Positions 1 to 64,000 of a stretch of 64,000 bases of DNA are shown here, piece after piece. The notes beneath the pieces are model-generated. The model saw only the letters and a list, made by a program, of their open reading frames with translations. It did not search any database and was not told the DNA's origin. Numbering within the stretch: position 1 is the stretch's first letter; each line of letters begins with the position of its first letter. This stretch comes from Acholeplasmatales bacterium (GTDB taxonomy: Bacteria; Bacillota_I; Bacilli_A; Acholeplasmatales; Anaeroplasmataceae). Location: assembly GCA_017542485.1 (NCBI GenBank), contig JAFXXC010000066.1, positions 1-64,000 on the forward strand. Direction: 5' to 3'. The position numbers and the translations under genes are program-made.

Positions 1-28
1 AGAAGTTTATATTTTTATTTTACGTCAC

Positions 29-119
29 GGAGAAATACCCAAGTGGCTGAAGGGTTCGGTCTTGAAAACCGATAGGGGGAGCAATCCCCGCGGGGGTTCA
101 AATCCCTCTTTCTCCGCCA
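29..119 (+). tRNA. tRNA-Ser (UGA)
   Basis: A class II tRNA with a long variable arm. The acceptor stem GGAGAAA pairs with TTTCTCC and CCA is encoded at 117-119. The anticodon loop CTTGAAA gives anticodon TGA, which reads UCN serine codons. It is the first of four closely spaced tRNA genes that are probably co-transcribed. Confidence 0.97.
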
Positions 120-124
120 TATAT

Positions 125-201
<77 letters not shown>

Positions 202-207
202 AATAGT

Positions 208-284
208 GGTCCGGTAGTTCAGTTGGTTAGAATGCCTGCCTGTCACGCAGGAGGTCGCGAGTTCGAGTCTCGTCCGGACCGCCA
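208..284 (+). tRNA. tRNA-Asp (GUC)
   Basis: The acceptor stem GGTCCGG pairs with CCGGACC, followed by discriminator G and encoded CCA at 282-284. The anticodon stem-loop CCTGC-CTGTCAC-GCAGG gives anticodon GTC. Confidence 0.97.
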
Positions 285-298
285 TTTATATTTATGAT

Positions 299-374
299 GC
301 CTCGGTAGCTCAGTCGGTAGAGCAAAGGACTGAAAATCCTTGTGTCGGCGGTTCGATTCCGCCCTGAGGCACCA
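299..374 (+). tRNA. tRNA-Phe (GAA)
   Basis: The acceptor stem GCCTCGG pairs with CTGAGGC through one G-U pair, with discriminator A and encoded CCA at 372-374. The anticodon loop CTGAAAA gives GAA. Confidence 0.97.
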
Positions 375-400
375 TTTTTTTATTTATAGATATTTTATTT

Positions 401-435
401 TCTCTCTTAAAAAAATAAGAGAGATTTTCTTTTTT
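401..435 (+). terminator. Terminator of the tRNA cluster
   Basis: A perfect nine-base-pair stem, TCTCTCTTA (401-409) with TAAGAGAGA (416-424), is followed by a T-rich tail. It ends the tRNA unit just before the cdaA promoter. Confidence 0.85.
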
Positions 436-448
436 CGCTTTAATGAAA

Positions 449-477
449 TTGATGTTTATTGTATAATATAATATACT
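449..477 (+). promoter_or_regulatory. Probable promoter of the cdaA operon
   Basis: The -35 TTGATG (449-454) and -10 TATACT (472-477) are separated by 17 bp, about 30 bp before the cdaA start codon. Overlapping TATAAT-like hexamers make the exact -10 uncertain. Confidence 0.6.
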
Positions 478-507
478 AGTATATTATTTATTGATTGGAG
501 TGATATT

Positions 508-1302
508 ATGCCATTTTTATCATTGATAGAACCTATAAGTGGTGTATCAGAATTTTTTGATAACAATCCAGTGGCCAGAATAATAATTGATGCATATTTA
601 GCATTATTTATTGTTTCTTTGATTGTTTTCTTAACTATTAAATTTAAGAAGGCTTTAATTTTAGTTATCATTGGCCTTATAATGCTAGGAATTTATTATT
701 TCGCATTAATGGGTGGATTTGTTTTATCTACTAGATTATATGAAATAGCACTGACAGGTTATGTTGTTATTTGTGCGGTAATATTAGCTCCTGAATTAAG
801 AAAAATGATGGAATTCCATAAATCTACTGAAGCAAGTAAAGCGTCAATTTCATCAACTCAGGCAACAATTGAAGCAGTAGCAGATGCTGTATTTGATATG
901 AGTGCTGTTAAAGTTGGTGCTTTAATAACTATAGAGCAACATATTTCACTTGAACAATATGCTGAAAGAGCTATTGCCTTAAATTCAGATATTTCTAAAG
1001 AATTACTTGAACAAATTTTTATTAAAGATTCTCCACTTCACGATGGTGGTGTAATTATAAGAGGTAATAAAATAATTTGTGCTGCAGCTTATTATACATT
1101 GACACAAGATACATCATTAGATAAAACAATTGGTTCTAGACATAGAGCAGGTGTTGGTATTTCAGAAATTACAGATTCATTGACAATTATAGTTTCAGAA
1201 GAAACTGGTCATGTACATGTAGCAAATCAGGGATTCATGAAGCAAATTGATAATAAGAATGACTTGCTTGATTATTTGAATACTTATCTTGGTAATTTAT
1301 AA
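508..1302 (+). CDS. cdaA: Diadenylate cyclase CdaA (c-di-AMP synthase)
   Basis: This enzyme makes cyclic di-AMP from two ATP at the membrane. In Gram-positive bacteria c-di-AMP controls potassium uptake, osmotic balance and cell-wall homeostasis. Three hydrophobic helices lie at about residues 24-45, 48-66 and 75-93. The DisA_N-type catalytic domain spans about 110-255, with the motif HDGG at residues 178-181 and RHR at 211-213, both needed for catalysis. Its 264 residues are near the usual length for CdaA. GGAG at 497-500 supports the start. It is first in a long operon. The usual partners cdaR (YbbR) and glmM do not follow it; a 64-residue membrane protein and a GdpP-like sensor do. Confidence 0.96.
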   Translation: MPFLSLIEPISGVSEFFDNNPVARIIIDAYLALFIVSLIVFLTIKFKKALILVIIGLIMLGIYYFALMGGFVLSTRLYEIALTGYVVICAVILAPELRKMMEFHKSTEASKASISSTQATIEAVADAVFDMSAVKVGALITIEQHISLEQYAERAIALNSDISKELLEQIFIKDSPLHDGGVIIRGNKIICAAAYYTLTQDTSLDKTIGSRHRAGVGISEITDSLTIIVSEETGHVHVANQGFMKQIDNKNDLLDYLNTYLGNL

Positions 1303-1316
1303 AGGAGTGATTAAAG

Positions 1317-1511
1317 ATGAAATTGAATTTTAAAAAAGTAGTAAGTTTTACAATTGAATTATTAATATCTCCATTTATTTTATTATTTAGAACAGCAAAT
1401 GTTATTCCAAATCCTAATAAGATTGTTAAGCCAATTATTTTATTATTAATTAGCGTTACAATTGTTGCTTTAATTGTTTTATATGTTTATAGAGGAGTTA
1501 TTTTTAAATGA
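1317..1511 (+). CDS. Small single-pass membrane protein next to CdaA
   Basis: A 64-residue basic protein with one strong hydrophobic helix at about residues 38-60 and perhaps a weaker one near 10-25. It starts 14 bp after cdaA behind AAAGGAGTGA and overlaps the next gene by four bases (ATGA). I do not recognise a family. The position is the one usually held by CdaR (YbbR), the single-TM regulator of CdaA, but there is no room for YbbR repeats. A role as a membrane partner of CdaA is inference from position alone. Confidence 0.8.
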   Translation: MKLNFKKVVSFTIELLISPFILLFRTANVIPNPNKIVKPIILLLISVTIVALIVLYVYRGVIFK

Positions 1512-3073
1512 TTGATTACATAAAACAAAGTCCAATCATTCCTTTAGTACTTTCATTTTTAGTAGTAGTACTTGTCATGATGCAATCACTTGTAAAAAAA
1601 AGATTCCAATTAATTAAATTGTTGATATCATTTTTTTTGGTGTTTGGATCAGCCATGGTTTTATTTTTCTATAAAGAAATACAAGGTATTGAAAACGACA
1701 CATATAAAATTTTAATATTTTCTGGTATGCTTGCTATAGATGTTTTAGATATTATTCTTATCTTTTTATCAGTAGATTTATCATTTACTAATGAAACATT
1801 CCAAAAGGAATTAATAAAATCGTTAGATGAAACAAAACTATATGTTATGCTTGATAAAAAAGAAAGAATAAAAGATATATCAAAATATTTATTAGATGAA
1901 TTAGGCATTTCAGAATCTGATGCTTTAAGACATAATTTTTTTGATATTATTGAAACGAAATATCGTATTATAGGACTTAATGGTGAAGGTGCTTTAAAAA
2001 AAGATGTAAAAAAGTATTATTCTAATTATGCAATGAAGGCATCTAGTGAAAAAACAACTATGGAGCTTGAAATTGAGGATGATTATGCTGTTAAAAGCGC
2101 AATGTACTTTTATGAGCATTCAATATTTAGAAGCGAAAAATATGCTGGAAGAATATTGATTGGTGATATTAAAGGAGAAGAATCTCTTTTAGGCTTAGAA
2201 AGAAAAGAAGCAGAAGCTAGAAATGAACTCGATTTAATAAGAAATAGATTTACTACTGTTATTATGAATTCATCAGATGGTATTTTTTTCAACACTTTAA
2301 ATACTGATACTGTTTGGGTTAATAGTGTATTGGTGAAAAAATTGTATTTAAATAGCAATACATTAACAGGTACAGATTTTTTTAAGATGATGCATCCTGA
2401 TGATGTAAAAATGTATCAAGAAAAAATAGCTAACCTAAACGATGAAGATTATAATATTTCATATAGGTTTTATATAGGATCACAATACGTTTATGTTAAA
2501 GAAGAAGGCCATAAAATAATAACAAATAAGACAATTGAATTGTGTGGCATAATGCACGTAATGGATGACTACGGATATGAGAAAACTGGTACTAAGTTAG
2601 ATAATATAAAAACAGAAGCGGATTTATATGCTAAACTTCAAAAAATGCATCAAGAGGATAGAACTTATATGCTTATTGAAATGAGAATAGCATCAATTCC
2701 TACTATCAATGAAAAATTTGGTAGAGCTGTTGGCAATATGTGTTTAGCTGAATATGTTGGAAGAATTAACGAAGAATTTGTTAATGATGATATGATATAT
2801 CGAGTTGGTGGATTGAATTTTGTTGCTTTAATTACTCAATACAATAATATGGAAAGACTAAAGAGTAATTTGAGAAACGACGAAAAAATATTACATGCAA
2901 ATTTAACATATGGTAGAGAAAAAGTATCTATTGATGTTAATATGGGTATTTGTATGTCTGATGAGGCTGGAGCCCCTAAGGATGTTGTTAGATTTGCACA
3001 TGAAGCATTGCAGTATTGTTCTAATCCTAAATTTACATCATCATTCTTATTCCATAAGGATATGAGATCATGA
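1508..3073 (+). CDS. GdpP-like membrane PAS and degenerate GGDEF protein without a DHH domain
   Basis: Three hydrophobic helices at about residues 10-27, 36-54 and 66-88 are followed by two PAS-like regions (about 100-220 and 245-365) and a GGDEF-like domain (about 385-515). The signature site at residues 433-437 reads VGGLN instead of GGDEF, so cyclase activity is not expected. This order (membrane helices, PAS, degenerate GGDEF) is that of GdpP, the c-di-AMP phosphodiesterase, but the DHH/DHHA1 part is missing and the gene ends normally at 521 residues. It overlaps the gene before it by four bases and the gene after it by four bases (ATGA), so translation is probably coupled. It may be a sensor acting on CdaA (inference). 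Confidence 0.85.
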   Translation: MIDYIKQSPIIPLVLSFLVVVLVMMQSLVKKRFQLIKLLISFFLVFGSAMVLFFYKEIQGIENDTYKILIFSGMLAIDVLDIILIFLSVDLSFTNETFQKELIKSLDETKLYVMLDKKERIKDISKYLLDELGISESDALRHNFFDIIETKYRIIGLNGEGALKKDVKKYYSNYAMKASSEKTTMELEIEDDYAVKSAMYFYEHSIFRSEKYAGRILIGDIKGEESLLGLERKEAEARNELDLIRNRFTTVIMNSSDGIFFNTLNTDTVWVNSVLVKKLYLNSNTLTGTDFFKMMHPDDVKMYQEKIANLNDEDYNISYRFYIGSQYVYVKEEGHKIITNKTIELCGIMHVMDDYGYEKTGTKLDNIKTEADLYAKLQKMHQEDRTYMLIEMRIASIPTINEKFGRAVGNMCLAEYVGRINEEFVNDDMIYRVGGLNFVALITQYNNMERLKSNLRNDEKILHANLTYGREKVSIDVNMGICMSDEAGAPKDVVRFAHEALQYCSNPKFTSSFLFHKDMRS

Positions 3074-3579
3074 CAAAAAGCGAAGCTAGAAAGCATTCAT
3101 TAAGTTTAAGGAAGAATGTAGATAATATTGTTGTTTCAAACAATATAGTTAAAGAAATAATAAAGTCAGAAATTCTTAAAGACTATAATAATATAGGTAT
3201 TTATTACCCTATAGGAAAAGAGATATCTATATTAAAAATCATGGATGCGTATCCAGATAAAAAGTTTTATTTACCGATTACTAAGAATGAAATAGCATTT
3301 ATTGAATATAATTCTAGCGATAAGCTTATAGATGGTCCTTTTAATACTAAGGAACCTATTGGAAATATTGTTAGAAGAGATACCATAGATTGCTTTATAA
3401 TACCTTGTGTTGCAATAACAGCACATAATTATAGAATTGGATATGGAAAAGGATACTATGATAGATATTTGGAAGGATATCAAGGTTTTAAAATTGGCAT
3501 TTGTTATGCTAATTCAGCAAATATGGAAGTAATAGTAGACGACTTTGATGTAAAATTAGATTTTAAATTTATAGGGTGA
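3070..3579 (+). CDS. 5-formyltetrahydrofolate cyclo-ligase
   Basis: It converts 5-formyl-THF to 5,10-methenyl-THF with ATP, rescuing a stored folate form in the cytoplasm. The family signature GYGKGYYDRYL lies near residues 124-134, and an N-terminal KxxAR-like nucleotide-binding segment is present (KSEARKHSLSLRK). The length of 169 residues is a little short of the usual 180-200. The start ATG overlaps the upstream TGA stop (ATGA). Confidence 0.92.
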   Translation: MTKSEARKHSLSLRKNVDNIVVSNNIVKEIIKSEILKDYNNIGIYYPIGKEISILKIMDAYPDKKFYLPITKNEIAFIEYNSSDKLIDGPFNTKEPIGNIVRRDTIDCFIIPCVAITAHNYRIGYGKGYYDRYLEGYQGFKIGICYANSANMEVIVDDFDVKLDFKFIG

Positions 3580-3584
3580 TATTA

Positions 3585-4229
3585 ATGATTAGTGTTGTTT
3601 TATTGATGGCTGGTACTGGAAGCAGGATGGGTGCTAATAAAAACAAAATATTGTTAGAAGCAAATAATAAAATGCTTTTTGAATATCCACTTGAATTATT
3701 CAAAAAATATAATTTTGAAATTGTATGTGTCATTAATAAAAATGACGAGCAATTATTAATGCCCTATTTAAAAAATGTTAAATACACTATTGGTGGAGCT
3801 ACACGTGGTGATAGTGTTTATAATGGATTATTAAAATGTAGTGGTGATTATGTTTTGATTCATGATTCGGCAAGAGTATTATTATCAAGTAAAGTAATTG
3901 ATAAAATCATTGAACTTAAGGACAACTTTGAAGCAGTATTAACTTATTGTAAAGTAAAGGATACTATAAAAGAAATTGATAATGGGAAATTAATTACTTT
4001 AAATAGGGATAATCTTATTGCGGCTTCTACTCCACAATGTGGTAAACTTGAATATCTAAAAAGAGCATATCAATTAGCAAAAAAAGATAATAAAACTTTT
4101 ACTGATGATATATCGTTAATAGAACATTATTATCCTAATATAAGAATAGGATTAGTAGAAGCTAATGAAGAAAATTTTAAAGTTACTACACCAATTGATT
4201 ATAAAATCATAAAGGAGTTAATAAAGTGA
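3585..4229 (+). CDS. ispD: 2-C-methyl-D-erythritol 4-phosphate cytidylyltransferase IspD
   Basis: It transfers CMP from CTP to MEP in the non-mevalonate isoprenoid pathway. The nucleotidyltransferase signature GTGSRMGANKNKILL is at the N-terminus, and HDSARVL and the late DDISL segment fit IspD. I chose ATG 3585 because AGGGTGAT lies just before it; an in-frame GTG at 3576 is the alternative. The product has 214 residues. It overlaps ispF by four bases, and IspG is encoded separately at 15.6-16.6 kb. Confidence 0.93.
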   Translation: MISVVLLMAGTGSRMGANKNKILLEANNKMLFEYPLELFKKYNFEIVCVINKNDEQLLMPYLKNVKYTIGGATRGDSVYNGLLKCSGDYVLIHDSARVLLSSKVIDKIIELKDNFEAVLTYCKVKDTIKEIDNGKLITLNRDNLIAASTPQCGKLEYLKRAYQLAKKDNKTFTDDISLIEHYYPNIRIGLVEANEENFKVTTPIDYKIIKELIK

Positions 4230-4705
4230 TTAGAGTAGGTCATGCATGGGATACGCATAAACTTGTTGAAGGTAGAAATTTAATATTAGGTGGAGTTAAA
4301 ATTGAATCTAAAATAGGTTTATTGGGCCATAGTGATGCTGATGTTGTATTGCATGCAGTAGCTGAATCTTTACTCGGATCATTGGCATTAGGGGATTTAG
4401 GAACATTTTTCCCTGATAATAGCGATAAAACATTAAATATGGATTCTAAGATAATATTATCCGAGTGCTATGATATGGTTAAAAGAAATGGTTATAAGCT
4501 AAATAATGTTGATTTAACCATATATTCTGAAGTTATTAGAATAGCTCCTATAAGAATTAAAATACAAGAATCGATAGCTTCTATATTAAATGTTGATAAG
4601 TCTTTAGTTAGTGTTAAGGCAACTACTTGGGAAAAAATGGGCTTCGTTGGTAGAGGAGAAGCAATTGCTTGTGAAGCAATTTGCTTAGTTGAATCAAATG
4701 ATTAA
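4226..4705 (+). CDS. ispF: 2-C-methyl-D-erythritol 2,4-cyclodiphosphate synthase IspF
   Basis: It cyclises CDP-ME-2-phosphate to MEcDP with release of CMP and follows IspD in the MEP pathway. Metal ligands are visible as the DxH of HAWDTH at the N-terminus and the LGHSDADVVLHA segment, and the late TTWEKMGFVGRGE segment is characteristic. The 159 residues match the family. The start is GTG, preceded by AAAGGAG and overlapping the ispD stop. Confidence 0.95.
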   Translation: MIRVGHAWDTHKLVEGRNLILGGVKIESKIGLLGHSDADVVLHAVAESLLGSLALGDLGTFFPDNSDKTLNMDSKIILSECYDMVKRNGYKLNNVDLTIYSEVIRIAPIRIKIQESIASILNVDKSLVSVKATTWEKMGFVGRGEAIACEAICLVESND

Positions 4706-5162
4706 GGTTGTTTTTGTATGTCATGGTAATATTTGTAGAAGTCCTATGGCAGAATATTTATTTAAATATTATGTTTTTAATAAAGGAACAAGTGACAAGT
4801 TTATTATTGATTCTATGGCTACATCTACTGAAGAAATTGGTAATGGAGTTCATATGGGAACAAGACAAATATTAGATAAATTTAATATTGATTATAGTAG
4901 ACATAAATCTATCCAAATTAAGTCTACAGATTATGATAAATATGATTTTATTATTGCAATGGATAGAAATAATATTTATAATTTAAAGAGAATTTTTTTA
5001 GATAAAGATAATAAGGTCCATTTATTCTTGGAATATGCAGGAATTAATAGAGATATTAGTGATCCATGGTATACTGGAAATTTTGATGATACTTATAGAG
5101 ATATAAAATTAGGTATTGAAGCATTTTATAAATATCTAATTAAAAATGGTTATTTAAATTGA
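4698..5162 (+). CDS. Low-molecular-weight protein-tyrosine (or arginine) phosphatase
   Basis: A cysteine-dependent phosphatase of 154 residues. The P-loop CHGNICRS (CX5RS) sits at the N-terminus and the catalytic-acid loop DPWY lies near residue 117. The family removes phosphate from tyrosine or, in YwlE-type members, from arginine; the sequence alone does not settle which. I chose ATG 4698, which overlaps the ispF stop; a TTG three codons upstream is possible. It lies inside the cdaA-isp operon. Confidence 0.9.
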   Translation: MIKVVFVCHGNICRSPMAEYLFKYYVFNKGTSDKFIIDSMATSTEEIGNGVHMGTRQILDKFNIDYSRHKSIQIKSTDYDKYDFIIAMDRNNIYNLKRIFLDKDNKVHLFLEYAGINRDISDPWYTGNFDDTYRDIKLGIEAFYKYLIKNGYLN

Positions 5163-5173
5163 GGTGAATTATT

Positions 5174-5905
5174 ATGTTGTTAAAAACACCTAAAGGAATG
5201 TTTCTCCTAGAAAAAAATTTTAGAGACGCATATAAAGAAGATGCTTTTGTAGAAAAATATTTAGAAGAGGTTTTTGACAAAGATTTATATATTGTTGGTG
5301 ATATTTCAGATGGTATATTAAGACTTAAGGGATTTGATACAGATCCTAAAAGCCCTAGCCATTATTCTAATTTAAATAAATATATAGATGCATCAACTGT
5401 TATAGGGTGCCCTTTTTATGTGTTAAAGAGAATTAGAAGTAATGAAGAATTTGAAAAACTTGCAAGTGATGAAAACAAATCAAAGACAGATGAAAATGGT
5501 TTTGTTATTAATGCGCTTGTTAAAGAAAATTTTGATAAAGAGTCGTTAAAGCTTCAATCTTCTGGTAAAGGAAAACCTAGCATTGTTTTAAATATTGAAA
5601 AGATTAATTCAATACCTAAAGGTGAATTACCTATTGATTTAAAAGAAAATAAAGAGACAAAAGAGTCAACAAAGCCACAAGAGGAAGCACAAACTTATGT
5701 TTCATCAAGTCCTGATTTTGATCCTAGCAAGAAAGAAGTAAGAAATAGAGGAAATAATCAAAATAGAGGCCAAAATACAAATAATAAAAACAATCAGAAT
5801 AATCAAAACAGTCAAAATAATCAAAATAATTATAATGCTCAAAAGAGTCATAAAAAGAAGAATAAGGGATTTAAACCTAGGGGTAATAACAATACTTCGA
5901 GGTAA
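5174..5905 (+). CDS. yutD: YutD-family protein with an Asn/Gln-rich basic tail
   Basis: The first 100 residues match my recollection of Bacillus YutD (DUF1027): an IVGDISDGILRLKGF segment and the following GCPFYVLKR segment are characteristic. The family has no settled function. After about residue 150 the protein becomes low-complexity, rich in Asn, Gln and Lys and ending in a basic KKKNKGFKPRG stretch. That suggests an RNA- or nucleic-acid-binding tail (inference). GAGGTGA precedes the start. NifU-like and YuiD genes follow, families also encoded near yutD in Bacillus. Confidence 0.8.
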   Translation: MLLKTPKGMFLLEKNFRDAYKEDAFVEKYLEEVFDKDLYIVGDISDGILRLKGFDTDPKSPSHYSNLNKYIDASTVIGCPFYVLKRIRSNEEFEKLASDENKSKTDENGFVINALVKENFDKESLKLQSSGKGKPSIVLNIEKINSIPKGELPIDLKENKETKESTKPQEEAQTYVSSSPDFDPSKKEVRNRGNNQNRGQNTNNKNNQNNQNSQNNQNNYNAQKSHKKKNKGFKPRGNNNTSR

Positions 5906-5920
5906 CGGAGGGATTATACT

Positions 5921-6166
5921 ATGGATAATAGTAAAACAATTAATGAGATAGAAAAGATATTAGCTAAGATAAGACCATATATCAACAGTGAAGGTGGAGA
6001 ATTGGAATTTGTTGATTTTAAGGATGGTATAGTATATATAAAAATGAGTGGTGCATGTGTTGGATGTGGCGCTATGGATAGTACTTTTGAAGGCATTCAA
6101 ACCCTTCTCCAGGAATATGTTCCAGAAGTTATAGGAGTTAAAGACGTAACATACGAAGGGATGTAA
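5921..6166 (+). CDS. NifU-like C-terminal-domain iron-sulfur protein (YutI type)
   Basis: A single Nfu domain of 81 residues that carries or delivers Fe-S clusters. The CVGCGAM motif gives the two cluster ligands (CxxC), followed by the usual GIQTLLQEYVPEV helix. The N-terminus, INEIEKILAKIRPYINSEGG, is typical of the family. CGGAGGGAT precedes the ATG. It sits 15 bp after yutD, and its clusters may serve proteins such as NrdG, IspG and MtaB encoded in this window (inference). Confidence 0.9.
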   Translation: MDNSKTINEIEKILAKIRPYINSEGGELEFVDFKDGIVYIKMSGACVGCGAMDSTFEGIQTLLQEYVPEVIGVKDVTYEGM

Positions 6167-6171
6167 TATTA

Positions 6172-6681
6172 ATGTTTTTAGTAGATGTTGAAACAAGACT
6201 TAAAAGTTTGGTAACAACTAGAGCAATGGAAGTTTTAATAATTAGTGTAATTTCTATGCTTTTAGCTCAAATATTTAAATTTATTTATTACTCAATTAAA
6301 TACAAAAAACCATGTTGGAGAACATTGTGGTCTACTGGTGGTTTTCCATCAAGCCATACTGCATTTTGTATTACATTATGTATTACATTAGGAATGTTTC
6401 AATGGAGAGATTTGAACAGCCTTGATTGGTCATTCGCCGTTGCTGTTGTATTTGCATCAGTAACAATTCATGATGCATTTGGCGTACGATTAGAAGCTTC
6501 TAAGCATGCCATAATCTTAAATAATTTAGCTGAAGATTTTTCCGACGAAGAAAAAAAAGAGCTTGGATTTGGAAAACATGGTAAGTTAAAGGAAATGCTT
6601 GGCCATAAGATTAATGAAGTTTTAGGTGGAGCTATCGTTGGCGTGGTTGTTGGCTTGGTAGGTTTCTTCATTTGTGCATAA
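6172..6681 (+). CDS. Divergent PAP2-family membrane protein (YuiD/DUF212)
   Basis: Hydrophobic segments at the N-terminus, the middle and the C-terminus frame a conserved GGFPSSHTAFC motif, a remnant of the PAP2 phosphatase active site. The 169 residues fit YuiD-type proteins. Whether the family has phosphatase activity is not known to me. It is the last gene of the cdaA operon, starting five bases after the nfu stop, and a terminator follows. Confidence 0.85.
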   Translation: MFLVDVETRLKSLVTTRAMEVLIISVISMLLAQIFKFIYYSIKYKKPCWRTLWSTGGFPSSHTAFCITLCITLGMFQWRDLNSLDWSFAVAVVFASVTIHDAFGVRLEASKHAIILNNLAEDFSDEEKKELGFGKHGKLKEMLGHKINEVLGGAIVGVVVGLVGFFICA

Positions 6682-6686
6682 AGTTT

Positions 6687-6708
6687 AGCCTCTATAAGGG
6701 GCTTTTTA
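6687..6708 (+). terminator. Terminator of the cdaA-yuiD operon
   Basis: AGCCTCT (6687-6693) pairs with AGGGGCT (6697-6703) around a three-base loop, with one G-U pair, and runs into TTTTT. Confidence 0.8.
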
Positions 6709-6722
6709 TTTTGACTAAAAAG

Positions 6723-6731
6723 TGTTATAAT
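6723..6731 (+). promoter_or_regulatory. Extended -10 promoter of pgi
   Basis: TGT-TATAAT forms an extended -10. The TTGACT at 6711 is too close to serve as its -35. The predicted start near 6738 leaves room for AGGAGG at 6743-6748. Confidence 0.65.
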
Positions 6732-6757
6732 AATATATATTTAGGAGGATTCAATAT

Positions 6758-8092
6758 ATGGGAAAGAAATTAGAGTTAGATATTTCTAAGGCTAAACCTT
6801 TTGTTGAGGATAAGCTTTACGAAGACATTAAAAAGGAAGTTGTTTTAGCACATGAGGTTTTGCGTAGTAAAAATGGAGCAGGAAATGACTTTTTAGGATG
6901 GTTAGATTTACCAGTAGCATATGATCATAGAGAATTTCAGAGAATTAAAGAAGCAGCTAAGAGAATTCAAGATCAATCTCAAGTATTACTTGCTATAGGT
7001 ATTGGAGGATCATACTTAGGTGCTAGATCAGCCATTGAAATGCTAAAGAAATATTTTAATCAGCCTGGTGTTGAAGTAATATTTGTTGGTAATCAAATTT
7101 CATCAACATATGTTGCTGAATTATTGGATTATTTAAAGGATAAGGATTTTTCTATTAATGTTATTTCAAAATCTGGAACAACTACAGAACCAGCTATTGC
7201 ATTCCGTATATTCAAAGAATATATAGAAGAGCGTTACGGCAAAGCAGAAGCAAGAAAGAGAATATATGCAACAACAGATAAGGCAAGAGGAGCATTAAAA
7301 ACTTTAGCTGATACAGAAGGCTACGAGGAATTTGTTGTACCTGATGATGTTGGTGGAAGATTCTCAGTATTAACTGCAGTTGGTCTTTTACCAATCGCAG
7401 CTGCAGGTATTGATATTGATGAGATGATGAATGGTGCAAAGGATGCATATATTGACTATGCTGAAAAAGATGTAGAGAAAAATGATGCACTAAAATATGC
7501 ATTAATGCGTAATGCATTATATAGAAAAGGTAAGAAACTTGAAATGCTTGTTAATTACGAGCCAAAGTTGAATTATTTTTCTGAATGGTGGAAACAATTA
7601 ATGGGCGAATCAGAAGGAAAGGATGGAAAGGGAATTTGGATTACATCCGCATCTTTCTCAACTGATCTACATTCTTTAGGTCAAATGATTCAACAAGGTG
7701 AAAGGACAATATTTGAAACTGTAATTAATATTGAAAAACCAGAAAAGGAAATTGTTATCACTAAAGATAAAGATAATCTAGATGGCTTGAATTTCTTGTC
7801 AGGTAAAACTATGGATTATGTAAATAAGATGGCTATGGAAGGAACATTGATTGCTCACGTTGATGGTGGAGTTCCAAATATGAGAGTTACAATTCCAAAT
7901 GTCTCTGCATATACATATGGATATATGGTTTACTTCTTTGAGGTAGCATGTGGTGTATCTGCATATGTATTAGGAGTTAATCCATTTAATCAACCTGGTG
8001 TAGAGTCATATAAAAAGAATATGTTCGCATTACTTGGTAAACCTGGTTATGAAGAAATGAGAGCAGAATTATTAAAAAAACTTAATAAATAG
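6758..8092 (+). CDS. pgi: Glucose-6-phosphate isomerase
   Basis: It interconverts glucose 6-phosphate and fructose 6-phosphate in glycolysis. The sugar-phosphate-binding motif [11 protein letters not shown] lies near residue 136, [12 protein letters not shown] near 86, and the C-terminal [13 protein letters not shown] segment carries the conserved catalytic lysine region. The 444 residues match the short Bacillus-type Pgi. AGGAGG precedes the start. It is a single-gene unit with its own promoter and terminator. Confidence 0.97.
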
Positions 8093-8107
8093 TCGAAAAT
8101 TATTATT

Positions 8108-8144
8108 AAAAATGATGTAGTCGATACTACATCATTTTTGTTTT
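8108..8144 (+). terminator. Terminator of pgi
   Basis: A 14 bp perfect stem, AAAAATGATGTAGT (8108-8121) with ACTACATCATTTTT (8126-8139), closes a CGAT loop and ends in T-rich sequence. Confidence 0.9.
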
Positions 8145-8408
8145 ATTTCTTATGATATAATTTTAAAAACTAAATGATATATTTTTGGCAATTAAAAGAG
8201 ACTATGATGTTATTATGAAATATTATCTATTATTACTAAAATTTATCGTTTTTTTAACTTGCGTATAGAAATTAAAAACAAAGTTGTAAAATTGTATATA
8301 CTCAACGAACAAAAAGTAAAAACAATGTATTTGTGAATAAAAAAATATTAGTTTTTTTTATGAAAGAAGTTGAAGTTATTATTTAATATATAAGAGATGT
8401 CTCGGTTA
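8145..8408. other. AT-rich spacer before nrdD with no gene seen
   Basis: Within a 390 bp intergenic gap, this stretch has no credible coding frame with a ribosome binding site, and I recognise no riboswitch. It may hold regulatory sites for the anaerobic ribonucleotide reductase operon, such as NrdR boxes, but I could not identify a clear pair. Confidence 0.5.
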
Positions 8409-8437
8409 TTGATTATATAAAATTTTAATGTTAGAAT
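8409..8437 (+). promoter_or_regulatory. Probable promoter of nrdD-nrdG-dut
   Basis: The -35 TTGATT (8409-8414) and -10 TAGAAT (8432-8437) have a 17 bp spacer, and TGT before the hexamer makes an extended -10. The predicted start is about 40 bp before the ATG. Confidence 0.65.
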
Positions 8438-8482
8438 TACTTTACTAGTTGCTATTTTTTAGGTTAAAAAGAGGTGCAAATT

Positions 8483-10609
8483 ATGGAAGGAATTGTAATT
8501 GTAAAAAAGGATGGTACACTTGAACCATTTAATGCAGAAAAAATTAAGAAAGCTGTAACAAAATCTGCATCCAGAGTGCTTGTTGATTTTACTGCTGAGG
8601 ATTTGGATACTATTGCAAATTCAGTTTTAAATGCTATTAATGAGAGAGGATTAACAAGCGTAACAATACCTCAAATGCATAATTTTGTTGAGGGAGCATT
8701 GGATACACATTTCCCTACTGTTGCGAAGAGTTATCGTGATTATAGAAATTATAAGGTTGATTTCGTTCATATGCTTGATGAGGTGTATACTAAGAGTCAA
8801 TCTATAATGTATATAGGAGATAAAGAAAATTCAAATACAGATAGTGCTTTGGTTTCAACTAAGCGTAGCTTAATTTATAATCAATTAAATAAGGAACTAT
8901 ATAAAAAATTCTTCCTTAATGTTGAAGAATTACAAGCCATCAATGATGGATATATTTATGTTCATGATATGAATGCTAGACGTGATACAATGAACTGTTG
9001 TCTATTTGATGTTCAAAAGGTATTAAAAGGCGGATTCGAAATGGGTAATATTTGGTATAATGAGCCAAAAAGCCTTGATGTTGCCTTTGATGTTATTGGC
9101 GATATAGTATTATCAACTGCTGCACAACAATATGGTGGATTTACAGTTCCACAAATTGATTTAATACTTGATGAGTATGCAGAAAAGAGTTTCCAAAAGT
9201 ATTATCATAAATATGTTGGTTTAGGATTATCACGTGTTAAGGCTAATGAACAAGCTATAGAAGATGTTAGAAATGAATTTAAACAAGGCTGGCAAGGTCT
9301 TGAATATAAGTTTAATACAGTTGGATCATCAAGAGGTGATTATCCATTTATCACTGTTACTCTAGGTACTGGAACATCTAGATTTGCTAAGATGTGTACT
9401 ATTGAGTGCTTGAAGGTACGTCGTGGTGGACAAGGTAAGCCTGGTAGAAAACGTCCAGTATTATTCCCTAAGATTGTATTCTTATATGATAAAGATTTAC
9501 ATGGACCTGGATGTATTAATGAAGATTTATTTGAAGAGGGAGTACTATGCTCATCTAAGACTATGTATCCTGACTGGTTAAGTTTAACTGGTGAAGGCTA
9601 TATAGCTTCTATGTATAAAAAATATGGTAAAGTTATTTCACCAATGGGATGTAGAGCATTCTTATCTCCATGGTATGAACGTGGTGGTATGTATCCTGCA
9701 GATGATGACGATCAACCAGTATTTGTAGGTAGATTCAATATTGGTGCCATTTCTCTTCATTTACCTATGATTTTGGCTAAAGCAAGAAAAGAATCAAAGG
9801 ATTTCTTTGAAGTATTAGATTATTATCTAGAAATGATTAGAAAGATTCATATTAGAACTTATGATTATTTAGGAGAAATGCGTGCATCAACTAATCCACT
9901 TGCTTATTGTCAAGGTGGATTCTATGGTGGTAATTTACAACCATATGAAAAGATTAAGCCTATTTTGAAAGCTGCAACAGCTTCATTTGGATATACTGCA
10001 TTAAATGAATTGCAAGAATTATACAATGGTAAGAGTATTGCAGAAGATGGCGAATTTGCACTTCAAACATTACAACATATTAATGATAAGATTGCAGAAT
10101 TCAAGAAAGCAGATAATGTATTATATGCAATTTATGGTACACCTGCTGAATCATTATGTGGTACTCAAATTACTCAATTTAGAAAAAAATATGGCATTGT
10201 TGAGAATGTAAGTGATAGACCATATGTGTCAAATTCATTCCATTGTCATGTTACTGAAGATATTTCACCAATAGAAAAACAAGATAAGGAATTTAGATTC
10301 TGGGAATTATCTAATGGTGGTAAAATTCAATATGTTAAATATCCTATAGATTATAATATTGATGCAATTAAGACATTGATTAGACGTGCTATGGATAGAG
10401 GATTCTATGAAGGTGTTAATTTATCTTTAGCATATTGCGAAGATTGTGGACACCAAGAGCTTGCTATGGATGTATGCCCTAAGTGTGGAAGTAGAAATTT
10501 AACTAAGATTGAAAGAATGAATGGCTATTTATCATACTCAAGAGTAAGTGGTGCTACAAGACTTAATGACGCAAAAATGGCAGAAATTGCAGAAAGGAAG
10601 AGTATGTAA
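8483..10609 (+). CDS. nrdD: Anaerobic ribonucleoside-triphosphate reductase (class III)
   Basis: It reduces ribonucleoside triphosphates to dNTPs with a glycyl radical and works only without oxygen. An ATP-cone occupies about residues 1-90 (VKKDGTLEPFNAEKIKKAV). Near the C-terminus four cysteines (CEDC and CPKC) form the zinc site, followed by MNGYLSY, whose glycine is the radical site, and a LNDAKMAEIAERK tail typical of clostridial enzymes. I chose ATG 8483 because AGAGGTG ends six bases before it; GTG 8474 overlaps that site. The length of 708 residues is normal. It overlaps nrdG by one base. Confidence 0.97.
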   Translation: MEGIVIVKKDGTLEPFNAEKIKKAVTKSASRVLVDFTAEDLDTIANSVLNAINERGLTSVTIPQMHNFVEGALDTHFPTVAKSYRDYRNYKVDFVHMLDEVYTKSQSIMYIGDKENSNTDSALVSTKRSLIYNQLNKELYKKFFLNVEELQAINDGYIYVHDMNARRDTMNCCLFDVQKVLKGGFEMGNIWYNEPKSLDVAFDVIGDIVLSTAAQQYGGFTVPQIDLILDEYAEKSFQKYYHKYVGLGLSRVKANEQAIEDVRNEFKQGWQGLEYKFNTVGSSRGDYPFITVTLGTGTSRFAKMCTIECLKVRRGGQGKPGRKRPVLFPKIVFLYDKDLHGPGCINEDLFEEGVLCSSKTMYPDWLSLTGEGYIASMYKKYGKVISPMGCRAFLSPWYERGGMYPADDDDQPVFVGRFNIGAISLHLPMILAKARKESKDFFEVLDYYLEMIRKIHIRTYDYLGEMRASTNPLAYCQGGFYGGNLQPYEKIKPILKAATASFGYTALNELQELYNGKSIAEDGEFALQTLQHINDKIAEFKKADNVLYAIYGTPAESLCGTQITQFRKKYGIVENVSDRPYVSNSFHCHVTEDISPIEKQDKEFRFWELSNGGKIQYVKYPIDYNIDAIKTLIRRAMDRGFYEGVNLSLAYCEDCGHQELAMDVCPKCGSRNLTKIERMNGYLSYSRVSGATRLNDAKMAEIAERKSM

Positions 10610-11112
10610 TGCGTTATCATAATATAACAAAGGATGATATGTTAAATGGTAGCGGATTACGTGTGGTACTATGGGTTGCAGGCTGTGGACATCATTGTCC
10701 AGGCTGTCAAAATCCTATAACTCATGATCCAAATGGTGGTGTGCCATTTGATGATGATGCTAAAGAAGAACTATTTAGAGAACTTGAAAAGGATTATATA
10801 TCTGGTATCACATTTAGTGGAGGAGATCCTCTACATCCTTTGAACGTAAATGAAATAGGAGAATTAATTGCAGAAATTAATGCAAAATTCCCTAATAAAA
10901 CAAAATGGTTATATACAGGATATACTTATGAACAAATCTCAGGATTACCATTTATTGGAATGCTTGATGTGATTTGTGATGGTAGATTCGAAATAGATAA
11001 ATTTGACCCTAAAATCCACTGGGTTGGTAGTTCTAATCAAAGAGTAATTGATGTTAAGGCTACTAAAAGAGAAGGAAGAATAGTATTATATCAGGATGGT
11101 TCGGCTGCATAA
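10609..11112 (+). CDS. nrdG: Anaerobic ribonucleotide reductase activating protein
   Basis: A radical-SAM enzyme that installs the glycyl radical on NrdD. The cluster motif CGHHCPGC (CX3CX2C) lies near residues 26-33 and the SAM-binding FSGGDPL motif near residue 66. The 167 residues match the family. It starts in a TAATG overlap with nrdD and ends in the same arrangement with dut, so the three genes are tightly coupled. Confidence 0.97.
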   Translation: MRYHNITKDDMLNGSGLRVVLWVAGCGHHCPGCQNPITHDPNGGVPFDDDAKEELFRELEKDYISGITFSGGDPLHPLNVNEIGELIAEINAKFPNKTKWLYTGYTYEQISGLPFIGMLDVICDGRFEIDKFDPKIHWVGSSNQRVIDVKATKREGRIVLYQDGSAA

Positions 11113-11621
11113 TGGATAATTTCAAGAGAGTGGCTAGATTTGAAATTGTTTCATTTGAACAATTTAAATCTGGATTTGATAATTTAGATGATAATAAAAT
11201 TAAAGAATTATATGATTCTTTGATTTTGCCGAAAAGAGCTACAAAGGGTTCTGCCGGGTATGACTTTTATGCACCATTTGATATAACATTAAAACCAGGT
11301 GAAACAATTAAAATTCCTACAGGTATTAGAGTATATATGGAAGAGAATTATGTTTTAAAGCTATATCCAAGAAGTGGTTTAGGCTTTAAATATAGACTTC
11401 AATTAAATAATACAGTAGGTATTATTGATAGCGATTATTATTATTCTGATAATGAAGGACATATCTTTGCTAAAGTAACAAATGATTCTAATGAAAATAA
11501 AACTGTAGAAATAAAAAAAGGAACTGGTTTTATGCAAGGAATCTTTGTTGAATATGGTATTACATTTGATGATGATACTGATTCAATTAGAAATGGTGGT
11601 TTTGGTTCAACAACAAAATAG
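11112..11621 (+). CDS. dut: dUTP diphosphatase-like protein
   Basis: Homotrimeric dUTPase fold of 169 residues. Visible motifs are GSAGYDFYA (motif 1), PRSGLGFKYRL (motif 2), the GIIDSDYY segment (motif 3) and the C-terminal GFGSTTK (motif 5, phosphate-binding arm). It hydrolyses dUTP to dUMP and pyrophosphate, keeping uracil out of DNA and feeding dTMP synthesis. This fits its place directly after nrdDG. A related dCTP deaminase is the main alternative, but motif 5 favours dUTPase. Confidence 0.88.
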   Translation: MDNFKRVARFEIVSFEQFKSGFDNLDDNKIKELYDSLILPKRATKGSAGYDFYAPFDITLKPGETIKIPTGIRVYMEENYVLKLYPRSGLGFKYRLQLNNTVGIIDSDYYYSDNEGHIFAKVTNDSNENKTVEIKKGTGFMQGIFVEYGITFDDDTDSIRNGGFGSTTK

Positions 11622-11640
11622 GGAGAAATCCCTATTTTTC
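11616..11640 (+). terminator. Terminator of nrdD-nrdG-dut
   Basis: AAATAGGG pairs with CCCTATTT around a six-base loop and continues into a T tract. The stem includes the dut stop codon. Confidence 0.85.
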
Positions 11641-11661
11641 TTTTACAAGTAAATTAATTAT

Positions 11662-11670
11662 TGTTATAAT
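11662..11670 (+). promoter_or_regulatory. Extended -10 promoter of the first GH28 gene
   Basis: TGT-TATAAT forms an extended -10 about 22 bp before the start codon. No good -35 is visible. Confidence 0.6.
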
Positions 11671-11691
11671 AGGCTTAAGGAGTTGGTATTT

Positions 11692-13086
11692 ATGGAAATA
11701 AATGTAATTAGACCGTATTTCAAAAATGAAGTATATAATATTTTAGATTTTGGCGCAAAAAGTGATTACAAGTTTAATAATAGAGATGCTATTCAAAGTG
11801 CAATAGATGTCTGTAATAAAAATGGTGGAGGCATAGTATTAATCCCTAATGGCTTTTATTATACTGGACCTATAGCATTAAAAAGTAATGTGAATTTGCA
11901 TTTAGAGGATAATGCTTATGTAATGTTTACGAAATCAAAGGAAGAATATCCACTAATTTTTACTGAATATGAAGGAATAAAAAGAATAAGAGCAATATCT
12001 CCTATTTCGGCTAAAGATTGTGAAAATATAGCTATTACAGGAAATGGTGTAATGGATGGTAATGGTGAATTGTGGAGAGGAATTAAGAAATTTAAATTAA
12101 CAGAAAAAGAATGGGCTAGATGCTTAAAAAAATCTCCATATGTTATTAAAACTAAGGAAACAGAAATATGGTGCCCTACTAAGACATATTATGATGGTGT
12201 AATAAATGGTGAACCTGATTATGCACTTGAAAATGCATTAGAGCTTGCAAGTGTAAATTACGATGTGTATAGACCTGTATTTGTTTCATTAATTAGATGT
12301 AATAGAGTATTGATAGAGGATGTAACTTTACAAAATTCTCCTGCTTGGAATGTACATCCATTATATTGTACAAATTTTACAATGAATAGGGCAAAAATTA
12401 AGAATAAGTTTTCAGCTCAAAATGGTGATGGAATAGATTTAGAATCATGCCAAAATTGTGAAATTGCAAATACTATATTTGAAGTTGGTGATGATGGTAT
12501 TTGTATTAAATCAGGTAAAAATAAGGAAGCAAGAAAATTACCTATTCCAACAAAGAATGTGTGGATTCACGATTGTAAAGTATTTGATGCTCATGGTGGA
12601 TTTGTTGTAGGATCTGAAATGAGTAGAGGCGTTAATAATATTTTAGTAGAAAATTGTATTTTTAGTGGTACAGATATTGGAGTACGCTTCAAAAGTGCAA
12701 TGGGTAGAGGTGGAGTTGTAGAGGATATTACTATCAAAAATATCTATATGACTAAAATTATTAATGAAGCTATGATATTTACTATGGGTTATGTACTTGT
12801 AAATATTGAAGATGAGCACGAGGGCGATGTTACAAAGAATATGGAAGATGTTCCTGAATTTAAAAACATTACTATGGAAAATATAATCTGTGAATCAGCT
12901 GATACAGCGCTTAAAGTACAAGGATTACCAGAATTACCAATCCATGATTTAACTTTAAAAGATGTTACTATTAAGGCGAATAAAGGATTAGAACTAAGTC
13001 TTTGTGAAAATATCAAATTAGAAAACACTAAAATAATTATTGGTGAAAAAGAAGAAGTATATAATACAATATTAGAAAACAAATAA
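11692..13086 (+). CDS. GH28 polygalacturonase-like glycoside hydrolase
   Basis: A right-handed beta-helix enzyme of 464 residues. The GH28 acidic signatures are visible as NGDGIDLES, GDDGICIKSG and the following VVGSEMSRG loop. The NSPAWNVHPLYC segment is also typical. GH28 enzymes cleave galacturonic-acid linkages of pectin or rhamnogalacturonan, and the GSE loop (rather than GHG) points to exo-acting or rhamnogalacturonan types. There is no signal peptide, so it probably acts on imported oligosaccharides. I chose ATG 11692 after AAGGAG; TTG 11683 abuts that site. It is a single-gene unit. Confidence 0.93.
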   Translation: MEINVIRPYFKNEVYNILDFGAKSDYKFNNRDAIQSAIDVCNKNGGGIVLIPNGFYYTGPIALKSNVNLHLEDNAYVMFTKSKEEYPLIFTEYEGIKRIRAISPISAKDCENIAITGNGVMDGNGELWRGIKKFKLTEKEWARCLKKSPYVIKTKETEIWCPTKTYYDGVINGEPDYALENALELASVNYDVYRPVFVSLIRCNRVLIEDVTLQNSPAWNVHPLYCTNFTMNRAKIKNKFSAQNGDGIDLESCQNCEIANTIFEVGDDGICIKSGKNKEARKLPIPTKNVWIHDCKVFDAHGGFVVGSEMSRGVNNILVENCIFSGTDIGVRFKSAMGRGGVVEDITIKNIYMTKIINEAMIFTMGYVLVNIEDEHEGDVTKNMEDVPEFKNITMENIICESADTALKVQGLPELPIHDLTLKDVTIKANKGLELSLCENIKLENTKIIIGEKEEVYNTILENK

Positions 13087-13110
13087 GAGGAAGCATCTCG
13101 CTTCCTCTTA
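13084..13110. terminator. Bidirectional terminator between convergent genes
   Basis: An 11 bp perfect stem, TAAGAGGAAGC (13084-13094) with GCTTCCTCTTA (13100-13110), lies between the plus-strand GH28 gene and the minus-strand small membrane protein gene. Confidence 0.75.
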
Positions 13111-13114
13111 TCTA

Positions 13115-13345
13115 TTAAGGCATTCTAAATATTGATTTATCCTTTATTATAAAAATTAAATCCAAAAACCATAAAATATTAAAGCCTAAGAATATTCTAA
13201 TAATTGCATAGAATATTTTTTTCTCTTTAAATCTAACTATAACACCCATAACCCAAGATGTAATGAATATTGCAGCAAGTACAATACTAACAGGTTTACT
13301 TAAGCCTAGATAATCGTCATAAACAACTTCATTTTCCTCTTGCAT
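13115..13345 (-). CDS. Small membrane protein, paralogue 1
   Basis: A 76-residue protein with two hydrophobic helices. It shares the pattern YxGLxxPVSxxLAxIxITxWVxGxIxR, a hydrophobic second half and a DLIFxIxxKSIFR end with the gene at 13458-13682. The family is not known to me. AAGGAGG precedes its ATG on the minus strand. It has its own promoter and no enzyme motif. Confidence 0.8.
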   Translation of the reverse strand: MQEENEVVYDDYLGLSKPVSIVLAAIFITSWVMGVIVRFKEKKIFYAIIRIFLGFNILWFLDLIFIIKDKSIFRMP

Positions 13346-13367
13346 AATTGCCTCCTTAATTAGGTAT

Positions 13368-13376
13368 ATTATAACA
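13368..13376 (-). promoter_or_regulatory. Extended -10 promoter of small membrane protein 1
   Basis: On the minus strand this reads TGT-TATAAT. A TTGACT lies ten bases further upstream, too close for a standard -35. Confidence 0.55.
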
Positions 13377-13384
13377 TCAATATA

Positions 13385-13416
13385 GTCAAAATAAAAGATG
13401 CACGTTTGTGCATCTT
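13385..13416 (-). terminator. Terminator of small membrane protein 2
   Basis: On the minus strand AAGATGCAC and GTGCATCTT form a nine-base-pair stem with a four-base loop, followed by TTTTATTTT. Confidence 0.8.
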
Positions 13417-13457
13417 AATTCGCTTTATAATGATAGAGAACCATTATTTAAGCTAGA

Positions 13458-13682
13458 TTACATATTAAGTAATCTGAAAATGCTCTTGTTAGTAATCATG
13501 AAAATTAAATCAAGAATCCAAACAATCCAACCACCTAAGAAAATTCTGATGATTGCAGCAATAATCTTACCTTCTTGAATTCTAGTAATTATTCCACAAA
13601 CCCATGCAGTGATAGGGATAATTGCAAGAATTAAACTTACTAGTGGGTCAAGTCCAAAGTAATCGCTCTTTCCTGATGCCAT
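13458..13682 (-). CDS. Small membrane protein, paralogue 2
   Basis: A 74-residue two-helix membrane protein, clearly a paralogue of the gene at 13115-13345 (shared ITAWVCGIITR-like centre and TNKSIFRLL-like end). I chose the ATG at 13682. A longer reading from 13703 would begin almost at the predicted transcription start and would place AGGAGG inside the coding region, whereas AGGAGG is correctly spaced for 13682. Function is unknown. Confidence 0.8.
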   Translation of the reverse strand: MASGKSDYFGLDPLVSLILAIIPITAWVCGIITRIQEGKIIAAIIRIFLGGWIVWILDLIFMITNKSIFRLLNM

Positions 13683-13713
13683 TATAACGTCCTCCTTTTT
13701 CATTTATAAATAT

Positions 13714-13722
13714 ATTATAACA
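13714..13722 (-). promoter_or_regulatory. Extended -10 promoter of small membrane protein 2
   Basis: On the minus strand this reads TGT-TATAAT, the same form as upstream of paralogue 1, about 32 bp before the chosen start codon. Confidence 0.55.
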
Positions 13723-13724
13723 TC

Positions 13725-13746
13725 AATATTTAATTAATTAAATATT
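13725..13746. repeat. 22 bp perfect AT-only palindrome
   Basis: AATATTTAATT is followed directly by its reverse complement. It lies just upstream of the minus-strand -10 of paralogue 2 and downstream of the 104-residue gene. It could be an operator or a weak terminator. Confidence 0.6.
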
Positions 13747-13764
13747 TTTTGGATATTTAGTTTA

Positions 13765-14079
13765 TTATTTTACTAAACCAACTAAATAATCATATGTTCC
13801 TGGGAAACAATGGAAAATAATCAATACTGCTAATACTAAATAGAATAAAATACGTACTATGATATTTCTCTTTATTGTTGCCTCTAAACCAACAATACCA
13901 ACTAATGCAAGTAATAACCATGACTTAGCAATGTTGAATATATCTACCATTTTTGTTGGTAGGAATGAGAAATTTTGATCAATTATAACAAGTGCCCATA
14001 CAACAGCAGTAACAAATGCTAAAATTTCACCTAAAATATCAAGTACCTTTTCCAATTTTTCTCTAAATTCTTTACTCAT
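13765..14079 (-). CDS. Small hydrophobic membrane protein (unknown)
   Basis: A 104-residue protein with an amphipathic lysine/glutamate-rich start (SKEFREKLEKVLD) and about three hydrophobic segments at residues 18-35, 48-66 and 75-95. A good AAGGAGG precedes the ATG on the minus strand, and a TATAAT at 14109-14114 is a plausible -10. It is not obviously related to its neighbours, and I recognise no family. The size and layout are holin-like, but no lysis or phage gene is near. Confidence 0.75.
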   Translation of the reverse strand: MSKEFREKLEKVLDILGEILAFVTAVVWALVIIDQNFSFLPTKMVDIFNIAKSWLLLALVGIVGLEATIKRNIIVRILFYLVLAVLIIFHCFPGTYDYLVGLVK

Positions 14080-14166
14080 CGTCTTTCCTCCTTATTAATC
14101 TTTATATTATTATAAAACGTTTAAGTAAATTTTAAAAGATGCAATAATTCATTTTTTCATTTTTTA

Positions 14167-14198
14167 AATAAAAGAAAAGCCTAGAAATAATTCTAAGC
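14167..14198 (-). terminator. Terminator of small membrane protein 3
   Basis: On the minus strand GCTTAGAA pairs with TTCTAGGC (one G-U pair) around a four-base loop and is followed by a T-rich tail. It follows the 14209-14589 gene. Confidence 0.7.
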
Positions 14199-14208
14199 AA
14201 GTTCTTTA

Positions 14209-14589
14209 TTACTCAGTCTTTGTATCATCAGTCTTTGCTTCAGTTACTTCAGCGTCGATTACATCGTCAGTTTTAGTCTCTTCAGCTTTAGTTTCTTCCT
14301 TGTTCTCTTCATTTGATGAAACAGTACCATTGATACCGAAGTTTTCTCCACCAACTACTAATACTTTAACTTTTCCTTCAGTAATAATAAATACTAAATC
14401 AACAATTGAAAGGATAAAACCTGTAAAAGGAATGATGAATAAAATCATACCTATTAATGTTGCAGTATCGCTTGTTTCAATAAACTTAAATAAACGATAT
14501 AAGAATCCGAAAATCCAGCCCCAAATAGGGAAGAATAAAAGAATCTTTACTGCTTTAGACTGTTCGTCTACCCATTTTGTAAATTCCAT
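14209..14589 (-). CDS. Membrane protein with an acidic tail, distant paralogue 3
   Basis: A 126-residue protein. The first 85 residues hold two or three hydrophobic helices with the same layout as the two smaller paralogues (a WIFGFLYR segment, then a hydrophobic stretch ending DLVFIITEGK). From about residue 90 it becomes a Glu/Thr/Lys/Asp-rich low-complexity tail with repeated EETK and TDD units. AAGGAGGG precedes the ATG. Function is unknown; the tail could contact other proteins or cations (inference). Confidence 0.8.
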   Translation of the reverse strand: MEFTKWVDEQSKAVKILLFFPIWGWIFGFLYRLFKFIETSDTATLIGMILFIIPFTGFILSIVDLVFIITEGKVKVLVVGGENFGINGTVSSNEENKEETKAEETKTDDVIDAEVTEAKTDDTKTE

Positions 14590-14616
14590 GATAATCCCTC
14601 CTTGTTATCAAAGTGA

Positions 14617-14645
14617 ATTATACTACTATTTAAAATGCTATTCAA
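14617..14645 (-). promoter_or_regulatory. Promoter of paralogue 3, divergent from rplS
   Basis: On the minus strand TTGAAT (14640-14645) and TATAAT (14617-14622) are 17 bp apart. It lies back to back with the rplS promoter. Confidence 0.7.
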
Positions 14646-14662
14646 TATTTTGAAAAAAGAAC

Positions 14663-14690
14663 TTGAATTGTAATAATATTATGTTATAAT
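14663..14690 (+). promoter_or_regulatory. Promoter of rplS
   Basis: The -35 TTGAAT (14663-14668) and -10 TATAAT (14685-14690) are separated by 16 bp, and TGT before the hexamer makes an extended -10. Transcription should begin near 14697. Confidence 0.75.
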
Positions 14691-14696
14691 TTAAGG

Positions 14697-14780
14697 GCTT
14701 GATTAATCAAGTAAGGCACAATACTCCGCTGGCAACATGGGATTTTGGCTATGAGTTTTGTTAATCGAGGAGAAGACTTT
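14697..14780 (+). promoter_or_regulatory. Probable L19 leader (autoregulatory 5' UTR)
   Basis: An 84-base leader lies between the promoter and the rplS start and is unusually GC-rich for this genome (the CTCCGCTGGCAACATGGG region). Firmicute L19 genes often carry a structured leader in which the ribosomal protein represses its own translation. I infer the type from position and length and have not modelled the fold. Confidence 0.5.
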
Positions 14781-15137
14781 ATGGCAAACGCAAAAGGACA
14801 AGCATTAATTAATGAAATTACTGCTGAATACCTAAAGGATCGTCCTGACTTTAGAGCTGGAGATTCTGTAAAGGTATATGTTAAGATTGTCGAGGGTGAA
14901 ACTCACCGTATCCAAGTTTTTGAAGGCTTAGTTATTAAGCGTCAAGGTTCTGGTATCAGTGAAACTTTCACAGTTAGAAAGATATCTTATGGTGTTGGTG
15001 TTGAACGTACATTCCCTATTCATACACCTAGTATTGACCATATTGAAGTTACTAGACGTGGTAAGGTTCGTCGTGCTAGATTATTCTACATTAGAACATT
15101 ATCTGCTAAGGCTTCACGTATTAAGGAACGTCGATAA
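14781..15137 (+). CDS. rplS: Ribosomal protein L19
   Basis: A large-subunit protein of 118 residues at the interface with the 30S subunit. Conserved segments include [51 protein letters not shown] and the basic C-terminal [10 protein letters not shown] chose ATG 14781, preceded by GAGGAGAAG; an upstream in-frame ATG at 14745 lies inside the leader. The usual trmD and rimM neighbours are absent. Confidence 0.97.
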
Positions 15138-15141
15138 TCAT

Positions 15142-15170
15142 AAAAAGACCAGCAATGGTCTTTTTTTCTT
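15142..15170 (+). terminator. Terminator of rplS
   Basis: AAAAAGACC pairs with GGTCTTTTT around a six-base loop and is followed by more T. Confidence 0.9.
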
Positions 15171-15210
15171 TTCTTAATTATTATATAATTGACTAAAAGG
15201 TGGAATGATT

Positions 15211-15546
15211 ATGACTATAGATTTTAATGAGATAGAAGAAAAACAGAATCATCATTATTGGGATGGCGATGGAGATTTTTATGCAAGAATATATAATGAT
15301 GGATTAAATAAAATATTAAAAGGAAGATTGCCAAAAGGATCATCAATTGGTTTTCATAAACATGAAAATACATCGGAAGTGATTTATGTTATTTCTGGTA
15401 GTGGAATTGTTCACTGTGATGGAAACACTAAAATAATAACAAAGGGTGATTGCCATTATTGTAAGGATGGTTCGACTCATTCTCTTCAAAATCCATTTGA
15501 CGAGGATTTAATATTCTTTGCAGTTATACCTAATCATTTTAAATAG
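15211..15546 (+). CDS. Small cupin-fold protein
   Basis: A single cupin domain of 111 residues. Motif 1 is seen as GFHKHENTSEVIYVISGSG (the HxH and later E are potential metal ligands) and motif 2 as the later GSTHSLQNP with a further histidine. The substrate cannot be told; such proteins bind small metabolites or act as isomerases and dioxygenases. ATG 15211 is chosen because GGTGG at 15199-15203 is too close to ATG 15205. A TATAAT lies at 15184-15189. Confidence 0.88.
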   Translation: MTIDFNEIEEKQNHHYWDGDGDFYARIYNDGLNKILKGRLPKGSSIGFHKHENTSEVIYVISGSGIVHCDGNTKIITKGDCHYCKDGSTHSLQNPFDEDLIFFAVIPNHFK

Positions 15547-15549
15547 TAA

Positions 15550-15590
15550 AAAAAAGAAATTGATTACATCGAATCAATTTCTTTTTTTAA
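15550..15590. terminator. Bidirectional terminator between the cupin gene and ispG
   Basis: GAAATTGATT (15556-15565) pairs with AATCAATTTC (15572-15581), with A-rich sequence before and T-rich after, so it can work in both directions. The stem overlaps the last codons of ispG. Confidence 0.85.
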
Positions 15591-16601
15591 TTCTGCTATT
15601 ATATCTTTTTCATCTATTTTTCTTAAAGGAACACCCTTTTTAAATATTAGTGCTTCACCTTTACCACCAGCTATTCCCAAATCAGCTTCTCTTGCTTCGC
15701 CAGGTCCATTTACTATACATCCCATTACTGCTACATGAATATTTTTATTTACTGTATATAAGTATTCTTCAACCTCTTTTGCGATAGGTATTAAATCAAT
15801 TTGAGTTCTTCCACAAGTTGGACAAGATGTTAATGTAGGTACATTATCTATTAGTTTTAATTCCTTCAATATATCTTTAGCAGCCATTATTTCAAATTCT
15901 GGTTTATCAGTTAAAGATACTCTTATTGTATTTCCTATTCCTAATGATAAAATTCTATCTAATCCAATAGAAGAAGTAATTAATCCTTTAAATGCTGTTC
16001 CGGATTCGGTAATTCCTATATGTAAAGGATATGGAAATTCCTCTGATGCAAGTTTATATGCTTCAAGTGCTAAATCGACATTTGAAGCTTTAATTGATAA
16101 AACTATATCATGAAAATCTAATTCCTCTAATATATCAATATGCTCATGTGCTGCCCTAACCATATTTTTTGCATTAACTTCATAACCTTTAGGTAAAGAA
16201 CCAGCATTAACACCTATACGAATAGGAATTTGTTTTTCTTTACATCTTTCAACTATTTCTTTTATTTTATCCTTATCTCTTATATTACCAGGGTTTAATC
16301 TGATTTTATCTACACCCTCTGAGATTGCAATTAAAGCAAGTTCTGGGTCAAAATGTATGTCGGCTACAAGAGGTATATGAATTCCTGCTTTAATTTTTGA
16401 AATAGAATAAGCATCCTCTTTATCAAGTACTGCAACTCTAATAATATCACAACCAAGCTCTTCTAAGCGTAATATTTGTTTGATTGTTGCCTCAACATCT
16501 TTAGTTTTTGTATTAGTCATACTTTGGATTAAAATTGGATTATTTCCGCCTAAAAATCTATTTCCAACTTTAACAACTCTTGTTTGATTTCTTAAATACA
16601 T
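15564..16601 (-). CDS. ispG: 4-hydroxy-3-methylbut-2-enyl diphosphate synthase IspG
   Basis: An iron-sulfur enzyme that converts MEcDP to HMBPP in the MEP isoprenoid pathway, downstream of IspD and IspF encoded at 3.6-4.7 kb. The 4Fe-4S ligands are in SCPTCGRTQ and [11 protein letters not shown] near the C-terminus. [14 protein letters not shown] marks the N-terminus of the TIM barrel. The product is 345 residues from the ATG at 16601, preceded by AGGTGAT; a GTG nine bases upstream overlaps that site. The pathway in the window lacks dxs, dxr, ispE and ispH. Confidence 0.96.
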
Positions 16602-16653
16602 AATTATCACCTATTACATTATAGCATTTTAAAATAAAAAGTAAAAAAATTTA

Positions 16654-16682
16654 TTGCAAGTTAGAAATCAATTTGATATAAT
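16654..16682 (+). promoter_or_regulatory. Promoter of rpmG
   Basis: The -35 TTGCAA (16654-16659) and -10 TATAAT (16677-16682) are 17 bp apart, divergent from ispG. Confidence 0.75.
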
Positions 16683-16719
16683 ATGCGAGGAAGTAATCTT
16701 AAGTCTGGAGGGATAAAAA

Positions 16720-16869
16720 ATGCGTGACTTAGTAAAACTAGTTTGTTCAGATTGTAAAAATGAAAATTACTATACAGACAAGAATAAAAAGACAACTCCT
16801 GAAAGAATGGAGATTAAAAAATATTGTCCTTTTTGCCGTAAGCATACAGTACACAAAGAAAAGAAGTAA
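16720..16869 (+). CDS. rpmG: Ribosomal protein L33 (zinc-binding form)
   Basis: A 49-residue large-subunit protein. It has the start [18 protein letters not shown], the basic middle [16 protein letters not shown] and the end [13 protein letters not shown]. Four cysteines in two CxxC pairs (CSDC and CPFC) make it the zinc-ribbon C+ form. Many Firmicutes also carry a zinc-free copy, which is not in this window. GGAGG lies 5-10 bases upstream of the ATG. Confidence 0.95.
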
Positions 16870-16888
16870 TCTTATATAATAAATTACT

Positions 16889-16912
16889 GGCCAGAAATGG
16901 CTTTTTTCTTTT
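16889..16912 (+). terminator. Short terminator after rpmG
   Basis: GGCCA (16889-16893) pairs with TGGCT (16898-16902) around a GAAA tetraloop, followed by a run of T. The stem is short, so it may be leaky into the next gene. Confidence 0.65.
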
Positions 16913-16928
16913 TAAGGAGGCTTTTATA

Positions 16929-17552
16929 ATGATTGAATCAAGAAATACAGGTGCTTTTTTTACTAATAGCTACATTATTAGTAATGATAAAAATGAATGT
17001 ATAATAGTAGATCCGGGTTTTTCTTATAAGGACGTTGCAAATTATATTAAAAAAACATATATTCCTAAAGCAATATTGTTAACACATGGACATGCTGATC
17101 ATATTGATGGAATTCAATACTTTATGGATCTTCCAATCTACGTCCATAGATTAGATGAAGAAATAATGTTTGATTCTCATTTATCTGTTTATGATATGGT
17201 AGGAAGAATATCTCCTTTTTCAAGTGGCATGCTTGATATAAGATATGTCAATGATGGTGATGTATTGAAGTTGATAGGATACGATATTAAAGTATTACAT
17301 ACTCCTGGTCATACTAATGGGTCAGTATGTTATTCATATGAGGATAATGTGTTTACAGGAGATACTTTATTTCATATGTCTATGGGAAGATGTGACTTTG
17401 ATACAGGTGATTTGTCAAAGATGATGAAATCATTAATTAAAATAATGAAAACTTATCCTGATGATTACAAAATTTATCCAGGACATATGGATATTTCTAC
17501 AATAGGATATGAAAGAAAATTTAATCCGTATGTTACTGATATAGTTGAATAA
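16929..17552 (+). CDS. Metallo-beta-lactamase-fold hydrolase (glyoxalase II-like)
   Basis: A single-domain zinc hydrolase of 207 residues. The metal-binding motif THGHADHIDG (HxHxDH) lies near residue 55, the later HTPGHTNGSV histidine and FTGDTLF aspartate complete the site, and IYPGHMD gives the last histidine. Glyoxalase II-like proteins cleave thioesters such as lactoylglutathione, but small stand-alone members have varied substrates. AAGGAGGC precedes the start. No strong promoter is seen, so it may depend on readthrough from rpmG. Confidence 0.92.
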   Translation: MIESRNTGAFFTNSYIISNDKNECIIVDPGFSYKDVANYIKKTYIPKAILLTHGHADHIDGIQYFMDLPIYVHRLDEEIMFDSHLSVYDMVGRISPFSSGMLDIRYVNDGDVLKLIGYDIKVLHTPGHTNGSVCYSYEDNVFTGDTLFHMSMGRCDFDTGDLSKMMKSLIKIMKTYPDDYKIYPGHMDISTIGYERKFNPYVTDIVE

Positions 17553-17583
17553 TAAATACAAATACCCTTTAAAAATACAAGAA

Positions 17584-17656
17584 AATTCGAAATATTAAAA
17601 AAAATTCGAATTTTAGTTAAAAATATGTTTATTTATAAGCATATTTGTGATAGAAT
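17584..17656 (+). promoter_or_regulatory. asnA upstream region with inverted repeats
   Basis: Two copies of TTCGAA (17586-17591 and 17605-17610) are 19 bp apart. An inverted pair AAATATG (17621-17627) and CATATTT (17640-17646) overlaps the promoter region. A TGA-TAGAAT extended -10 ends at 17656, 22 bp before asnA. These look like binding sites for a regulator of asparagine synthesis, which I cannot identify. Confidence 0.5.
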
Positions 17657-17678
17657 CTACAATAAGGAGTTGATTGTT

Positions 17679-18686
17679 GTGAAAAGATTAATAATACCAG
17701 AACATTATGAATCAAAATTAAACTTATTAGATACTGAACTTGCGATTAAATTCGTGAAAGATACATTTGAAAGGGATTTGGCAGACGCATTAAACCTAAC
17801 AAGAGTTTCTGCACCTTTGTTTGTTTTTCCGAAAACAGGATTAAATGATAACTTAAATGGTTACGAAAGAAGAGTTAATTTTGATATTAAAAATATACCA
17901 GATGAGGTTGAGATTGTTCAATCATTAGCAAAATGGAAGAGAAATGCTTTGCAAAGATATGGCTTTGTAAGTCATACAGGCTTATACACTGATATGAATG
18001 CAATTAGACGTGATGAGGATTTAGACACAATGCATTCTGCATATGTTGATCAGTGGGATTGGGAAAAGATAATTGATAGAAAAGATAGAACAGTTGATTA
18101 TTTAAAGAATACTGTTAAAACTATTTATGGAGTTATTAGAGGCTTAGAAAATAAGGTATCAAAGAAATTTCCTAAATTATATCATGAATTGCCAGAAGAA
18201 ATTCACTTTATAACTAGTCAAGAATTATTAGATTTGTATCCTAATTTAGAAGCATCACAAAGAGAATATGAGATAGCTAAGAAATATAAAGCAGTATTTA
18301 TTATGCAAATTGGTGGCAAGCTATCTAATGGGTTGCCTCATGATGGTAGAGCTGCAGATTATGATGATTGGAGCTTAAATGGAGATATTATTCTTTATTA
18401 TGATGTTCTTGATATTGCTTTTGAAGTGTCTTCAATGGGTATCAGAGTAGATGAAAAGTCTATCGTAAGTCAAATTAAGGATCATAATGAGGAATTTAAA
18501 TTAGGTAATCCTTATGTACAAGATGTAATTAATAATAGATTACCACTTACTATTGGTGGTGGTATTGGTCAATCAAGACTATGTATGTATATGTTAAGAA
18601 AAGCTCATGTTGGTGAAGTACAAGCATCTGTATGGAGTGAAGAGGATTTAGAAAAATTAGCAAAAGCTAATATTGTATTATTATAA
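17679..18686 (+). CDS. asnA: Aspartate-ammonia ligase (asparagine synthetase A)
   Basis: It makes asparagine from aspartate, ammonia and ATP; it is a class II tRNA-synthetase-like enzyme. Conserved segments match E. coli AsnA closely: VQSLAKWKRNALQ, YVDQWDWEKI, HFITSQELLDLYP, GGKLSNGLPHDGRAADYDDW and TIGGGIGQSRLCM. The 335 residues from the GTG at 17679 fit the family's 330. AAGGAG at 17664-17669 supports this GTG, and the in-frame codons upstream would lengthen the protein beyond its relatives. Confidence 0.96.
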   Translation: MKRLIIPEHYESKLNLLDTELAIKFVKDTFERDLADALNLTRVSAPLFVFPKTGLNDNLNGYERRVNFDIKNIPDEVEIVQSLAKWKRNALQRYGFVSHTGLYTDMNAIRRDEDLDTMHSAYVDQWDWEKIIDRKDRTVDYLKNTVKTIYGVIRGLENKVSKKFPKLYHELPEEIHFITSQELLDLYPNLEASQREYEIAKKYKAVFIMQIGGKLSNGLPHDGRAADYDDWSLNGDIILYYDVLDIAFEVSSMGIRVDEKSIVSQIKDHNEEFKLGNPYVQDVINNRLPLTIGGGIGQSRLCMYMLRKAHVGEVQASVWSEEDLEKLAKANIVLL

Positions 18687-18694
18687 TTTATAAT

Positions 18695-18721
18695 AAGTCT
18701 ACCTTCGGGTGGACTTTTCTT
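18695..18721 (+). terminator. Terminator of asnA with a UUCG loop
   Basis: AAGTCTACC and GGTGGACTT form a nine-base-pair stem closed by the very stable TTCG tetraloop, followed by TTTCTTTT. Confidence 0.9.
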
Positions 18722-18756
18722 TTGCTCTAAAATAGATTAAACGCTTTCAATATGTG

Positions 18757-18785
18757 TTGACAACTATCAATTTATGAGATAGAAT
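18757..18785 (+). promoter_or_regulatory. Promoter of the tetR-galactoside operon
   Basis: The -35 TTGACA (18757-18762) is consensus and the -10 TAGAAT (18780-18785) follows after 17 bp. CTATC (18764-18768) and GATAG (18778-18782) form a weak inverted repeat in and next to the spacer. Confidence 0.8.
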
Positions 18786-18807
18786 ATAGATAGGTAACAT
18801 TCAATAA

Positions 18808-18824
18808 TGATAGATATTCTATCA
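18808..18824 (+). promoter_or_regulatory. Probable TetR-family operator
   Basis: A perfect 17 bp palindrome, TGATAGA-TAT-TCTATCA, lies just downstream of the predicted transcription start and 30 bp before the regulator gene. Placement and symmetry suit autorepression by the TetR protein that follows. Confidence 0.7.
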
Positions 18825-18854
18825 ATTAATTAAATATAGAAGGAGATTTTGATT

Positions 18855-19451
18855 ATGAGTAAAATGCGAGATGCACAAAAGAATTTTATCATTGAGGAAG
18901 CTTTAAAATTGTTCTTGTCAAAGTCGATTGAGGATGTAACTATGAGTGAAATTGCTAAAACAGTTGAAATTGGTGATGCCACACTATATAGATATTTCAC
19001 TAAAAAGCAAAACATCATTGTTCTATCAGCAATTAGTCTTTCAAAAAAAGTTTTTGATGCGTATTTTAATTTTGATGGATTAGAACCGGTTGAAGTTATT
19101 AGAAAATTTTACACTAATTATTTAACTATTTTTAAGGAACATAGAGAATTCTTTAGATTTGTAAATGAATTTGATGCATTTATAATTAATGAAGATTATG
19201 ATAGTTCAAATTACGAAACAGGAGTAGATTTATATAAGGAAAGATTCTTATATGCATATAGTAAAGCAGTAAAAGAAGGTAAAGTTAGAGAATTATCTAA
19301 TGTGGGTTCTTATTACAATGCTACAACACATGTATTATTAGATTTAGGCAAAAGACTATCTAGAAATAGAAAGATAGTAAGCGCTGATGATAACAATTAT
19401 GATGAACTTAAAATAATGGTCGATATTATTTTAAATAGTTTAATAAAGTAA
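18855..19451 (+). CDS. TetR-family transcriptional regulator
   Basis: The N-terminal helix-turn-helix is clear at about residues 25-50 (MSEIAKTVEIGDATLYRYFTKK split around the turn). The C-terminal ligand-binding half has no recognisable subtype. The product has 198 residues. I chose ATG 18855, nine bases after AGGAG. It heads an operon with a sugar transporter, alpha-galactosidase and galactokinase, so the likely inducer is a galactoside or a product of it (inference). The palindrome at 18808-18824 is its probable operator. Confidence 0.92.
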   Translation: MSKMRDAQKNFIIEEALKLFLSKSIEDVTMSEIAKTVEIGDATLYRYFTKKQNIIVLSAISLSKKVFDAYFNFDGLEPVEVIRKFYTNYLTIFKEHREFFRFVNEFDAFIINEDYDSSNYETGVDLYKERFLYAYSKAVKEGKVRELSNVGSYYNATTHVLLDLGKRLSRNRKIVSADDNNYDELKIMVDIILNSLIK

Positions 19452-19480
19452 GTTTCAAACATTAAAAAGGAGGACAAAAA

Positions 19481-21088
19481 ATGAAACGACTTACAAAAAA
19501 ACAAATGTGGATTTTTGCAGTAGGACAATTAGGATGGTCTCTTTTAGGAGGAATCATAAGCGCATGGTTAGTAGCATTTTATTTACCTACTAAGGATGCA
19601 GAAAATCCAGCATATTTTTCAGGTACAGAACTTGATTTTTACACATTGATAACACCAGGTTTAATTATTGGTGGATTTTTAACTATTATTGGATTAATTA
19701 CAGCATTATGTAGAGTTTGGGATGCTGTATCAGATCCATTAATTGCAAATTTGAGTGATAATTCGAAAAATCCAAAGGGTAGACGATTCCCATTCATGAG
19801 AATTGCTGCTATTCCATTTGCTGTTATTACAATTTTAGTTTTCATGGCACCTACAATGTTTACTGGTAGTACAGAAGTTTCAGGATGGAATATTGCTTGG
19901 GTTGCAGTAATGCTTGTATTATTCTATACATTTATGACTATATATTGTACACCTTATAATGCATTAATTAGTGAATTTGGTAAAACACAAGAAGATAGAA
20001 TGAATATTTCAACATATATTTCATTGACATATTTTGCTGGAACACTTTTGGCATATACACCATTTGTATTTGCTGGATTATTTAGAGGCATGGTTGGATA
20101 CTATTGGAGTTATGTAGTATGCTTTATTCCTCTTGCTATAATAGCATGTGTTTGTATGTTACTTCCTACATTCTTAATCAAAGAAACTGATTATGTAGAA
20201 CCTAAGCCTGCTGGAACTAATGCATTTAAGTCACTAGGAAAGACTTTTAAGAATAAAGATTTTAGAGTTTTCGCTGGTTCTGATATTATGTATTGGGTTG
20301 GTTTAACATTATTCCAAACTGGTTTACCATTCTTTGTAAAGGTATCAATGCATTTAGATGAATCATTAGTTATGGTATTTATGGGTGCGATGACTGTTTT
20401 ATCTGCATGTTTCTATCCTGTTGTATCTAGTTTAGTTAAGAAATTTGGTAAGAAGAAACTTACAATTGCTGGTTTCTTGGGTTTAGCAGTTGCTTACGCA
20501 ATTACTGCTATATGTTCAATAGTATTAAAGAATGAAGAAACAGCTAATGTACTAAGCTGGGTATTTGGTATTGCAATTGTATTAATTTCTGCATTCCCAA
20601 TGGCATTACTTGGTATCATTCCTCAATCTATTGTTGCAGATGTTGCAGAAGCAGATTCTGTTGTGACTGGCGAGAAGAGAGAAGGTATGTTCTTTGCGGC
20701 ACGTACATTTGCTATGAAGTTTGGTCAATCTTTAGCTATGTTAGTATTTACATCACTTGCTATTTTAGGCGGAGATGTAACATATGAACAATTAAAGAAC
20801 GATAATGATATTACTGCAAATTCAATTGGTTTAATGATTGTTGCTATTGTAGCCGTTGTATTCTGCGTACTAGGTGCAGTAATTCTATTCTTCTATAATG
20901 AAAAGAAGGTTATGAAGACTATTGCTAAGAGTGAAGATACAGCTTTCTTAGCAGCTATAGAAGGCGAAAGTGAAGCTTTAGCTGACACACAAAATATTAC
21001 AAAAGAAGAAGCACAGGAAAACTTGGAAGAGAATATGGTTGTAGAGGGAGAAGAAACTGATAATACTTCTAGTGAAGTAAAAGAATAG
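19481..21088 (+). CDS. GPH-family sugar:cation symporter (MelB/XynP type)
   Basis: A 12-helix major-facilitator transporter of 535 residues. The family signature near residue 85 is visible as RVWDAVSDPLIANLSDNS, followed by GRRFPFMR. GPH proteins import alpha- or beta-glycosides with Na+ or H+. A hydrophilic acidic tail of about 60 residues (rich in Glu, Ala and Thr) follows the last helix and could be a regulatory extension. AAGGAGG precedes the ATG. Its partner GH36 enzyme suggests melibiose- or raffinose-type substrates (inference). Confidence 0.92.
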   Translation: MKRLTKKQMWIFAVGQLGWSLLGGIISAWLVAFYLPTKDAENPAYFSGTELDFYTLITPGLIIGGFLTIIGLITALCRVWDAVSDPLIANLSDNSKNPKGRRFPFMRIAAIPFAVITILVFMAPTMFTGSTEVSGWNIAWVAVMLVLFYTFMTIYCTPYNALISEFGKTQEDRMNISTYISLTYFAGTLLAYTPFVFAGLFRGMVGYYWSYVVCFIPLAIIACVCMLLPTFLIKETDYVEPKPAGTNAFKSLGKTFKNKDFRVFAGSDIMYWVGLTLFQTGLPFFVKVSMHLDESLVMVFMGAMTVLSACFYPVVSSLVKKFGKKKLTIAGFLGLAVAYAITAICSIVLKNEETANVLSWVFGIAIVLISAFPMALLGIIPQSIVADVAEADSVVTGEKREGMFFAARTFAMKFGQSLAMLVFTSLAILGGDVTYEQLKNDNDITANSIGLMIVAIVAVVFCVLGAVILFFYNEKKVMKTIAKSEDTAFLAAIEGESEALADTQNITKEEAQENLEENMVVEGEETDNTSSEVKE

Positions 21089-21104
21089 ATTTGAGGTGAT
21101 TTAA

Positions 21105-22790
21105 TTGTTAAGCCTAACATATTACGCACAAAGTGATAGTAAAAACACTAAAAAAAAGGATAGAATAACTACTAATAAGACAGATAATAATGTAGTTGTT
21201 GAAGTTAAAAATGTTAATAATAGACAAACAATTATTTTAAAGGCCTTAACTGATATTGTGATTCACCAAGCAGAATTAAAATTAGACATTGATTTTTCTA
21301 ATAATTCAAAGTTCTTTTTAAATGGTTATCAGTCTTGGACTGATACAAAGGAAGCTTATATAGATGAATATGAGAAAATTGCTAGAAGGGCGAAAGTTTA
21401 TTTTAAAAAAAATCGTGAAAATGAAACATATAAAAAGACGGCCGACATATTGGTAAATATTTTTGCTTTCGAAAGATATGGCGATGTATTATTTTATGAT
21501 TATGATAAAAATAAATTACATGGATATGATGTATTTTATATAAAGGGAGAAAAAGAGTTCTTTAGTTTCAATTACAATTATAAAAACTCATATTTAGTTT
21601 ATGAAATTCATAGAAAAGAAAAAGAGATTAGACTTGTTTCAGATTGTAGAAAGAAGCTTATCAAAGCTGGTGAAGAATTCATAGTTTTTGATTATGGATA
21701 TTATGATAATTATAATAAAGGTCTTGAATCATTCTATGAACTATTTAAAGAAAAAGAAGATAAGAAAATTTTTGGTTATACATCTTGGTATAATTATTAT
21801 CAAGATATAAATGAAGATATTATATTAAGGGATTTAGATGCTTTAGATTCGAGATTTAATTTATTTCAAATTGATGACGGATTTGAAACATTTGTTGGAG
21901 ATTGGCTTGATGTTGATAAGAAGAAATTCCCTAATGGATTAAAAGGAATTGTTGATAAAATTCATAATAAAGGGTATAAAGCTGGTATATGGCTAGCTCC
22001 ATTTGTCGCTGAAGAAAAATCTAAATTATACACTGAACATAAAGAATTATTTAAAAAAGATAAGTTGGGTAATTGTATAAAATGTGGTGGTAATTGGAGC
22101 GGCTTTTATGTTCTTGATATCGATAATGAGGATGCTAAAGAATATATTAAAAAATGCTTAAATTATTATGTTGATTTAGGATTCGATTTTTTCAAACTTG
22201 ATTTCTTATATTCAGTATCTTTGCCAAGATATTATGATGAAACAAGGGCTATTGTTACAGATAAATCATATAAGTTCATAAGAGATATTTTAAAGGATAA
22301 AATAATATTAGGATGTGGTGCTTTACCATTTGCATCCGCTGATTATTTTGATTATTTAAGAATAGGACCAGATGTTTCATTAGAATTTGATGATGTTTGG
22401 TTTATGAGAAAAACTCATAGAGAAAGAATATCAACAAAAACAACACTTCAAAATACTATATATAGAAGTATATTTAATAGGCATTTATTTTATAATGATC
22501 CAGATGTATTTTTATTAAGAAGTGAAAATATTAAATTGAGTGTTGAACAAAAAAGAGCATTATTAACTATTAATTCATTATTTGGTAATGTTTTAATGAC
22601 ATCTGACAATATTGCAACATACAATGATGAGCAAAAGAAGATGTTAGATGATGCATTTAATATGTTTTATAATGCCAAAAATATATGTTTTGAAAGAATA
22701 AAGAACATGATTAAATTAAGCTATGAGCTTGATGGTAAGAGTATCAAATTAATTTATGATACTAAAAAGGGAGTGTTGTATAATGGATAA
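21105..22790 (+). CDS. GH36-like alpha-galactosidase
   Basis: It releases galactose from alpha-galactosides in the cytoplasm. The GH36/clan D barrel spans about residues 225-480, with FQIDDGFE, GIWLAPFVAEEKS, the nucleophile region FFKLDFLY and the acid/base region RIGPDVS. The 561 residues are shorter than the roughly 700-residue bacterial GH36 enzymes, and the N-terminal beta domain is reduced. The start codon is TTG, well placed after GAGGTGAT. It overlaps the next gene by eight bases. Confidence 0.9.
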   Translation: MLSLTYYAQSDSKNTKKKDRITTNKTDNNVVVEVKNVNNRQTIILKALTDIVIHQAELKLDIDFSNNSKFFLNGYQSWTDTKEAYIDEYEKIARRAKVYFKKNRENETYKKTADILVNIFAFERYGDVLFYDYDKNKLHGYDVFYIKGEKEFFSFNYNYKNSYLVYEIHRKEKEIRLVSDCRKKLIKAGEEFIVFDYGYYDNYNKGLESFYELFKEKEDKKIFGYTSWYNYYQDINEDIILRDLDALDSRFNLFQIDDGFETFVGDWLDVDKKKFPNGLKGIVDKIHNKGYKAGIWLAPFVAEEKSKLYTEHKELFKKDKLGNCIKCGGNWSGFYVLDIDNEDAKEYIKKCLNYYVDLGFDFFKLDFLYSVSLPRYYDETRAIVTDKSYKFIRDILKDKIILGCGALPFASADYFDYLRIGPDVSLEFDDVWFMRKTHRERISTKTTLQNTIYRSIFNRHLFYNDPDVFLLRSENIKLSVEQKRALLTINSLFGNVLMTSDNIATYNDEQKKMLDDAFNMFYNAKNICFERIKNMIKLSYELDGKSIKLIYDTKKGVLYNG

Positions 22791-24237
22791 AAGTAGTGTT
22801 ATTTTTGGAAATGTTATTGATAAAAAGACTATTAAGAAGGCTAATAAATCAAAAAATAAGTATATTAAGAAATTTGGCGATGATTCTAACAAAGATTATA
22901 AATTAGGATTCAAACCAATTGATACATTGGATTTTATTGGTACACAAAATATTGTATTTACTGACAAGGAAGAGAAATTCCCTGACAATTCATTAATTGT
23001 TGGAAATATTAGAATGGGATTTGGCCATTATAGAATTTCTATAGCAATAGCATCATGTGCTAAAGCTTTAGGATATAATCCATTATGGCTTGATTTGGCA
23101 TCATTTGATTCGACTGGATCTAAGATGATTCGTCATCAAAATGATTTATATTCAACTGCTTCAAGGATATCTCAAAAGAGTAAGTTATTTAATAAATTAG
23201 TGTGGGAACCACTTAATAGTGAGGGTTTTAGAAAAATCACTTATAATGCAGTTGATCAAAAAAATAGTGAATTACTTGCGCCTATTTTTAGGAATATTCC
23301 AAAGGATATTCCATATGTAGCTACACATACTTGGCCAAGCCAAGGTGCTATTCATGGTGGAATGACACATGTAGTTAATGCGATACCTGATAACTGGCCT
23401 ATGGCACTTCATTTATCAGAGGGTGCTATTCACACTGTGCAAACACCTTTCGCTTATTTGGGATATAAGATGTTAAATGGTTTTGACAAGAAACCACTTA
23501 AGGGAATGCCTGATGAAGCATTAAAAATGGTTGGCCATTATGTCGATCATGAATTATTGGTTAATTTGAAGAATGATAACGAAAAACGTATTGAAAGAAT
23601 TAGGAATGGCGAAGCAATTAGAATATTATTAACTGTTGGTGGTGCTGGTGCTGGTGGAGATATGTTTTTAGCAATGCTAAATCATTTAATGCCATATGTT
23701 AAAGAAAATAAAGTGGCTTTATTCATCAATTTTGGAGATCATCAAAATGTATATGATATGTTTGCCAAGAAAGTAGATGGCTTTGATAGCATAGCTACTA
23801 AATATTTTGAAGAATATGATAAATTAAAAGATTTTGTTGGCAAGATGAACGAAACAAAGGTTACAGGAATCCATGTTATATATAATAAGGATATTTTTAA
23901 AGCAGTTTATTCAACTAATTTATTAATGCCAAAATGTGATTTATTAGTAACTAAACCATCTGAATTAGTATTTTATCCAATACCAAAATTATTTATGCGT
24001 CATATTGGTGGCCATGAAGTATATGGTGCTGTTCATGGACAAGAAATTGGAGATGCAACATTTGAATGTCCAACAAAAAAGAGCTTATGTGAGATGTTGG
24101 ATAGATTAATTAGTGATAAAGATATTTTAGTTCAAATGGTTAATATGGTTGACAAATTAAATAATGATGGTTATTATAATGGTGGATATGAAGCGGTTAA
24201 ATTAGCTATAAAAGGAATTGATAAGAATGGAAATTAA
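22783..24237 (+). CDS. Unknown GT-B-like protein of the galactoside operon
   Basis: I do not recognise a named family. The 484-residue soluble protein has NIRMGFGHYRISIAIASCAK near residue 70, like the glycine/histidine loop of MurG and MGDG-synthase GT-B folds. A glycine-rich TVGGAGAGGDMFL strand sits near residue 290 and a late TKPSELVFYP segment where GT-B enzymes bind a nucleotide sugar. It lies between alpha-galactosidase and galactokinase and overlaps both (8 and 11 bases), so it is surely part of galactose use. Whether it is a transferase, a phosphorylase or an epimerase-like enzyme is open. Confidence 0.85.
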   Translation: MDKSSVIFGNVIDKKTIKKANKSKNKYIKKFGDDSNKDYKLGFKPIDTLDFIGTQNIVFTDKEEKFPDNSLIVGNIRMGFGHYRISIAIASCAKALGYNPLWLDLASFDSTGSKMIRHQNDLYSTASRISQKSKLFNKLVWEPLNSEGFRKITYNAVDQKNSELLAPIFRNIPKDIPYVATHTWPSQGAIHGGMTHVVNAIPDNWPMALHLSEGAIHTVQTPFAYLGYKMLNGFDKKPLKGMPDEALKMVGHYVDHELLVNLKNDNEKRIERIRNGEAIRILLTVGGAGAGGDMFLAMLNHLMPYVKENKVALFINFGDHQNVYDMFAKKVDGFDSIATKYFEEYDKLKDFVGKMNETKVTGIHVIYNKDIFKAVYSTNLLMPKCDLLVTKPSELVFYPIPKLFMRHIGGHEVYGAVHGQEIGDATFECPTKKSLCEMLDRLISDKDILVQMVNMVDKLNNDGYYNGGYEAVKLAIKGIDKNGN

Positions 24238-25375
24238 GGACTTTATTAATGCTTTTGGAGTTGAGCCTAATTATATTTTTAGTGCTCCAGCAAGAGTGAA
24301 TTTGATAGGCGAACATATCGACTACAATGGTGGTCATGTTTTGCCTTGTGCGATAAGCCTTTATACAGAAGCTTTAGTTGGCAAGAGAAATGATGAAAAT
24401 ATAAGATTATATTCTGAGAACACTAAAACTGAAGTTATAGCAAACATCAATGAAATTGAATATAAGCCAGAACAAGGCTGGGCAAATTATCCTTTAGGTA
24501 TATTTTATATATTAAGAAGTAAGGGCTACCATTTGCCATTTGGATTAGATATTTATTATAGTTCTAATATACCTTTGGCATCTGGTTTATCTTCAAGTGC
24601 ATCTATTTTGGATTTAACTGCTTATATATGTAATGAAATATATACACTTGAGTTAGATAGAAAAGACATCGCCAAGATAGCTTTAGAATCAGAAAGAAAA
24701 TTTAATGGATTAAATTGCGGTGTTATGGATCAAGCTATTATAGCAATGGCCAAGAAAAATACATGTCTTTATTTGGATACATTTAGATTCCATCATAGAT
24801 ATATTCCACTTAACTTGTTAGATTATTCTATTGTTGTTATTAAAACAAATAAACCAAGAGTATTGACTGAGTCAAAATATAATGAGAGAGTTGAAGAGTG
24901 TCAAAAGGCACTTAAGTTATTAAAGAAGTATTATATAATTAATAATCTATGTGACTTAAAGCCAAAGGATTTACCTAGAATAAAATCTTTATTAAATGAT
25001 GATTTACTTTATAGAAGAGTAAAACATTGTGTTACTGAAGAAGATCGAGTTAATAAGTTTGTGTTAGCATTAGAGGATAATGATATTACAGAACTTGGTA
25101 GACTTTTAAATGAATCTCACGAATCTTTAAAAAAGGATTATGAGGTTACTGGAGAATACCTTGATACAATCTGTGAAGCAGCTAGAAAAGTTGCAGTCGG
25201 TGCTAGAATGACTGGTGCCGGATTCTCAGGATGCGCTATTGCTTTAGTTAAAACTAAGAAGATACCTGAATTATCTAGAGTTGTAGCTAAAGAATATAAA
25301 GAAAAGTTAGGTTTAGATTCTGAAACAATAGCCATAAACATTGTTGATGGACCCAAGGGAGAAATATTGGGATAG
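24227..25375 (+). CDS. galK: Galactokinase
   Basis: A GHMP kinase that phosphorylates galactose at C1, the step after GH36 releases galactose. The signature APARVNLIGEHIDYNGGHV is near residue 25, the ATP loop PLASGLSSSASI near 120, and GARMTGAGFSGC near 328. The 382 residues fit the family. I chose ATG 24227; TTG 24218 is the longer alternative. GalT and GalE are not in this operon, so the galactose 1-phosphate route must be completed elsewhere or by the unknown upstream protein (inference). Confidence 0.95.
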   Translation: MEIKDFINAFGVEPNYIFSAPARVNLIGEHIDYNGGHVLPCAISLYTEALVGKRNDENIRLYSENTKTEVIANINEIEYKPEQGWANYPLGIFYILRSKGYHLPFGLDIYYSSNIPLASGLSSSASILDLTAYICNEIYTLELDRKDIAKIALESERKFNGLNCGVMDQAIIAMAKKNTCLYLDTFRFHHRYIPLNLLDYSIVVIKTNKPRVLTESKYNERVEECQKALKLLKKYYIINNLCDLKPKDLPRIKSLLNDDLLYRRVKHCVTEEDRVNKFVLALEDNDITELGRLLNESHESLKKDYEVTGEYLDTICEAARKVAVGARMTGAGFSGCAIALVKTKKIPELSRVVAKEYKEKLGLDSETIAINIVDGPKGEILG

Positions 25376-25390
25376 TTTTTATATATTATT

Positions 25391-25420
25391 GAGTACTAGC
25401 ACAACTAGTACTCTTTTTTT
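25391..25420 (+). terminator. Terminator of the galactoside operon
   Basis: GAGTACTAG pairs with CTAGTACTC around CACAA, followed by a run of T. Confidence 0.92.
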
Positions 25421-25431
25421 GTTTTGTTATT

Positions 25432-25458
25432 TTAGCACTTTTTGCTTGACAGTGCTAA
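25432..25458 (+). promoter_or_regulatory. CIRCE element 1 (HrcA operator)
   Basis: TTAGCACTT, nine bases, then CAGTGCTAA matches the CIRCE form TTAGCACTC-N9-GAGTGCTAA. It overlaps the -35 of the hrcA promoter. Confidence 0.92.
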
Positions 25459-25474
25459 AAGTGTGTTCTATAAT
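25446..25474 (+). promoter_or_regulatory. Consensus promoter of hrcA-grpE-dnaK
   Basis: The -35 TTGACA (25446-25451) and -10 TATAAT (25469-25474) with a 17 bp spacer are a perfect match to the housekeeping consensus. They are framed by the two CIRCE elements. Confidence 0.92.
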
Positions 25475-25477
25475 ATA

Positions 25478-25504
25478 ATTGCACTTGGATGATAGAAGTG
25501 CTAA
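25478..25504 (+). promoter_or_regulatory. CIRCE element 2 (HrcA operator)
   Basis: ATTGCACTT, nine bases, then AAGTGCTAA is a second CIRCE with a slightly weaker left arm. It begins at about the predicted transcription start and ends 13 bp before the hrcA start codon. Confidence 0.85.
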
Positions 25505-25517
25505 AGAGGTGATTGCT

Positions 25518-26534
25518 ATGCTAACAGATAGACAAAAACTTATTTTAAAGGCAATTATTGAAGAGTATGTTACTTCAAACGAGCCAGTCGGATCCAAAAT
25601 GTTGACTGAAAAGCCATATTTAAGTTTTTCAAGTGCAACTTTAAGAAATGAGATGCAGGAACTCGAAGAGAATGGCTATTTAAAGAAGACACATACATCA
25701 TCTGGTAGAGTTCCATCTAATACTGGATATAGATATTATTTGGATCATTTATTTATTAGAGATGAAGATGTAACAGAATACTATAAGTATGTAGATGAAA
25801 TTCTTGATAATAAGTATTTATCTAGGGAAGAATCATTAAAGAAACTTACTGAATTTGTTAGTAATTTAACTGGTTATTATTCTGCAATGATTGGTAGTGC
25901 AAGTGATAATGCTAAAGTATTAAAACTTGAGATAGTACCACTTGAGGATAATGAAGCAGTATTATTAATAGTAACATCTGCAGGAGAAGTTGAAAAACAA
26001 AAGATATATATTCCAAAAGGATATAATATGGATGATTTGATGAAAATCATTGCGATGTTTGATTCAGCAATGTATGGACAATCAATTTATGATATTAGAG
26101 ATGTATTATCTAAAGAAGCATCTAAGCCTAGAGTTAGACAAATGGTTGATTTTAAGGATGATATTTTGAATTTTATGATTAAAGCATTTGAAAGATTCAT
26201 GCATGGTAGTACTTACGATGCTGGATTATCAAAATTACTAAATCAACCAGAATTTCAAGATTATCAAAAGATGCAAAAGCTAATTAAAGCTATAGATAGC
26301 GAAGAATTTATGGATTATGCATCAGATATTACACACGGAGTTAGAATCTCAGTTGGTAATGAAAATAAAAATGAAGGATTTAGTGATTGTTCATTAGTAA
26401 CAGTTCCATACTTTATTAATGACACTGAATTTGGAACAATTTTGATTTTAGGACCAACTAGAATGAATTATAGAGCTACTATACCACTACTTGAGTATAT
26501 AGCGAGAAGTATGAACAAATTAGATAAAAGGTAG
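25518..26534 (+). CDS. hrcA: Heat-inducible repressor HrcA
   Basis: It represses the heat-shock operon by binding CIRCE and is kept active by chaperonin. The N-terminal winged helix is visible (TDRQKLILKAIIEEYVTSNE, then GSKML, SSATLRNEMQELEENGYL and HTSSGRVPSNTGYRYYLD). The 338 residues fit the family. I chose ATG 25518 after GAGGTGAT; reading from 25479 would put the second CIRCE inside the coding region. GroESL, which usually recycles HrcA, is not in this window. Confidence 0.96.
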   Translation: MLTDRQKLILKAIIEEYVTSNEPVGSKMLTEKPYLSFSSATLRNEMQELEENGYLKKTHTSSGRVPSNTGYRYYLDHLFIRDEDVTEYYKYVDEILDNKYLSREESLKKLTEFVSNLTGYYSAMIGSASDNAKVLKLEIVPLEDNEAVLLIVTSAGEVEKQKIYIPKGYNMDDLMKIIAMFDSAMYGQSIYDIRDVLSKEASKPRVRQMVDFKDDILNFMIKAFERFMHGSTYDAGLSKLLNQPEFQDYQKMQKLIKAIDSEEFMDYASDITHGVRISVGNENKNEGFSDCSLVTVPYFINDTEFGTILILGPTRMNYRATIPLLEYIARSMNKLDKR

Positions 26535-26545
26535 GGGGATTAAAG

Positions 26546-27175
26546 TTGAATAGCGAAGAGATTAAAAATGAAGAGTTAAAAGAAGATATGGATTCTGTAG
26601 ATGCAACTGATGAAGTTGAAACTAAAGAACCTGAAAATAAAAAAGAAAAGAAAAACAAGCATAAGGAAGAACTTGATAAGTTAAATAAAAAGATTGAAGA
26701 ACTTGAGGAACAATTAAAATTCCAAAAGAACGAATATTTAAAGGTATTTGCTGAAATGGAAAATACTAAAAAGCGTCTTAAGGAAGAAGCTGTTAAGGAT
26801 AGAAAGTACGCATCTCAAAATGTGGTTGGCGAATTAGTTAATCCAATTGATATGTTAGTACAAATCGTTAACATGCCAGCTACAACACCTGAAGTAAAAA
26901 ATTATCAAATGGGATTCCAAATGATTGCAAATCAATTAGTTGATATATTAAAATCTGAAGGATTAGCTCCTATTGAGGCAATTGGTAAGGAGTTTGATCC
27001 TAAAAAGATGCAGGCTATGGAAACTATATGGGATAGTGAAAAGCCTGAGGGTATTGTACTTAAGGTAATGCAAAATGGTTACTTATACAAAGACAGAGTA
27101 TTAAGACCAGCAATGGTTGTTGTTAATAAAAAGGTTGAAGAACCAAAATTAGAAGAAAAGAAAGAAGAGGAATGA
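26546..27175 (+). CDS. grpE: Nucleotide exchange factor GrpE
   Basis: It speeds ADP release from DnaK. An acidic and lysine-rich tail (residues 1-40) is followed by a long coiled-coil helix (about 40-95) and the beta domain with GMQ-like [17 protein letters not shown] and a [23 protein letters not shown] end. The TTG start is seven bases after AGGGGG; no ATG near there would keep the full N-terminus. The product is 209 residues. It is second in the CIRCE-controlled operon. Confidence 0.95.
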
Positions 27176-27179
27176 GATT

Positions 27180-29015
27180 ATGGCATCAAATAAAGTTATT
27201 GGTATCGATTTAGGTACAACAAATTCATGTGTAAGTGTTATGGAGGCTCAAGAAGCAAAAGTTATTCCAAATGCTGAAGGTATTAGAACTACTCCATCTG
27301 TAGTAGCATTTAAAGGTGATGAGATTCAGGTTGGTGATGTAGCAAAGCGTCAAGCTATTACAAATCCAAATACTGTAGCATCAATTAAAAGACATATGGG
27401 AGATAATTCTTATCGTGTTGATATTAATGGAAAGAAATATACTCCACAAGAAATATCTGCAATGATTCTTCAAAATTTAAAGAAGACTGCTGAAGCATAT
27501 TTAGGTGAGCAAGTTGACAAAGCTGTTATTACAGTTCCTGCATATTTCAATGATGCACAACGTCAAGCAACTAAGGATGCAGGTAAGATTGCAGGATTAG
27601 AAGTATTACGTATTATCAATGAACCAACAGCTGCAGCTTTAGCTTATGGTATTGATAAGACTGACAAGGAACAAACAGTATTAGTATTTGACCTTGGTGG
27701 TGGTACATTCGATGTAAGTATTTTATCACTTGCTGATGGTACATTCGAAGTATTATCTACTGCTGGTGATAATGTACTTGGTGGTGATGACTTTGATAAG
27801 TGCATCATGGATTGGTTAGTTTCTGAATTTAAGGCTGAATCAGGTGTTGATTTATCAAATGATAAGATGGCACTACAAAGATTAAAAGATTCTGCTGAAA
27901 AGGCAAAGAAGGATTTATCAGGTGTAACATCTGTTGAAATTCAATTACCATTCATTTCTATGAGTGCTGCAGGACCTTTACATTTAAATAGAACTTTAAC
28001 TAGAACAAAGTTTAATGAATTAACTGCTCATTTAGTTGAACGTTGTTTAGGACCAGTTAGACGTGCATTAAAGGATGCTAAGTTAACTGCAAACGATCTT
28101 GATCAAGTATTATTAGTAGGTGGTTCAACTCGTATCCCTGCTGTTCAAGAATTAGTTAAGAAAGAATTAGGCAAAGAACCAAATAAGAGTGTTAACCCTG
28201 ATGAAGTAGTAGCAATGGGTGCTGCTATCCAAGGTGGTGTATTAACAGGTGATGTTAAGGATGTATTATTACTAGATGTAACACCATTATCATTAGGTAT
28301 TGAAACATTAGGTGGTGTATTTACTAAGTTAATTGATAGAAATACTACAATTCCTTGTTCAAAGAGCCAAGTATTCTCTACAGCTGCTGATAATCAACCA
28401 GCTGTTGATATTCATGTACTTCAAGGTGAACGTCCTATGGCTGCTGATAATAAGACATTAGGTAGATTCCAATTAGGCGATATTCCTGCTGCTCCACGTG
28501 GAGTTCCTCAAATTGAGGTTAAGTTTGATATCGATGCTAATGGTATTGTTAATGTATCAGCTAAGAACTTAGGTACTGGTAAGGAACAAAAGATTACAAT
28601 TCAAGGTGGTTCAGGATTATCAGAGGATGAAATTAATCGTATGGTTAAGGAAGCTGAAGAAAATGCTGAAGCAGATAAGGCTCGTAAGGAAGAAGCTGAT
28701 TTAGTAAATGAAGCTAATCAATTAATTTTCCAAACTAAGAAGAGCTTAAATGATTTAAAGAACGTTGATGAAAATGAAAAAGCAGAAGCTGAAAAGTTAT
28801 GCGAAGAATTACAAAAAGCCTTAGATTCTAAGAATATGAGTGAAATTCGTACTAAGAAGGAAGAATTAGAAAAAGTTGCTCAATCAATTGCTGTTAAGGC
28901 ATATCAACAAGCACAAGAAAACAATCCTAATGGTGGTAATGGTACTGGTGGCCAAGGTGCAAATGGAGCAGGTGGTTCTGACACTGTAGATGCTGATTTT
29001 TCAGATGTTCAATAA
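27180..29015 (+). CDS. dnaK: Chaperone DnaK (Hsp70)
   Basis: The ATP-driven Hsp70 chaperone, 611 residues. The nucleotide-binding domain shows [13 protein letters not shown] at the start, [17 protein letters not shown] and [13 protein letters not shown]; the linker and substrate-binding domain follow [19 protein letters not shown]. The C-terminus is a helical lid and a Gly/Asn-rich tail. As in other Gram-positive DnaK proteins, a segment of the NBD present in E. coli is absent. It follows grpE by four bases. Confidence 0.98.
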
Positions 29016-29035
29016 TTAAATGATATTTTAAATAA

Positions 29036-29055
29036 GAAGGGCTTCATTGCCCTTC
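29036..29055 (+). terminator. Hairpin between dnaK and dnaJ
   Basis: GAAGGGC pairs with GCCCTTC around TTCATT. The sequence that follows is only moderately T-rich, so it is either a partial terminator lowering dnaJ expression or an mRNA-stabilising stem. Confidence 0.6.
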
Positions 29056-29080
29056 CTATATTTGTTTTAAGGAGGCTTCT

Positions 29081-30193
29081 ATGGCTAAGAGAGATTATTA
29101 TGAGATATTAGGACTAAAGAAAGGTGCTAGTGATGATGAAATTAAAAAAGCATATCGTTCTTTAGCAAAAAAATATCACCCAGACATTAACAAGGAACCT
29201 GGTGCTGAAGAAAAATTTAAAGAAATAAATGAGGCATATGACACTTTATCTGATCCAGATAAAAAAGCAAGATATGATCAATTTGGTTTTGATGACCCAA
29301 CAGGTGGCTTTGGTGGGGCTGGTGGTCAAGGCTTTGGCGGCTTTGGCGGTTTTGGCGGCTTCGGAGATATTTTTAGTTCTTTTTTTGGTGGAAGAGGTCA
29401 ATCTTCTACACAACCTAGACAGGGCGCAGATATAGAAAAAAATATGAATATTACCTTTGAGGAGGCTGTTTTTGGTTGTAAAAAGAAAATTAGATTATCT
29501 ATTGATGATGAATGTACAGCTTGTGGCGGTACAGGTGCTCAATCTAAGAATGATATAAAAACATGTACTAAGTGTGGCGGTCGTGGAAGAGTATTGATGA
29601 GACAGCAAACTATATTTGGTGTTACTCAGGTTGAAACAGCATGTCCAGATTGTAATGGTAAGGGAAAGATTATTACTAAGAAGTGTTCAGAATGTAATGG
29701 AAAAGGAAGAGTAAGAAGAACAAAGGATGTTGAAATTACAATTCCTGCAGGTATGCAAACTGGTATGACTTTACGTATGGAAGGTTATGGTGAAGCTGGT
29801 TATAATGGTGGACCTAATGGTGATTTATATATTTCATTTATTTGTGGTGAACACCAAAACTTTAAGCGTGAAGGTCAAGATATTATTTTAAATATTCCTC
29901 TTTCATTCACACAGGCAGCTCTTGGTGATACTATTGAAGTTCCTACAATAGATGGTAATGTAGCATTAAAGATTCCAGCAGGAACACAACCAGGAACAAA
30001 GTTGCGTCTTCGTGGTAGAGGTACTAAAAATCCTAAGGGTGGTTCATCAAGAGGAGATCAATATGTAATATGCAATATTGTCGTTCCTACATCATTATCT
30101 AGCGAAGAAAAGAAGCTTATTGAAGAATTAGGTAATGTTGAGAAAAAAGAGAAAAAATCTCCTTGGGAAAAATTTAAAAGTTTATTTAAATAA
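29081..30193 (+). CDS. dnaJ: Co-chaperone DnaJ (Hsp40)
   Basis: It delivers substrates to DnaK and triggers its ATPase. The J domain covers residues 1-70 with HPD (YHPDINKE), followed by a Gly/Phe-rich linker at about 75-115. The zinc domain holds four CxxCxGxG-type repeats ([24 protein letters not shown] and CSECNGKG). The 370 residues make it a full type I DnaJ. AGGAGG precedes the ATG. No second CIRCE or promoter is seen, so it depends on the hrcA promoter through the dnaK-dnaJ hairpin. Confidence 0.97.
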
Positions 30194-30207
30194 TAAAATA
30201 TGTTATT

Positions 30208-30280
30208 GACTGTTTGTGATGAAAAGTCCTAAAATTTATTAATATATAGGATTATGAAATCATTTACAGTCTTTTTTTTT
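30208..30280 (+). terminator. Long structured terminator after dnaJ
   Basis: GACTGT (30208-30213) pairs with ACAGTC (30266-30271), with further inner pairing TGAT/ATCA and TCCTA/TAGGA, and is followed by nine T. The arm is much longer than the other terminators in the window. Confidence 0.8.
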
Positions 30281-30332
30281 GCTCAAAAAAAGAATAATAC
30301 TACGTATAAGTATTTATTTTTGACAATTAATG

Positions 30333-30341
30333 TGATATAAA
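30333..30341 (+). promoter_or_regulatory. Possible extended -10 of the Na/Pi transporter gene
   Basis: TGA-TATAAA lies 34 bp before the start codon. The TTGACA at 30320-30325 is only ten bases away and so is not its -35 at normal spacing. Confidence 0.4.
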
Positions 30342-30374
30342 AAATAAGGAAAAATTTGTAATAGGAGTGTTTAT

Positions 30375-32036
30375 ATGGACATCGTAAAGCAAGTAATATA
30401 CTTATTAGTCGGATTAGTAGTATTCGTTACTGGTATGAATTTTATGTCAAATGGATTAAAAACTTGTGCTGGTAGATCAATAAGAAGATTGTTTAAAAAA
30501 ATAAAAGATAATAGAATTGCATCTGCTGCAGTAGGTGCTGGAACAACAGCAATTATTCAGTCAAGCGGTGCCACAACAGTATTAGTTGTAGGTTTCTTGA
30601 GTGCTGGTGCATTAACATTCTCTCAAGGCTTTTCGGTAATGCTTGGTGCATTTTTAGGAACTACTGTAACAGGATTATTAGTTGCCTTATCATCATTTTC
30701 ATTTTCAATATTTTTAATGTCATTAGCATTTGTTGGTTTCATATTTGGTTTTTTCAAAAACGAAAACATTAAAAGTGTTGGTGAAATCTTAGTTGGTTTT
30801 GGTATTTTGTTCTTTGGTCTTGAGGCAATGAAGGGTGCATTTGCACTTGAAAGTATCCAAAATGCTTTAGTAACGTTGCTTAGTGCTATTGATTTTCCAT
30901 TATTATTGATGTTATTTGGAGCACTTTTAACTGCATTAACTCAATCAAGTAGTGCAACAAATGGTATTGTAATTGTTATGGTTGCAAGTAACCCTAACTT
31001 ATTATCATCTGGTTTTTATTTAGTATTAGGAGCAACAATTGGCTCATTATTACCAACTTTATTAGCATCTATTAAGAGTAACATATTAGCTAAACGTGTT
31101 ACATATAGTGCAATTATTACTAGAACATTAGGCGCTTTAATTGCAACAATTGTTATTTGGACTATTTCTACACCATTATTTAATTGGTTATCTGATTTTC
31201 CAAGTGAAAATGTTGGTATGATATTAGCAATATTTACAGTTGTATATAATTTTATATTCCTAGTATTATTCTTACCTTTAACTCCTATCGTTGAGAAGGT
31301 TGCAAATAAAGTATTTAAAGATCATGATGCATTAAGAAAAAAGAAAGTATTACAGCATATTGATGATAATTTATTGAATACTCCTGCAATCGCAATTATT
31401 CAGGTTAAAAGAGAAATTGAAACAATGCTAGAATTATCCAAGATAAACTTTTCTTTAGGTATGGATGCGATTATTAATATTAACTTGGCAAATACTAAGG
31501 ATATTGAATCTAGAGAAGAGAAAATCGATGTATTTAATGAAGCTATTAGTCAATATTTAATTAAATTATCTCCAAAGGCTAATATGCGTGATGAAAAGAA
31601 GATAGGTTCTTATTATCATGTTATTAACGATATTGAGCGTATTGGTGATCATGCTAATAATTTCTTACAAATGGCAAAACAAATGTCTGGACTAGATTTG
31701 AAATTCTCCGATATTGCAAAAAGTGAATTTGAAACTTATGAAAAAGTAGTTGATGAAATGTTTGAATTATCAGCCAACATTTTTGAAAAGAGAAGTAAAG
31801 CAGAATTGGATAAATTACATATTTTAGAAGAAAAAACAGATAGTTTAAGAGAGTTATATGAAAGAAACCATTTTGAAAGATTAAAGAATAATGAATGCTT
31901 GAATGAATTATCTCCATTCCATTCAAATTTATTAAGCGAGCTTGAACGTGTTGCAGACCACTTAACTAATATTGGTTACTCAATTATATCTCCTACTGGA
32001 GACGAAAATGATTATCTTAGCTTACAAGAAAAATAA
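30375..32036 (+). CDS. Na/Pi cotransporter with PhoU-like tail (NptA type)
   Basis: A membrane protein of 553 residues. The transporter half (about 1-320) has two inverted repeats, each with the family motif: QSSGATTVLVVGF near residue 56 and QSSSATNGIVIVM near 196. The C-terminal half (about 350-550) is helical and PhoU-like, with paired ERIGDHANN and ERVADHLTN motifs that bind metal. Such proteins couple phosphate movement to sodium. AGGAGTG precedes the ATG. It is a single gene with a terminator before it. Confidence 0.92.
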   Translation: MDIVKQVIYLLVGLVVFVTGMNFMSNGLKTCAGRSIRRLFKKIKDNRIASAAVGAGTTAIIQSSGATTVLVVGFLSAGALTFSQGFSVMLGAFLGTTVTGLLVALSSFSFSIFLMSLAFVGFIFGFFKNENIKSVGEILVGFGILFFGLEAMKGAFALESIQNALVTLLSAIDFPLLLMLFGALLTALTQSSSATNGIVIVMVASNPNLLSSGFYLVLGATIGSLLPTLLASIKSNILAKRVTYSAIITRTLGALIATIVIWTISTPLFNWLSDFPSENVGMILAIFTVVYNFIFLVLFLPLTPIVEKVANKVFKDHDALRKKKVLQHIDDNLLNTPAIAIIQVKREIETMLELSKINFSLGMDAIININLANTKDIESREEKIDVFNEAISQYLIKLSPKANMRDEKKIGSYYHVINDIERIGDHANNFLQMAKQMSGLDLKFSDIAKSEFETYEKVVDEMFELSANIFEKRSKAELDKLHILEEKTDSLRELYERNHFERLKNNECLNELSPFHSNLLSELERVADHLTNIGYSIISPTGDENDYLSLQEK

Positions 32037-32065
32037 TTGAAAATAGTAATAATTATTGCTATAAT
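32037..32065 (+). promoter_or_regulatory. Promoter of the 32.1-34.8 kb operon
   Basis: TTGAAA (32037-32042) and TATAAT (32060-32065) are 17 bp apart, with TGC before the hexamer as an extended -10. The -35 begins immediately after the nptA-type gene's stop codon. Confidence 0.75.
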
Positions 32066-32095
32066 TATTTTGGATTTTATTTGGAGGATTTGTGT

Positions 32096-32743
32096 ATGGA
32101 ACAGAATCAATTTGATGAGTTAGAACCTGTTGAGGTTGAAAAAAATTCTAGTGCTTCTAATGTAGAATTAAAAGAATATGAAAAACTTTTATTGGCAGAA
32201 GCAAATAGAAAACTTCGCGAAAAGGCTGAGACTTTAGTTGGAATTGGCTGCTTTGAACAAAAAGAAGAAACTGTAGTTGATTTCAATGAATATGATCATA
32301 TTAATTATGGTAATAAATATAGAGGAAGATATAGTTTATATCAAAACAAAGGTTCTATGGATTTAGTATTCATTTGCCCTCTTGTTGAAAATAATAAAGG
32401 TGATGTTGATGAAAATAAGTCTATGAAGCCATATGCTTATGATTGTATTTTCGTAGAAACAATGGATGATGAAACATATGATGCTGTATGTCATGCTGCT
32501 AAAAATAATTTATCATCAAGCGTTAAAGTATTATATAGAGCTTCATTTATTTCATTCTTTGTAATGCTTGCTATAACTGCTTTTGTATTTATTTTTAATT
32601 TAATTAGTGCATCAAGCAATGGATTTGTTAATGCACTTGCATCAGCATTTTTCTACACTGCTACATTCTTTGCTATGGATCTAATTATGTTACCATTGCT
32701 AGTATTAATTTCAATTAAGTATAAAAAATACAAGGATCAATAA
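32096..32743 (+). CDS. Unknown protein with two C-terminal membrane helices
   Basis: A 215-residue protein I do not recognise. A charged soluble N-terminus of about 140 residues, with a helical segment near 25-45 and a Tyr/Asp-rich middle, is followed by two hydrophobic helices at about 150-172 and 182-206 and a basic end (KYKKYKDQ). That makes it a tail-anchored hairpin with the soluble part probably cytoplasmic. I chose ATG 32096 after GGAGG. It precedes rsmE by two bases, but no shared role is evident. Confidence 0.85.
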   Translation: MEQNQFDELEPVEVEKNSSASNVELKEYEKLLLAEANRKLREKAETLVGIGCFEQKEETVVDFNEYDHINYGNKYRGRYSLYQNKGSMDLVFICPLVENNKGDVDENKSMKPYAYDCIFVETMDDETYDAVCHAAKNNLSSSVKVLYRASFISFFVMLAITAFVFIFNLISASSNGFVNALASAFFYTATFFAMDLIMLPLLVLISIKYKKYKDQ

Positions 32744-32745
32744 TT

Positions 32746-33480
32746 ATGCAAAAGTATTTTATTCCCAAGGAATCATTAATGAATAAAGTAATCGACAATT
32801 CTGATGCTTTTCATATCATTAAAGTTATGAGATTTAGAATTGGTGATGAAATATTAGTAAGTGATAACGAAAAAACTTATTTATCTAAAATAACAGCCCT
32901 TGAGAATAATAAGGTATCTTTTGAAATAGTTCATGAAGAAACCGGCACTAATGAATTGCCGGTTTTTGTTACGATATTTCAGGGATATCCTAAGGGCGAT
33001 AAGATGGAAGATATCATTAAGCATTCTACTGAATTAGGAGCTAGTGCATTTTATGGTGTAATGATGAAAAGATCGATTGTTAAGATTGATGAAAAGAAAA
33101 AGGATTCTAAAATAGAAAGATTCAATAAAATATGTAAAGAAGCATCCGAGCAGTCTTTAAGATTTAGAATGTCTGAATTTAAGGATATTATACCGTTAAA
33201 GAATATTGATTTTGAGAAATATGATAAGAAAATAGTATGTTATGAAGAATTCGCTAAAGAAAGCGAATTATCTAATTTTAAATCTATTGTCAGTTCTTTA
33301 AAACCAAATGATAAGGTTGCAGTTTTAATAGGTCCAGAAGGTGGAATTGATGATAGTGAGATTGAATATTTAAAAAAATTAGGATTTACTTTATGTGGAT
33401 TAGGACCTAGAATACTTAGAACAGAAACTGCATCTATGTATGTATTATCTACAATTAGTTATGAAATGGAGTTGAAGTAA
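32746..33480 (+). CDS. rsmE: 16S rRNA (uracil1498-N3)-methyltransferase RsmE
   Basis: It methylates U1498 of 16S rRNA with SAM. The SPOUT knot is at the C-terminus, with VLIGPEGGIDDSEIEYLKK and LGPRILRTETAS. An N-terminal PUA-like domain covers about residues 1-70. The 244 residues fit the family. It directly abuts mtaB, whose start codon follows the rsmE stop without a gap. Confidence 0.95.
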   Translation: MQKYFIPKESLMNKVIDNSDAFHIIKVMRFRIGDEILVSDNEKTYLSKITALENNKVSFEIVHEETGTNELPVFVTIFQGYPKGDKMEDIIKHSTELGASAFYGVMMKRSIVKIDEKKKDSKIERFNKICKEASEQSLRFRMSEFKDIIPLKNIDFEKYDKKIVCYEEFAKESELSNFKSIVSSLKPNDKVAVLIGPEGGIDDSEIEYLKKLGFTLCGLGPRILRTETASMYVLSTISYEMELK

Positions 33481-34773
33481 GTGAATGTTGGATTTATAAC
33501 ATTAGGCTGTAAAGTTAATATTTATGAATCTAATGCGCTAAAGGAAGAATTAACTAATAGAGGTCATATAATTAGTGAAAATTTAGAAAACTGTGATTGT
33601 TATATCATAAACACTTGTTCAGTGACTAATATGGCTGATGCAAAAAGTCGTAAAATGATAAGAAAATGTGTTAAGATGAATCCTAATGCAATTATATGTG
33701 CTATAGGTTGTTATGCACAAACAAACCCAGAAGTTAAAGATATTGATGGTGTTGATATTATTTTAGGTAATGGTAATAAAAGTAAGCTTATTGACTTGAT
33801 AGAAGAGACATATAAATTACCAAAAAAATCTAAGAAGATTGATATTATTGATATATTAGAAATGAATGAATATGAGAAATTAAGTGTAACAACATATGAT
33901 CATACAAGAGCTTTTGTTAAGATTGAAGATGGTTGTGAGAATTTTTGCACATATTGCATTATTCCTTATGCTAGAGGTCCAGTAAGATGTAAAAATGCAG
34001 ATTCTGTTATTGATGAATTAAGAGGTATTACAGAAAAAGGATATAAAGAGGTAGTTCTTGCTGGTATACATACAGGAAGATATAATGATAATGGATTAAA
34101 TTTATCTGGATTGATAAAAAGAATATTGAAAGAAGTACCTTTAATTAAAAGATTAAGATTATCATCAATTGAAATAAATGAGATAGATGATGAATTTATA
34201 GAATTAATGAGAAATAACGAAATATTAGCAAATCATTTACATTTACCATTGCAATCAGGTAGTGATTTAGTTTTAGAAAAAATGGAAAGAAGATATGATG
34301 TTAATTATTTTGTAGATAAAATTAACAAAATAAGAGGTGCTAGACCTGATATTTCAATTACTACTGATATTATTGTTGGTTTTCCTTATGAAACTGAAAA
34401 TGAATTTATGGAAACATATAATTTGGCTAAAGAATTAAGATTGTCAAAAATACATGTATTTCCTTATTCAATGAGACATGGAACTAAAGCAGCAAGTTTT
34501 CCTCAGGTTAATGATACCGTTAAGAAAAATAGAGCTACAAGGTTAATAGAATTATCTAAGAAATTAGAGGAAGAGTATGCAAAGGATTTCGTTGGTAAAG
34601 AATTATCAATGATAATAGAACAAAAAGTTGGAAATGATATGATTGGTCATACTTCAAATTTTTTACAGGTTATTTTACCATATGACGAAGAATTAATTAA
34701 AAAAGAAGCAAAAGTTCTAATAAAAGAAGTTAAAAAAGATAAAATATATGGAGAAATAATAGAAATTTTATAA
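33481..34773 (+). CDS. mtaB: tRNA (N6-threonylcarbamoyladenosine-2-methylthio)transferase MtaB
   Basis: A radical-SAM methylthiotransferase that converts t6A37 to ms2t6A37 in tRNA. Domain order is as expected. The UPF0004 domain holds cysteines in LGCKVN, NTCSVT and IGCYAQ. The radical-SAM core with CENFCTYC (CX3CX2C) lies near residue 155, and a TRAM domain ends the protein. The LGCKVNIYES start favours MtaB (YqeV) over MiaB. The GTG start abuts rsmE. The product is 430 residues. Confidence 0.94.
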   Translation: MNVGFITLGCKVNIYESNALKEELTNRGHIISENLENCDCYIINTCSVTNMADAKSRKMIRKCVKMNPNAIICAIGCYAQTNPEVKDIDGVDIILGNGNKSKLIDLIEETYKLPKKSKKIDIIDILEMNEYEKLSVTTYDHTRAFVKIEDGCENFCTYCIIPYARGPVRCKNADSVIDELRGITEKGYKEVVLAGIHTGRYNDNGLNLSGLIKRILKEVPLIKRLRLSSIEINEIDDEFIELMRNNEILANHLHLPLQSGSDLVLEKMERRYDVNYFVDKINKIRGARPDISITTDIIVGFPYETENEFMETYNLAKELRLSKIHVFPYSMRHGTKAASFPQVNDTVKKNRATRLIELSKKLEEEYAKDFVGKELSMIIEQKVGNDMIGHTSNFLQVILPYDEELIKKEAKVLIKEVKKDKIYGEIIEIL

Positions 34774-34790
34774 TTTTTAGAAAAAAGTTC

Positions 34791-34819
34791 TTTACATTAT
34801 TTTATCGTTTTGCTATAAT
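34791..34819 (+). promoter_or_regulatory. Promoter of rpsU
   Basis: TTTACA (34791-34796) and TATAAT (34814-34819) with a 17 bp spacer, plus TGC as an extended -10. Confidence 0.8.
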
Positions 34820-34857
34820 ACAACAGGAATTCGTCCTTGGAAGGAGGCTTAAGTGAG

Positions 34858-35031
34858 ATGCCAAAAATTGTTGTACGTGAAAAAGAAAGTATCGAAGATG
34901 CTTTACGTAGATTTAAACGTGATGTTTCAAGATCTGGTAACCTTCAAGAGGCGAAAAAACGTCAATATTATTTAAAGCCAAGTGATGTACGTAAACAAAA
35001 ACGTCAAGAGGCTAGAAAGAAATATAAGTAA
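34858..35031 (+). CDS. rpsU: Ribosomal protein S21
   Basis: A 57-residue basic protein of the 30S platform. Conserved parts are [19 protein letters not shown], the following [10 protein letters not shown] and the basic [10 protein letters not shown] end. I chose ATG 34858, preceded by AAGGAGG; an ATG at 34837 would put that site inside the coding region. It is a single-gene unit. Confidence 0.96.
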
Positions 35032-35039
35032 AATATAAT

Positions 35040-35064
35040 GGGGATTTTATCCCCTTTATTTTTT
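35040..35064 (+). terminator. Terminator of rpsU
   Basis: GGGGAT pairs with ATCCCC around TTT and is followed by a T-rich run. Confidence 0.88.
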
Positions 35065-35069
35065 TTATA

Positions 35070-35078
35070 TGTTATAAT
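35070..35078 (+). promoter_or_regulatory. Extended -10 promoter of the SGNH hydrolase gene
   Basis: TGT-TATAAT, 30 bp before the chosen start codon. Confidence 0.6.
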
Positions 35079-35107
35079 ATGATGTGTATGTTGGAGGTAT
35101 AAGTATT

Positions 35108-35821
35108 ATGGATATTTATATGATGGGTGATTCTACTATGAAATTTAATAATTTTTATTCATATCCTCAGTTTGGTTGGGGACAAGGGTTAGAATTATTT
35201 GTTAAAGAAAATGTTAGAATATATAATCATGCAGAAAATGGTAGAAGTACTAAATCTTTTATTAATGAAGGAAGATTTAATGAGATATTAAAGAATTTAA
35301 AGAAAGGTGATTATGTTATATGTTCTTTTGGACATAATGATGAAAAGATTCAAGATCCATTAAGATATACAGAGCCTTTTGGAGAATATCAAAAAAATTT
35401 AAAATATTTCGCAGATGAAGTAAATAAAAAAGGAGCTAGTATTGTATTTGCTACTTCTATAACAAGGCATAAATTTGAGAATGGTGTTTGTGTAAATACA
35501 CATGGAGATTATCCTCGTGCTATGATTGAATTTTGTAATAACAATGGATATACATGTATAGATTTAAACAAATTAACAATGGATTTATATACTGAATTAG
35601 GAGAAGAAAAAAGTGAAAAATTCCATATGATATTTGGACCTAATAAGTATGGATTATATCCAGAGGGAAAAGACGATCATTCTCATTTAATGATTGATGG
35701 TGCTGTTAATATTGCATATTTATTTGTTAAAGAAATTAACAAATCAAATAATAGCATTAAAAATTTGTTTATAGATTTAAATGCTAAGGATATGATTGAT
35801 TTTAAGATGTTAATAGATTAG
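35108..35821 (+). CDS. SGNH/GDSL hydrolase, rhamnogalacturonan acetylesterase-like
   Basis: A cytoplasmic esterase of 237 residues. SGNH blocks are visible: MGDSTM (catalytic Ser) at the start, AENGRSTKSF (Gly), FGHNDEK (Asn) and the late DDHSHLM (Asp/His). GDST with GHND is typical of rhamnogalacturonan acetylesterases, which remove acetyl groups from pectin. No signal peptide is present. I chose ATG 35108, ten bases after TTGGAGG; ATG 35084 would overlap that site. It fits with the GH28 enzymes in the window as a pectin-fragment pathway (inference). Confidence 0.88.
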   Translation: MDIYMMGDSTMKFNNFYSYPQFGWGQGLELFVKENVRIYNHAENGRSTKSFINEGRFNEILKNLKKGDYVICSFGHNDEKIQDPLRYTEPFGEYQKNLKYFADEVNKKGASIVFATSITRHKFENGVCVNTHGDYPRAMIEFCNNNGYTCIDLNKLTMDLYTELGEEKSEKFHMIFGPNKYGLYPEGKDDHSHLMIDGAVNIAYLFVKEINKSNNSIKNLFIDLNAKDMIDFKMLID

Positions 35822-35829
35822 GTAAGATT

Positions 35830-36132
35830 ATGGATTTAAAATTTTTTTATGATAATTATAAATTTGAAGAATTAAATGTTAAGAAATTATATATTGAAAA
35901 TAATGAATTGCATTTGTTGTTTTCAATGGATGTTAAACTTGAATTAATAGCAAATGGATATAGACCTGAGATGGATGTAGAATATGATAATGAATTCATT
36001 TTTGAGGTTAATCATGATAATAAAAAATTTAAAAATAATGAGTTAGTTAATATTGAATATAATGGTGGATTAATATTTAAATTTAAAAATGAGGATATTA
36101 TTATTTTTAATAATAATGTTATAGTAAAATAG
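35830..36132 (+). CDS. Small unknown protein after the SGNH hydrolase
   Basis: A 100-residue acidic soluble protein rich in Asn, Asp and Glu with a beta-strand-rich pattern. No motif, membrane helix or signal peptide is visible. It starts eight bases after the esterase stop, so it is probably co-transcribed, and a terminator follows. The frame is intact and starts near a weak GGTAAG site. Confidence 0.7.
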   Translation: MDLKFFYDNYKFEELNVKKLYIENNELHLLFSMDVKLELIANGYRPEMDVEYDNEFIFEVNHDNKKFKNNELVNIEYNGGLIFKFKNEDIIIFNNNVIVK

Positions 36133-36158
36133 CGTTGGATGCATATTCAATGCTTTTT
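36131..36158 (+). terminator. Terminator of the SGNH unit
   Basis: AGCGTTGGAT pairs with ATTCAATGCT (two G-U pairs) around GCAT, followed by TTTTATTTT. Confidence 0.8.
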
Positions 36159-36192
36159 ATTTTAAATGAAAATGGTTTTATAAAAAAATTAC

Positions 36193-36221
36193 TTGTTTTA
36201 TCAAATTCATAGTAATATAAT
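36193..36221 (+). promoter_or_regulatory. Promoter of the ECF S component and coaX
   Basis: TTGTTT (36193-36198) and TATAAT (36216-36221), 17 bp apart. The leader of about 45 bases has a GGGACCC and GAGGCC stretch but no riboswitch I know. Confidence 0.7.
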
Positions 36222-36273
36222 TTATTTGCTTATGGGACCCAAAGAGGCCTAAAAAGAGAGGAGAAAAATAAAT

Positions 36274-36975
36274 ATGACAAATAGTCAAAAAATCAAAAAG
36301 CTTGTAGGACTTGCTACTCTTACAGCTTTAGTAGTTGGATTACAGTTTTTATCTAACTATGTTTCATTTGGTAGCGTTAGTATTACACTTGCTCTAATAC
36401 CAGTTGCAGTGGGAGCCATATTATATGGACCTTTAGCAGGATTATTCTTAGGAGCAGTTATGGGAGGAATTGCATTGGCGGCTCCTTCAACACTTGGTTT
36501 TTTACAATATAATGTTGGATTAACCATTTTGTTATGTTTGGTTAAAACTTCAGTTGCTGGATTAGTTTCTGGTTTATTATTTAAGTTATTTGCTAATATT
36601 GCAAAGAAACAATCTGAAACTAATAAAAAGAAGATGTTATTTGCTACAGGTATTATTGTTGCTGCATTAGTAGTACCAGTAATTAATACAGGTATATTCA
36701 TCGTTGGTGCTACAATAATTTTCAATGGTTATTCAGTTGTTTTAGAAGATGGAAGTGTTATTTATCCATTTGCAAGTTTGGGCTTAACAATTTCTGCTAT
36801 TATTACTGCTAACTTCTTAATTGAATTCTTAGTAAGTGCAATTTTATCACCAGCATTAGTTACTTTAGTGCAAGTATTAACTAGACAAAATGATTTAGGA
36901 TTCCAAAAAGAATTCCAAAATTTTATTTTTGATGATGAAGATTTAGATATAGAAACAGTTAGTGTCAATGCATAA
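36274..36975 (+). CDS. ECF transporter S component, probably for pantothenate
   Basis: A substrate-binding membrane subunit of an energy-coupling-factor vitamin transporter. Six hydrophobic helices fill the 233 residues, and the first carries a small-residue-rich face. The ATPase and T components are not here, which is normal for group II ECF systems that share one module. It lies 13 bp before coaX, which phosphorylates pantothenate, so pantothenate is the likely cargo (inference from context). GAGAGGAG precedes the ATG. Confidence 0.85.
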   Translation: MTNSQKIKKLVGLATLTALVVGLQFLSNYVSFGSVSITLALIPVAVGAILYGPLAGLFLGAVMGGIALAAPSTLGFLQYNVGLTILLCLVKTSVAGLVSGLLFKLFANIAKKQSETNKKKMLFATGIIVAALVVPVINTGIFIVGATIIFNGYSVVLEDGSVIYPFASLGLTISAIITANFLIEFLVSAILSPALVTLVQVLTRQNDLGFQKEFQNFIFDDEDLDIETVSVNA

Positions 36976-36988
36976 TTAGGGTGGATAT

Positions 36989-37741
36989 ATGATTTTATTA
37001 ATTGATGTAGGAAATTCAAATATTGTTTTTGGATTTTCTGATATGGAAAAAATTAATAAAAGTTTTAGATTTAAAACACTTACTGATAAGACTAGTGATG
37101 AATATTATATTCTTATTAAATCAATGTTAGATTTATATGATTTTAATGATGTAATTATTTCAAGTGTTGTGCCTGTTGTTACAAGTGCTCTTAAGAAGCT
37201 TTTTAAGAGTTATTACAACATCAATTCTAAAATAGTAGGTCCTGGTGTTAAAACAGGAATACAATTAAAGGTGGATGATCCTAAAACTGTAGGCGCTGAT
37301 ATGATTTGTGATTGTAGTGGCGCTATGATTTATGATAAAGAAGCCATAGTTGTTGATTTGGGTACAGCTACTAAGTATATTTACGTAAAAAATAATACAT
37401 TTTATGGATGTAGCATTGCGCCTGGTGTGTCAATAAGTATGAAGGCATTAATTAATAATGCTGCATTATTACCTAGTTTTGAGTTTTCTTCACCTAAAAA
37501 GGTAATAGCTACTAATACTATGGCATGTTTACAATCTGGTGTAATTTTAGGTAGTGCAAGTCAGGTTGATGGTATGATTGATAGAATAAAAGAAGAAATA
37601 GGTAATAATGATGTGGCTGTTTTAGCAACAGGTGGATTATCTGGTGTTATCGTTCCATTATGCAAAAACCAAATTAAAGTTAAAGAACATTTAACTTTAG
37701 AAGGGTTGCTAGAAATATATAAGAAAAATTTGGTAGCTTAG
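36989..37741 (+). CDS. coaX: Type III pantothenate kinase
   Basis: First step of coenzyme A synthesis from pantothenate. The acetate-kinase-like fold is marked by LLIDVGNSNIVFG (phosphate 1), the IVVDLGTATKYIYV strand (phosphate 2) and ISSVVPVVTSALK. The 250 residues fit CoaX. It is coupled to the upstream vitamin transporter subunit, giving uptake and trapping of pantothenate in one operon. Confidence 0.94.
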   Translation: MILLIDVGNSNIVFGFSDMEKINKSFRFKTLTDKTSDEYYILIKSMLDLYDFNDVIISSVVPVVTSALKKLFKSYYNINSKIVGPGVKTGIQLKVDDPKTVGADMICDCSGAMIYDKEAIVVDLGTATKYIYVKNNTFYGCSIAPGVSISMKALINNAALLPSFEFSSPKKVIATNTMACLQSGVILGSASQVDGMIDRIKEEIGNNDVAVLATGGLSGVIVPLCKNQIKVKEHLTLEGLLEIYKKNLVA

Positions 37742-37753
37742 GCTACCTTTTTT
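37732..37753 (+). terminator. Terminator overlapping the coaX stop
   Basis: GGTAGC pairs with GCTACC around TTAG, followed by six T. The stem contains the last coaX codons. Confidence 0.85.
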
Positions 37754-37766
37754 CAAAGGAGAAAAT

Positions 37767-38750
37767 ATGATTTGGTTATATGTATTATTAGGGGTTATAG
37801 GGTTATTTGTTTTAATATTCATAATATTATTTATATTTGTATTAAAATCATACAATAAAATGTTTAACAAAAGATTTATGCCAGATCCATTAATAACTTA
37901 TTATAAGATGGAAGAATTTAATCTTGATTGCAAGAGAATTGAAATAAATTGTAATGGTGAGTATATTAGAGGCGGAATATATACTTATGGTGATTATGAT
38001 AAAAATAAAATAATTATATTTTCACATGGTATGGGTGCTTGTAAGGATGCTTATATGCAAGAGATTGGAACATTAGCACAAAAAGGATTTATGGTGTTAG
38101 GCTATGATTATTTAGGCACTTATGAGTCTGATGGTAAAATGATGGGATTTGCAGATAGTGTAAAATCATTAGATTACGTTATTAATTATGTTAAAAATAG
38201 TGATGATTTAAAAAATAAAGAAATATATGTTATGGGTCATTCCTGGGGTGGATATGCAACAATTAACATTGTGAAATTTCATAAGGATGTTAAAGGAGTT
38301 ATTGCTTTAGCACCTTTTGTAAGTGTTAGTAGTTTATTGAGATATGGTATTAAAAGAAGAAGTGTTATTACAATATTAATGATTGAACTGATAGAATTAT
38401 TAAGATTTGGTAAATATGCAGATTGTGATGGATTGAAGTCATTAAAAGGATATAGTGGAAAAATAATGTTGTTACAATCTACTGATGATAATCAAGTAAA
38501 ATATGAAAAAGCATTAGGCTATTTAAAGAAGAATTTGAAAGATAAAGCTACATATGTAATTATGAATGATAGATTGCATAATCCTGATTATACACTTGAT
38601 AGTATTAAATATTTCAATGAATTTTTTAGTAATATATATAAGTATAAAGGTGAGGAGCTTAAGGATTACTTTAAAAAACAAAATTTTCATAAAATGGGAG
38701 AATTAGATTCTGTAGTTATTGATAAAATTGTTAATTTTATTAAAAACTAA
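37767..38750 (+). CDS. Membrane-anchored alpha/beta hydrolase
   Basis: A 327-residue protein with one N-terminal hydrophobic helix (about residues 2-27) and an alpha/beta-hydrolase domain. The oxyanion region FSHGMGA and the nucleophile elbow GHSWGGYA (GxSxG) are clear, and the late DDNQV and RLHNP segments fit the Asp and His of the triad. Substrate is unknown; YqkD/YfhR-type serine hydrolases have this layout. AAAGGAG precedes the ATG. Confidence 0.9.
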   Translation: MIWLYVLLGVIGLFVLIFIILFIFVLKSYNKMFNKRFMPDPLITYYKMEEFNLDCKRIEINCNGEYIRGGIYTYGDYDKNKIIIFSHGMGACKDAYMQEIGTLAQKGFMVLGYDYLGTYESDGKMMGFADSVKSLDYVINYVKNSDDLKNKEIYVMGHSWGGYATINIVKFHKDVKGVIALAPFVSVSSLLRYGIKRRSVITILMIELIELLRFGKYADCDGLKSLKGYSGKIMLLQSTDDNQVKYEKALGYLKKNLKDKATYVIMNDRLHNPDYTLDSIKYFNEFFSNIYKYKGEELKDYFKKQNFHKMGELDSVVIDKIVNFIKN

Positions 38751-38778
38751 GAAAGCGTATTCAAATTAGTATAATATA

Positions 38779-38787
38779 TGTTATAAT
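38779..38787 (+). promoter_or_regulatory. Extended -10 promoter of the GGDEF-GAF gene
   Basis: TGT-TATAAT lies 26 bp before the start codon. No good -35 is seen. Confidence 0.55.
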
Positions 38788-38812
38788 TAAATCGTTAAGC
38801 AGGTGATTGAAT

Positions 38813-39859
38813 ATGTATACCTATGACGATTTGTCCAAATATGAATATTTTAAAGATGTTGATATTTCCCATGTATTAGATTCGCTTACTGGTGTAATTT
38901 CTAGACCTTATATTTTAGGATTTGCCAAGGATTTAATAAAAAGAAAAATCCCATTTTCTATGTGTATAATGGATATTGATAATTTTAAATTAATCAATGA
39001 TAATTATGGACATATGTCTGGAGATATTTGTTTAAAGAATTTAGGATATAGTTTTATAAAATATGTAGGAGATACTGGTTTAGTAGGTAGATTCGGTGGA
39101 GATGAATTTGTGTTATTGTGCTTTACTGCATATGATTACGATTCGTTACATGCATATATCACTGCTTTATATGAAAAAGGAAACATTGTAAGAAAAATGT
39201 ATAAGCTTGATAATGTTTATACATTCGTTACAGGAACTATTGGATCTGCATCATATCCTAAGGATGCTAAAACATACGATGAGTTATTTACTAAGGTTGA
39301 TAAGGCATTATATAGAGGAAAAACAAAGGGTAGAAATTGTTTTATTGTATATGTTGAAGAAAAGCATAAGGATATAGATGTACATAGAAGAGAAATTACT
39401 GCATTACCAGTTTTATTTGATAATATTTTAAGTATTGCAAATAATGGTGGTGGTGTTAATAAAAAGATAAAAGAGATTGTTGATTATATTAATGAAACAT
39501 TGATGTTGACTGTATCTTTTGTTTGTATAATTGATGATAATAAAATCATATCTAGTAATAGAAGAACTCCTTTCTATTATGATAAAGAGTATGTTGATTC
39601 TATCGGTGTAATAATGGGGAAGAATAATATTTTCTATTCTAGTGATTTACAAAAGATTAAGGATGAATATAAATTTGCTGAGGAGTATTTGGAGTCAAAG
39701 AATATTCAGTCTATTGCTGCTGTTAAGATATTATTAGATGGCGAAGTGTATGGCTACTTTGTTATGGCAGAAAATAAGATTGTTAGAATATGGCAGGAAC
39801 ATGATATAGCATTAGCTATGTATGTTGAAAGAATACTTGCTTTATTAATTAAGAAATAG
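38813..39859 (+). CDS. GGDEF-GAF protein, probable diguanylate cyclase
   Basis: A soluble protein of 348 residues. The GGDEF domain (about 20-180) has an intact FGGDEF and the metal and substrate residues of IMDIDNFKLINDNYGHMSGD, so c-di-GMP synthesis is expected. No RxxD inhibitory site is seen five residues before the motif. The C-terminal half (about 200-345) looks like a GAF sensor. The catalytic domain first and sensor last is the reverse of the common order. I chose ATG 38813 after AGGTGAT. Confidence 0.9.
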   Translation: MYTYDDLSKYEYFKDVDISHVLDSLTGVISRPYILGFAKDLIKRKIPFSMCIMDIDNFKLINDNYGHMSGDICLKNLGYSFIKYVGDTGLVGRFGGDEFVLLCFTAYDYDSLHAYITALYEKGNIVRKMYKLDNVYTFVTGTIGSASYPKDAKTYDELFTKVDKALYRGKTKGRNCFIVYVEEKHKDIDVHRREITALPVLFDNILSIANNGGGVNKKIKEIVDYINETLMLTVSFVCIIDDNKIISSNRRTPFYYDKEYVDSIGVIMGKNNIFYSSDLQKIKDEYKFAEEYLESKNIQSIAAVKILLDGEVYGYFVMAENKIVRIWQEHDIALAMYVERILALLIKK

Positions 39860-39880
39860 ACCTTGAACAGGTCTATTTTT
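39854..39880 (+). terminator. Terminator of the GGDEF-GAF gene
   Basis: AAATAGACCT pairs with AGGTCTATTT around TGAAC, then T. The stem includes the stop codon. Confidence 0.88.
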
Positions 39881-39895
39881 CATGAGGGGATTTTT

Positions 39896-40531
39896 ATGAA
39901 TTTTGAGATTATTATCCAAATAGTTTTGTTAGGAATAGCACTTTCTATGGATGCTTTTGCTGTATCAGTAACTGATGGATTAACATATACAGATATAAAT
40001 AAGAAAAAGTCATTTTTTATTGCCTCAGTATTTGGAGTAATGCAGGCTTTAATGCCACTTGTAGGATTTTGGCTCGTTGAAATAATATCTATTATTGTAG
40101 GCGATGCAGGTGGAGCAAATGCTGGAAAAATAATGGGAGATGTTGTGTCTTGGGTTGCATTTGCATTACTACTTTTTATTGGTGGTAAGATGCTTATTGA
40201 GGGAATAAAGGATTTGAAGAAACCAGAAGAAGAAAAGGAAATGAAATGTTTTTCTTTCAAGGAAGTATTATATTTTGGTTTCGCTACAGCAATTGATGCA
40301 TTAGGAACAGGAGTTGCTTTACATTCTGGTTTATCCACTACTGGTACTATTTGGATACATGTATCCATTATTATGTTTATAACTTTTGTTATATCGCTAA
40401 TTGGTTTGTTTTTGGGCCATCAAATAGAAAGATTGTTAAAAGGTAAATATGAGATAACAGCTATTATTGGTGGTGCTATTTTAATAGTATTAGCTATTTG
40501 GATTATTTTGAGCCATTATTTGGGAATATAG
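39896..40531 (+). CDS. mntP: Manganese efflux pump MntP
   Basis: A six-helix membrane exporter of 211 residues that lowers intracellular Mn(II). The paired conserved aspartate motifs are visible as ALSMDAFAVSVTDG in helix 1 and ATAIDALGTGVAL in helix 4. I chose ATG 39896 after GAGGGG; an upstream reading from 39863 runs through the preceding terminator. No manganese (yybP-ykoY) riboswitch precedes it. Confidence 0.93.
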   Translation: MNFEIIIQIVLLGIALSMDAFAVSVTDGLTYTDINKKKSFFIASVFGVMQALMPLVGFWLVEIISIIVGDAGGANAGKIMGDVVSWVAFALLLFIGGKMLIEGIKDLKKPEEEKEMKCFSFKEVLYFGFATAIDALGTGVALHSGLSTTGTIWIHVSIIMFITFVISLIGLFLGHQIERLLKGKYEITAIIGGAILIVLAIWIILSHYLGI

Positions 40532-40535
40532 GTTT

Positions 40536-40564
40536 TTGACATAGAATAATATCAATGTTATAAT
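40536..40564 (+). promoter_or_regulatory. Consensus promoter of the membrane GGDEF gene
   Basis: TTGACA (40536-40541) and TATAAT (40559-40564) with 17 bp between and TGT before the hexamer. It is one of the strongest promoters in the window and starts right after mntP. Confidence 0.88.
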
Positions 40565-40597
40565 GAATAATAATATTCATCCATATGAGGTGATTCT

Positions 40598-41638
40598 ATG
40601 TCAAACCATGATAATTTAGTTGTTGATAATAGTTTTATTAAAAAAACAAGTGTTTATTCGAATACATTTTTTTTGATGTGCCATCTTGGCTATTTATTGT
40701 TTTTCTTGTTGACAAAATCTTATATTTTAGTTTTTGTTAATTGTGGTAGTATTATGGTATATTCATTATTGTATATTATTATCAAGAAGAAAATGTATGA
40801 TTTATATGCAAGTATAGCAGGAACAGAGATAACGGCTTTTATGGTCACAGGAACGATATTAACAGGGTTCCAAACTGGATTTCATTTGTGTTTAATTGGT
40901 TTATGTATTTTAGCATTTTATTCTGGTTATTTTTCAATGAAGACTGATAAAAAGATTAAGCCTTTATATTGGGGTATTGCATTTTTAACTATTTATGTTG
41001 CTTTATATTTTATATGCTTATTTGTTGAACCATATTATGAATTAAGTTTGACAGTTAAATCAATATTTTATTTGATACATACTTTTATTGTATTTACTAT
41101 TGTTATTATATTCTTGTATGTATTTATTAAATATGTAAATAAACTTGAGAATAAAATAATGAATGAATCTAGAACTGATAAACTAACACAAATTCCTAAT
41201 AGAATGGCTTTGTTGGAATATATTGATTTATTAGGGGATGAAAAAGATCATTATATATTATCGATATTTGATATTGATGATTTTAAGGTAATTAATGATA
41301 GATATGGCCATATTTGTGGTGATTATATTCTTAAGGAAATGGCTAAATTAGTTACTTCAAGTAATGGTATTGATTTTGTGGCAAGATTTGGTGGAGAAGA
41401 GTTTATTATTATTGCTAGGTTAAATAAAGAATTTCCTGAAGTAGTAAATGATATTGATAATATTAGAAAAAGTATTGATGAGTATAATTTTGAATTTAAT
41501 AATATAAAAATCCATTCCACTGTTACTATTGGTGTTTCAAAATATGAATATGGTATAAGTGTTAATGATTGGATTGAGATGGCTGATAAGAAATTATATG
41601 ATGGTAAAAAGAGTGGAAAGAATAAGACAGTAGCGTGA
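40598..41638 (+). CDS. Membrane GGDEF protein, probable diguanylate cyclase
   Basis: About six hydrophobic helices (residues 20-185) form a membrane sensor region of 7TM-like type, followed by a GGDEF domain (about 195-345) with intact FGGEEF and FDIDDFKVINDRYGH. c-di-GMP synthesis is expected. The position of the RxxD inhibitory site reads NGID, so feedback inhibition is doubtful. The product has 346 residues. GAGGTGAT precedes the ATG. Confidence 0.92.
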   Translation: MSNHDNLVVDNSFIKKTSVYSNTFFLMCHLGYLLFFLLTKSYILVFVNCGSIMVYSLLYIIIKKKMYDLYASIAGTEITAFMVTGTILTGFQTGFHLCLIGLCILAFYSGYFSMKTDKKIKPLYWGIAFLTIYVALYFICLFVEPYYELSLTVKSIFYLIHTFIVFTIVIIFLYVFIKYVNKLENKIMNESRTDKLTQIPNRMALLEYIDLLGDEKDHYILSIFDIDDFKVINDRYGHICGDYILKEMAKLVTSSNGIDFVARFGGEEFIIIARLNKEFPEVVNDIDNIRKSIDEYNFEFNNIKIHSTVTIGVSKYEYGISVNDWIEMADKKLYDGKKSGKNKTVA

Positions 41639-41660
41639 AGCAGTTTAGACTGCTTCTTTT
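41637..41660 (+). terminator. Terminator of the membrane GGDEF gene
   Basis: GAAGCAGT pairs with ACTGCTTC around TTAG, followed by TTTT. Confidence 0.88.
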
Positions 41661-41675
41661 TAAGGAGTGATTATA

Positions 41676-42662
41676 TTGTTATTAGATATTATTATTCCTC
41701 AATATAGTGAGGATGATTTGACAATTAAACCTTTATTAGATTCAATTAATAATCAAGTAAACGTAGATTTTTCTAATGTTAAAATTACGATTGTTAACGA
41801 TTGTTCTAATGTTTTATTGAGTGATGATTTTTTAAAGGGTTATGATAAATTAAATATTTCATATATTAGAAATGATTTTAATACTGGTCCTGGACTTGCA
41901 AGACAAAAGGGAATAGATAATACAAATTGTGATTTTATAATGTTTTGTGATAGTGATGATACATTATATGATGATAAAGTTTTAATGATTATAATGGATT
42001 TCATAAGTAAAAATGAGCCTGATTATTTAGTCACAAATATTATGATAGAAGGAGAAAATGGAAGAATAGTAAAAAAAGATAGAAGTACATTTCCTTGGAT
42101 GCATGGTAAGGTATATAAAAGAGAATTCTTAATCAGAAATGAAATTAGATTTCATCCTAAGGTAAGGCATTTGGAGGATTCTTATTTTACTATGTCTGTA
42201 TTAGGATGTATTGATCCTAAAAGCATTATATATTTGGATTATGTTACATATTTATGGAAAAATAATAGTCAAAGTTTAACTAGAAAAAGAAAAAAATTTA
42301 GTTATACAGTTGAGACATTTGATGATTTTTATAATTCTCCTATTTATACATATGAGTTTTTAGTTAAAAAGAATAGCTATTTAAAATTTAATTATTTAAT
42401 TAGTTCTATTTTAGCAATTTATATAGTGTTGTATTCTAATTTATTTGATTATAGTGAATTAGAAGAAAAGAAGGATTACTATATTAAAACACTTAAAGAG
42501 TATGTAAAAAGAAAGAAGAATATTTTTGTTATATATGGAAAAGAAAAAGTAGAAAAAATATATGAAATTGAATATAAGGAATTAGAAGAAAGAAATGGTG
42601 TTAATAAAGTTAGCCATGGATTAGATTACTTTTATGAAGAATTTTTAAATTTAAAATATTAA
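41676..42662 (+). CDS. GT2 family glycosyltransferase
   Basis: A GT-A enzyme of 328 residues. The start LLDIIIPQYSEDDL, the NDFNTGPGLARQKGID segment and the FCDSDDTL metal-binding motif (DxD-like) are characteristic of GT2. The acceptor is unknown. No membrane helix is clear, so it is likely a soluble or peripheral enzyme modifying surface glycans or lipids. I chose TTG 41676, eight bases after AAGGAG; GTG 41667 overlaps that site. Confidence 0.9.
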   Translation: MLLDIIIPQYSEDDLTIKPLLDSINNQVNVDFSNVKITIVNDCSNVLLSDDFLKGYDKLNISYIRNDFNTGPGLARQKGIDNTNCDFIMFCDSDDTLYDDKVLMIIMDFISKNEPDYLVTNIMIEGENGRIVKKDRSTFPWMHGKVYKREFLIRNEIRFHPKVRHLEDSYFTMSVLGCIDPKSIIYLDYVTYLWKNNSQSLTRKRKKFSYTVETFDDFYNSPIYTYEFLVKKNSYLKFNYLISSILAIYIVLYSNLFDYSELEEKKDYYIKTLKEYVKRKKNIFVIYGKEKVEKIYEIEYKELEERNGVNKVSHGLDYFYEEFLNLKY

Positions 42663-42671
42663 ATAATATTT

Positions 42672-42705
42672 AGTCATCATTTTTGTATAAATTGATGACT
42701 TTTTG
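42672..42705 (+). terminator. Terminator of the GT2 gene
   Basis: AGTCATCA (42672-42679) pairs with TGATGACT (42693-42700), followed by TTTTT. The loop is large. Confidence 0.75.
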
Positions 42706-42709
42706 TTTG

Positions 42710-42727
42710 TGATAGACTTAACTATCA
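42710..42727 (+). promoter_or_regulatory. Inverted repeat upstream of the giant gene
   Basis: TGATAG, six bases, CTATCA. The arms equal those of the TetR operator at 18808-18824, but the spacing is one base longer. It lies just upstream of the -35. Confidence 0.5.
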
Positions 42728-42734
42728 TATGCGA

Positions 42735-42763
42735 TTGAATATTGTAAAAAAATTTGATATAAT
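42735..42763 (+). promoter_or_regulatory. Promoter of the giant gene and mscS
   Basis: TTGAAT (42735-42740) and TATAAT (42758-42763), 17 bp apart, with TGA as an extended -10. Confidence 0.8.
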
Positions 42764-42802
42764 ATACAATAGATTTTTTCGAGGAAAGGGGATGTAATAT
42801 TT

Positions 42803-45800
42803 ATGGATGATGAGTTTAAAAGTTATGGTAGAGAAACTAATAAAGCTATACCTGAATTTAAACAGTTAGATGCAGTAGAATATTACGTTCCTGATGAGAA
42901 TTCAGATTCTTCAAACGAGGTTTATAATGTATCTGAAACTCAAGGAGATAACTATGGAACAAATGAAGGTTCTGATTCTAATACATTTGAAAATCAAAAT
43001 GATTTAAACAATGCAAATAGAAATAGCGCTGATGGTTCAAATTCTCCTGATATAAATATTAAGAACGAAAGTGGATTTGATACGGGTGGCGCTGAGGCTT
43101 TAGATAGTACTGGAGCTGCAGTAGCTGATGAAGCAGGAGCTGCAACAACAGTAGCTGGCGGTAGTTCGGCTGCGACAGCTTCACTAGCTGGTACTATTAC
43201 TGTGGGTGCGGCGGCAGTAGTTGGTATTGTGGCTGCGGCTGGTGGTGGAATTATGGCTCCAGCACCAAAGGTTGAATCCTATATTTTTGAGTCTGGAACT
43301 AATTATTTAAAATATGAGATTGATTTAGAGGAATTAACTGAAGGTGTTAGTTACAAAATTAGAGTATCTAATGCAACTTTTATAATGGAATATCCAGTAA
43401 CTGAGCCTGGAGTTCAAAGACAAATTGTAACAGGATTGATTCCATACAGAACTTATTCCGTTGATGTAATAAGTTCTAGTGAAGGTAGTATAATTGATAG
43501 TGTTTATTTTATTTCTGATGTTTGTACAAACCAATTACAACAGCCTAAGGCTGTAATGGAATTTACTCCATCATTTGATTATTTACTTGGTACATTTGAT
43601 GTTACATATGAAGCGTTTGTATCAGATTATTATAAAACTGGTTCTAATACATATATGCAAATATATGTTGGAGATGAATTGAAAGTCGATGACCATGAAT
43701 TAGGCAAAGATAGTTTCTTTAAGGGTGTACTTGAAGGATTAAGTGATTTATCTTATATTGAGGCAACAATATATACGACATATACTGATAAAGAAATAGT
43801 AATAGGAAAATATGGCTATAAGCCTGAATATCCTGAAGACTTTATAGCAACTGATGAAAATTATAATTCAGTATACAGTATTAAAGAACCATCAGTAACA
43901 TATTCTGATAAGGGATTTGAGTTATCTATAGATACTGGATTTGAATCAAAGGATTCAAGAGATTCATACATTATTGATATATATAAGAGCGAAGAGGCAT
44001 CAGGTACTAATTTAAATGCATTAGAACAAGAATTACTTGCTACATACGAAGGTAAGGATAGAATATTTAATGTTACTATACCAGGAGATACACCAGGTAT
44101 CGATGTATATTTTACTGGTGTTAAAACAACAGATAAAGCAAGAAAGACTTATGAATCAAAGAAGATTTATTCTTATTCTATGAGTAGTGCGAGAAAACAA
44201 GCACCAGAGCCTGTTGCGAAGGTAGTATTTGAAGATGACTTTGATACTTTAGATGATATCTATAATGAAAATTATGAAGTAAGTATAGAGGATATTTTCA
44301 AAACAGGTGGAAATTATAAGATTGTTGAACAAATAAATAATGAGATTATAAATGAGTTTGCTCTTGAATCTAATACATATAAGGGAACATTTAATTCTCT
44401 ATCAAATGGTGTAGATATTGCTGTAATTGTTTATTCTGATTACAACGATGATGAAGATCAAATTGTTATTGGTTCTGCAGAAAAGAATATTGAGCATGAT
44501 GAACCATTTAAGAATATTGAATTTAATTCATCAGATTATTCATATTATTTAGCAATGCAATACGCTAAGGAAGATGTTGAAAAAACATTTAATATTAATA
44601 TATTCCAAACAAATAAAGATGAATCAACATACGAAAACAGTTATGAATTTATTAACAATTTCGATATGGAAGGAATTATGTATTCTAGCGATGAGTCTAA
44701 AACGATTGCTGATGTTTTAAAACTTGATATTAAGGTTTCTTATAATGATAGAATTATTTATACATTAACTATTTATCCAAATGGAGAAACTGTTACATAT
44801 GGCGAATTTGATGTGGATAGTGATGGTAATGTCATTATGCCATATGAAATAACTTTACCTACAGGTGCTAATTTTATAGGTGGTTATCTATCATTTGATG
44901 GTGCAGAAGATACATATGAAATAACTGAGTTAAAGGGTAATATTACTATTACTTCATTAAGCAGTAATATAATTAAGCCTAGTATGTCATTGGAATATGA
45001 AATTGATAATGTAAGAATAACAAAACCAAGTTATTCAGATGATATCAATATAGGTGCGGAATATGAAGTATCATATTATGCATCACATTATAATAGTTAC
45101 TATTACTCAGCTAATGTTAAGTTTGATGCTAAGCTTAATGGTAAGTCTATTAATATGGATTTAAAGCCTGAGGTATTAGATGGAGATGAATTCGTTCCAA
45201 TTGAGGATAAATCACAAGATGGAATGGATAAATATAATGATTATTATGTAGTTAACACAGTAGGAATGCAAGATTCTGAAAGTGGTGAATATATAAGAAA
45301 ACTTGTATATAAAATTACAACTAAAGGCTTTGATGATACTGATTTAGAACAAAGTGTAGTAATTGATGATGGTTTTATGCAAGGAAATTTCAGTGCTGGA
45401 TATGAAGTTAGAGAAAATAATAGATATTATTATTATGTAGATTATGTTAAGACAGTAAATGATGATGGTACAGTAAATTATTATTTCGATAATAAATTAG
45501 AATCAGAATCTAGTAATTGTTACGGAAGAATTGAATATAGTTATACAGTTGATAATGTAACTAAGTATTTCTATTCTGAATATACAAATAATAAAACTAT
45601 TGCGTTGACATATTTAGAGGATAGAGATTATGAATTTAAATATGCAGTATATTTCTTAAATGATGGTATTTATTATGATGCTTATCCGCAGAATGGAACT
45701 TATGCATATACTTGTAAAGAAATTAAGAATTCAGATAGTATAAATATTTTAAATGCGACTGTAATGGAATCAGATGTTGATAGAGAATATGTTAAAGTAT

Positions 45801-48277
45801 TTGATTTTACATTAGATGAAAATACATTTGATATAACTAAAACTATTACTGTTACATCTGGTGATATAACTTATGATATTTTAATTAAAGATAAAGAATC
45901 ACTTGATCAAGATAGTTTAATAAGTGAATATAATAATTCATATCGATATGTTGAACGTTTGGGTCAAAATGATGAATGTATAATTGATGTCGATAGAGAT
46001 AATAAATATGTAATCACTATAGAAATTATAATTCATCCAAATGAATCAGATTCTTTAAATACAATGGATATATCATTTACAGGATATCCAAGTAAATTTA
46101 TTGAATCTTATTTAGCTGATAACAATAATGTAAATGACATATTAAATTATTCATCATTGACAAGCGTTGCAAGTACAACAATATGTGAATATACTGGTTC
46201 ATTTAATATGGATGGTTTATCATATGAAACTAATGTGGCTGATGGATATAGCAAAAATAGTATTGTCATAACTGTTCCTGATTTTAAAGCTACAGATTCA
46301 CGTGATAGCTTGATGGCATGTGCATATTATAATGATGAAGTTGTTGCGTATGGTAGGTACTATAATGGTTCAATAACAGTAGATGTTGATCCAGCATATA
46401 CAAGTTTAGATATTGTTATTTTTGAGATTAAGCAAGAACAAATTAATATTATGGCTCAAAATATTCCAACTCAAGAGGGCTTTGAGGTAAGATATAAGAG
46501 TTATAATTACGAAACAGTAACATTTGATAATGTTGATATAATAAGTGATATTGATATTCAAGAGGATGAAAGCTTATATGTAAGAGTTACTCCTAAGGAT
46601 GAAAATACATTTGCTGATTATTATGTTAGGGTTACAAGTGGAGATGAAATATTTGGTAGTAGTGATAACTTAGGTGTAGATGAGGTAATAGTTGACAAAG
46701 ATAGTTTAGGTTCTAAGCTTATTGTAGAGATTGTTAAGTATTATCAATATGGTGATGATATTGTATATAATAGATATGAAATACCATTTGATGCAACTAT
46801 AGGCGAATATACTTATGATGCTACAAATGATACATTAACAGTTCCATATGAATTTAATTTACCAGAAGGTGCAGTATTAGATACACAAACATCTACTGTA
46901 CAATATGGAAGTTCAGATCCTCAAGCTTTAGCAACAAGTGGTGATATTAATATTATTTATTTAGATTCGAATGTTAATGAAGTTATATTTAATGTTGATT
47001 ATGAAATAAATGGTATTAATGTAAGTTATAGATTTGTTAAGAATCATGAATTACATGGTGAAGTTGATTTGAATTATGAGATTTATTCAGTTCAAGCTAG
47101 TTCAGAATATGGCAATTTCTCACTTGAATATAATAGTGCTAAATATGATGAAGATACACAAATTATTTATATTGAAAATAGTGCAGATGGTAAATTTTAT
47201 GATGAAGATGGTAATGAACCACCAAACACAGAAACTGTTTATCTAACAGATTATGGTAATACAATCTATTATATAAAAGGTACTGTTACTGAGACGATAG
47301 GAAAATTTGTTATAACAAATCCTACATATCATGTTAATGTTAAAAAAGCAGGTGGAACTATTCTAGATCAATCTACTGGAGAATTATATAATGGTTCAGG
47401 TGCTATGACAAAAGATCCTAATGAATTGTTAGATCCATTTGTTATTGATGTAGATGGTGATAATACTACGGGCATTTATTTAACATTCTTCCATACAACT
47501 ATAGGAACTGAATATTATAATAATAAAGTTAATGGTATTAATACTTGTGAGCTTGAATTTGATATTATGGGTAATGGAAAGGTATTGTTAACAAAGAGTA
47601 TAGAATTTACGGAGCCTAGAAAGAATTCTATTCCTACTAATAGCTCATTTAGTTTTAGTAGAGAGAATACAAACAGTACAGTAACAAAGAATCAAGATGA
47701 TACTATTAATATGACAATTAATACAGGATTTGATTCAGAGTTGTATCCGGGTTATGTATACAAGATATTGCTATATGAGAAAAATTATTATACGAATGAT
47801 TTGACTCTTGTAAAAGAATTAGATGATTATTATTCTTCAGATGAAGTAATAATTAATAACATTGAGAATAAGAGTTATGAAGTATGGCTTGACGTATATT
47901 ACGAAAGCGATGGTTCATATTTGAAATATGATGCTATCCCATTAGGAAGAGCTAACAGTGCGTTAGCTAATAAAGATTGGAATTTCGATTATGATACTAC
48001 AACATATACAAATATCGTATATATTGATAAGAGTTATATAAATAGCGAGTATTTAGATGGCTCTAAGATGCTAGCATTTAAGAATGGTTCTATAGATTTA
48101 ACTAATACATCTGATAGTCAATATGTATCACAGTGTGATGTAACAGTTACTGATCAAGGTGATGGAACGTTGATGATTAGAATATCAGCTAATAATTCAG
48201 ATTACGTACGTGGTAGTTTAGTAGTAGAACAAGGTAATGATGAAATTGGTTATGTTGAAATAACATATTCAATTTAA
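42803..48277 (+). CDS. Giant single-pass membrane protein with repeated extracytoplasmic modules
   Basis: The 1,824-residue product has no signal peptide and no LPxTG end. Residues 1-125 are polar (Asn, Ser, Asp, Glu). An Ala/Gly-rich hydrophobic stretch at about 128-155 is the only membrane segment, so about 1,665 residues probably lie outside. These are beta-rich, acidic and Tyr/Asn/Asp-rich, and contain visible duplications: a DYYKTGSN-type module at about 249-340 and 473-565, a YEITLPTGA/YEFNLPEGA module near 680 and 1345, and a TGFESKDSRDS-type module near 375, 1155 and 1640. I know no family. An adhesin or wall-spanning role is inference. An RBS (GAAAGGGGATG) and a strong promoter support the start, and mscS follows at once. 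Confidence 0.93.
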   Translation: MDDEFKSYGRETNKAIPEFKQLDAVEYYVPDENSDSSNEVYNVSETQGDNYGTNEGSDSNTFENQNDLNNANRNSADGSNSPDINIKNESGFDTGGAEALDSTGAAVADEAGAATTVAGGSSAATASLAGTITVGAAAVVGIVAAAGGGIMAPAPKVESYIFESGTNYLKYEIDLEELTEGVSYKIRVSNATFIMEYPVTEPGVQRQIVTGLIPYRTYSVDVISSSEGSIIDSVYFISDVCTNQLQQPKAVMEFTPSFDYLLGTFDVTYEAFVSDYYKTGSNTYMQIYVGDELKVDDHELGKDSFFKGVLEGLSDLSYIEATIYTTYTDKEIVIGKYGYKPEYPEDFIATDENYNSVYSIKEPSVTYSDKGFELSIDTGFESKDSRDSYIIDIYKSEEASGTNLNALEQELLATYEGKDRIFNVTIPGDTPGIDVYFTGVKTTDKARKTYESKKIYSYSMSSARKQAPEPVAKVVFEDDFDTLDDIYNENYEVSIEDIFKTGGNYKIVEQINNEIINEFALESNTYKGTFNSLSNGVDIAVIVYSDYNDDEDQIVIGSAEKNIEHDEPFKNIEFNSSDYSYYLAMQYAKEDVEKTFNINIFQTNKDESTYENSYEFINNFDMEGIMYSSDESKTIADVLKLDIKVSYNDRIIYTLTIYPNGETVTYGEFDVDSDGNVIMPYEITLPTGANFIGGYLSFDGAEDTYEITELKGNITITSLSSNIIKPSMSLEYEIDNVRITKPSYSDDINIGAEYEVSYYASHYNSYYYSANVKFDAKLNGKSINMDLKPEVLDGDEFVPIEDKSQDGMDKYNDYYVVNTVGMQDSESGEYIRKLVYKITTKGFDDTDLEQSVVIDDGFMQGNFSAGYEVRENNRYYYYVDYVKTVNDDGTVNYYFDNKLESESSNCYGRIEYSYTVDNVTKYFYSEYTNNKTIALTYLEDRDYEFKYAVYFLNDGIYYDAYPQNGTYAYTCKEIKNSDSINILNATVMESDVDREYVKVFDFTLDENTFDITKTITVTSGDITYDILIKDKESLDQDSLISEYNNSYRYVERLGQNDECIIDVDRDNKYVITIEIIIHPNESDSLNTMDISFTGYPSKFIESYLADNNNVNDILNYSSLTSVASTTICEYTGSFNMDGLSYETNVADGYSKNSIVITVPDFKATDSRDSLMACAYYNDEVVAYGRYYNGSITVDVDPAYTSLDIVIFEIKQEQINIMAQNIPTQEGFEVRYKSYNYETVTFDNVDIISDIDIQEDESLYVRVTPKDENTFADYYVRVTSGDEIFGSSDNLGVDEVIVDKDSLGSKLIVEIVKYYQYGDDIVYNRYEIPFDATIGEYTYDATNDTLTVPYEFNLPEGAVLDTQTSTVQYGSSDPQALATSGDINIIYLDSNVNEVIFNVDYEINGINVSYRFVKNHELHGEVDLNYEIYSVQASSEYGNFSLEYNSAKYDEDTQIIYIENSADGKFYDEDGNEPPNTETVYLTDYGNTIYYIKGTVTETIGKFVITNPTYHVNVKKAGGTILDQSTGELYNGSGAMTKDPNELLDPFVIDVDGDNTTGIYLTFFHTTIGTEYYNNKVNGINTCELEFDIMGNGKVLLTKSIEFTEPRKNSIPTNSSFSFSRENTNSTVTKNQDDTINMTINTGFDSELYPGYVYKILLYEKNYYTNDLTLVKELDDYYSSDEVIINNIENKSYEVWLDVYYESDGSYLKYDAIPLGRANSALANKDWNFDYDTTTYTNIVYIDKSYINSEYLDGSKMLAFKNGSIDLTNTSDSQYVSQCDVTVTDQGDGTLMIRISANNSDYVRGSLVVEQGNDEIGYVEITYSI

Positions 48278-48291
48278 TGGAGGATAAAAAG

Positions 48292-49335
48292 ATGAAAGAA
48301 AATAAAAAGAAAAAAGGTTTTACAATATTAGAACTTATAATAATTGGTATAGTATTAATATCATTTATTGTGTTCTTAATAATTGAAATGGCAGCCCCAG
48401 AATCAAGTGTTGGTGATTGGGTAAAGAATAATGTGTGGGATACTGAAAAAGCAGGTAAGGACTTTATGAGCCATTTGCCTACATTAATTCAAAGTTTAAT
48501 TTATGTAGTAGTTATCTATGCAGTATGTAAATTAATTAGAATGTTATTCCATAGAAAAATGGCAAAATCAAATAGAACAAAGACTATAGTGACATTATTT
48601 GATGGATTAGTAAAATATGCATGTGCTATCGCAATAATCATTTTTATCCTTCAGGCATTAGGTGTTAACGCTACTGCAATTTTCGCATCTGTTGGTATTT
48701 TAACATTAGTTATAGGTTTAGGATGTCAAAGCTTAATTGCCGATGTTGTTGCTGGAATGTTTATTGTATTTGAGGATGAATATAATGTAGGTGAAATCAT
48801 TACAATTGGTGATTTTAGAGGTACTGTTACTGAAATTGGTATTCGTTCAACTAAGATACTTGATTTAGCAGGTAATATTAAAATTGTTAATAATTCAGAT
48901 ATTTCAAATGTAATTAATATGTCAAGAGAATTATCTTTAGCAGTAGTAGATTGTGAATTCCCATATGATGTTCCTATCGAAGTTATTGAAGGATTATTAA
49001 AAGATAATTTTGATAAGTTTAGAGAAAAGATTCCTGCAATTGTTGAAGGACCTTTCTATAAAGGAGTTTCTGGATATGGAGATTCTAATGTTGCAGTTAA
49101 AATTGTTGCTAAATGTTTAGAAGAGGATAGATATCAAGTTCAAAGAGATTTATTAAGAGAATATCGTATGGTATTTACTGAAGCTGGTATTGATTTATCA
49201 TTCAATCAAGTTGTTGTTTCTCAATATAAACCTACTGAGTATAAGACTAGTAAAAAGATGAAAAAAGAAGCACAAGATTTTGTTGATGAGCAAAAAGAAT
49301 TGTCTAAAAACGTTGACGGACAAGAAAATAATTAA
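48292..49335 (+). CDS. MscS-family mechanosensitive channel with a prepilin-like N-terminus
   Basis: A 347-residue channel that opens under membrane tension. Helices lie at about residues 10-35, 55-75 and 90-113. The pore helix and beta domain follow: SVGILTLVIGLGCQSLIADV, then FEDEYNVGEIITIGDFRGTV and NSDISNVINMSR. The N-terminus, KKKKGFTILELIIIG, matches the type IV prepilin signal (G, F, T and Glu at +5), which is unusual for MscS. I chose ATG 48292, eight bases after GGAGG; ATG 48277 overlaps the previous stop and contains that site. It is co-transcribed with the giant gene. Confidence 0.93.
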   Translation: MKENKKKKGFTILELIIIGIVLISFIVFLIIEMAAPESSVGDWVKNNVWDTEKAGKDFMSHLPTLIQSLIYVVVIYAVCKLIRMLFHRKMAKSNRTKTIVTLFDGLVKYACAIAIIIFILQALGVNATAIFASVGILTLVIGLGCQSLIADVVAGMFIVFEDEYNVGEIITIGDFRGTVTEIGIRSTKILDLAGNIKIVNNSDISNVINMSRELSLAVVDCEFPYDVPIEVIEGLLKDNFDKFREKIPAIVEGPFYKGVSGYGDSNVAVKIVAKCLEEDRYQVQRDLLREYRMVFTEAGIDLSFNQVVVSQYKPTEYKTSKKMKKEAQDFVDEQKELSKNVDGQENN

Positions 49336-49339
49336 TTGT

Positions 49340-49362
49340 AAGACGCAGAAATGCGTCTTTTC
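49340..49362 (+). terminator. Terminator of the giant-mscS operon
   Basis: AAGACGCA pairs with TGCGTCTT around a GAAA tetraloop and is followed by TTTTC. Confidence 0.88.
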
Positions 49363-49419
49363 AATTTTCTTAATTTAATGATATAATAAATTATAATATT
49401 GCGATTGGATGTAGATAAT

Positions 49420-49971
49420 ATGGTAAGACAAATACTAAGAATTAATAAGATGGTTTTTTATATACCTATTGGAATTATAATTATTGTTATGCGTGAGCAT
49501 TTGATTAATTATTTATCGTTAATAGTAGGTATACCAATGCTCATTGTTTCTATAGAGGGTTTAATTTATGAAATAGCTATACACTCATATAAAACTGAGC
49601 ATAATAGAATAGGCGAGGAAATAATTAAGATAATATTATCAGTATTAATTATTTTTGCATTCGACAACAATGTTGAAATAATTAGTATTATTTGGGGCGT
49701 TATTGCAATATTACAAGCAGTAAAAGAGTTATCTAAGGCTATTTATGAATTGACTTATGGTGGTAATCCTTTATTTTTGTTATTGTTATTACAAACAATA
49801 ATTCAAATTATCTTTGCAATATTATTAATTATAGAGCCAGAAGAACATGTTTCACTTCATTTGGTATTATTAGGTGTTGAGATGGAGCTTGAGTCATCAA
49901 GAATTTTATTTACATTTATTTATAATTATAAAAGACGAAGAATAAAACTAGATAGTGATATGGTGGTATAG
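49420..49971 (+). CDS. DUF308/HdeD-like membrane protein
   Basis: A 183-residue protein with about six hydrophobic segments in paired hairpins, the layout of the HdeD/DUF308 family; the match is by pattern, not by a firm motif. The C-terminus is basic (YKRRRIKLD). I chose ATG 49420 with a weak GGATG site upstream; TTG 49399 is a longer option but lies almost at the predicted transcription start behind TATAAT at 49392-49397. The next gene begins two bases after its stop. Confidence 0.7.
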   Translation: MVRQILRINKMVFYIPIGIIIIVMREHLINYLSLIVGIPMLIVSIEGLIYEIAIHSYKTEHNRIGEEIIKIILSVLIIFAFDNNVEIISIIWGVIAILQAVKELSKAIYELTYGGNPLFLLLLLQTIIQIIFAILLIIEPEEHVSLHLVLLGVEMELESSRILFTFIYNYKRRRIKLDSDMVV

Positions 49972-49973
49972 AT

Positions 49974-52367
49974 ATGAATGATTATGAAATTAAAAATTTG
50001 AAATCCATCTATGAATACTTATCAGAATGTACAGTTTTATTAAAAAATAATGGTGATTTTCCTTTGAAACATGCAGGAGATATTGCACTTTATGGTAATG
50101 GAGCTAGGAAGACAATTAAAGGTGGTACAGGGTCTGGAGAAGTTAATTCTAGATTCTTTGTTAATATAGAAGATGGATTAAAAAATAAAGGCTTTAATAT
50201 TAAAACTACTGATTGGTTAGATAAATATGATATAGAATATAATAAAATGAAAAAAAGATTTAAAAAGCATCTTAAGAGCGTTGCTAAAGAGAAAAAACAA
50301 GCATTATTTATTGCCTCCATGGGCGAGGTAATGCTTGAGGGTGAATATGATATTCCTATTGATGTTAGATGTGATAATGCAATTTATGTGTTATCACGTA
50401 TATCTGGAGAAGGTGCTGATAGAAAAGAAGAAAAGGGAGATATTTATTTAACTGATACTGAAATAAGAGATATTAAGTATTTGGAAAATAATTATAAGCA
50501 TTTTATGTTAGTTCTAAATACTTGTGGTGTTGTTGATTTAAGTAAAATAGATTTCGTTAAAAATATATTATTGTTATCACAATTAGGCGTTGAGACAGGA
50601 AATGTTTTTGCGGATATATTATTAGGTAAATATAATCCTTCTGGTAAATTATCAACAACATGGGCTAGAATAGATGATTATCAAAAAATAGGTGATTTTG
50701 GTAACAAAGATGATACTAGATATAAAGAAGGTATATATGTAGGATATAGATATTTCGATACATTTAATAAAGATGTATTATTTCCTTTTGGATTTGGATT
50801 ATCTTATACAGATTTTGAGTATAATGTTGTTGAATATAGTGTTAATAATAAAGAATTTAACATAAAAGTTAATGTAAGAAATATAGGAAAATATGCTGGT
50901 AAAGAGGTAATAGAGGTTTATATATCTAAGCCTAATGATAGGTTAGATTTTCCATATCAAGAATTGATTGCTTTTGAAAAAACTGAATTGATAGAACCAA
51001 GTGGTGAATGTGAATTAAACATATCATTTGGATTAGAAAGTCTAAAAAGTTATGATTATGATAATAGGAGATATCAAATAATTAAGGGAGAATATATTGT
51101 TAGAGTAGGTAATAGTAGTCGAAATAATGCCCCTATTTATAAGTTTTTGATTAATAACGATATTTCTATTAAGAAAGTAAAAAATTTGTTTAAAAAGCCT
51201 GATTTTGAGGATTATATCCCTAGGTTAAGAAGTGATAATTATAATATTCCTACTTTAGAAATAGATGAAGGTCTATTTGATGAGGAAATTGTTAATTATG
51301 AGTTAAGATATGAAGTATTAGATGAAATAAAAAAATTAAGCGATAATGAGTTAATGAAGCTTAATATGGGTAGATTTAATGAAAAGGGCGGAATTAAAAG
51401 CATTATTGGTTCATCTGGTATTAGTGTTCCTGGAGCTGCAGGAGAAACAGCTAAAATTGATGGTTTGGATTCTATAGTAATGGCTGATGGTCCTCAGGGG
51501 TTAAGGCTTGCAAGAGATTATTTTGTTGATAAGAATGGACCACATTCAAAAAGTGGATTAATCCCTGAATCAATGAAGGAATATATGCCTTTAGTAATTA
51601 GAGGATTATTATATTTGTTATCTCCTAAGCCAAGAGGTAATGAAATAATGCATCAATATACTACGGCACTTCCAATTGCTACAGCAGTTGCACAAAGTTT
51701 TAATAAAAAACTTGGCTATGTATTTGGAGATATTGTAGGATCTGAAATGGAATTATTTAACGTTAATTTATGGTTAGCACCAGCTTTAAATATTCATAGA
51801 AGTATATTATGTGGTAGAAATTTTGAATATTATAGTGAGGATCCATATTTAAGTGGTATAATGGCTAAAAATGTTGTATTAGGCGTTGAATCACATAAAG
51901 GATGTGGTGCTACAATTAAGCATTTTTTGTGCAATAATCAAGAATATAATAGGTATGTTAATAATAGCATAGTAAGTGAAAGGGCAATTAGAGATATCTA
52001 TTTAAAGGGATTTGAAATAGTAATTAAGGAAGCTAAGCCTAAGGCTGTTATGACATCTTATAATTTACTTAATGGTATTCATACTAGTGAAAATATAAAT
52101 ATTAATGAAAAAATATTAAGATGTGAATTGGGCCATGATGGTATAATTATGACTGATTGGATTGTTAAATTTATGCAGAATGAATCAAAATATAAAAATG
52201 CATATATTGATAGGGTTTTGAAAGCACATAGTGATATTTTTATGCCAGGAAGTAAGGAAGATTATAATGAGCTAGAAAAAGCATTAAGAATAGGTTTAAT
52301 TAGTAGAGATGATCTAGAGATTAATGCATCAAGATTATATAAGACTATAAAGGGATTAAGAAAATAG
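49974..52367 (+). CDS. GH3 beta-glycosidase with permuted domain order
   Basis: A 797-residue cytoplasmic enzyme. The usual C-terminal half comes first (residues 1-280, ending LFPFGFGLSYTDFEY), then a fibronectin III-like domain (about 280-400). The (alpha/beta)8 catalytic domain is last (about 460-797), with SIVMADGPQGLR, GRNFEYYSEDP, KHFLCNNQE and the nucleophile Asp in IIMTDW near 727. This reversed order is known in some rumen GH3 enzymes. Likely activity is beta-glucosidase or beta-xylosidase. No signal peptide is present. Confidence 0.93.
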   Translation: MNDYEIKNLKSIYEYLSECTVLLKNNGDFPLKHAGDIALYGNGARKTIKGGTGSGEVNSRFFVNIEDGLKNKGFNIKTTDWLDKYDIEYNKMKKRFKKHLKSVAKEKKQALFIASMGEVMLEGEYDIPIDVRCDNAIYVLSRISGEGADRKEEKGDIYLTDTEIRDIKYLENNYKHFMLVLNTCGVVDLSKIDFVKNILLLSQLGVETGNVFADILLGKYNPSGKLSTTWARIDDYQKIGDFGNKDDTRYKEGIYVGYRYFDTFNKDVLFPFGFGLSYTDFEYNVVEYSVNNKEFNIKVNVRNIGKYAGKEVIEVYISKPNDRLDFPYQELIAFEKTELIEPSGECELNISFGLESLKSYDYDNRRYQIIKGEYIVRVGNSSRNNAPIYKFLINNDISIKKVKNLFKKPDFEDYIPRLRSDNYNIPTLEIDEGLFDEEIVNYELRYEVLDEIKKLSDNELMKLNMGRFNEKGGIKSIIGSSGISVPGAAGETAKIDGLDSIVMADGPQGLRLARDYFVDKNGPHSKSGLIPESMKEYMPLVIRGLLYLLSPKPRGNEIMHQYTTALPIATAVAQSFNKKLGYVFGDIVGSEMELFNVNLWLAPALNIHRSILCGRNFEYYSEDPYLSGIMAKNVVLGVESHKGCGATIKHFLCNNQEYNRYVNNSIVSERAIRDIYLKGFEIVIKEAKPKAVMTSYNLLNGIHTSENININEKILRCELGHDGIIMTDWIVKFMQNESKYKNAYIDRVLKAHSDIFMPGSKEDYNELEKALRIGLISRDDLEINASRLYKTIKGLRK

Positions 52368-52368
52368 T

Positions 52369-52749
52369 ATGGAAAGATTTGAAAGAGCAGTAGAATATAA
52401 GCATAATGGAAGGAATTGTTGTCAAGCAGTGTTATTGGCATATAAAGATATCATCGATTTAAGAGAGGACGAATTATTAAAAATTGGAGCTGGCTTTGGA
52501 GTAGGATTTGGCTCAATGGAGGCGACTTGTGGTGCTTTAATCGGAGCCAATATTATTTTAGGTTTATTAAGTGATGGTAAGCCATCTTTGATGATGAAAT
52601 CAAAAGATATGTTATATGAGTTTAATAATATGTGTGGCGCAACTATCTGCAAAGACTTAAAAGGCAGGAATACAGGTATAGTATTATGTCCTTGTGATGA
52701 TTGTGTTAGAAATGCAGTTAAAATATTAGATAGTAAAATAGGTAATTAA
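52369..52749 (+). CDS. C_GCAxxG_C_C family protein
   Basis: A 126-residue cysteine-rich protein. The family pattern is visible as NCCQAV near residue 19, TCGALIGA near 61, MCGATICKDL near 90 and CPCDDCV near the end. The family is often found beside oxidoreductases and is presumed redox-active or to bind a metal cofactor; its function is not established. It starts one base after the GH3 stop and one base before the next gene, so the three are tightly coupled. Confidence 0.92.
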   Translation: MERFERAVEYKHNGRNCCQAVLLAYKDIIDLREDELLKIGAGFGVGFGSMEATCGALIGANIILGLLSDGKPSLMMKSKDMLYEFNNMCGATICKDLKGRNTGIVLCPCDDCVRNAVKILDSKIGN

Positions 52750-52750
52750 T

Positions 52751-54043
52751 ATGATAAATACATGTAATTTAGATATTGATAATAGTGGTAAATCATTAGT
52801 TACTGATAAATTGCAGAAATTAATAGATGAAAATAATGAACTTACAATAGATAAAGGAGTATATCTTGTAGGTCCTTTATTTTTGCATGATAATTTTAAA
52901 TTAGTATTAGATAATTGTGTATTGTTAGCTAGTACTGATGAAGCTAATTACAAAGATATTTTTACGAGAGTTGCAGGAATTGAGATGAATTGGTATCCTG
53001 GAATTTTAAATGTTATTAATTGTAATAATGTTATTATCAGTGGAAATGGTATTATTGATGGTAATGGAAAGTATTGGTATTTGAAGTATTGGGGTATTGA
53101 TACTAAAGGTGGGATGAGAGAGGAATATGATAGATTAGGTATTAGATTTTTATGTGATTATGATTGTAAAAGACCAAGGAATTTATTGGTTCAAAATTCA
53201 AGTAATATCGAAATAAAAGAAATAACATCAAAGGATTCAGGTTTTTGGAACATACATGTTCTATATTCACACGATATTACTATTAACAATATTATTATTA
53301 ATTCTGGAAATGAGAATTCTCCATCGACAGATGGCATAGATATTGATTCATGTTATGATTGTATTATTGAAAATGTAACATCTAATACTAATGATGATTC
53401 CATTTGTATTAAGTCAGGAAGAGATTATGATGGATTAAGAGTTAATATGCCATGTCATGATATTATTATAAGAAATTGTAAAATATTAAGAGGGTTTGGT
53501 ATCACTTTAGGTAGTGAATTATCGGGTGGTATTTACAATATAGATATCGATAATATTGATTTTATTAACACGGATTGTGCATTTAGAATAAAATCTAGTG
53601 AAAATAGAAAAGGTTATATTAAGAATATTAATGTTAGTAATTTAAGATGTAGTAATGTTAAGTATTTAATTAATATTAATTTGGGATGGAATCCTAATTA
53701 TAACAAATTAGAGATTCCTAGTGGATTAGATATTGAATATAAGGATTATTATGATACTATTTTGAAGAATGTTGATACTAATATATCAAATACTATTATT
53801 GATGATATTAGAATAAATAATGTATTTAGTAGAAATAGTAATGATTATAAAGGAATAAGTAGAGTGTTTCATATTAATGGTTTTGATAATCCAAAGATTA
53901 ACAATATTTATATTAATAATTTAGATGTTATAGCTTATGAATATGGGCTAGTTAATAATATTAACAATTTAGATATTAAAGATTCTAATATTATTACAGA
54001 TATTTTGATTGATGAAGATAACAATGAATATGATAATAGATAA
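52751..54043 (+). CDS. GH28 polygalacturonase-like glycoside hydrolase (second)
   Basis: A beta-helix enzyme of 430 residues in an operon with the GH3 enzyme. GH28 acidic motifs are visible as STDGIDID, NDDSICIKSG and LGSELSGG. No signal peptide is present, so it probably works on imported pectin oligomers. It is only distantly like the GH28 at 11.7-13.1 kb, so the two are unlikely to be recent duplicates. The N-terminus is shorter than in the first copy and may lack one helix turn. Confidence 0.9.
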   Translation: MINTCNLDIDNSGKSLVTDKLQKLIDENNELTIDKGVYLVGPLFLHDNFKLVLDNCVLLASTDEANYKDIFTRVAGIEMNWYPGILNVINCNNVIISGNGIIDGNGKYWYLKYWGIDTKGGMREEYDRLGIRFLCDYDCKRPRNLLVQNSSNIEIKEITSKDSGFWNIHVLYSHDITINNIIINSGNENSPSTDGIDIDSCYDCIIENVTSNTNDDSICIKSGRDYDGLRVNMPCHDIIIRNCKILRGFGITLGSELSGGIYNIDIDNIDFINTDCAFRIKSSENRKGYIKNINVSNLRCSNVKYLININLGWNPNYNKLEIPSGLDIEYKDYYDTILKNVDTNISNTIIDDIRINNVFSRNSNDYKGISRVFHINGFDNPKINNIYINNLDVIAYEYGLVNNINNLDIKDSNIITDILIDEDNNEYDNR

Positions 54044-54056
54044 TTAAAAATAATTC

Positions 54057-54085
54057 TTACTTCTAGATTAAAAAAATGGTAAAAT
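54057..54085 (+). promoter_or_regulatory. Probable promoter of veg with flanking inverted repeat
   Basis: TTACTT (54057-54062) and TAAAAT (54080-54085), 17 bp apart, with TGG as an extended -10. ACTTCTA (54059-54065) and TAGAAGT (54091-54097) form an inverted repeat around the promoter. Confidence 0.55.
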
Positions 54086-54110
54086 ATAAGTAGAAGTGGA
54101 GCTTATATAA

Positions 54111-54353
54111 ATGAATGTAGATATAAATATTATTAAGAGTAAGATATTAAAATTATATAAAGAAAATGAACCTATTCATATTGATGTTAATTTAAAAAGA
54201 AGAAATGTCAAGAATGCTTTAGGTATAATTAAAGGCGTTTATGATAATTTCTTTATTGTTAAGTCAAAAGTTAATTTATATGATGAGGAATTTAGTATTT
54301 CTTATATAGATATATTGATTAAAAATATATCTATTAAAGAACTTAACAGTTAG
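54111..54353 (+). CDS. veg: Veg-family protein (DUF1021)
   Basis: An 80-residue protein matching the small Veg family. I recognise the central GIIKGVYDNFFIVKSK strand pattern and the SISYIDILIKNISI end, close to the SYSYADILT of Bacillus Veg. In B. subtilis Veg stimulates biofilm matrix genes; whether that applies here is not known. It stands alone, next to secG. Confidence 0.75.
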   Translation: MNVDINIIKSKILKLYKENEPIHIDVNLKRRNVKNALGIIKGVYDNFFIVKSKVNLYDEEFSISYIDILIKNISIKELNS

Positions 54354-54365
54354 TTAAAAATTAAC

Positions 54366-54394
54366 TTGAAATGATATATAGTTTTATGTATAAT
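54366..54394 (+). promoter_or_regulatory. Promoter of secG
   Basis: TTGAAA (54366-54371) and TATAAT (54389-54394), 17 bp apart. Confidence 0.75.
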
Positions 54395-54428
54395 TAATTA
54401 GACGTTTGTATGAATGGAGGTTTTCCTT

Positions 54429-54668
54429 ATGAGTAAGTTCATAATTGACATATTTGTGCTTATCGCAGCAATCTTATTAATAGTAATTGTAATGCTTCAG
54501 GGATCAAAGGATGATATCAATGATGCATTTAATGGTAGTAAGTCTGATTTATTTAAAAATCAAAAGACACGTGGTGTAGAATTATTTATGCAACGTACAA
54601 CTGCAATAGTAGCTATTGTATTCGTAGTATTAGTTATTTCTGCAGTTATTATACATGCCACAATATAA
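54429..54668 (+). CDS. secG: Preprotein translocase subunit SecG
   Basis: A 79-residue two-helix subunit of the SecYEG channel. The first helix (residues 4-24) ends in VMLQGSKDDIND, the conserved loop has FNGSKSDLF and RGVELFMQRTT, and the second helix follows. I chose ATG 54429 after GGAGG. The position just before rnr and smpB is the conserved Firmicute order. Confidence 0.92.
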   Translation: MSKFIIDIFVLIAAILLIVIVMLQGSKDDINDAFNGSKSDLFKNQKTRGVELFMQRTTAIVAIVFVVLVISAVIIHATI

Positions 54669-54674
54669 TTATTG

Positions 54675-54703
54675 ATGAGACTGTGAAGTCTCATTATTTT
54701 TTT
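54675..54703 (+). terminator. Terminator after secG
   Basis: ATGAGACT pairs with AGTCTCAT around GTGA, followed by TATTTTTTT. Confidence 0.88.
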
Positions 54704-54720
54704 CAAAGGAGGAGATATTT

Positions 54721-57051
54721 ATGAGTAAGAAGTTAATATTTAGAGAGCTTCAAAATGAATCACTTACTTATGATGAACTCTCTTTGATATTCGATGATGA
54801 AAATTTAATTGATGAATTAGAAGCTTTAGAGGATGAGGGATTAATTGTTAAAATTAAGAAAACAGGAAAATATAAGGTTTCTACAAAAAAGAAAAATATT
54901 GAAATAAATGATTATGTTTTAAATGAAGAAAGTGTATTAGAAATATTAAAGGATTCAGCTAATAGTTTATATTATATTTCTAATAAATGTGGTGCTAAGC
55001 TCGAAAAAACGAAACAATTTGTTGAAGAGATGGTATCAAAAAATATAATTTCAAAGTGTCAAGGTGAATATGGTATTGTATATGGTATTCCATATAATGG
55101 CGAGGTTAAAGTAAATAATAGTGGTGCTGGAGTTATAATTATAAATGATAATAAATATTATCTTGAGAATGTTGATAAATATAATATTTTTTCCGGAGAT
55201 ATAGTAAGTGTTTTATTTGAAAATAATTATAATGAATTTCATGCCTATTTATTAAATGTAGTTAGTCATAGATATGATTATTGTGTAGGAGTTATTAACC
55301 ATAGAAAGAAAAAGACTAAAAATGGATTAGAGGATAGATATTCTTTTAAGTCAACTATGTTAAGTATGCCTATTAATATACCTTTAAATAGTGATGATGT
55401 TTATAATATACCAGAGGATTCATTGGTTAAGGTTAAGGTTACATATTATGATTATGTTATTTCATTAAGTGATTTTGAAGTTGTTGGAAATATTAATGAT
55501 CCTACTATTGAGATAACTAAAATTGCTTTAGAATATGGTTTTGATATTGAATTTGATAATGATGTAAAAGAAGAAGTAAAATCTATTCCACAAAATGTGT
55601 TGAAAAATGAATATAATGGAAGAAGAGATTTTAGAGATTTAGATATTATCACTATTGATGGTGATGATTCTAAAGATTTTGATGATGCTATTTATTTGAA
55701 AATTCTTGATAATGGTAATTATGAGTTACAAGTTCATATAGCAGATGTAAGTCATTATGTTAAATGGGGTAATCCTCTAGATAAGGAAGCATTAAAAAGA
55801 GGTACGAGTCTTTATTTAGCTGATAGAGTAATACCTATGTTACCACATGAATTATCTAATGGTATTTGTTCACTTAATGAAGGTGTGGATAGATTAGTAT
55901 TATCTTGCATTATGGAGATAGATAAAAAGGGTAATTTGGTTAATTATGAAATATGTGAGGGTGTTATTAATTCACATCATAGAATGACTTATGATAAAGT
56001 TAATAAAATGTTTGATGGAGATAAAAAATTAATCGAAGAGTATAATGACATTTATGATATGTTATTAAAAATGAGAGAATTATCTAATATTATTAGAAAT
56101 ATTAGAAATAAAAAGGGTGGTATTGAGTTTGATACTATAGAGTATTCATTTAAGCTTGATAATTGTGGAAAGCCTATTGAAATAATTAAAAGAGAAAGGT
56201 TCGACTCTGAAAAATTGATTGAGGATTTTATGTTAAAGGCTAATGAAACTATAGCTTATCATATGAATATTATGGGGTTACCTATAATATATCGTATTCA
56301 TGAAAAACCTGATCAAGAGAAATTACATAATACTTTTAAAGAGATAGGTAATATGGGTATTGAGGTTAAGAATATTCAAAATGATATTCATCCTAAAGAG
56401 ATACAAGAAATATTAGGTAAGATTAAGGATAATCCAAATAAGGATATTATTAGTAATATGTTGTTAAGAAGTATGATGAAGGCAAAATATTCTAATGATA
56501 ATTTAGGACACTATGGATTAGCATTGAACTATTATTGCCATTTTACATCGCCTATTAGAAGATATCCTGATTTGATGACACATAGAATGATTAAAAAGTT
56601 ATTGCTTCATCCAAGCGATAGTTTCGAAAAAGAAATAAAGTACTATAATAATATAATGCTTGATATAGCAATGAAGAATTCTTCAAGTGAAAGACGCAGT
56701 GTTGATTGTGAGCGTAGTGTTAATGATATGCTTTATGCTTGGTATATGGAAGATAAGATTAATTGTGAATATGAAGGAGTAATCACATCAATTACATCAT
56801 TTGGAATGTTTATAGAACTTGATATGGGAATAGAAGGATTATTTTTATATAGAGACGCAAATAGATATTATTATGTTGATGAAAAAAATAATAGTTGTGA
56901 GGCAGCTGGGAATATTTACCATGTTGGGGATAAGGTTAAAATAATAGTTTCTAATAGTGATAGAGAATCTAGATGCATTTACTTTAATTTAAAAGATGAT
57001 TATAATGACAGAAGTAGGAGATATTATAATGAAAATAATATGTACAAATAA
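54721..57051 (+). CDS. rnr: Ribonuclease R
   Basis: A 3' to 5' exoribonuclease of 776 residues that degrades structured RNA and helps tmRNA-mediated quality control. Two winged-helix or cold-shock-like regions come first (about 1-220). The RNB catalytic domain (about 290-610) starts with the magnesium-binding TIDGDDSKDFDDAIY and contains GTSLYLADRVIPMLP and HFTSPIRRYPDL. The C-terminal S1 domain is at about 670-750. GGAGGAG precedes the ATG. Its last 23 bases overlap smpB. Confidence 0.95.
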   Translation: MSKKLIFRELQNESLTYDELSLIFDDENLIDELEALEDEGLIVKIKKTGKYKVSTKKKNIEINDYVLNEESVLEILKDSANSLYYISNKCGAKLEKTKQFVEEMVSKNIISKCQGEYGIVYGIPYNGEVKVNNSGAGVIIINDNKYYLENVDKYNIFSGDIVSVLFENNYNEFHAYLLNVVSHRYDYCVGVINHRKKKTKNGLEDRYSFKSTMLSMPINIPLNSDDVYNIPEDSLVKVKVTYYDYVISLSDFEVVGNINDPTIEITKIALEYGFDIEFDNDVKEEVKSIPQNVLKNEYNGRRDFRDLDIITIDGDDSKDFDDAIYLKILDNGNYELQVHIADVSHYVKWGNPLDKEALKRGTSLYLADRVIPMLPHELSNGICSLNEGVDRLVLSCIMEIDKKGNLVNYEICEGVINSHHRMTYDKVNKMFDGDKKLIEEYNDIYDMLLKMRELSNIIRNIRNKKGGIEFDTIEYSFKLDNCGKPIEIIKRERFDSEKLIEDFMLKANETIAYHMNIMGLPIIYRIHEKPDQEKLHNTFKEIGNMGIEVKNIQNDIHPKEIQEILGKIKDNPNKDIISNMLLRSMMKAKYSNDNLGHYGLALNYYCHFTSPIRRYPDLMTHRMIKKLLLHPSDSFEKEIKYYNNIMLDIAMKNSSSERRSVDCERSVNDMLYAWYMEDKINCEYEGVITSITSFGMFIELDMGIEGLFLYRDANRYYYVDEKNNSCEAAGNIYHVGDKVKIIVSNSDRESRCIYFNLKDDYNDRSRRYYNENNMYK

Positions 57052-57481
57052 GAAGGCATCATTTGAATATTTTTTGCTTGATAAGTTTGAAGCTGGTATT
57101 AAGTTAAAAGGTACCGAGATTAAATCAATTAGACAGGGAAAGTGCAATATCAATGATGCCTATGTCATTATGAAAAATAATAGGCCTTACATACTAAATA
57201 TGTTTATTGCAAAATATGAGCATGGTAATATATTTAATCATGATGAATTACGAACAAGAGAATTATTACTTCATAAGCATGAATGTGAAAAGCTAGCTTC
57301 TAAGATTAAACTTGATGGTTTAACTTTAGTAGCAACCAAAGCATATTTTGAAGGATCATTAGTTAAAATTGAAGTGTGTTTAGCAAGAGGTAAGAAGCTT
57401 CAAGATAAGAGAGAAACAATAAAAGAAAGAGATATTAGTAGAAATATAAATAAAATGATGAAAGATTCAAGCAAATATTAA
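57029..57481 (+). CDS. smpB: tmRNA-binding protein SmpB
   Basis: It binds tmRNA and takes it to stalled ribosomes. The OB-fold shows FEAGIKLKGTEIKSIRQGKC split by a turn, NDAYVIMKN and the GKKLQDKRETIKERD tail, which acts in the decoding site. The 150 residues are normal. I chose ATG 57029 after AGGAGAT; it lies inside the end of rnr, so translation is probably coupled. The tmRNA gene follows 28 bases after its stop. Confidence 0.94.
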   Translation: MKIICTNKKASFEYFLLDKFEAGIKLKGTEIKSIRQGKCNINDAYVIMKNNRPYILNMFIAKYEHGNIFNHDELRTRELLLHKHECEKLASKIKLDGLTLVATKAYFEGSLVKIEVCLARGKKLQDKRETIKERDISRNINKMMKDSSKY

Positions 57482-57487
57482 AAATTG

Positions 57488-57496
57488 TGCTATACT
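57488..57496 (+). promoter_or_regulatory. Extended -10 promoter of ssrA
   Basis: TGC-TATACT, with the mature tmRNA start 12 bp downstream. No clear -35 is present. Confidence 0.6.
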
Positions 57497-57508
57497 AATA
57501 TTGTTCAT

Positions 57509-57907
57509 GGGGATGTACTGGATTCGCTATGATTTAAGGACATTTGTAAGCATGTGGGAGTAGTCTCCCTTAAAAACGTCGGGGTTTTTAATAAACGCTG
57601 AAGATAATAATGATTATGCATTCTTAGCTGCAAGAAGCAATTCTTGTGCTAACTATGCTTTCGCTTGCTAATATATTAAAGCGACAGAACCCTATAGGGT
57701 GCCTACCCTTATAGGCTTTCTGACAACACAGTAGGATATATTTTGTTATTCGCTACTCTAGGATAATAAGATGAATATAATAGAGTGTAGGTAGTTTTTG
57801 GTTTTCCTTTTCGCTTAGGACTATCGAAAATTTAGATTAGGATAAACATGTAGAAAGCAAATGAAATTGGGTTGTATACATGGGTTCGATTCCCATCATC
57901 TCCACCA
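57509..57907 (+). ncRNA. ssrA: tmRNA
   Basis: Transfer-messenger RNA that rescues stalled ribosomes. The 5' GGGGATG pairs with the 3' CATCTCC, a TTCGAT T-arm lies near the end (57886-57891), and CCA is encoded at 57905-57907. The tag frame starts at a GCT resume codon at 57597 and runs to TAA at 57669-57671, which lies beside the helix formed by TCGCTT and AAGCGA (57661-57684). The tag is 24 residues, far longer than the usual 10-14 of Firmicutes. It starts AEDNNDYAFLAA and ends NYAFAC. Confidence 0.95.
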
Positions 57908-57956
57908 ATAGTAACATAACTTTGTTAGAAAATAATAAAGTTCCTATATAGAAAAG

Positions 57957-57981
57957 ATGGCTTATTCAAGCCATTTTTTTG
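57957..57981 (+). terminator. Terminator of ssrA
   Basis: ATGGCTT pairs with AAGCCAT around ATTC, followed by seven T. Confidence 0.9.
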
Positions 57982-58003
57982 TTTTTCTTGTAGTTACACC
58001 AAA

Positions 58004-58231
58004 ATGAGAAGAATTTTTTTAGTGAAGTTCAGAAAAAAGCGATACAAAAAATTTTTTCTTCTCACTAAAATTAGATATTTTATAATAAAAAAAGAGCCGA
58101 AGCTCTTAATGGCTATATATGATTCAAATGAAGATTTTACAGTAAATGACGTTATTAGTCGTGTTGATAGATTAATGTACGAAAACAAATGGGAACAAAA
58201 AAGGCAAGAAAGTAAGATAATTAAATACTGA
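58004..58231 (+). CDS. Possible small basic protein (unknown)
   Basis: A 75-codon frame between two terminators. The first third is very basic and Lys/Phe-rich with no ribosome binding site. The last 40 codons, from an ATG at 58109, look more like a protein (a helical segment with DFTVNDVISRVDRLMYENK). A TATAAT at about 58080-58085 could serve that shorter form, and the terminator at 58241 belongs to this unit. I cannot tell which start, if either, is used, and no family is recognised. Confidence 0.35.
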   Translation: MRRIFLVKFRKKRYKKFFLLTKIRYFIIKKEPKLLMAIYDSNEDFTVNDVISRVDRLMYENKWEQKRQESKIIKY

Positions 58232-58240
58232 TAGTAGAAG

Positions 58241-58260
58241 AACGCCAAGAGGCGTTTTTC
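58241..58260 (+). terminator. Terminator before the first marR gene
   Basis: AACGCC pairs with GGCGTT around AAGA, followed by TTTTC. Its presence shows that something is transcribed between the ssrA terminator and here. Confidence 0.8.
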
Positions 58261-58279
58261 TCTTTGTTAATAATATCAA

Positions 58280-58327
58280 TTGACATTGTGGTAACAAGTT
58301 ACTATAATAATGTTAGTAACAAGTTAC
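58280..58327 (+). promoter_or_regulatory. Promoter and twin MarR operators
   Basis: The -35 TTGACA (58280-58285) and -10 TATAAT (58303-58308) are consensus with 17 bp between. A perfect palindrome GTAAC-AA-GTTAC fills the spacer (58291-58302) and an identical copy lies just after the start site (58316-58327). Both are placed to block polymerase. Confidence 0.85.
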
Positions 58328-58341
58328 CATAAGAGGTTATT

Positions 58342-58827
58342 ATGAGATTAGAAGATATATTAGATGATTATAATAATGATACTTTATCAAGAGAACAAGC
58401 AATATATACTAGCTTCTTTGTTATTCAAAATAGGCTACAAACATCTGGCGAAAAGGCTCAAAGTGAATTGTCTATGAAAAAGTGGCTTTTATTAACAATT
58501 GTAAGTGTTTGTCCAAAACCTCATACATTAACTAATATAGGAAAAATGATGGGTTGTTCAAGACAAAATGTTAAAAAACTAATTACTTTATTAGAGACTA
58601 AAGGATACATAGAAATAATTGAAGGAACCAATAATTCATTATGTATCGAATTAACTAATAAGGTTCAGTCATATTCAAATGAAATAGGATTTAAACAAAT
58701 GAAAATGTTAGAATTATTATTTAGTGAATTCAACGATGATCAAATAAAATTGTTTTTTAATATGATTCAAAAAATCTTTATAGGACTAGAAAAAGTGGAA
58801 AAATATGTAGGTGACAACAATGAATAG
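58342..58827 (+). CDS. MarR-family regulator (first)
   Basis: A winged-helix repressor of 161 residues. The recognition region is visible as LTNIGKMMGCSRQNVKKLITLLETKGY near residues 74-100, followed by the wing. It heads a unit with a flavodoxin and a membrane protein, which suggests response to redox stress or a toxic compound (inference). The twin palindromes at 58291-58327 are its probable operators. GAGG precedes the ATG. Confidence 0.9.
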   Translation: MRLEDILDDYNNDTLSREQAIYTSFFVIQNRLQTSGEKAQSELSMKKWLLLTIVSVCPKPHTLTNIGKMMGCSRQNVKKLITLLETKGYIEIIEGTNNSLCIELTNKVQSYSNEIGFKQMKMLELLFSEFNDDQIKLFFNMIQKIFIGLEKVEKYVGDNNE

Positions 58828-59347
58828 AATTATTATATATGGGTCTAAATATGGTTCGACAGAAAAATATGCTAAAGAACTATCTAATAGAATAAATGTT
58901 CAAACTTTAGAATATAATAAAGTAAATAACATTAATGAATATGATAGCATAATTTATATAGGCTCATTATATGCTGGTGGCGTATTAGGAATGAATAAAA
59001 CATTTAAAAAGATAAAAGATGCATCTAAAAAAGACTTTATTATTGTTACAGTAGGATTGGCTGATCCAACTGATGAAAAAAATACTAACCATATTAAAAA
59101 TGGAATTAAAAAACAAATAACAGAAGAAATATATAATAAAACTAAAATATTTCATTTAAGAGGTGCTATATATTATTCAAAATTAGATTTTAAACATAAG
59201 CTTATGATGAAACTACTTTACAATAAAGCTAAAAATATTCCTTTAGAAGAACAAAATGCAGAAATAAAAGCTATGATAGAAACATATAATAAAGAAGCTG
59301 ATTTTATAAATTATAATAGTTTAGATTCTATTATTAATGTATTATAG
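58820..59347 (+). CDS. Flavodoxin-domain protein
   Basis: A 175-residue FMN-binding protein. The phosphate-binding loop YGSKYGSTEKYAK is at the start, and SLYAGG and TVGLADPTDEK mark the later flavin loops. This form resembles HemG-type protoporphyrinogen oxidase and other flavodoxin oxidoreductases, but no haem genes are near. It overlaps the end of the marR gene by eight bases (ATG 58820), so it is co-translated with its regulator. Confidence 0.9.
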   Translation: MNRIIIYGSKYGSTEKYAKELSNRINVQTLEYNKVNNINEYDSIIYIGSLYAGGVLGMNKTFKKIKDASKKDFIIVTVGLADPTDEKNTNHIKNGIKKQITEEIYNKTKIFHLRGAIYYSKLDFKHKLMMKLLYNKAKNIPLEEQNAEIKAMIETYNKEADFINYNSLDSIINVL

Positions 59348-59362
59348 ATTAGAGATTTAGTT

Positions 59363-59938
59363 ATGAAAAAGACTTATCATGTTTTAATGATTATATTATG
59401 TTTGTTATACGCTTTTGTAGTAGCATTATATATAGCTACTAAAAGTGAAGTATGTTTAGCTATTTGGGAAATATATACTATTTTATCAGCTATATATTTC
59501 TTAATATATTTTAGATTGCTATCTAAATATTTAGGTTTTAAAGAAAAAGAAATAAAGATAGTTACTATTATGTTTATTGGATTATTAGTTTTTACATCTA
59601 TTGCTCATATATCTAGTGTATGTATTACAAGACCACTCTTAAGAGGTGGATATGATGTTCCAAAGTATTATTTAATTGGTATGTATCCATCTATTGAAAT
59701 GTTTATAGATTATATTGGATGGGGATTATTTACTGGATTAGGGTTTATATTTATATCAAAATATATTAAAGATAACAAATTATTAAAGAATATATTTCTT
59801 GTATTAGGTATAATGATATTAATAGGCTTTGTAGGTGGTTTTACACCTATACAAGAATTATGGTATATTGCTTCATTTGGATATGGCTTCGGACCTGTAA
59901 TAATATCAATTATTTTACTTGTCAAGAAAAATAATTAG
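59363..59938 (+). CDS. Six-helix membrane protein (unknown)
   Basis: A 191-residue protein with about six hydrophobic helices and short loops. No transporter signature is recognised. It follows the flavodoxin by 15 bases and ends the marR unit. The context suggests an integral membrane partner or exporter in the same response (inference). No terminator is seen after it. Confidence 0.85.
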   Translation: MKKTYHVLMIILCLLYAFVVALYIATKSEVCLAIWEIYTILSAIYFLIYFRLLSKYLGFKEKEIKIVTIMFIGLLVFTSIAHISSVCITRPLLRGGYDVPKYYLIGMYPSIEMFIDYIGWGLFTGLGFIFISKYIKDNKLLKNIFLVLGIMILIGFVGGFTPIQELWYIASFGYGFGPVIISIILLVKKNN

Positions 59939-60008
59939 TTAGTTTTGGTTTAGAACAATATATTTGAATAATTAAATCTTTTAGGTGATTTTCTATTTGA
60001 AATAAATC

Positions 60009-60080
60009 TGCACTTTATGATATTAATAGGTGCAAAATTTGCACTTTCACATTAAAATAAAAGTGCAAATACATTATAAT
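60009..60080 (+). promoter_or_regulatory. Four-half-site operator array and promoter
   Basis: TGCACTTT (60009), GTGCAAA (60030), TTTGCACTTT (60038-60047) and AAAGTGCAAA (60060-60069) form alternating inverted half-sites. The last two are a perfect 10 bp inverted repeat with 12 bases between, and the middle two give GTGCAAA-A-TTTGCAC. The -10 TATAAT lies at 60075-60080, so the last half-site falls in the promoter spacer. Confidence 0.75.
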
Positions 60081-60096
60081 AAAACTAGGTGATATA

Positions 60097-61206
60097 ATGA
60101 AAGATTTTATTTTTCCAAATTTTAATAAATCAATTTTAAATATATCATCAACTTTGGCAACTTATTTAGGTTGTAAGAATGATAAACCAATATTAAATGA
60201 AATAATGGATGAATTAAAAAAGAATTATAAGAATATTGTATTTATGTGTATTGATGGATTAGGTATTAATCCAATTAATATAAATTTAGAAGATAATAGT
60301 ATTTTAAAAAAGAATATTAAAATGACATTAACATCAACATTTCCATCAACCACAACAAATGCTACTAATTCATTATTATGTAATATGTATCCATTAGAGC
60401 ATGGATGGTTTGGATGGAGCTTATATTATAAAAGTATTAATAAGAATGTTAATATATTTTTAGATACTGATTCATTTAATAATGAAAAAATAATTATTAA
60501 AGAAAAACCAATAAAAAGAGAAGATTATTATTTTGATAATGCCAATACTGACTATAATATTAATACTGTATTTCCGAAATATGTAGAAGTAAAAAATCAA
60601 AAGAACAATCATATATTTGAAACAATAGAAGATTTCTTTAATAATATAAAAACTGTATTAAATAAAAATGATAAACAGTTTATTTATTCATATTTAGGTG
60701 AACCTGATACTACAATGCATGAATTTGGTGTATCAAGCATAGAATCTAAAAAAATAATAAATAGAATAAATGATGAATTTGAATTGTTATATAAAAATAC
60801 TAAAGATACATTATTTATAATTACGGCTGATCATGGACAAATAGATGTAGAAGGATATATAGATTTATATCATGATGATAAATTAATGGATATGTTAAAA
60901 ATATATCCATATTTAGACGCAAGAGCAGTTTCTTTTTTAGTTAAAGAAGAATACAAAAAGGATTTTGAAGAATATTTTAATAATAAATATAAAGAAGATT
61001 TTGTATTATACAAAACCAAAGATTTAATTGATATGGGTATATTTGGCCTCTATGGTAATAAAGAAGAATTATTAGGTGATTATATCGCTATAGGAACATA
61101 TACTAATAAAATAGCATTATTAACACCAGTATCTAAAAGACATAAAGGACATCATACATCATTAACAGATGAAATGCTTGTGCCATTAATTATAGTGAAT
61201 AATTAA
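60097..61206 (+). CDS. Nucleotide pyrophosphatase/phosphodiesterase (alkaline phosphatase superfamily)
   Basis: A 369-residue hydrolase with two-metal chemistry. Metal ligands and the nucleophile are visible: MCIDGLG (Asp), FPSTTTNA (nucleophile Thr), YLGEPDTTMHEFG (Asp and His), ITADHGQ (Asp and His) and RHKGHHTSLT (His). NPP-type enzymes cleave nucleotide phosphodiesters and similar bonds. No signal peptide is present, so it works in the cytoplasm, which is unusual for NPPs. AGGTGATATA precedes the ATG. Confidence 0.9.
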   Translation: MKDFIFPNFNKSILNISSTLATYLGCKNDKPILNEIMDELKKNYKNIVFMCIDGLGINPININLEDNSILKKNIKMTLTSTFPSTTTNATNSLLCNMYPLEHGWFGWSLYYKSINKNVNIFLDTDSFNNEKIIIKEKPIKREDYYFDNANTDYNINTVFPKYVEVKNQKNNHIFETIEDFFNNIKTVLNKNDKQFIYSYLGEPDTTMHEFGVSSIESKKIINRINDEFELLYKNTKDTLFIITADHGQIDVEGYIDLYHDDKLMDMLKIYPYLDARAVSFLVKEEYKKDFEEYFNNKYKEDFVLYKTKDLIDMGIFGLYGNKEELLGDYIAIGTYTNKIALLTPVSKRHKGHHTSLTDEMLVPLIIVNN

Positions 61207-61234
61207 TTTATGTAATATGAAAGTGAGATAATAT

Positions 61235-61753
61235 ATGAGATTATTATTTGAAATAGATTTAAATAATTATGATAAAAATGGTAAAGCATTTAAAAGACCA
61301 TCTGCTAGAGCGATAATCATAAAAGATAATAAAATATATATGGTTCATAGTTTAGTTTATGATTATTATAAATTCCCAGGTGGTGGAATAGAAAAGGATG
61401 AATCTAATATAGATGCCCTAATTAGAGAAACTGCTTAAGAAGCAGGTTTAATTGTAATAAAAGATTCTATTAAGGAATATGGATATGTACATAGAATCCA
61501 GAAAGCAAAAGATTTAGGATATTCTATGTTTATTCAAGATAATTATTATTATCTATGTGATGTAGAGGATAAAATTATCAATCAAAAATTAGATGCCTAT
61601 GAAGATTATGAAAAATTCACATTAGAATTAATTAATCCTAAAATAGCAATTAATGCAAATAGAAATAAAGATCATGGTCCAAAAAATAAAGATATGATTG
61701 AGCGTGAAGCCAAAGTGTTAGAAATATTAATTGATGAAGGATATTTTAAGTAA
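61235..61753 (+). pseudogene. Nudix hydrolase interrupted by one in-frame TAA
   Basis: One frame of 172 codons runs from ATG 61235 to 61753 with a single interruption, TAA at 61436-61438. The Nudix box reads GGGIEKDESNIDALIRETA-stop-EAGL. The box form is GX5EX7REUXEEXGU, so the stop stands at the first of the two catalytic glutamates. GAA to TAA is a single base change. No other stop or frame change is present after it, so the loss is recent, or it is a sequencing error. Nudix enzymes hydrolyse nucleoside diphosphate derivatives, which would suit the preceding phosphodiesterase. Confidence 0.88.
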
Positions 61754-61785
61754 AAACAAGTTGAAAAAAAATCAACTTGTTTTTA
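61752..61785 (+). terminator. Terminator after the Nudix frame
   Basis: AAAAACAAGTTGA (61752-61764) pairs with TCAACTTGTTTTT (61772-61784) around a run of A. Confidence 0.9.
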
Positions 61786-61812
61786 TTATGCATCAATATT
61801 ATTTATAAAAAT

Positions 61813-61860
61813 GTTGACAAGTCAACAAAATTGACTATAATATTGTTGATTAAACAACAA
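61813..61860 (+). promoter_or_regulatory. Promoter and MarR operators
   Basis: TTGACA (61814-61819) and TATAAT (61836-61841) with 16 bp between. A palindrome GTTGAC-AA-GTCAAC (61813-61826) covers the -35, and TTGTTG-N6-CAACAA (61843-61860) lies over the start site. Confidence 0.8.
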
Positions 61861-61875
61861 AAAGGGAGAGCTATT

Positions 61876-62316
61876 ATGGATGAAAGATTTTATAATTTTA
61901 CAAACCATATTAATAGTATTAATAGAAGTATAAGAAGAATAAAAAATTTTGAGATGCTTGATTATGATTTAAAAAGTCCACATGTATCATGTTTATATTA
62001 TTTATATAAAATGAAAAGTTTATCTATTAAGGAATTAACTAGATTATGTGATATAGATAAGGGAGCTATTTCAAGAACATTGGATTTTCTTTTAAATAAT
62101 GGTTTTGTTTTAATTGATGAATCTGATAATAAAAGTTATAAGAATGATCTATATTTAACTGATAAAGGTAAGGAAGTTGGTAAATATATATCAGATAAAA
62201 TTGATAATATATTAGATGTTGCTAGTAAAGGATTAAACGATAAAGAAAGAGAAATATTATATAAAGCATTAGAACTTATCGATAATAATCTTAAAGAGAT
62301 AGCAGGAAAGGAATAA
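61876..62316 (+). CDS. MarR-family regulator (second)
   Basis: A winged-helix protein of 146 residues with the recognition region SIKELTRLCDIDKGAISRTL near residues 52-72 and the wing DKSYKNDLYLTDKG-like segment after it. I chose ATG 61876 after AAGGGAG; the frame extends upstream to 61777 through the promoter and terminator, which is not coding. It precedes degV by two bases. Two palindromes in the promoter are its likely operators. Confidence 0.9.
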   Translation: MDERFYNFTNHINSINRSIRRIKNFEMLDYDLKSPHVSCLYYLYKMKSLSIKELTRLCDIDKGAISRTLDFLLNNGFVLIDESDNKSYKNDLYLTDKGKEVGKYISDKIDNILDVASKGLNDKEREILYKALELIDNNLKEIAGKE

Positions 62317-62318
62317 AA

Positions 62319-63164
62319 ATGATAAAAATATTAATAGATTCAGCTTCTGATATTTCACAAGAGGAAGCTTCAAAATATGGAATAGAAGTTATTCCATTAA
62401 TAGTTAATTTTGGAGATGAACAATTTTTAGATGGAGTTAATTTAACTCCTAAGCAATTTTATGAAAAACTAATTGAGACAGACACATTGCCAAAGACAAG
62501 CCAAATAACACCATTTAGATTCGAAGAAACATATGAAAGATTAGTAAGTGAAGGTTATGATGTTATTGTTATCACATTATCATCAAAACTATCTAATACA
62601 TATAATAGTGCTTTATTAGCTAGTCAAGAATTTGAAAATAAAGTATATGTAATAGATAGTTTAACTGTTACAGCAGGTGAAAGAATATTATGTGAATATG
62701 CACTTAAGCTAATCAAAGATGGTTTAGAAATCAAGGAAATAGTTGATAAACTAAATAAGGTGAAAGAGAGAATTCGATTAATAGCCGTAGTTGATACATT
62801 AGAATATTTAAAAAAAGGTGGAAGAATTTCAAAAACAGTAGCTTTCGCAGGAGAATTATTAAATATAAAACCAGTTATTTCTATTGAGAATGGAGAGGTA
62901 AAATTGGTAGGAAAGGCAAGAGGATCTAAAAAAGCAAATAATTTATTAAATGAAATAATAAATCAAAAAGGAGAAATAGATTTTAAATTGCCATATACTA
63001 CAGTATATTCAGGTTTATCTGATATAATGTTAAAAAAATATATAGAAGATCAAAAGAATTTGTGGGAAAGTAGTGCTAATATTATTCCGATTTATACTGT
63101 TGGTAGCACAATAGGAACACATGTAGGTCCTGGTGCAATAGGTGTAGCTTTCTTTTCAAAATAA
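62319..63164 (+). CDS. DegV-family fatty-acid-binding protein
   Basis: A 281-residue DegV protein. The N-terminal IDSASDISQEEA, TSQITPFRFEETYE, LSSKLSNTYNSALLA and the late GAIGVAFF end are family-typical. DegV proteins present fatty acids to fatty acid kinase (FakB role) for phospholipid synthesis, though many copies have no assigned partner. It follows the second marR gene, so fatty-acid-responsive control is possible (inference). Confidence 0.92.
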   Translation: MIKILIDSASDISQEEASKYGIEVIPLIVNFGDEQFLDGVNLTPKQFYEKLIETDTLPKTSQITPFRFEETYERLVSEGYDVIVITLSSKLSNTYNSALLASQEFENKVYVIDSLTVTAGERILCEYALKLIKDGLEIKEIVDKLNKVKERIRLIAVVDTLEYLKKGGRISKTVAFAGELLNIKPVISIENGEVKLVGKARGSKKANNLLNEIINQKGEIDFKLPYTTVYSGLSDIMLKKYIEDQKNLWESSANIIPIYTVGSTIGTHVGPGAIGVAFFSK

Positions 63165-63184
63165 TATATAAATGAGGATTTAAA

Positions 63185-63706
63185 ATGATTGAAATAAGAA
63201 ATGTAGTAAAAGAAGATTCAAATAGAATATTAGATATTTATAGATATTACATAATTAACACAGCTATTACATTTGAAGAGAAAGTTCCAACTATAGAAGA
63301 ATTTAGAAATAGAATAATTAGTATTAGTAATAAATATCCATATATTTGTATATTAGAAGATGGTGTTATTAAAGGATATGCATATTCACATGAATATTAT
63401 GGTAGAGATGCTTATAAGTATTCTAATGAAATATCAATTTATATAGATAAAGATTCTAAAGGTAAGGGATTAGGTAAAATGCTTTATTTAGAACTAGAGA
63501 ATAGATTAAAGAATATGGGTATTACCAATCTTTATTCATGTATAGCACATACGGATATTGAAGATGAATATTTAAATAATGATAGTGAATTATTTCATAA
63601 TAAACTAGGATTTAAAAGAGTAGGCTTATTTACTAAATGTGGTTATAAGTTTAATAAATGGTATGATGTAATATGGATGGAAAAAATAATAAATGAACAT
63701 AATTAA
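63185..63706 (+). CDS. GNAT N-acetyltransferase (phosphinothricin-acetyltransferase-like)
   Basis: A 173-residue acetyl-CoA-dependent enzyme. The N-terminal IRNVVKEDSNRILDIYRYY and the later ITFEEKVPTIEEFRNRI segment match the Pat/YwnH-like group, and KDSKGKGLGKML is the acetyl-CoA loop (Q/RxxGxG/A form). HNKLGFKRVG closes the fold. Substrates in this group include amino-acid-like amines such as methionine derivatives. It is third in the marR-degV unit. Confidence 0.9.
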   Translation: MIEIRNVVKEDSNRILDIYRYYIINTAITFEEKVPTIEEFRNRIISISNKYPYICILEDGVIKGYAYSHEYYGRDAYKYSNEISIYIDKDSKGKGLGKMLYLELENRLKNMGITNLYSCIAHTDIEDEYLNNDSELFHNKLGFKRVGLFTKCGYKFNKWYDVIWMEKIINEHN

Positions 63707-63711
63707 AGTTA

Positions 63712-63736
63712 AGCCTTCGAAGTAGAAGGCTTTTTA
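63712..63736 (+). terminator. Terminator of the marR-degV-GNAT unit
   Basis: AGCCTTC pairs with GAAGGCT around GAAGTA, followed by TTTTT. Confidence 0.9.
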
Positions 63737-63767
63737 TAATTAAGTTATGGCTTTTAGAATAAGAGTA

Positions 63768-63776
63768 TGTTATAAT
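63768..63776 (+). promoter_or_regulatory. Extended -10 promoter of the right-edge gene
   Basis: TGT-TATAAT, 48 bp before the start codon, with AGGAGG at 63811-63816. Confidence 0.65.
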
Positions 63777-63823
63777 AATTGATACAAGGAAAATCAATTA
63801 AAAATTAAATAGGAGGTTTTAGC

Positions 63824-64000
63824 ATGCAGTTGATTGACGAACTTAGCAAGAAGAAATATTATCTACTTTTGATTATTGGAAAACCTGGTTCTGGAAAGAG
63901 TAAGTATTTACATAATTATTCTAAACAAGAAGGTATTCCTGTATTAGATTTAGATTTTATTTTAGGAAAAGAAATACCTGATGGTAAGGATAACAATTAT
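63824..64000 (+). CDS. P-loop ATPase, possibly BrxF of a type 3 BREX system (cut by window end)
   Basis: The first 59 codons of a gene that runs off the window. LLLIIGKPGSGKSKYLHNY contains a Walker A motif (GKPGSGKS) right after a short N-terminal helix, followed by GIPVLDLDFILGKEI. The small BrxF proteins of type 3 BREX phage-defence systems have this layout: a P-loop near residue 20, then a strand and a helix, as in IPYINLNLELSK. The match is from memory, and other small P-loop proteins cannot be excluded. AGGAGG gives a strong start. Confidence 0.6.
   Translation, partial: MQLIDELSKKKYYLLLIIGKPGSGKSKYLHNYSKQEGIPVLDLDFILGKEIPDGKDNNY

Follow-up and report, generated by a model that had tools for sequence, protein, structure and literature searches.

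The mechanosensitive channel MscS is the textbook case of a bacterial channel gated by lipids alone, without an accessory protein. We know of no accessory subunit for any bacterial MscS, nor of one in the solved bacterial MscS structures. The closest described arrangements are those of E. coli MscK, MscM, and YbiO, which consist of an MscS core plus extra extracytoplasmic protein mass that is largely helical and lies inside the same polypeptide. Among eukaryotic channels, there are one-transmembrane (TM) auxiliary subunits with an Ig ectodomain, for example, Nav beta, which has one TM and an Ig domain. Hair-cell tip-link complexes provide a further analogy, that of force transmission (PMC10801851), and a review of force-from-filament gating never mentions MscS (PMC9108448).

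Here, we analyzed a 64,000-nucleotide stretch of DNA (the window) from an Acholeplasmatales bacterium, in which an MscS-family channel is encoded next to a giant single-pass protein. The window genome is a 1.7-Mb metagenome-assembled genome (MAG), 75% complete, and its named relatives are rumen MAGs labeled "Acholeplasmatales" or "Bacillales." As in MscK, MscM, and YbiO, an MscS core is accompanied by extra extracytoplasmic mass, but here this mass is a separate single-pass FN3/Ig chain. The topology, a single TM and a beta-sandwich ectodomain beside a channel, is that of the eukaryotic one-TM Ig subunits; the likeness to these subunits and to tip links is drawn from topology and analogy, and the pair is known here from its genes. 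A limited search of the open-access literature (MscS accessory subunit, tether, surface-protein operon, and Acholeplasma channels) yielded no account of the pair. To all appearance, the partner is an accessory subunit or a tether, not described before, of a force-sensing channel in bacteria.

Results

The two genes form an operon

The giant partner gene (42,803–48,277, forward strand) encodes a single-pass membrane protein of 1,824 aa with a long beta-domain ectodomain, and the MscS gene (48,292–49,335, forward strand) encodes a channel of 347 aa. The MscS open reading frame already opens at 48,277, where an ATG overlaps the TAA of the giant gene and would yield 352 aa. The start at 48,292 is likelier because a GGAGG ribosome-binding site (48,279–48,283, forward strand) lies 8 nt before it and because the profile of the MscS clade described below aligns from this position. 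With this start, the gap is exactly the 14 bp given in the original prediction. The shared terminator that it proposed was also found: a single intrinsic terminator-like stem-loop (49,340–49,359, forward strand) follows MscS at the operon end, and no such stem was seen between the two genes. A promoter-like site ahead of the giant gene (TTGAAT-17-TATAAT with a TG before the -10 element; 42,735–42,763, forward strand) is a consensus match and constitutes weak evidence, since four such sites were found versus 2.5 expected. The giant gene and MscS are a real two-gene operon.

A GT2 glycosyltransferase gene (41,667–42,662) lies directly 5' of the giant gene in the window and in most genus-level loci (48%–70% identity), and it is also found upstream where another gene intervenes (L065, L083, and L135). 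Its product might glycosylate the partner ectodomain. Two GGDEF-type genes (38,807–39,859 and 40,598–41,638) are located near the operon, and homologs of both also flank several related MscS loci.

The channel has a conserved MscS core

The channel matches PF00924 above the cut-off (6.7e-16) and PF21088 slightly under its cut-off. It has the MS_channel beta domain with the pore helix and the C-terminal cage of the MscS family. The nearest solved structure to the profile of its clade is 3udc (E = 3.6e-62), and the pore, beta, and cytoplasmic cage regions of the family (E. coli MscS and 3udc) align with this profile. The window MscS may open under membrane tension. Compared with 3udc, the clade has an extra N-terminal helix and an extracellular loop (profile positions 1–55, outside the match), and compared with the MscS family as a whole, the window channel falls in a separate clade, which comes with the partner gene. 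The cytoplasmic C-tail (49,219–49,332, forward strand) carries an FVxEQKExS motif that is absent from unlinked paralogs outside the clade.

In the large MscK/MscM-type channels, the extracytoplasmic part is fused to the channel, whereas the window has separate open reading frames. The only fused MscS proteins that we found are in other genomes and resemble the same clade (L257:4,902–8,606, 1,234 aa; L258:712–4,269, 1,185 aa). In both, MscS sits behind two large extracytoplasmic modules that appear Cache-like by eye and have no Pfam match. We rejected these fusions as proof of contact between partner and MscS, the modules being not recognizably FN3 and matching no Pfam family.

The partner is a membrane-anchored chain of beta sandwiches

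By hydropathy, the giant protein has a single hydrophobic segment (aa 128–146) after a hydrophilic tail of 127 aa. The cytoplasmic N-tail (aa 1–127; 42,803–43,183, forward strand) is predicted to be disordered (pLDDT < 50) and has conserved E-[FY] motifs at E4, E18, and E32 (alignments A2/A5). The TM helix (43,184–43,240, forward strand) is rich in Gly, Ala, and Ser, as are partner TMs in general compared with other single TMs (34% versus 27%, p = 3e-5), a richness in small residues that would fit packed helices. It is followed by a membrane-proximal FN3-like domain, the conserved core of the ectodomain (aa 152–244; 43,256–43,534, forward strand), identified from an AlphaFold2 (AF2) model, VIA-align, and hhalign. 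Superposed on an FN3 domain of IFNAR2, this region gives a VIA-align Z score of 10.2 over 88 residues (rmsd 2.7 Å), and so the AF2 model and VIA-align together place it in the FN3 fold.

The rest of the ectodomain (43,535–48,274, forward strand) consists of tandem beta-sandwich domains, approximately 16 by length (AF2 and Foldseek). In the AF2 model of aa 1–760, the disordered tail is followed by six consecutive beta sandwiches of ~100 aa (pLDDT ~88 beyond aa 150); aa 1,065–1,824 were modeled as all beta at lower confidence (mean pLDDT 75), and further domains match FN3/Ig chains in Foldseek. An ectodomain of 1,674 aa would amount to ~17 domains and, at the length typical of FN3 domains, would span roughly 60 nm when stretched out. 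The window protein matches no Pfam or NCBIfam family, while 14 of 19 small partners match Pfam fn3 weakly (best 8.4e-5).

Bacterial FN3/Ig-like adhesins also display tandem beta sandwiches on the cell surface. The window partner differs from them in having an uncleaved N-in anchor, a fixed MscS neighbor, and no sorting signal: it ends in ...IGYVEITYSI, with neither LPXTG nor another wall-sorting C terminus. The anchoring named in the original prediction therefore holds for the membrane, through the one TM, and not for the wall.

The gene pair is restricted to one MscS clade

The order was sampled with 160 genomes and the class with 395, yielding 170 distinct MscS homologs with context; all loci were studied within individual stretches of sequence. 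On the MscS tree, 139 sequences form clade A (support 0.949), which spans many families within a single GTDB class and consists for the most part of Acholeplasmatales-like bacteria. At E = 1e-85 or better, a phylum-wide sample contained the clade in no other class. Fourteen of the 139 loci are cut by contig ends and were not scored. An adjacent single-pass partner is present in 117 of the remaining 125, upstream in 111 and downstream in 6 (109 immediately upstream, 6 immediately downstream, and 2, L261 and L262, by inspection). By comparison, none of 31 MscS homologs outside clade A has such a neighbor. Among 1,013 other genes in the same stretches, the upstream neighbor meets the partner definition in 34 (3.4%) and, at a length of at least 900 aa, in 2. 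The adjacency greatly exceeds what chance would give, and its occurrence in flipped order points to selection acting on the pair itself and not on read-through. Co-inheritance with a specific channel clade is one of the features of a channel auxiliary subunit, and the partner shows it; as such a subunit, it would also form a stable complex with the pore subunit.

The original prediction held that the two proteins are functionally coupled and named, as the observation that would speak against this, orthologs of the channel without a neighboring large protein. Just eight scorable clade A loci lack an adjacent partner, one of them (L171) with a partner in a broken frame; the pair is class-wide, flipped in some lineages, and restricted to one MscS clade, which supports the coupling. 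Close MscS orthologs (57%–88% identity; the genus and a second family) have a large single-TM protein upstream in all cases with enough sequence. The sole exception, L113, is a duplicated copy; the other copy in that genome has a 3,007-aa partner. At L135 (G122:C22, 4,094–19,321), two MscS copies share a contig, a partnerless one behind a GT2 gene and a 6-TM protein, and another with a 3,007-aa partner.

Clear partner matches in the order (E = 1e-11 or better) lie beside a clade MscS or at a contig end. At L285 (G112:C124, 4,474–6,513), an open partner gene adjoins a broken MscS gene. Candidate partners in genomes without a clade MscS (G032, G041, and G057) were rejected, as these weak matches are FN3-like lipoproteins. 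Lipoproteins of Acholeplasma relatives (L286, L287, and L288) resemble the first FN3-like domains of the partner and have a conserved place beside a glutamyl-tRNA-synthetase-like gene. In genomes with a partnerless MscS (G134, G135, and G048), a search with profile A4, run without a positive control, found no partner elsewhere.

Gene adjacency can reflect co-expression alone, and FN3 domains are generic. An adhesin and an osmotic valve might thus be made together simply as both are needed simultaneously, with no contact between them, and this is compatible with an operon by itself. It accounts poorly for an adjacency that recurs across a class and many families, in both gene orders, with one MscS clade, against the low background given above, and we consider it unlikely.

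Partners vary in size around a conserved membrane-proximal core

Partner length ranges from <200 to 3,007 aa (median 473), with at least 900 aa in 40 of 114; the shortest, at 136 aa, may be a fragment. The number of outer fibronectin-like domains ranges from one to about thirty, and small partners (<200 to ~450 aa) are common beside clade orthologs. At 1,824 aa, the window giant lies toward one end of this range and is an extreme form of a common partner; size is not what the partners share. What stays constant is one TM together with an FN3-like domain next to the membrane. These ~100 membrane-proximal aa are homologous across giant, intermediate, and small partners (E = 1e-7 to 1e-17 between the main groups, hhalign probability 93–99; G1-G2 2.5e-17, G1-S3 2.2e-8, and G1-OT 9.3e-9). 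Some minor groups match weakly (G1-DN, probability 24%), and FN3 domains being common, the likeness of distant partners may be at the level of the fold only.

In most of the genus, channel identity is 74%–88% and partner identity is 21%–47% over the first 760 residues: the partner drifts in sequence yet stays beside a conserved channel. The distal part evolves fast, as in surface-binding proteins, and ectodomains of about 1,000–3,000 aa occur throughout genus g1 and related families. These features, in a single-TM protein with a long tandem FN3/Ig-like chain encoded beside a channel gene, would suit a bacterial counterpart of the tip link, in which the giant ectodomain, bound to some surface, a neighboring cell, or a glycocalyx, pulls the channel open by force from filament. 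Many partners, however, have short ectodomains unable to reach anything distant, the giant ectodomain has no recognized ligand-binding tip, and most carriers have no wall to anchor to. Such a tether is a doubtful explanation for the pair in general; with partners often short and a ligand missing, we place tethering of the giant forms to the outside at below even odds.

Cytoplasmic tails covary through few events

A long partner N-tail pairs with an MscS C-tail, and a short one with a short one (55/7/2/46, Fisher p = 6e-21), and the C-tails paired with long N-tails mostly carry FVxEQKExS. This pattern would be expected if the disordered N-tail docked on the C-tail or cage of MscS and tuned its opening or inactivation, the ectodomain being secondary. 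On the tree, however, the covariation reduces to a single joint loss plus three losses of the C-tail alone, in lineages that kept the N-tail, and independent contrasts give r = 0.18 (p = 0.11). Two partnerless MscS loci (L138 and L139) also retain the C-tail. Having been lost under phylogenetic correction, the covariation is now no more than a hint of tail-tail docking, and control from the cytoplasmic side appears improbable.

Most carriers lack wall transpeptidases

The original prediction allowed for a wall-linked sensor. No PF00905 transpeptidase was found in the window genome (75% complete) or in pair-bearing relatives that are 98%–100% complete, and in the class sample the family is absent from 73 of 78 genomes with a clade A channel (called at a best E of 1e-92 or better). 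Ignoring phylogeny, it is present in 5/78 genomes with the channel versus 169/317 without (Fisher p = 9e-16). Some walled genomes carry a clade A channel or the pair (G007, G021, G268, G415, G426, G230, and G367), and G007 and G021 have transpeptidases and the pair together. Genus g1 is mixed: G005, G007, G014, G016, G020, and G021 have penicillin-binding transpeptidases and near-complete others do not, which suggests that the wall was lost within one GTDB genus. By gene content, the system is typical of wall-less cells, though not confined to them. Because transpeptidases are absent from most carriers, the wall cannot be the usual anchor point of the partner, and with the LPXTG signal also missing from the window protein, the wall-linked part of the prediction falls away for this lineage.

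Discussion

We favor the view, with a probability of roughly 0.6, that the partner is a dedicated accessory subunit of the clade A MscS, with the outer domains acting as a lever, cover, or tether. The partner would be a single-pass protein whose N terminus faces the cytoplasm. The helix and the first FN3-like domain would lie alongside the channel in the membrane, with further FN3/Ig-like domains (~17 in the window protein) projecting outward. The two proteins would bind each other, and the partner would alter gating, either by shifting the tension set-point or by passing on a pull from whatever surface, cell, or glycocalyx it is attached to; the contact between the two, its stoichiometry, and its effect on gating are inferred here from the genes. 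Because the smallest partners, with about one FN3 domain, have little reach, the ancestral role was probably to modulate the channel locally; in the giant versions, adhesion or true tethering may have been added.

A force-sensor function, as originally suggested, is possible. Its boldest form would be a tip link of bacteria that mostly have no wall, with MscS gated via an outside-attached FN3/Ig chain and sensing touch, adhesion, or shear in addition to osmotic swelling; this seems to us rather unlikely.

The pair also exists in a small form (a channel of ~320 aa with a partner of 185–450 aa) that is practical for reconstitution. If the accessory-subunit reading is true, MscS channels would have their first dedicated accessory subunit, class-wide, clade-specific, and built on a conserved TM and FN3 core, and this in cells most of which are without the wall that normally bears the osmotic load. 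Gating of a bacterial channel by an extracellular filament would then become a directly testable question.
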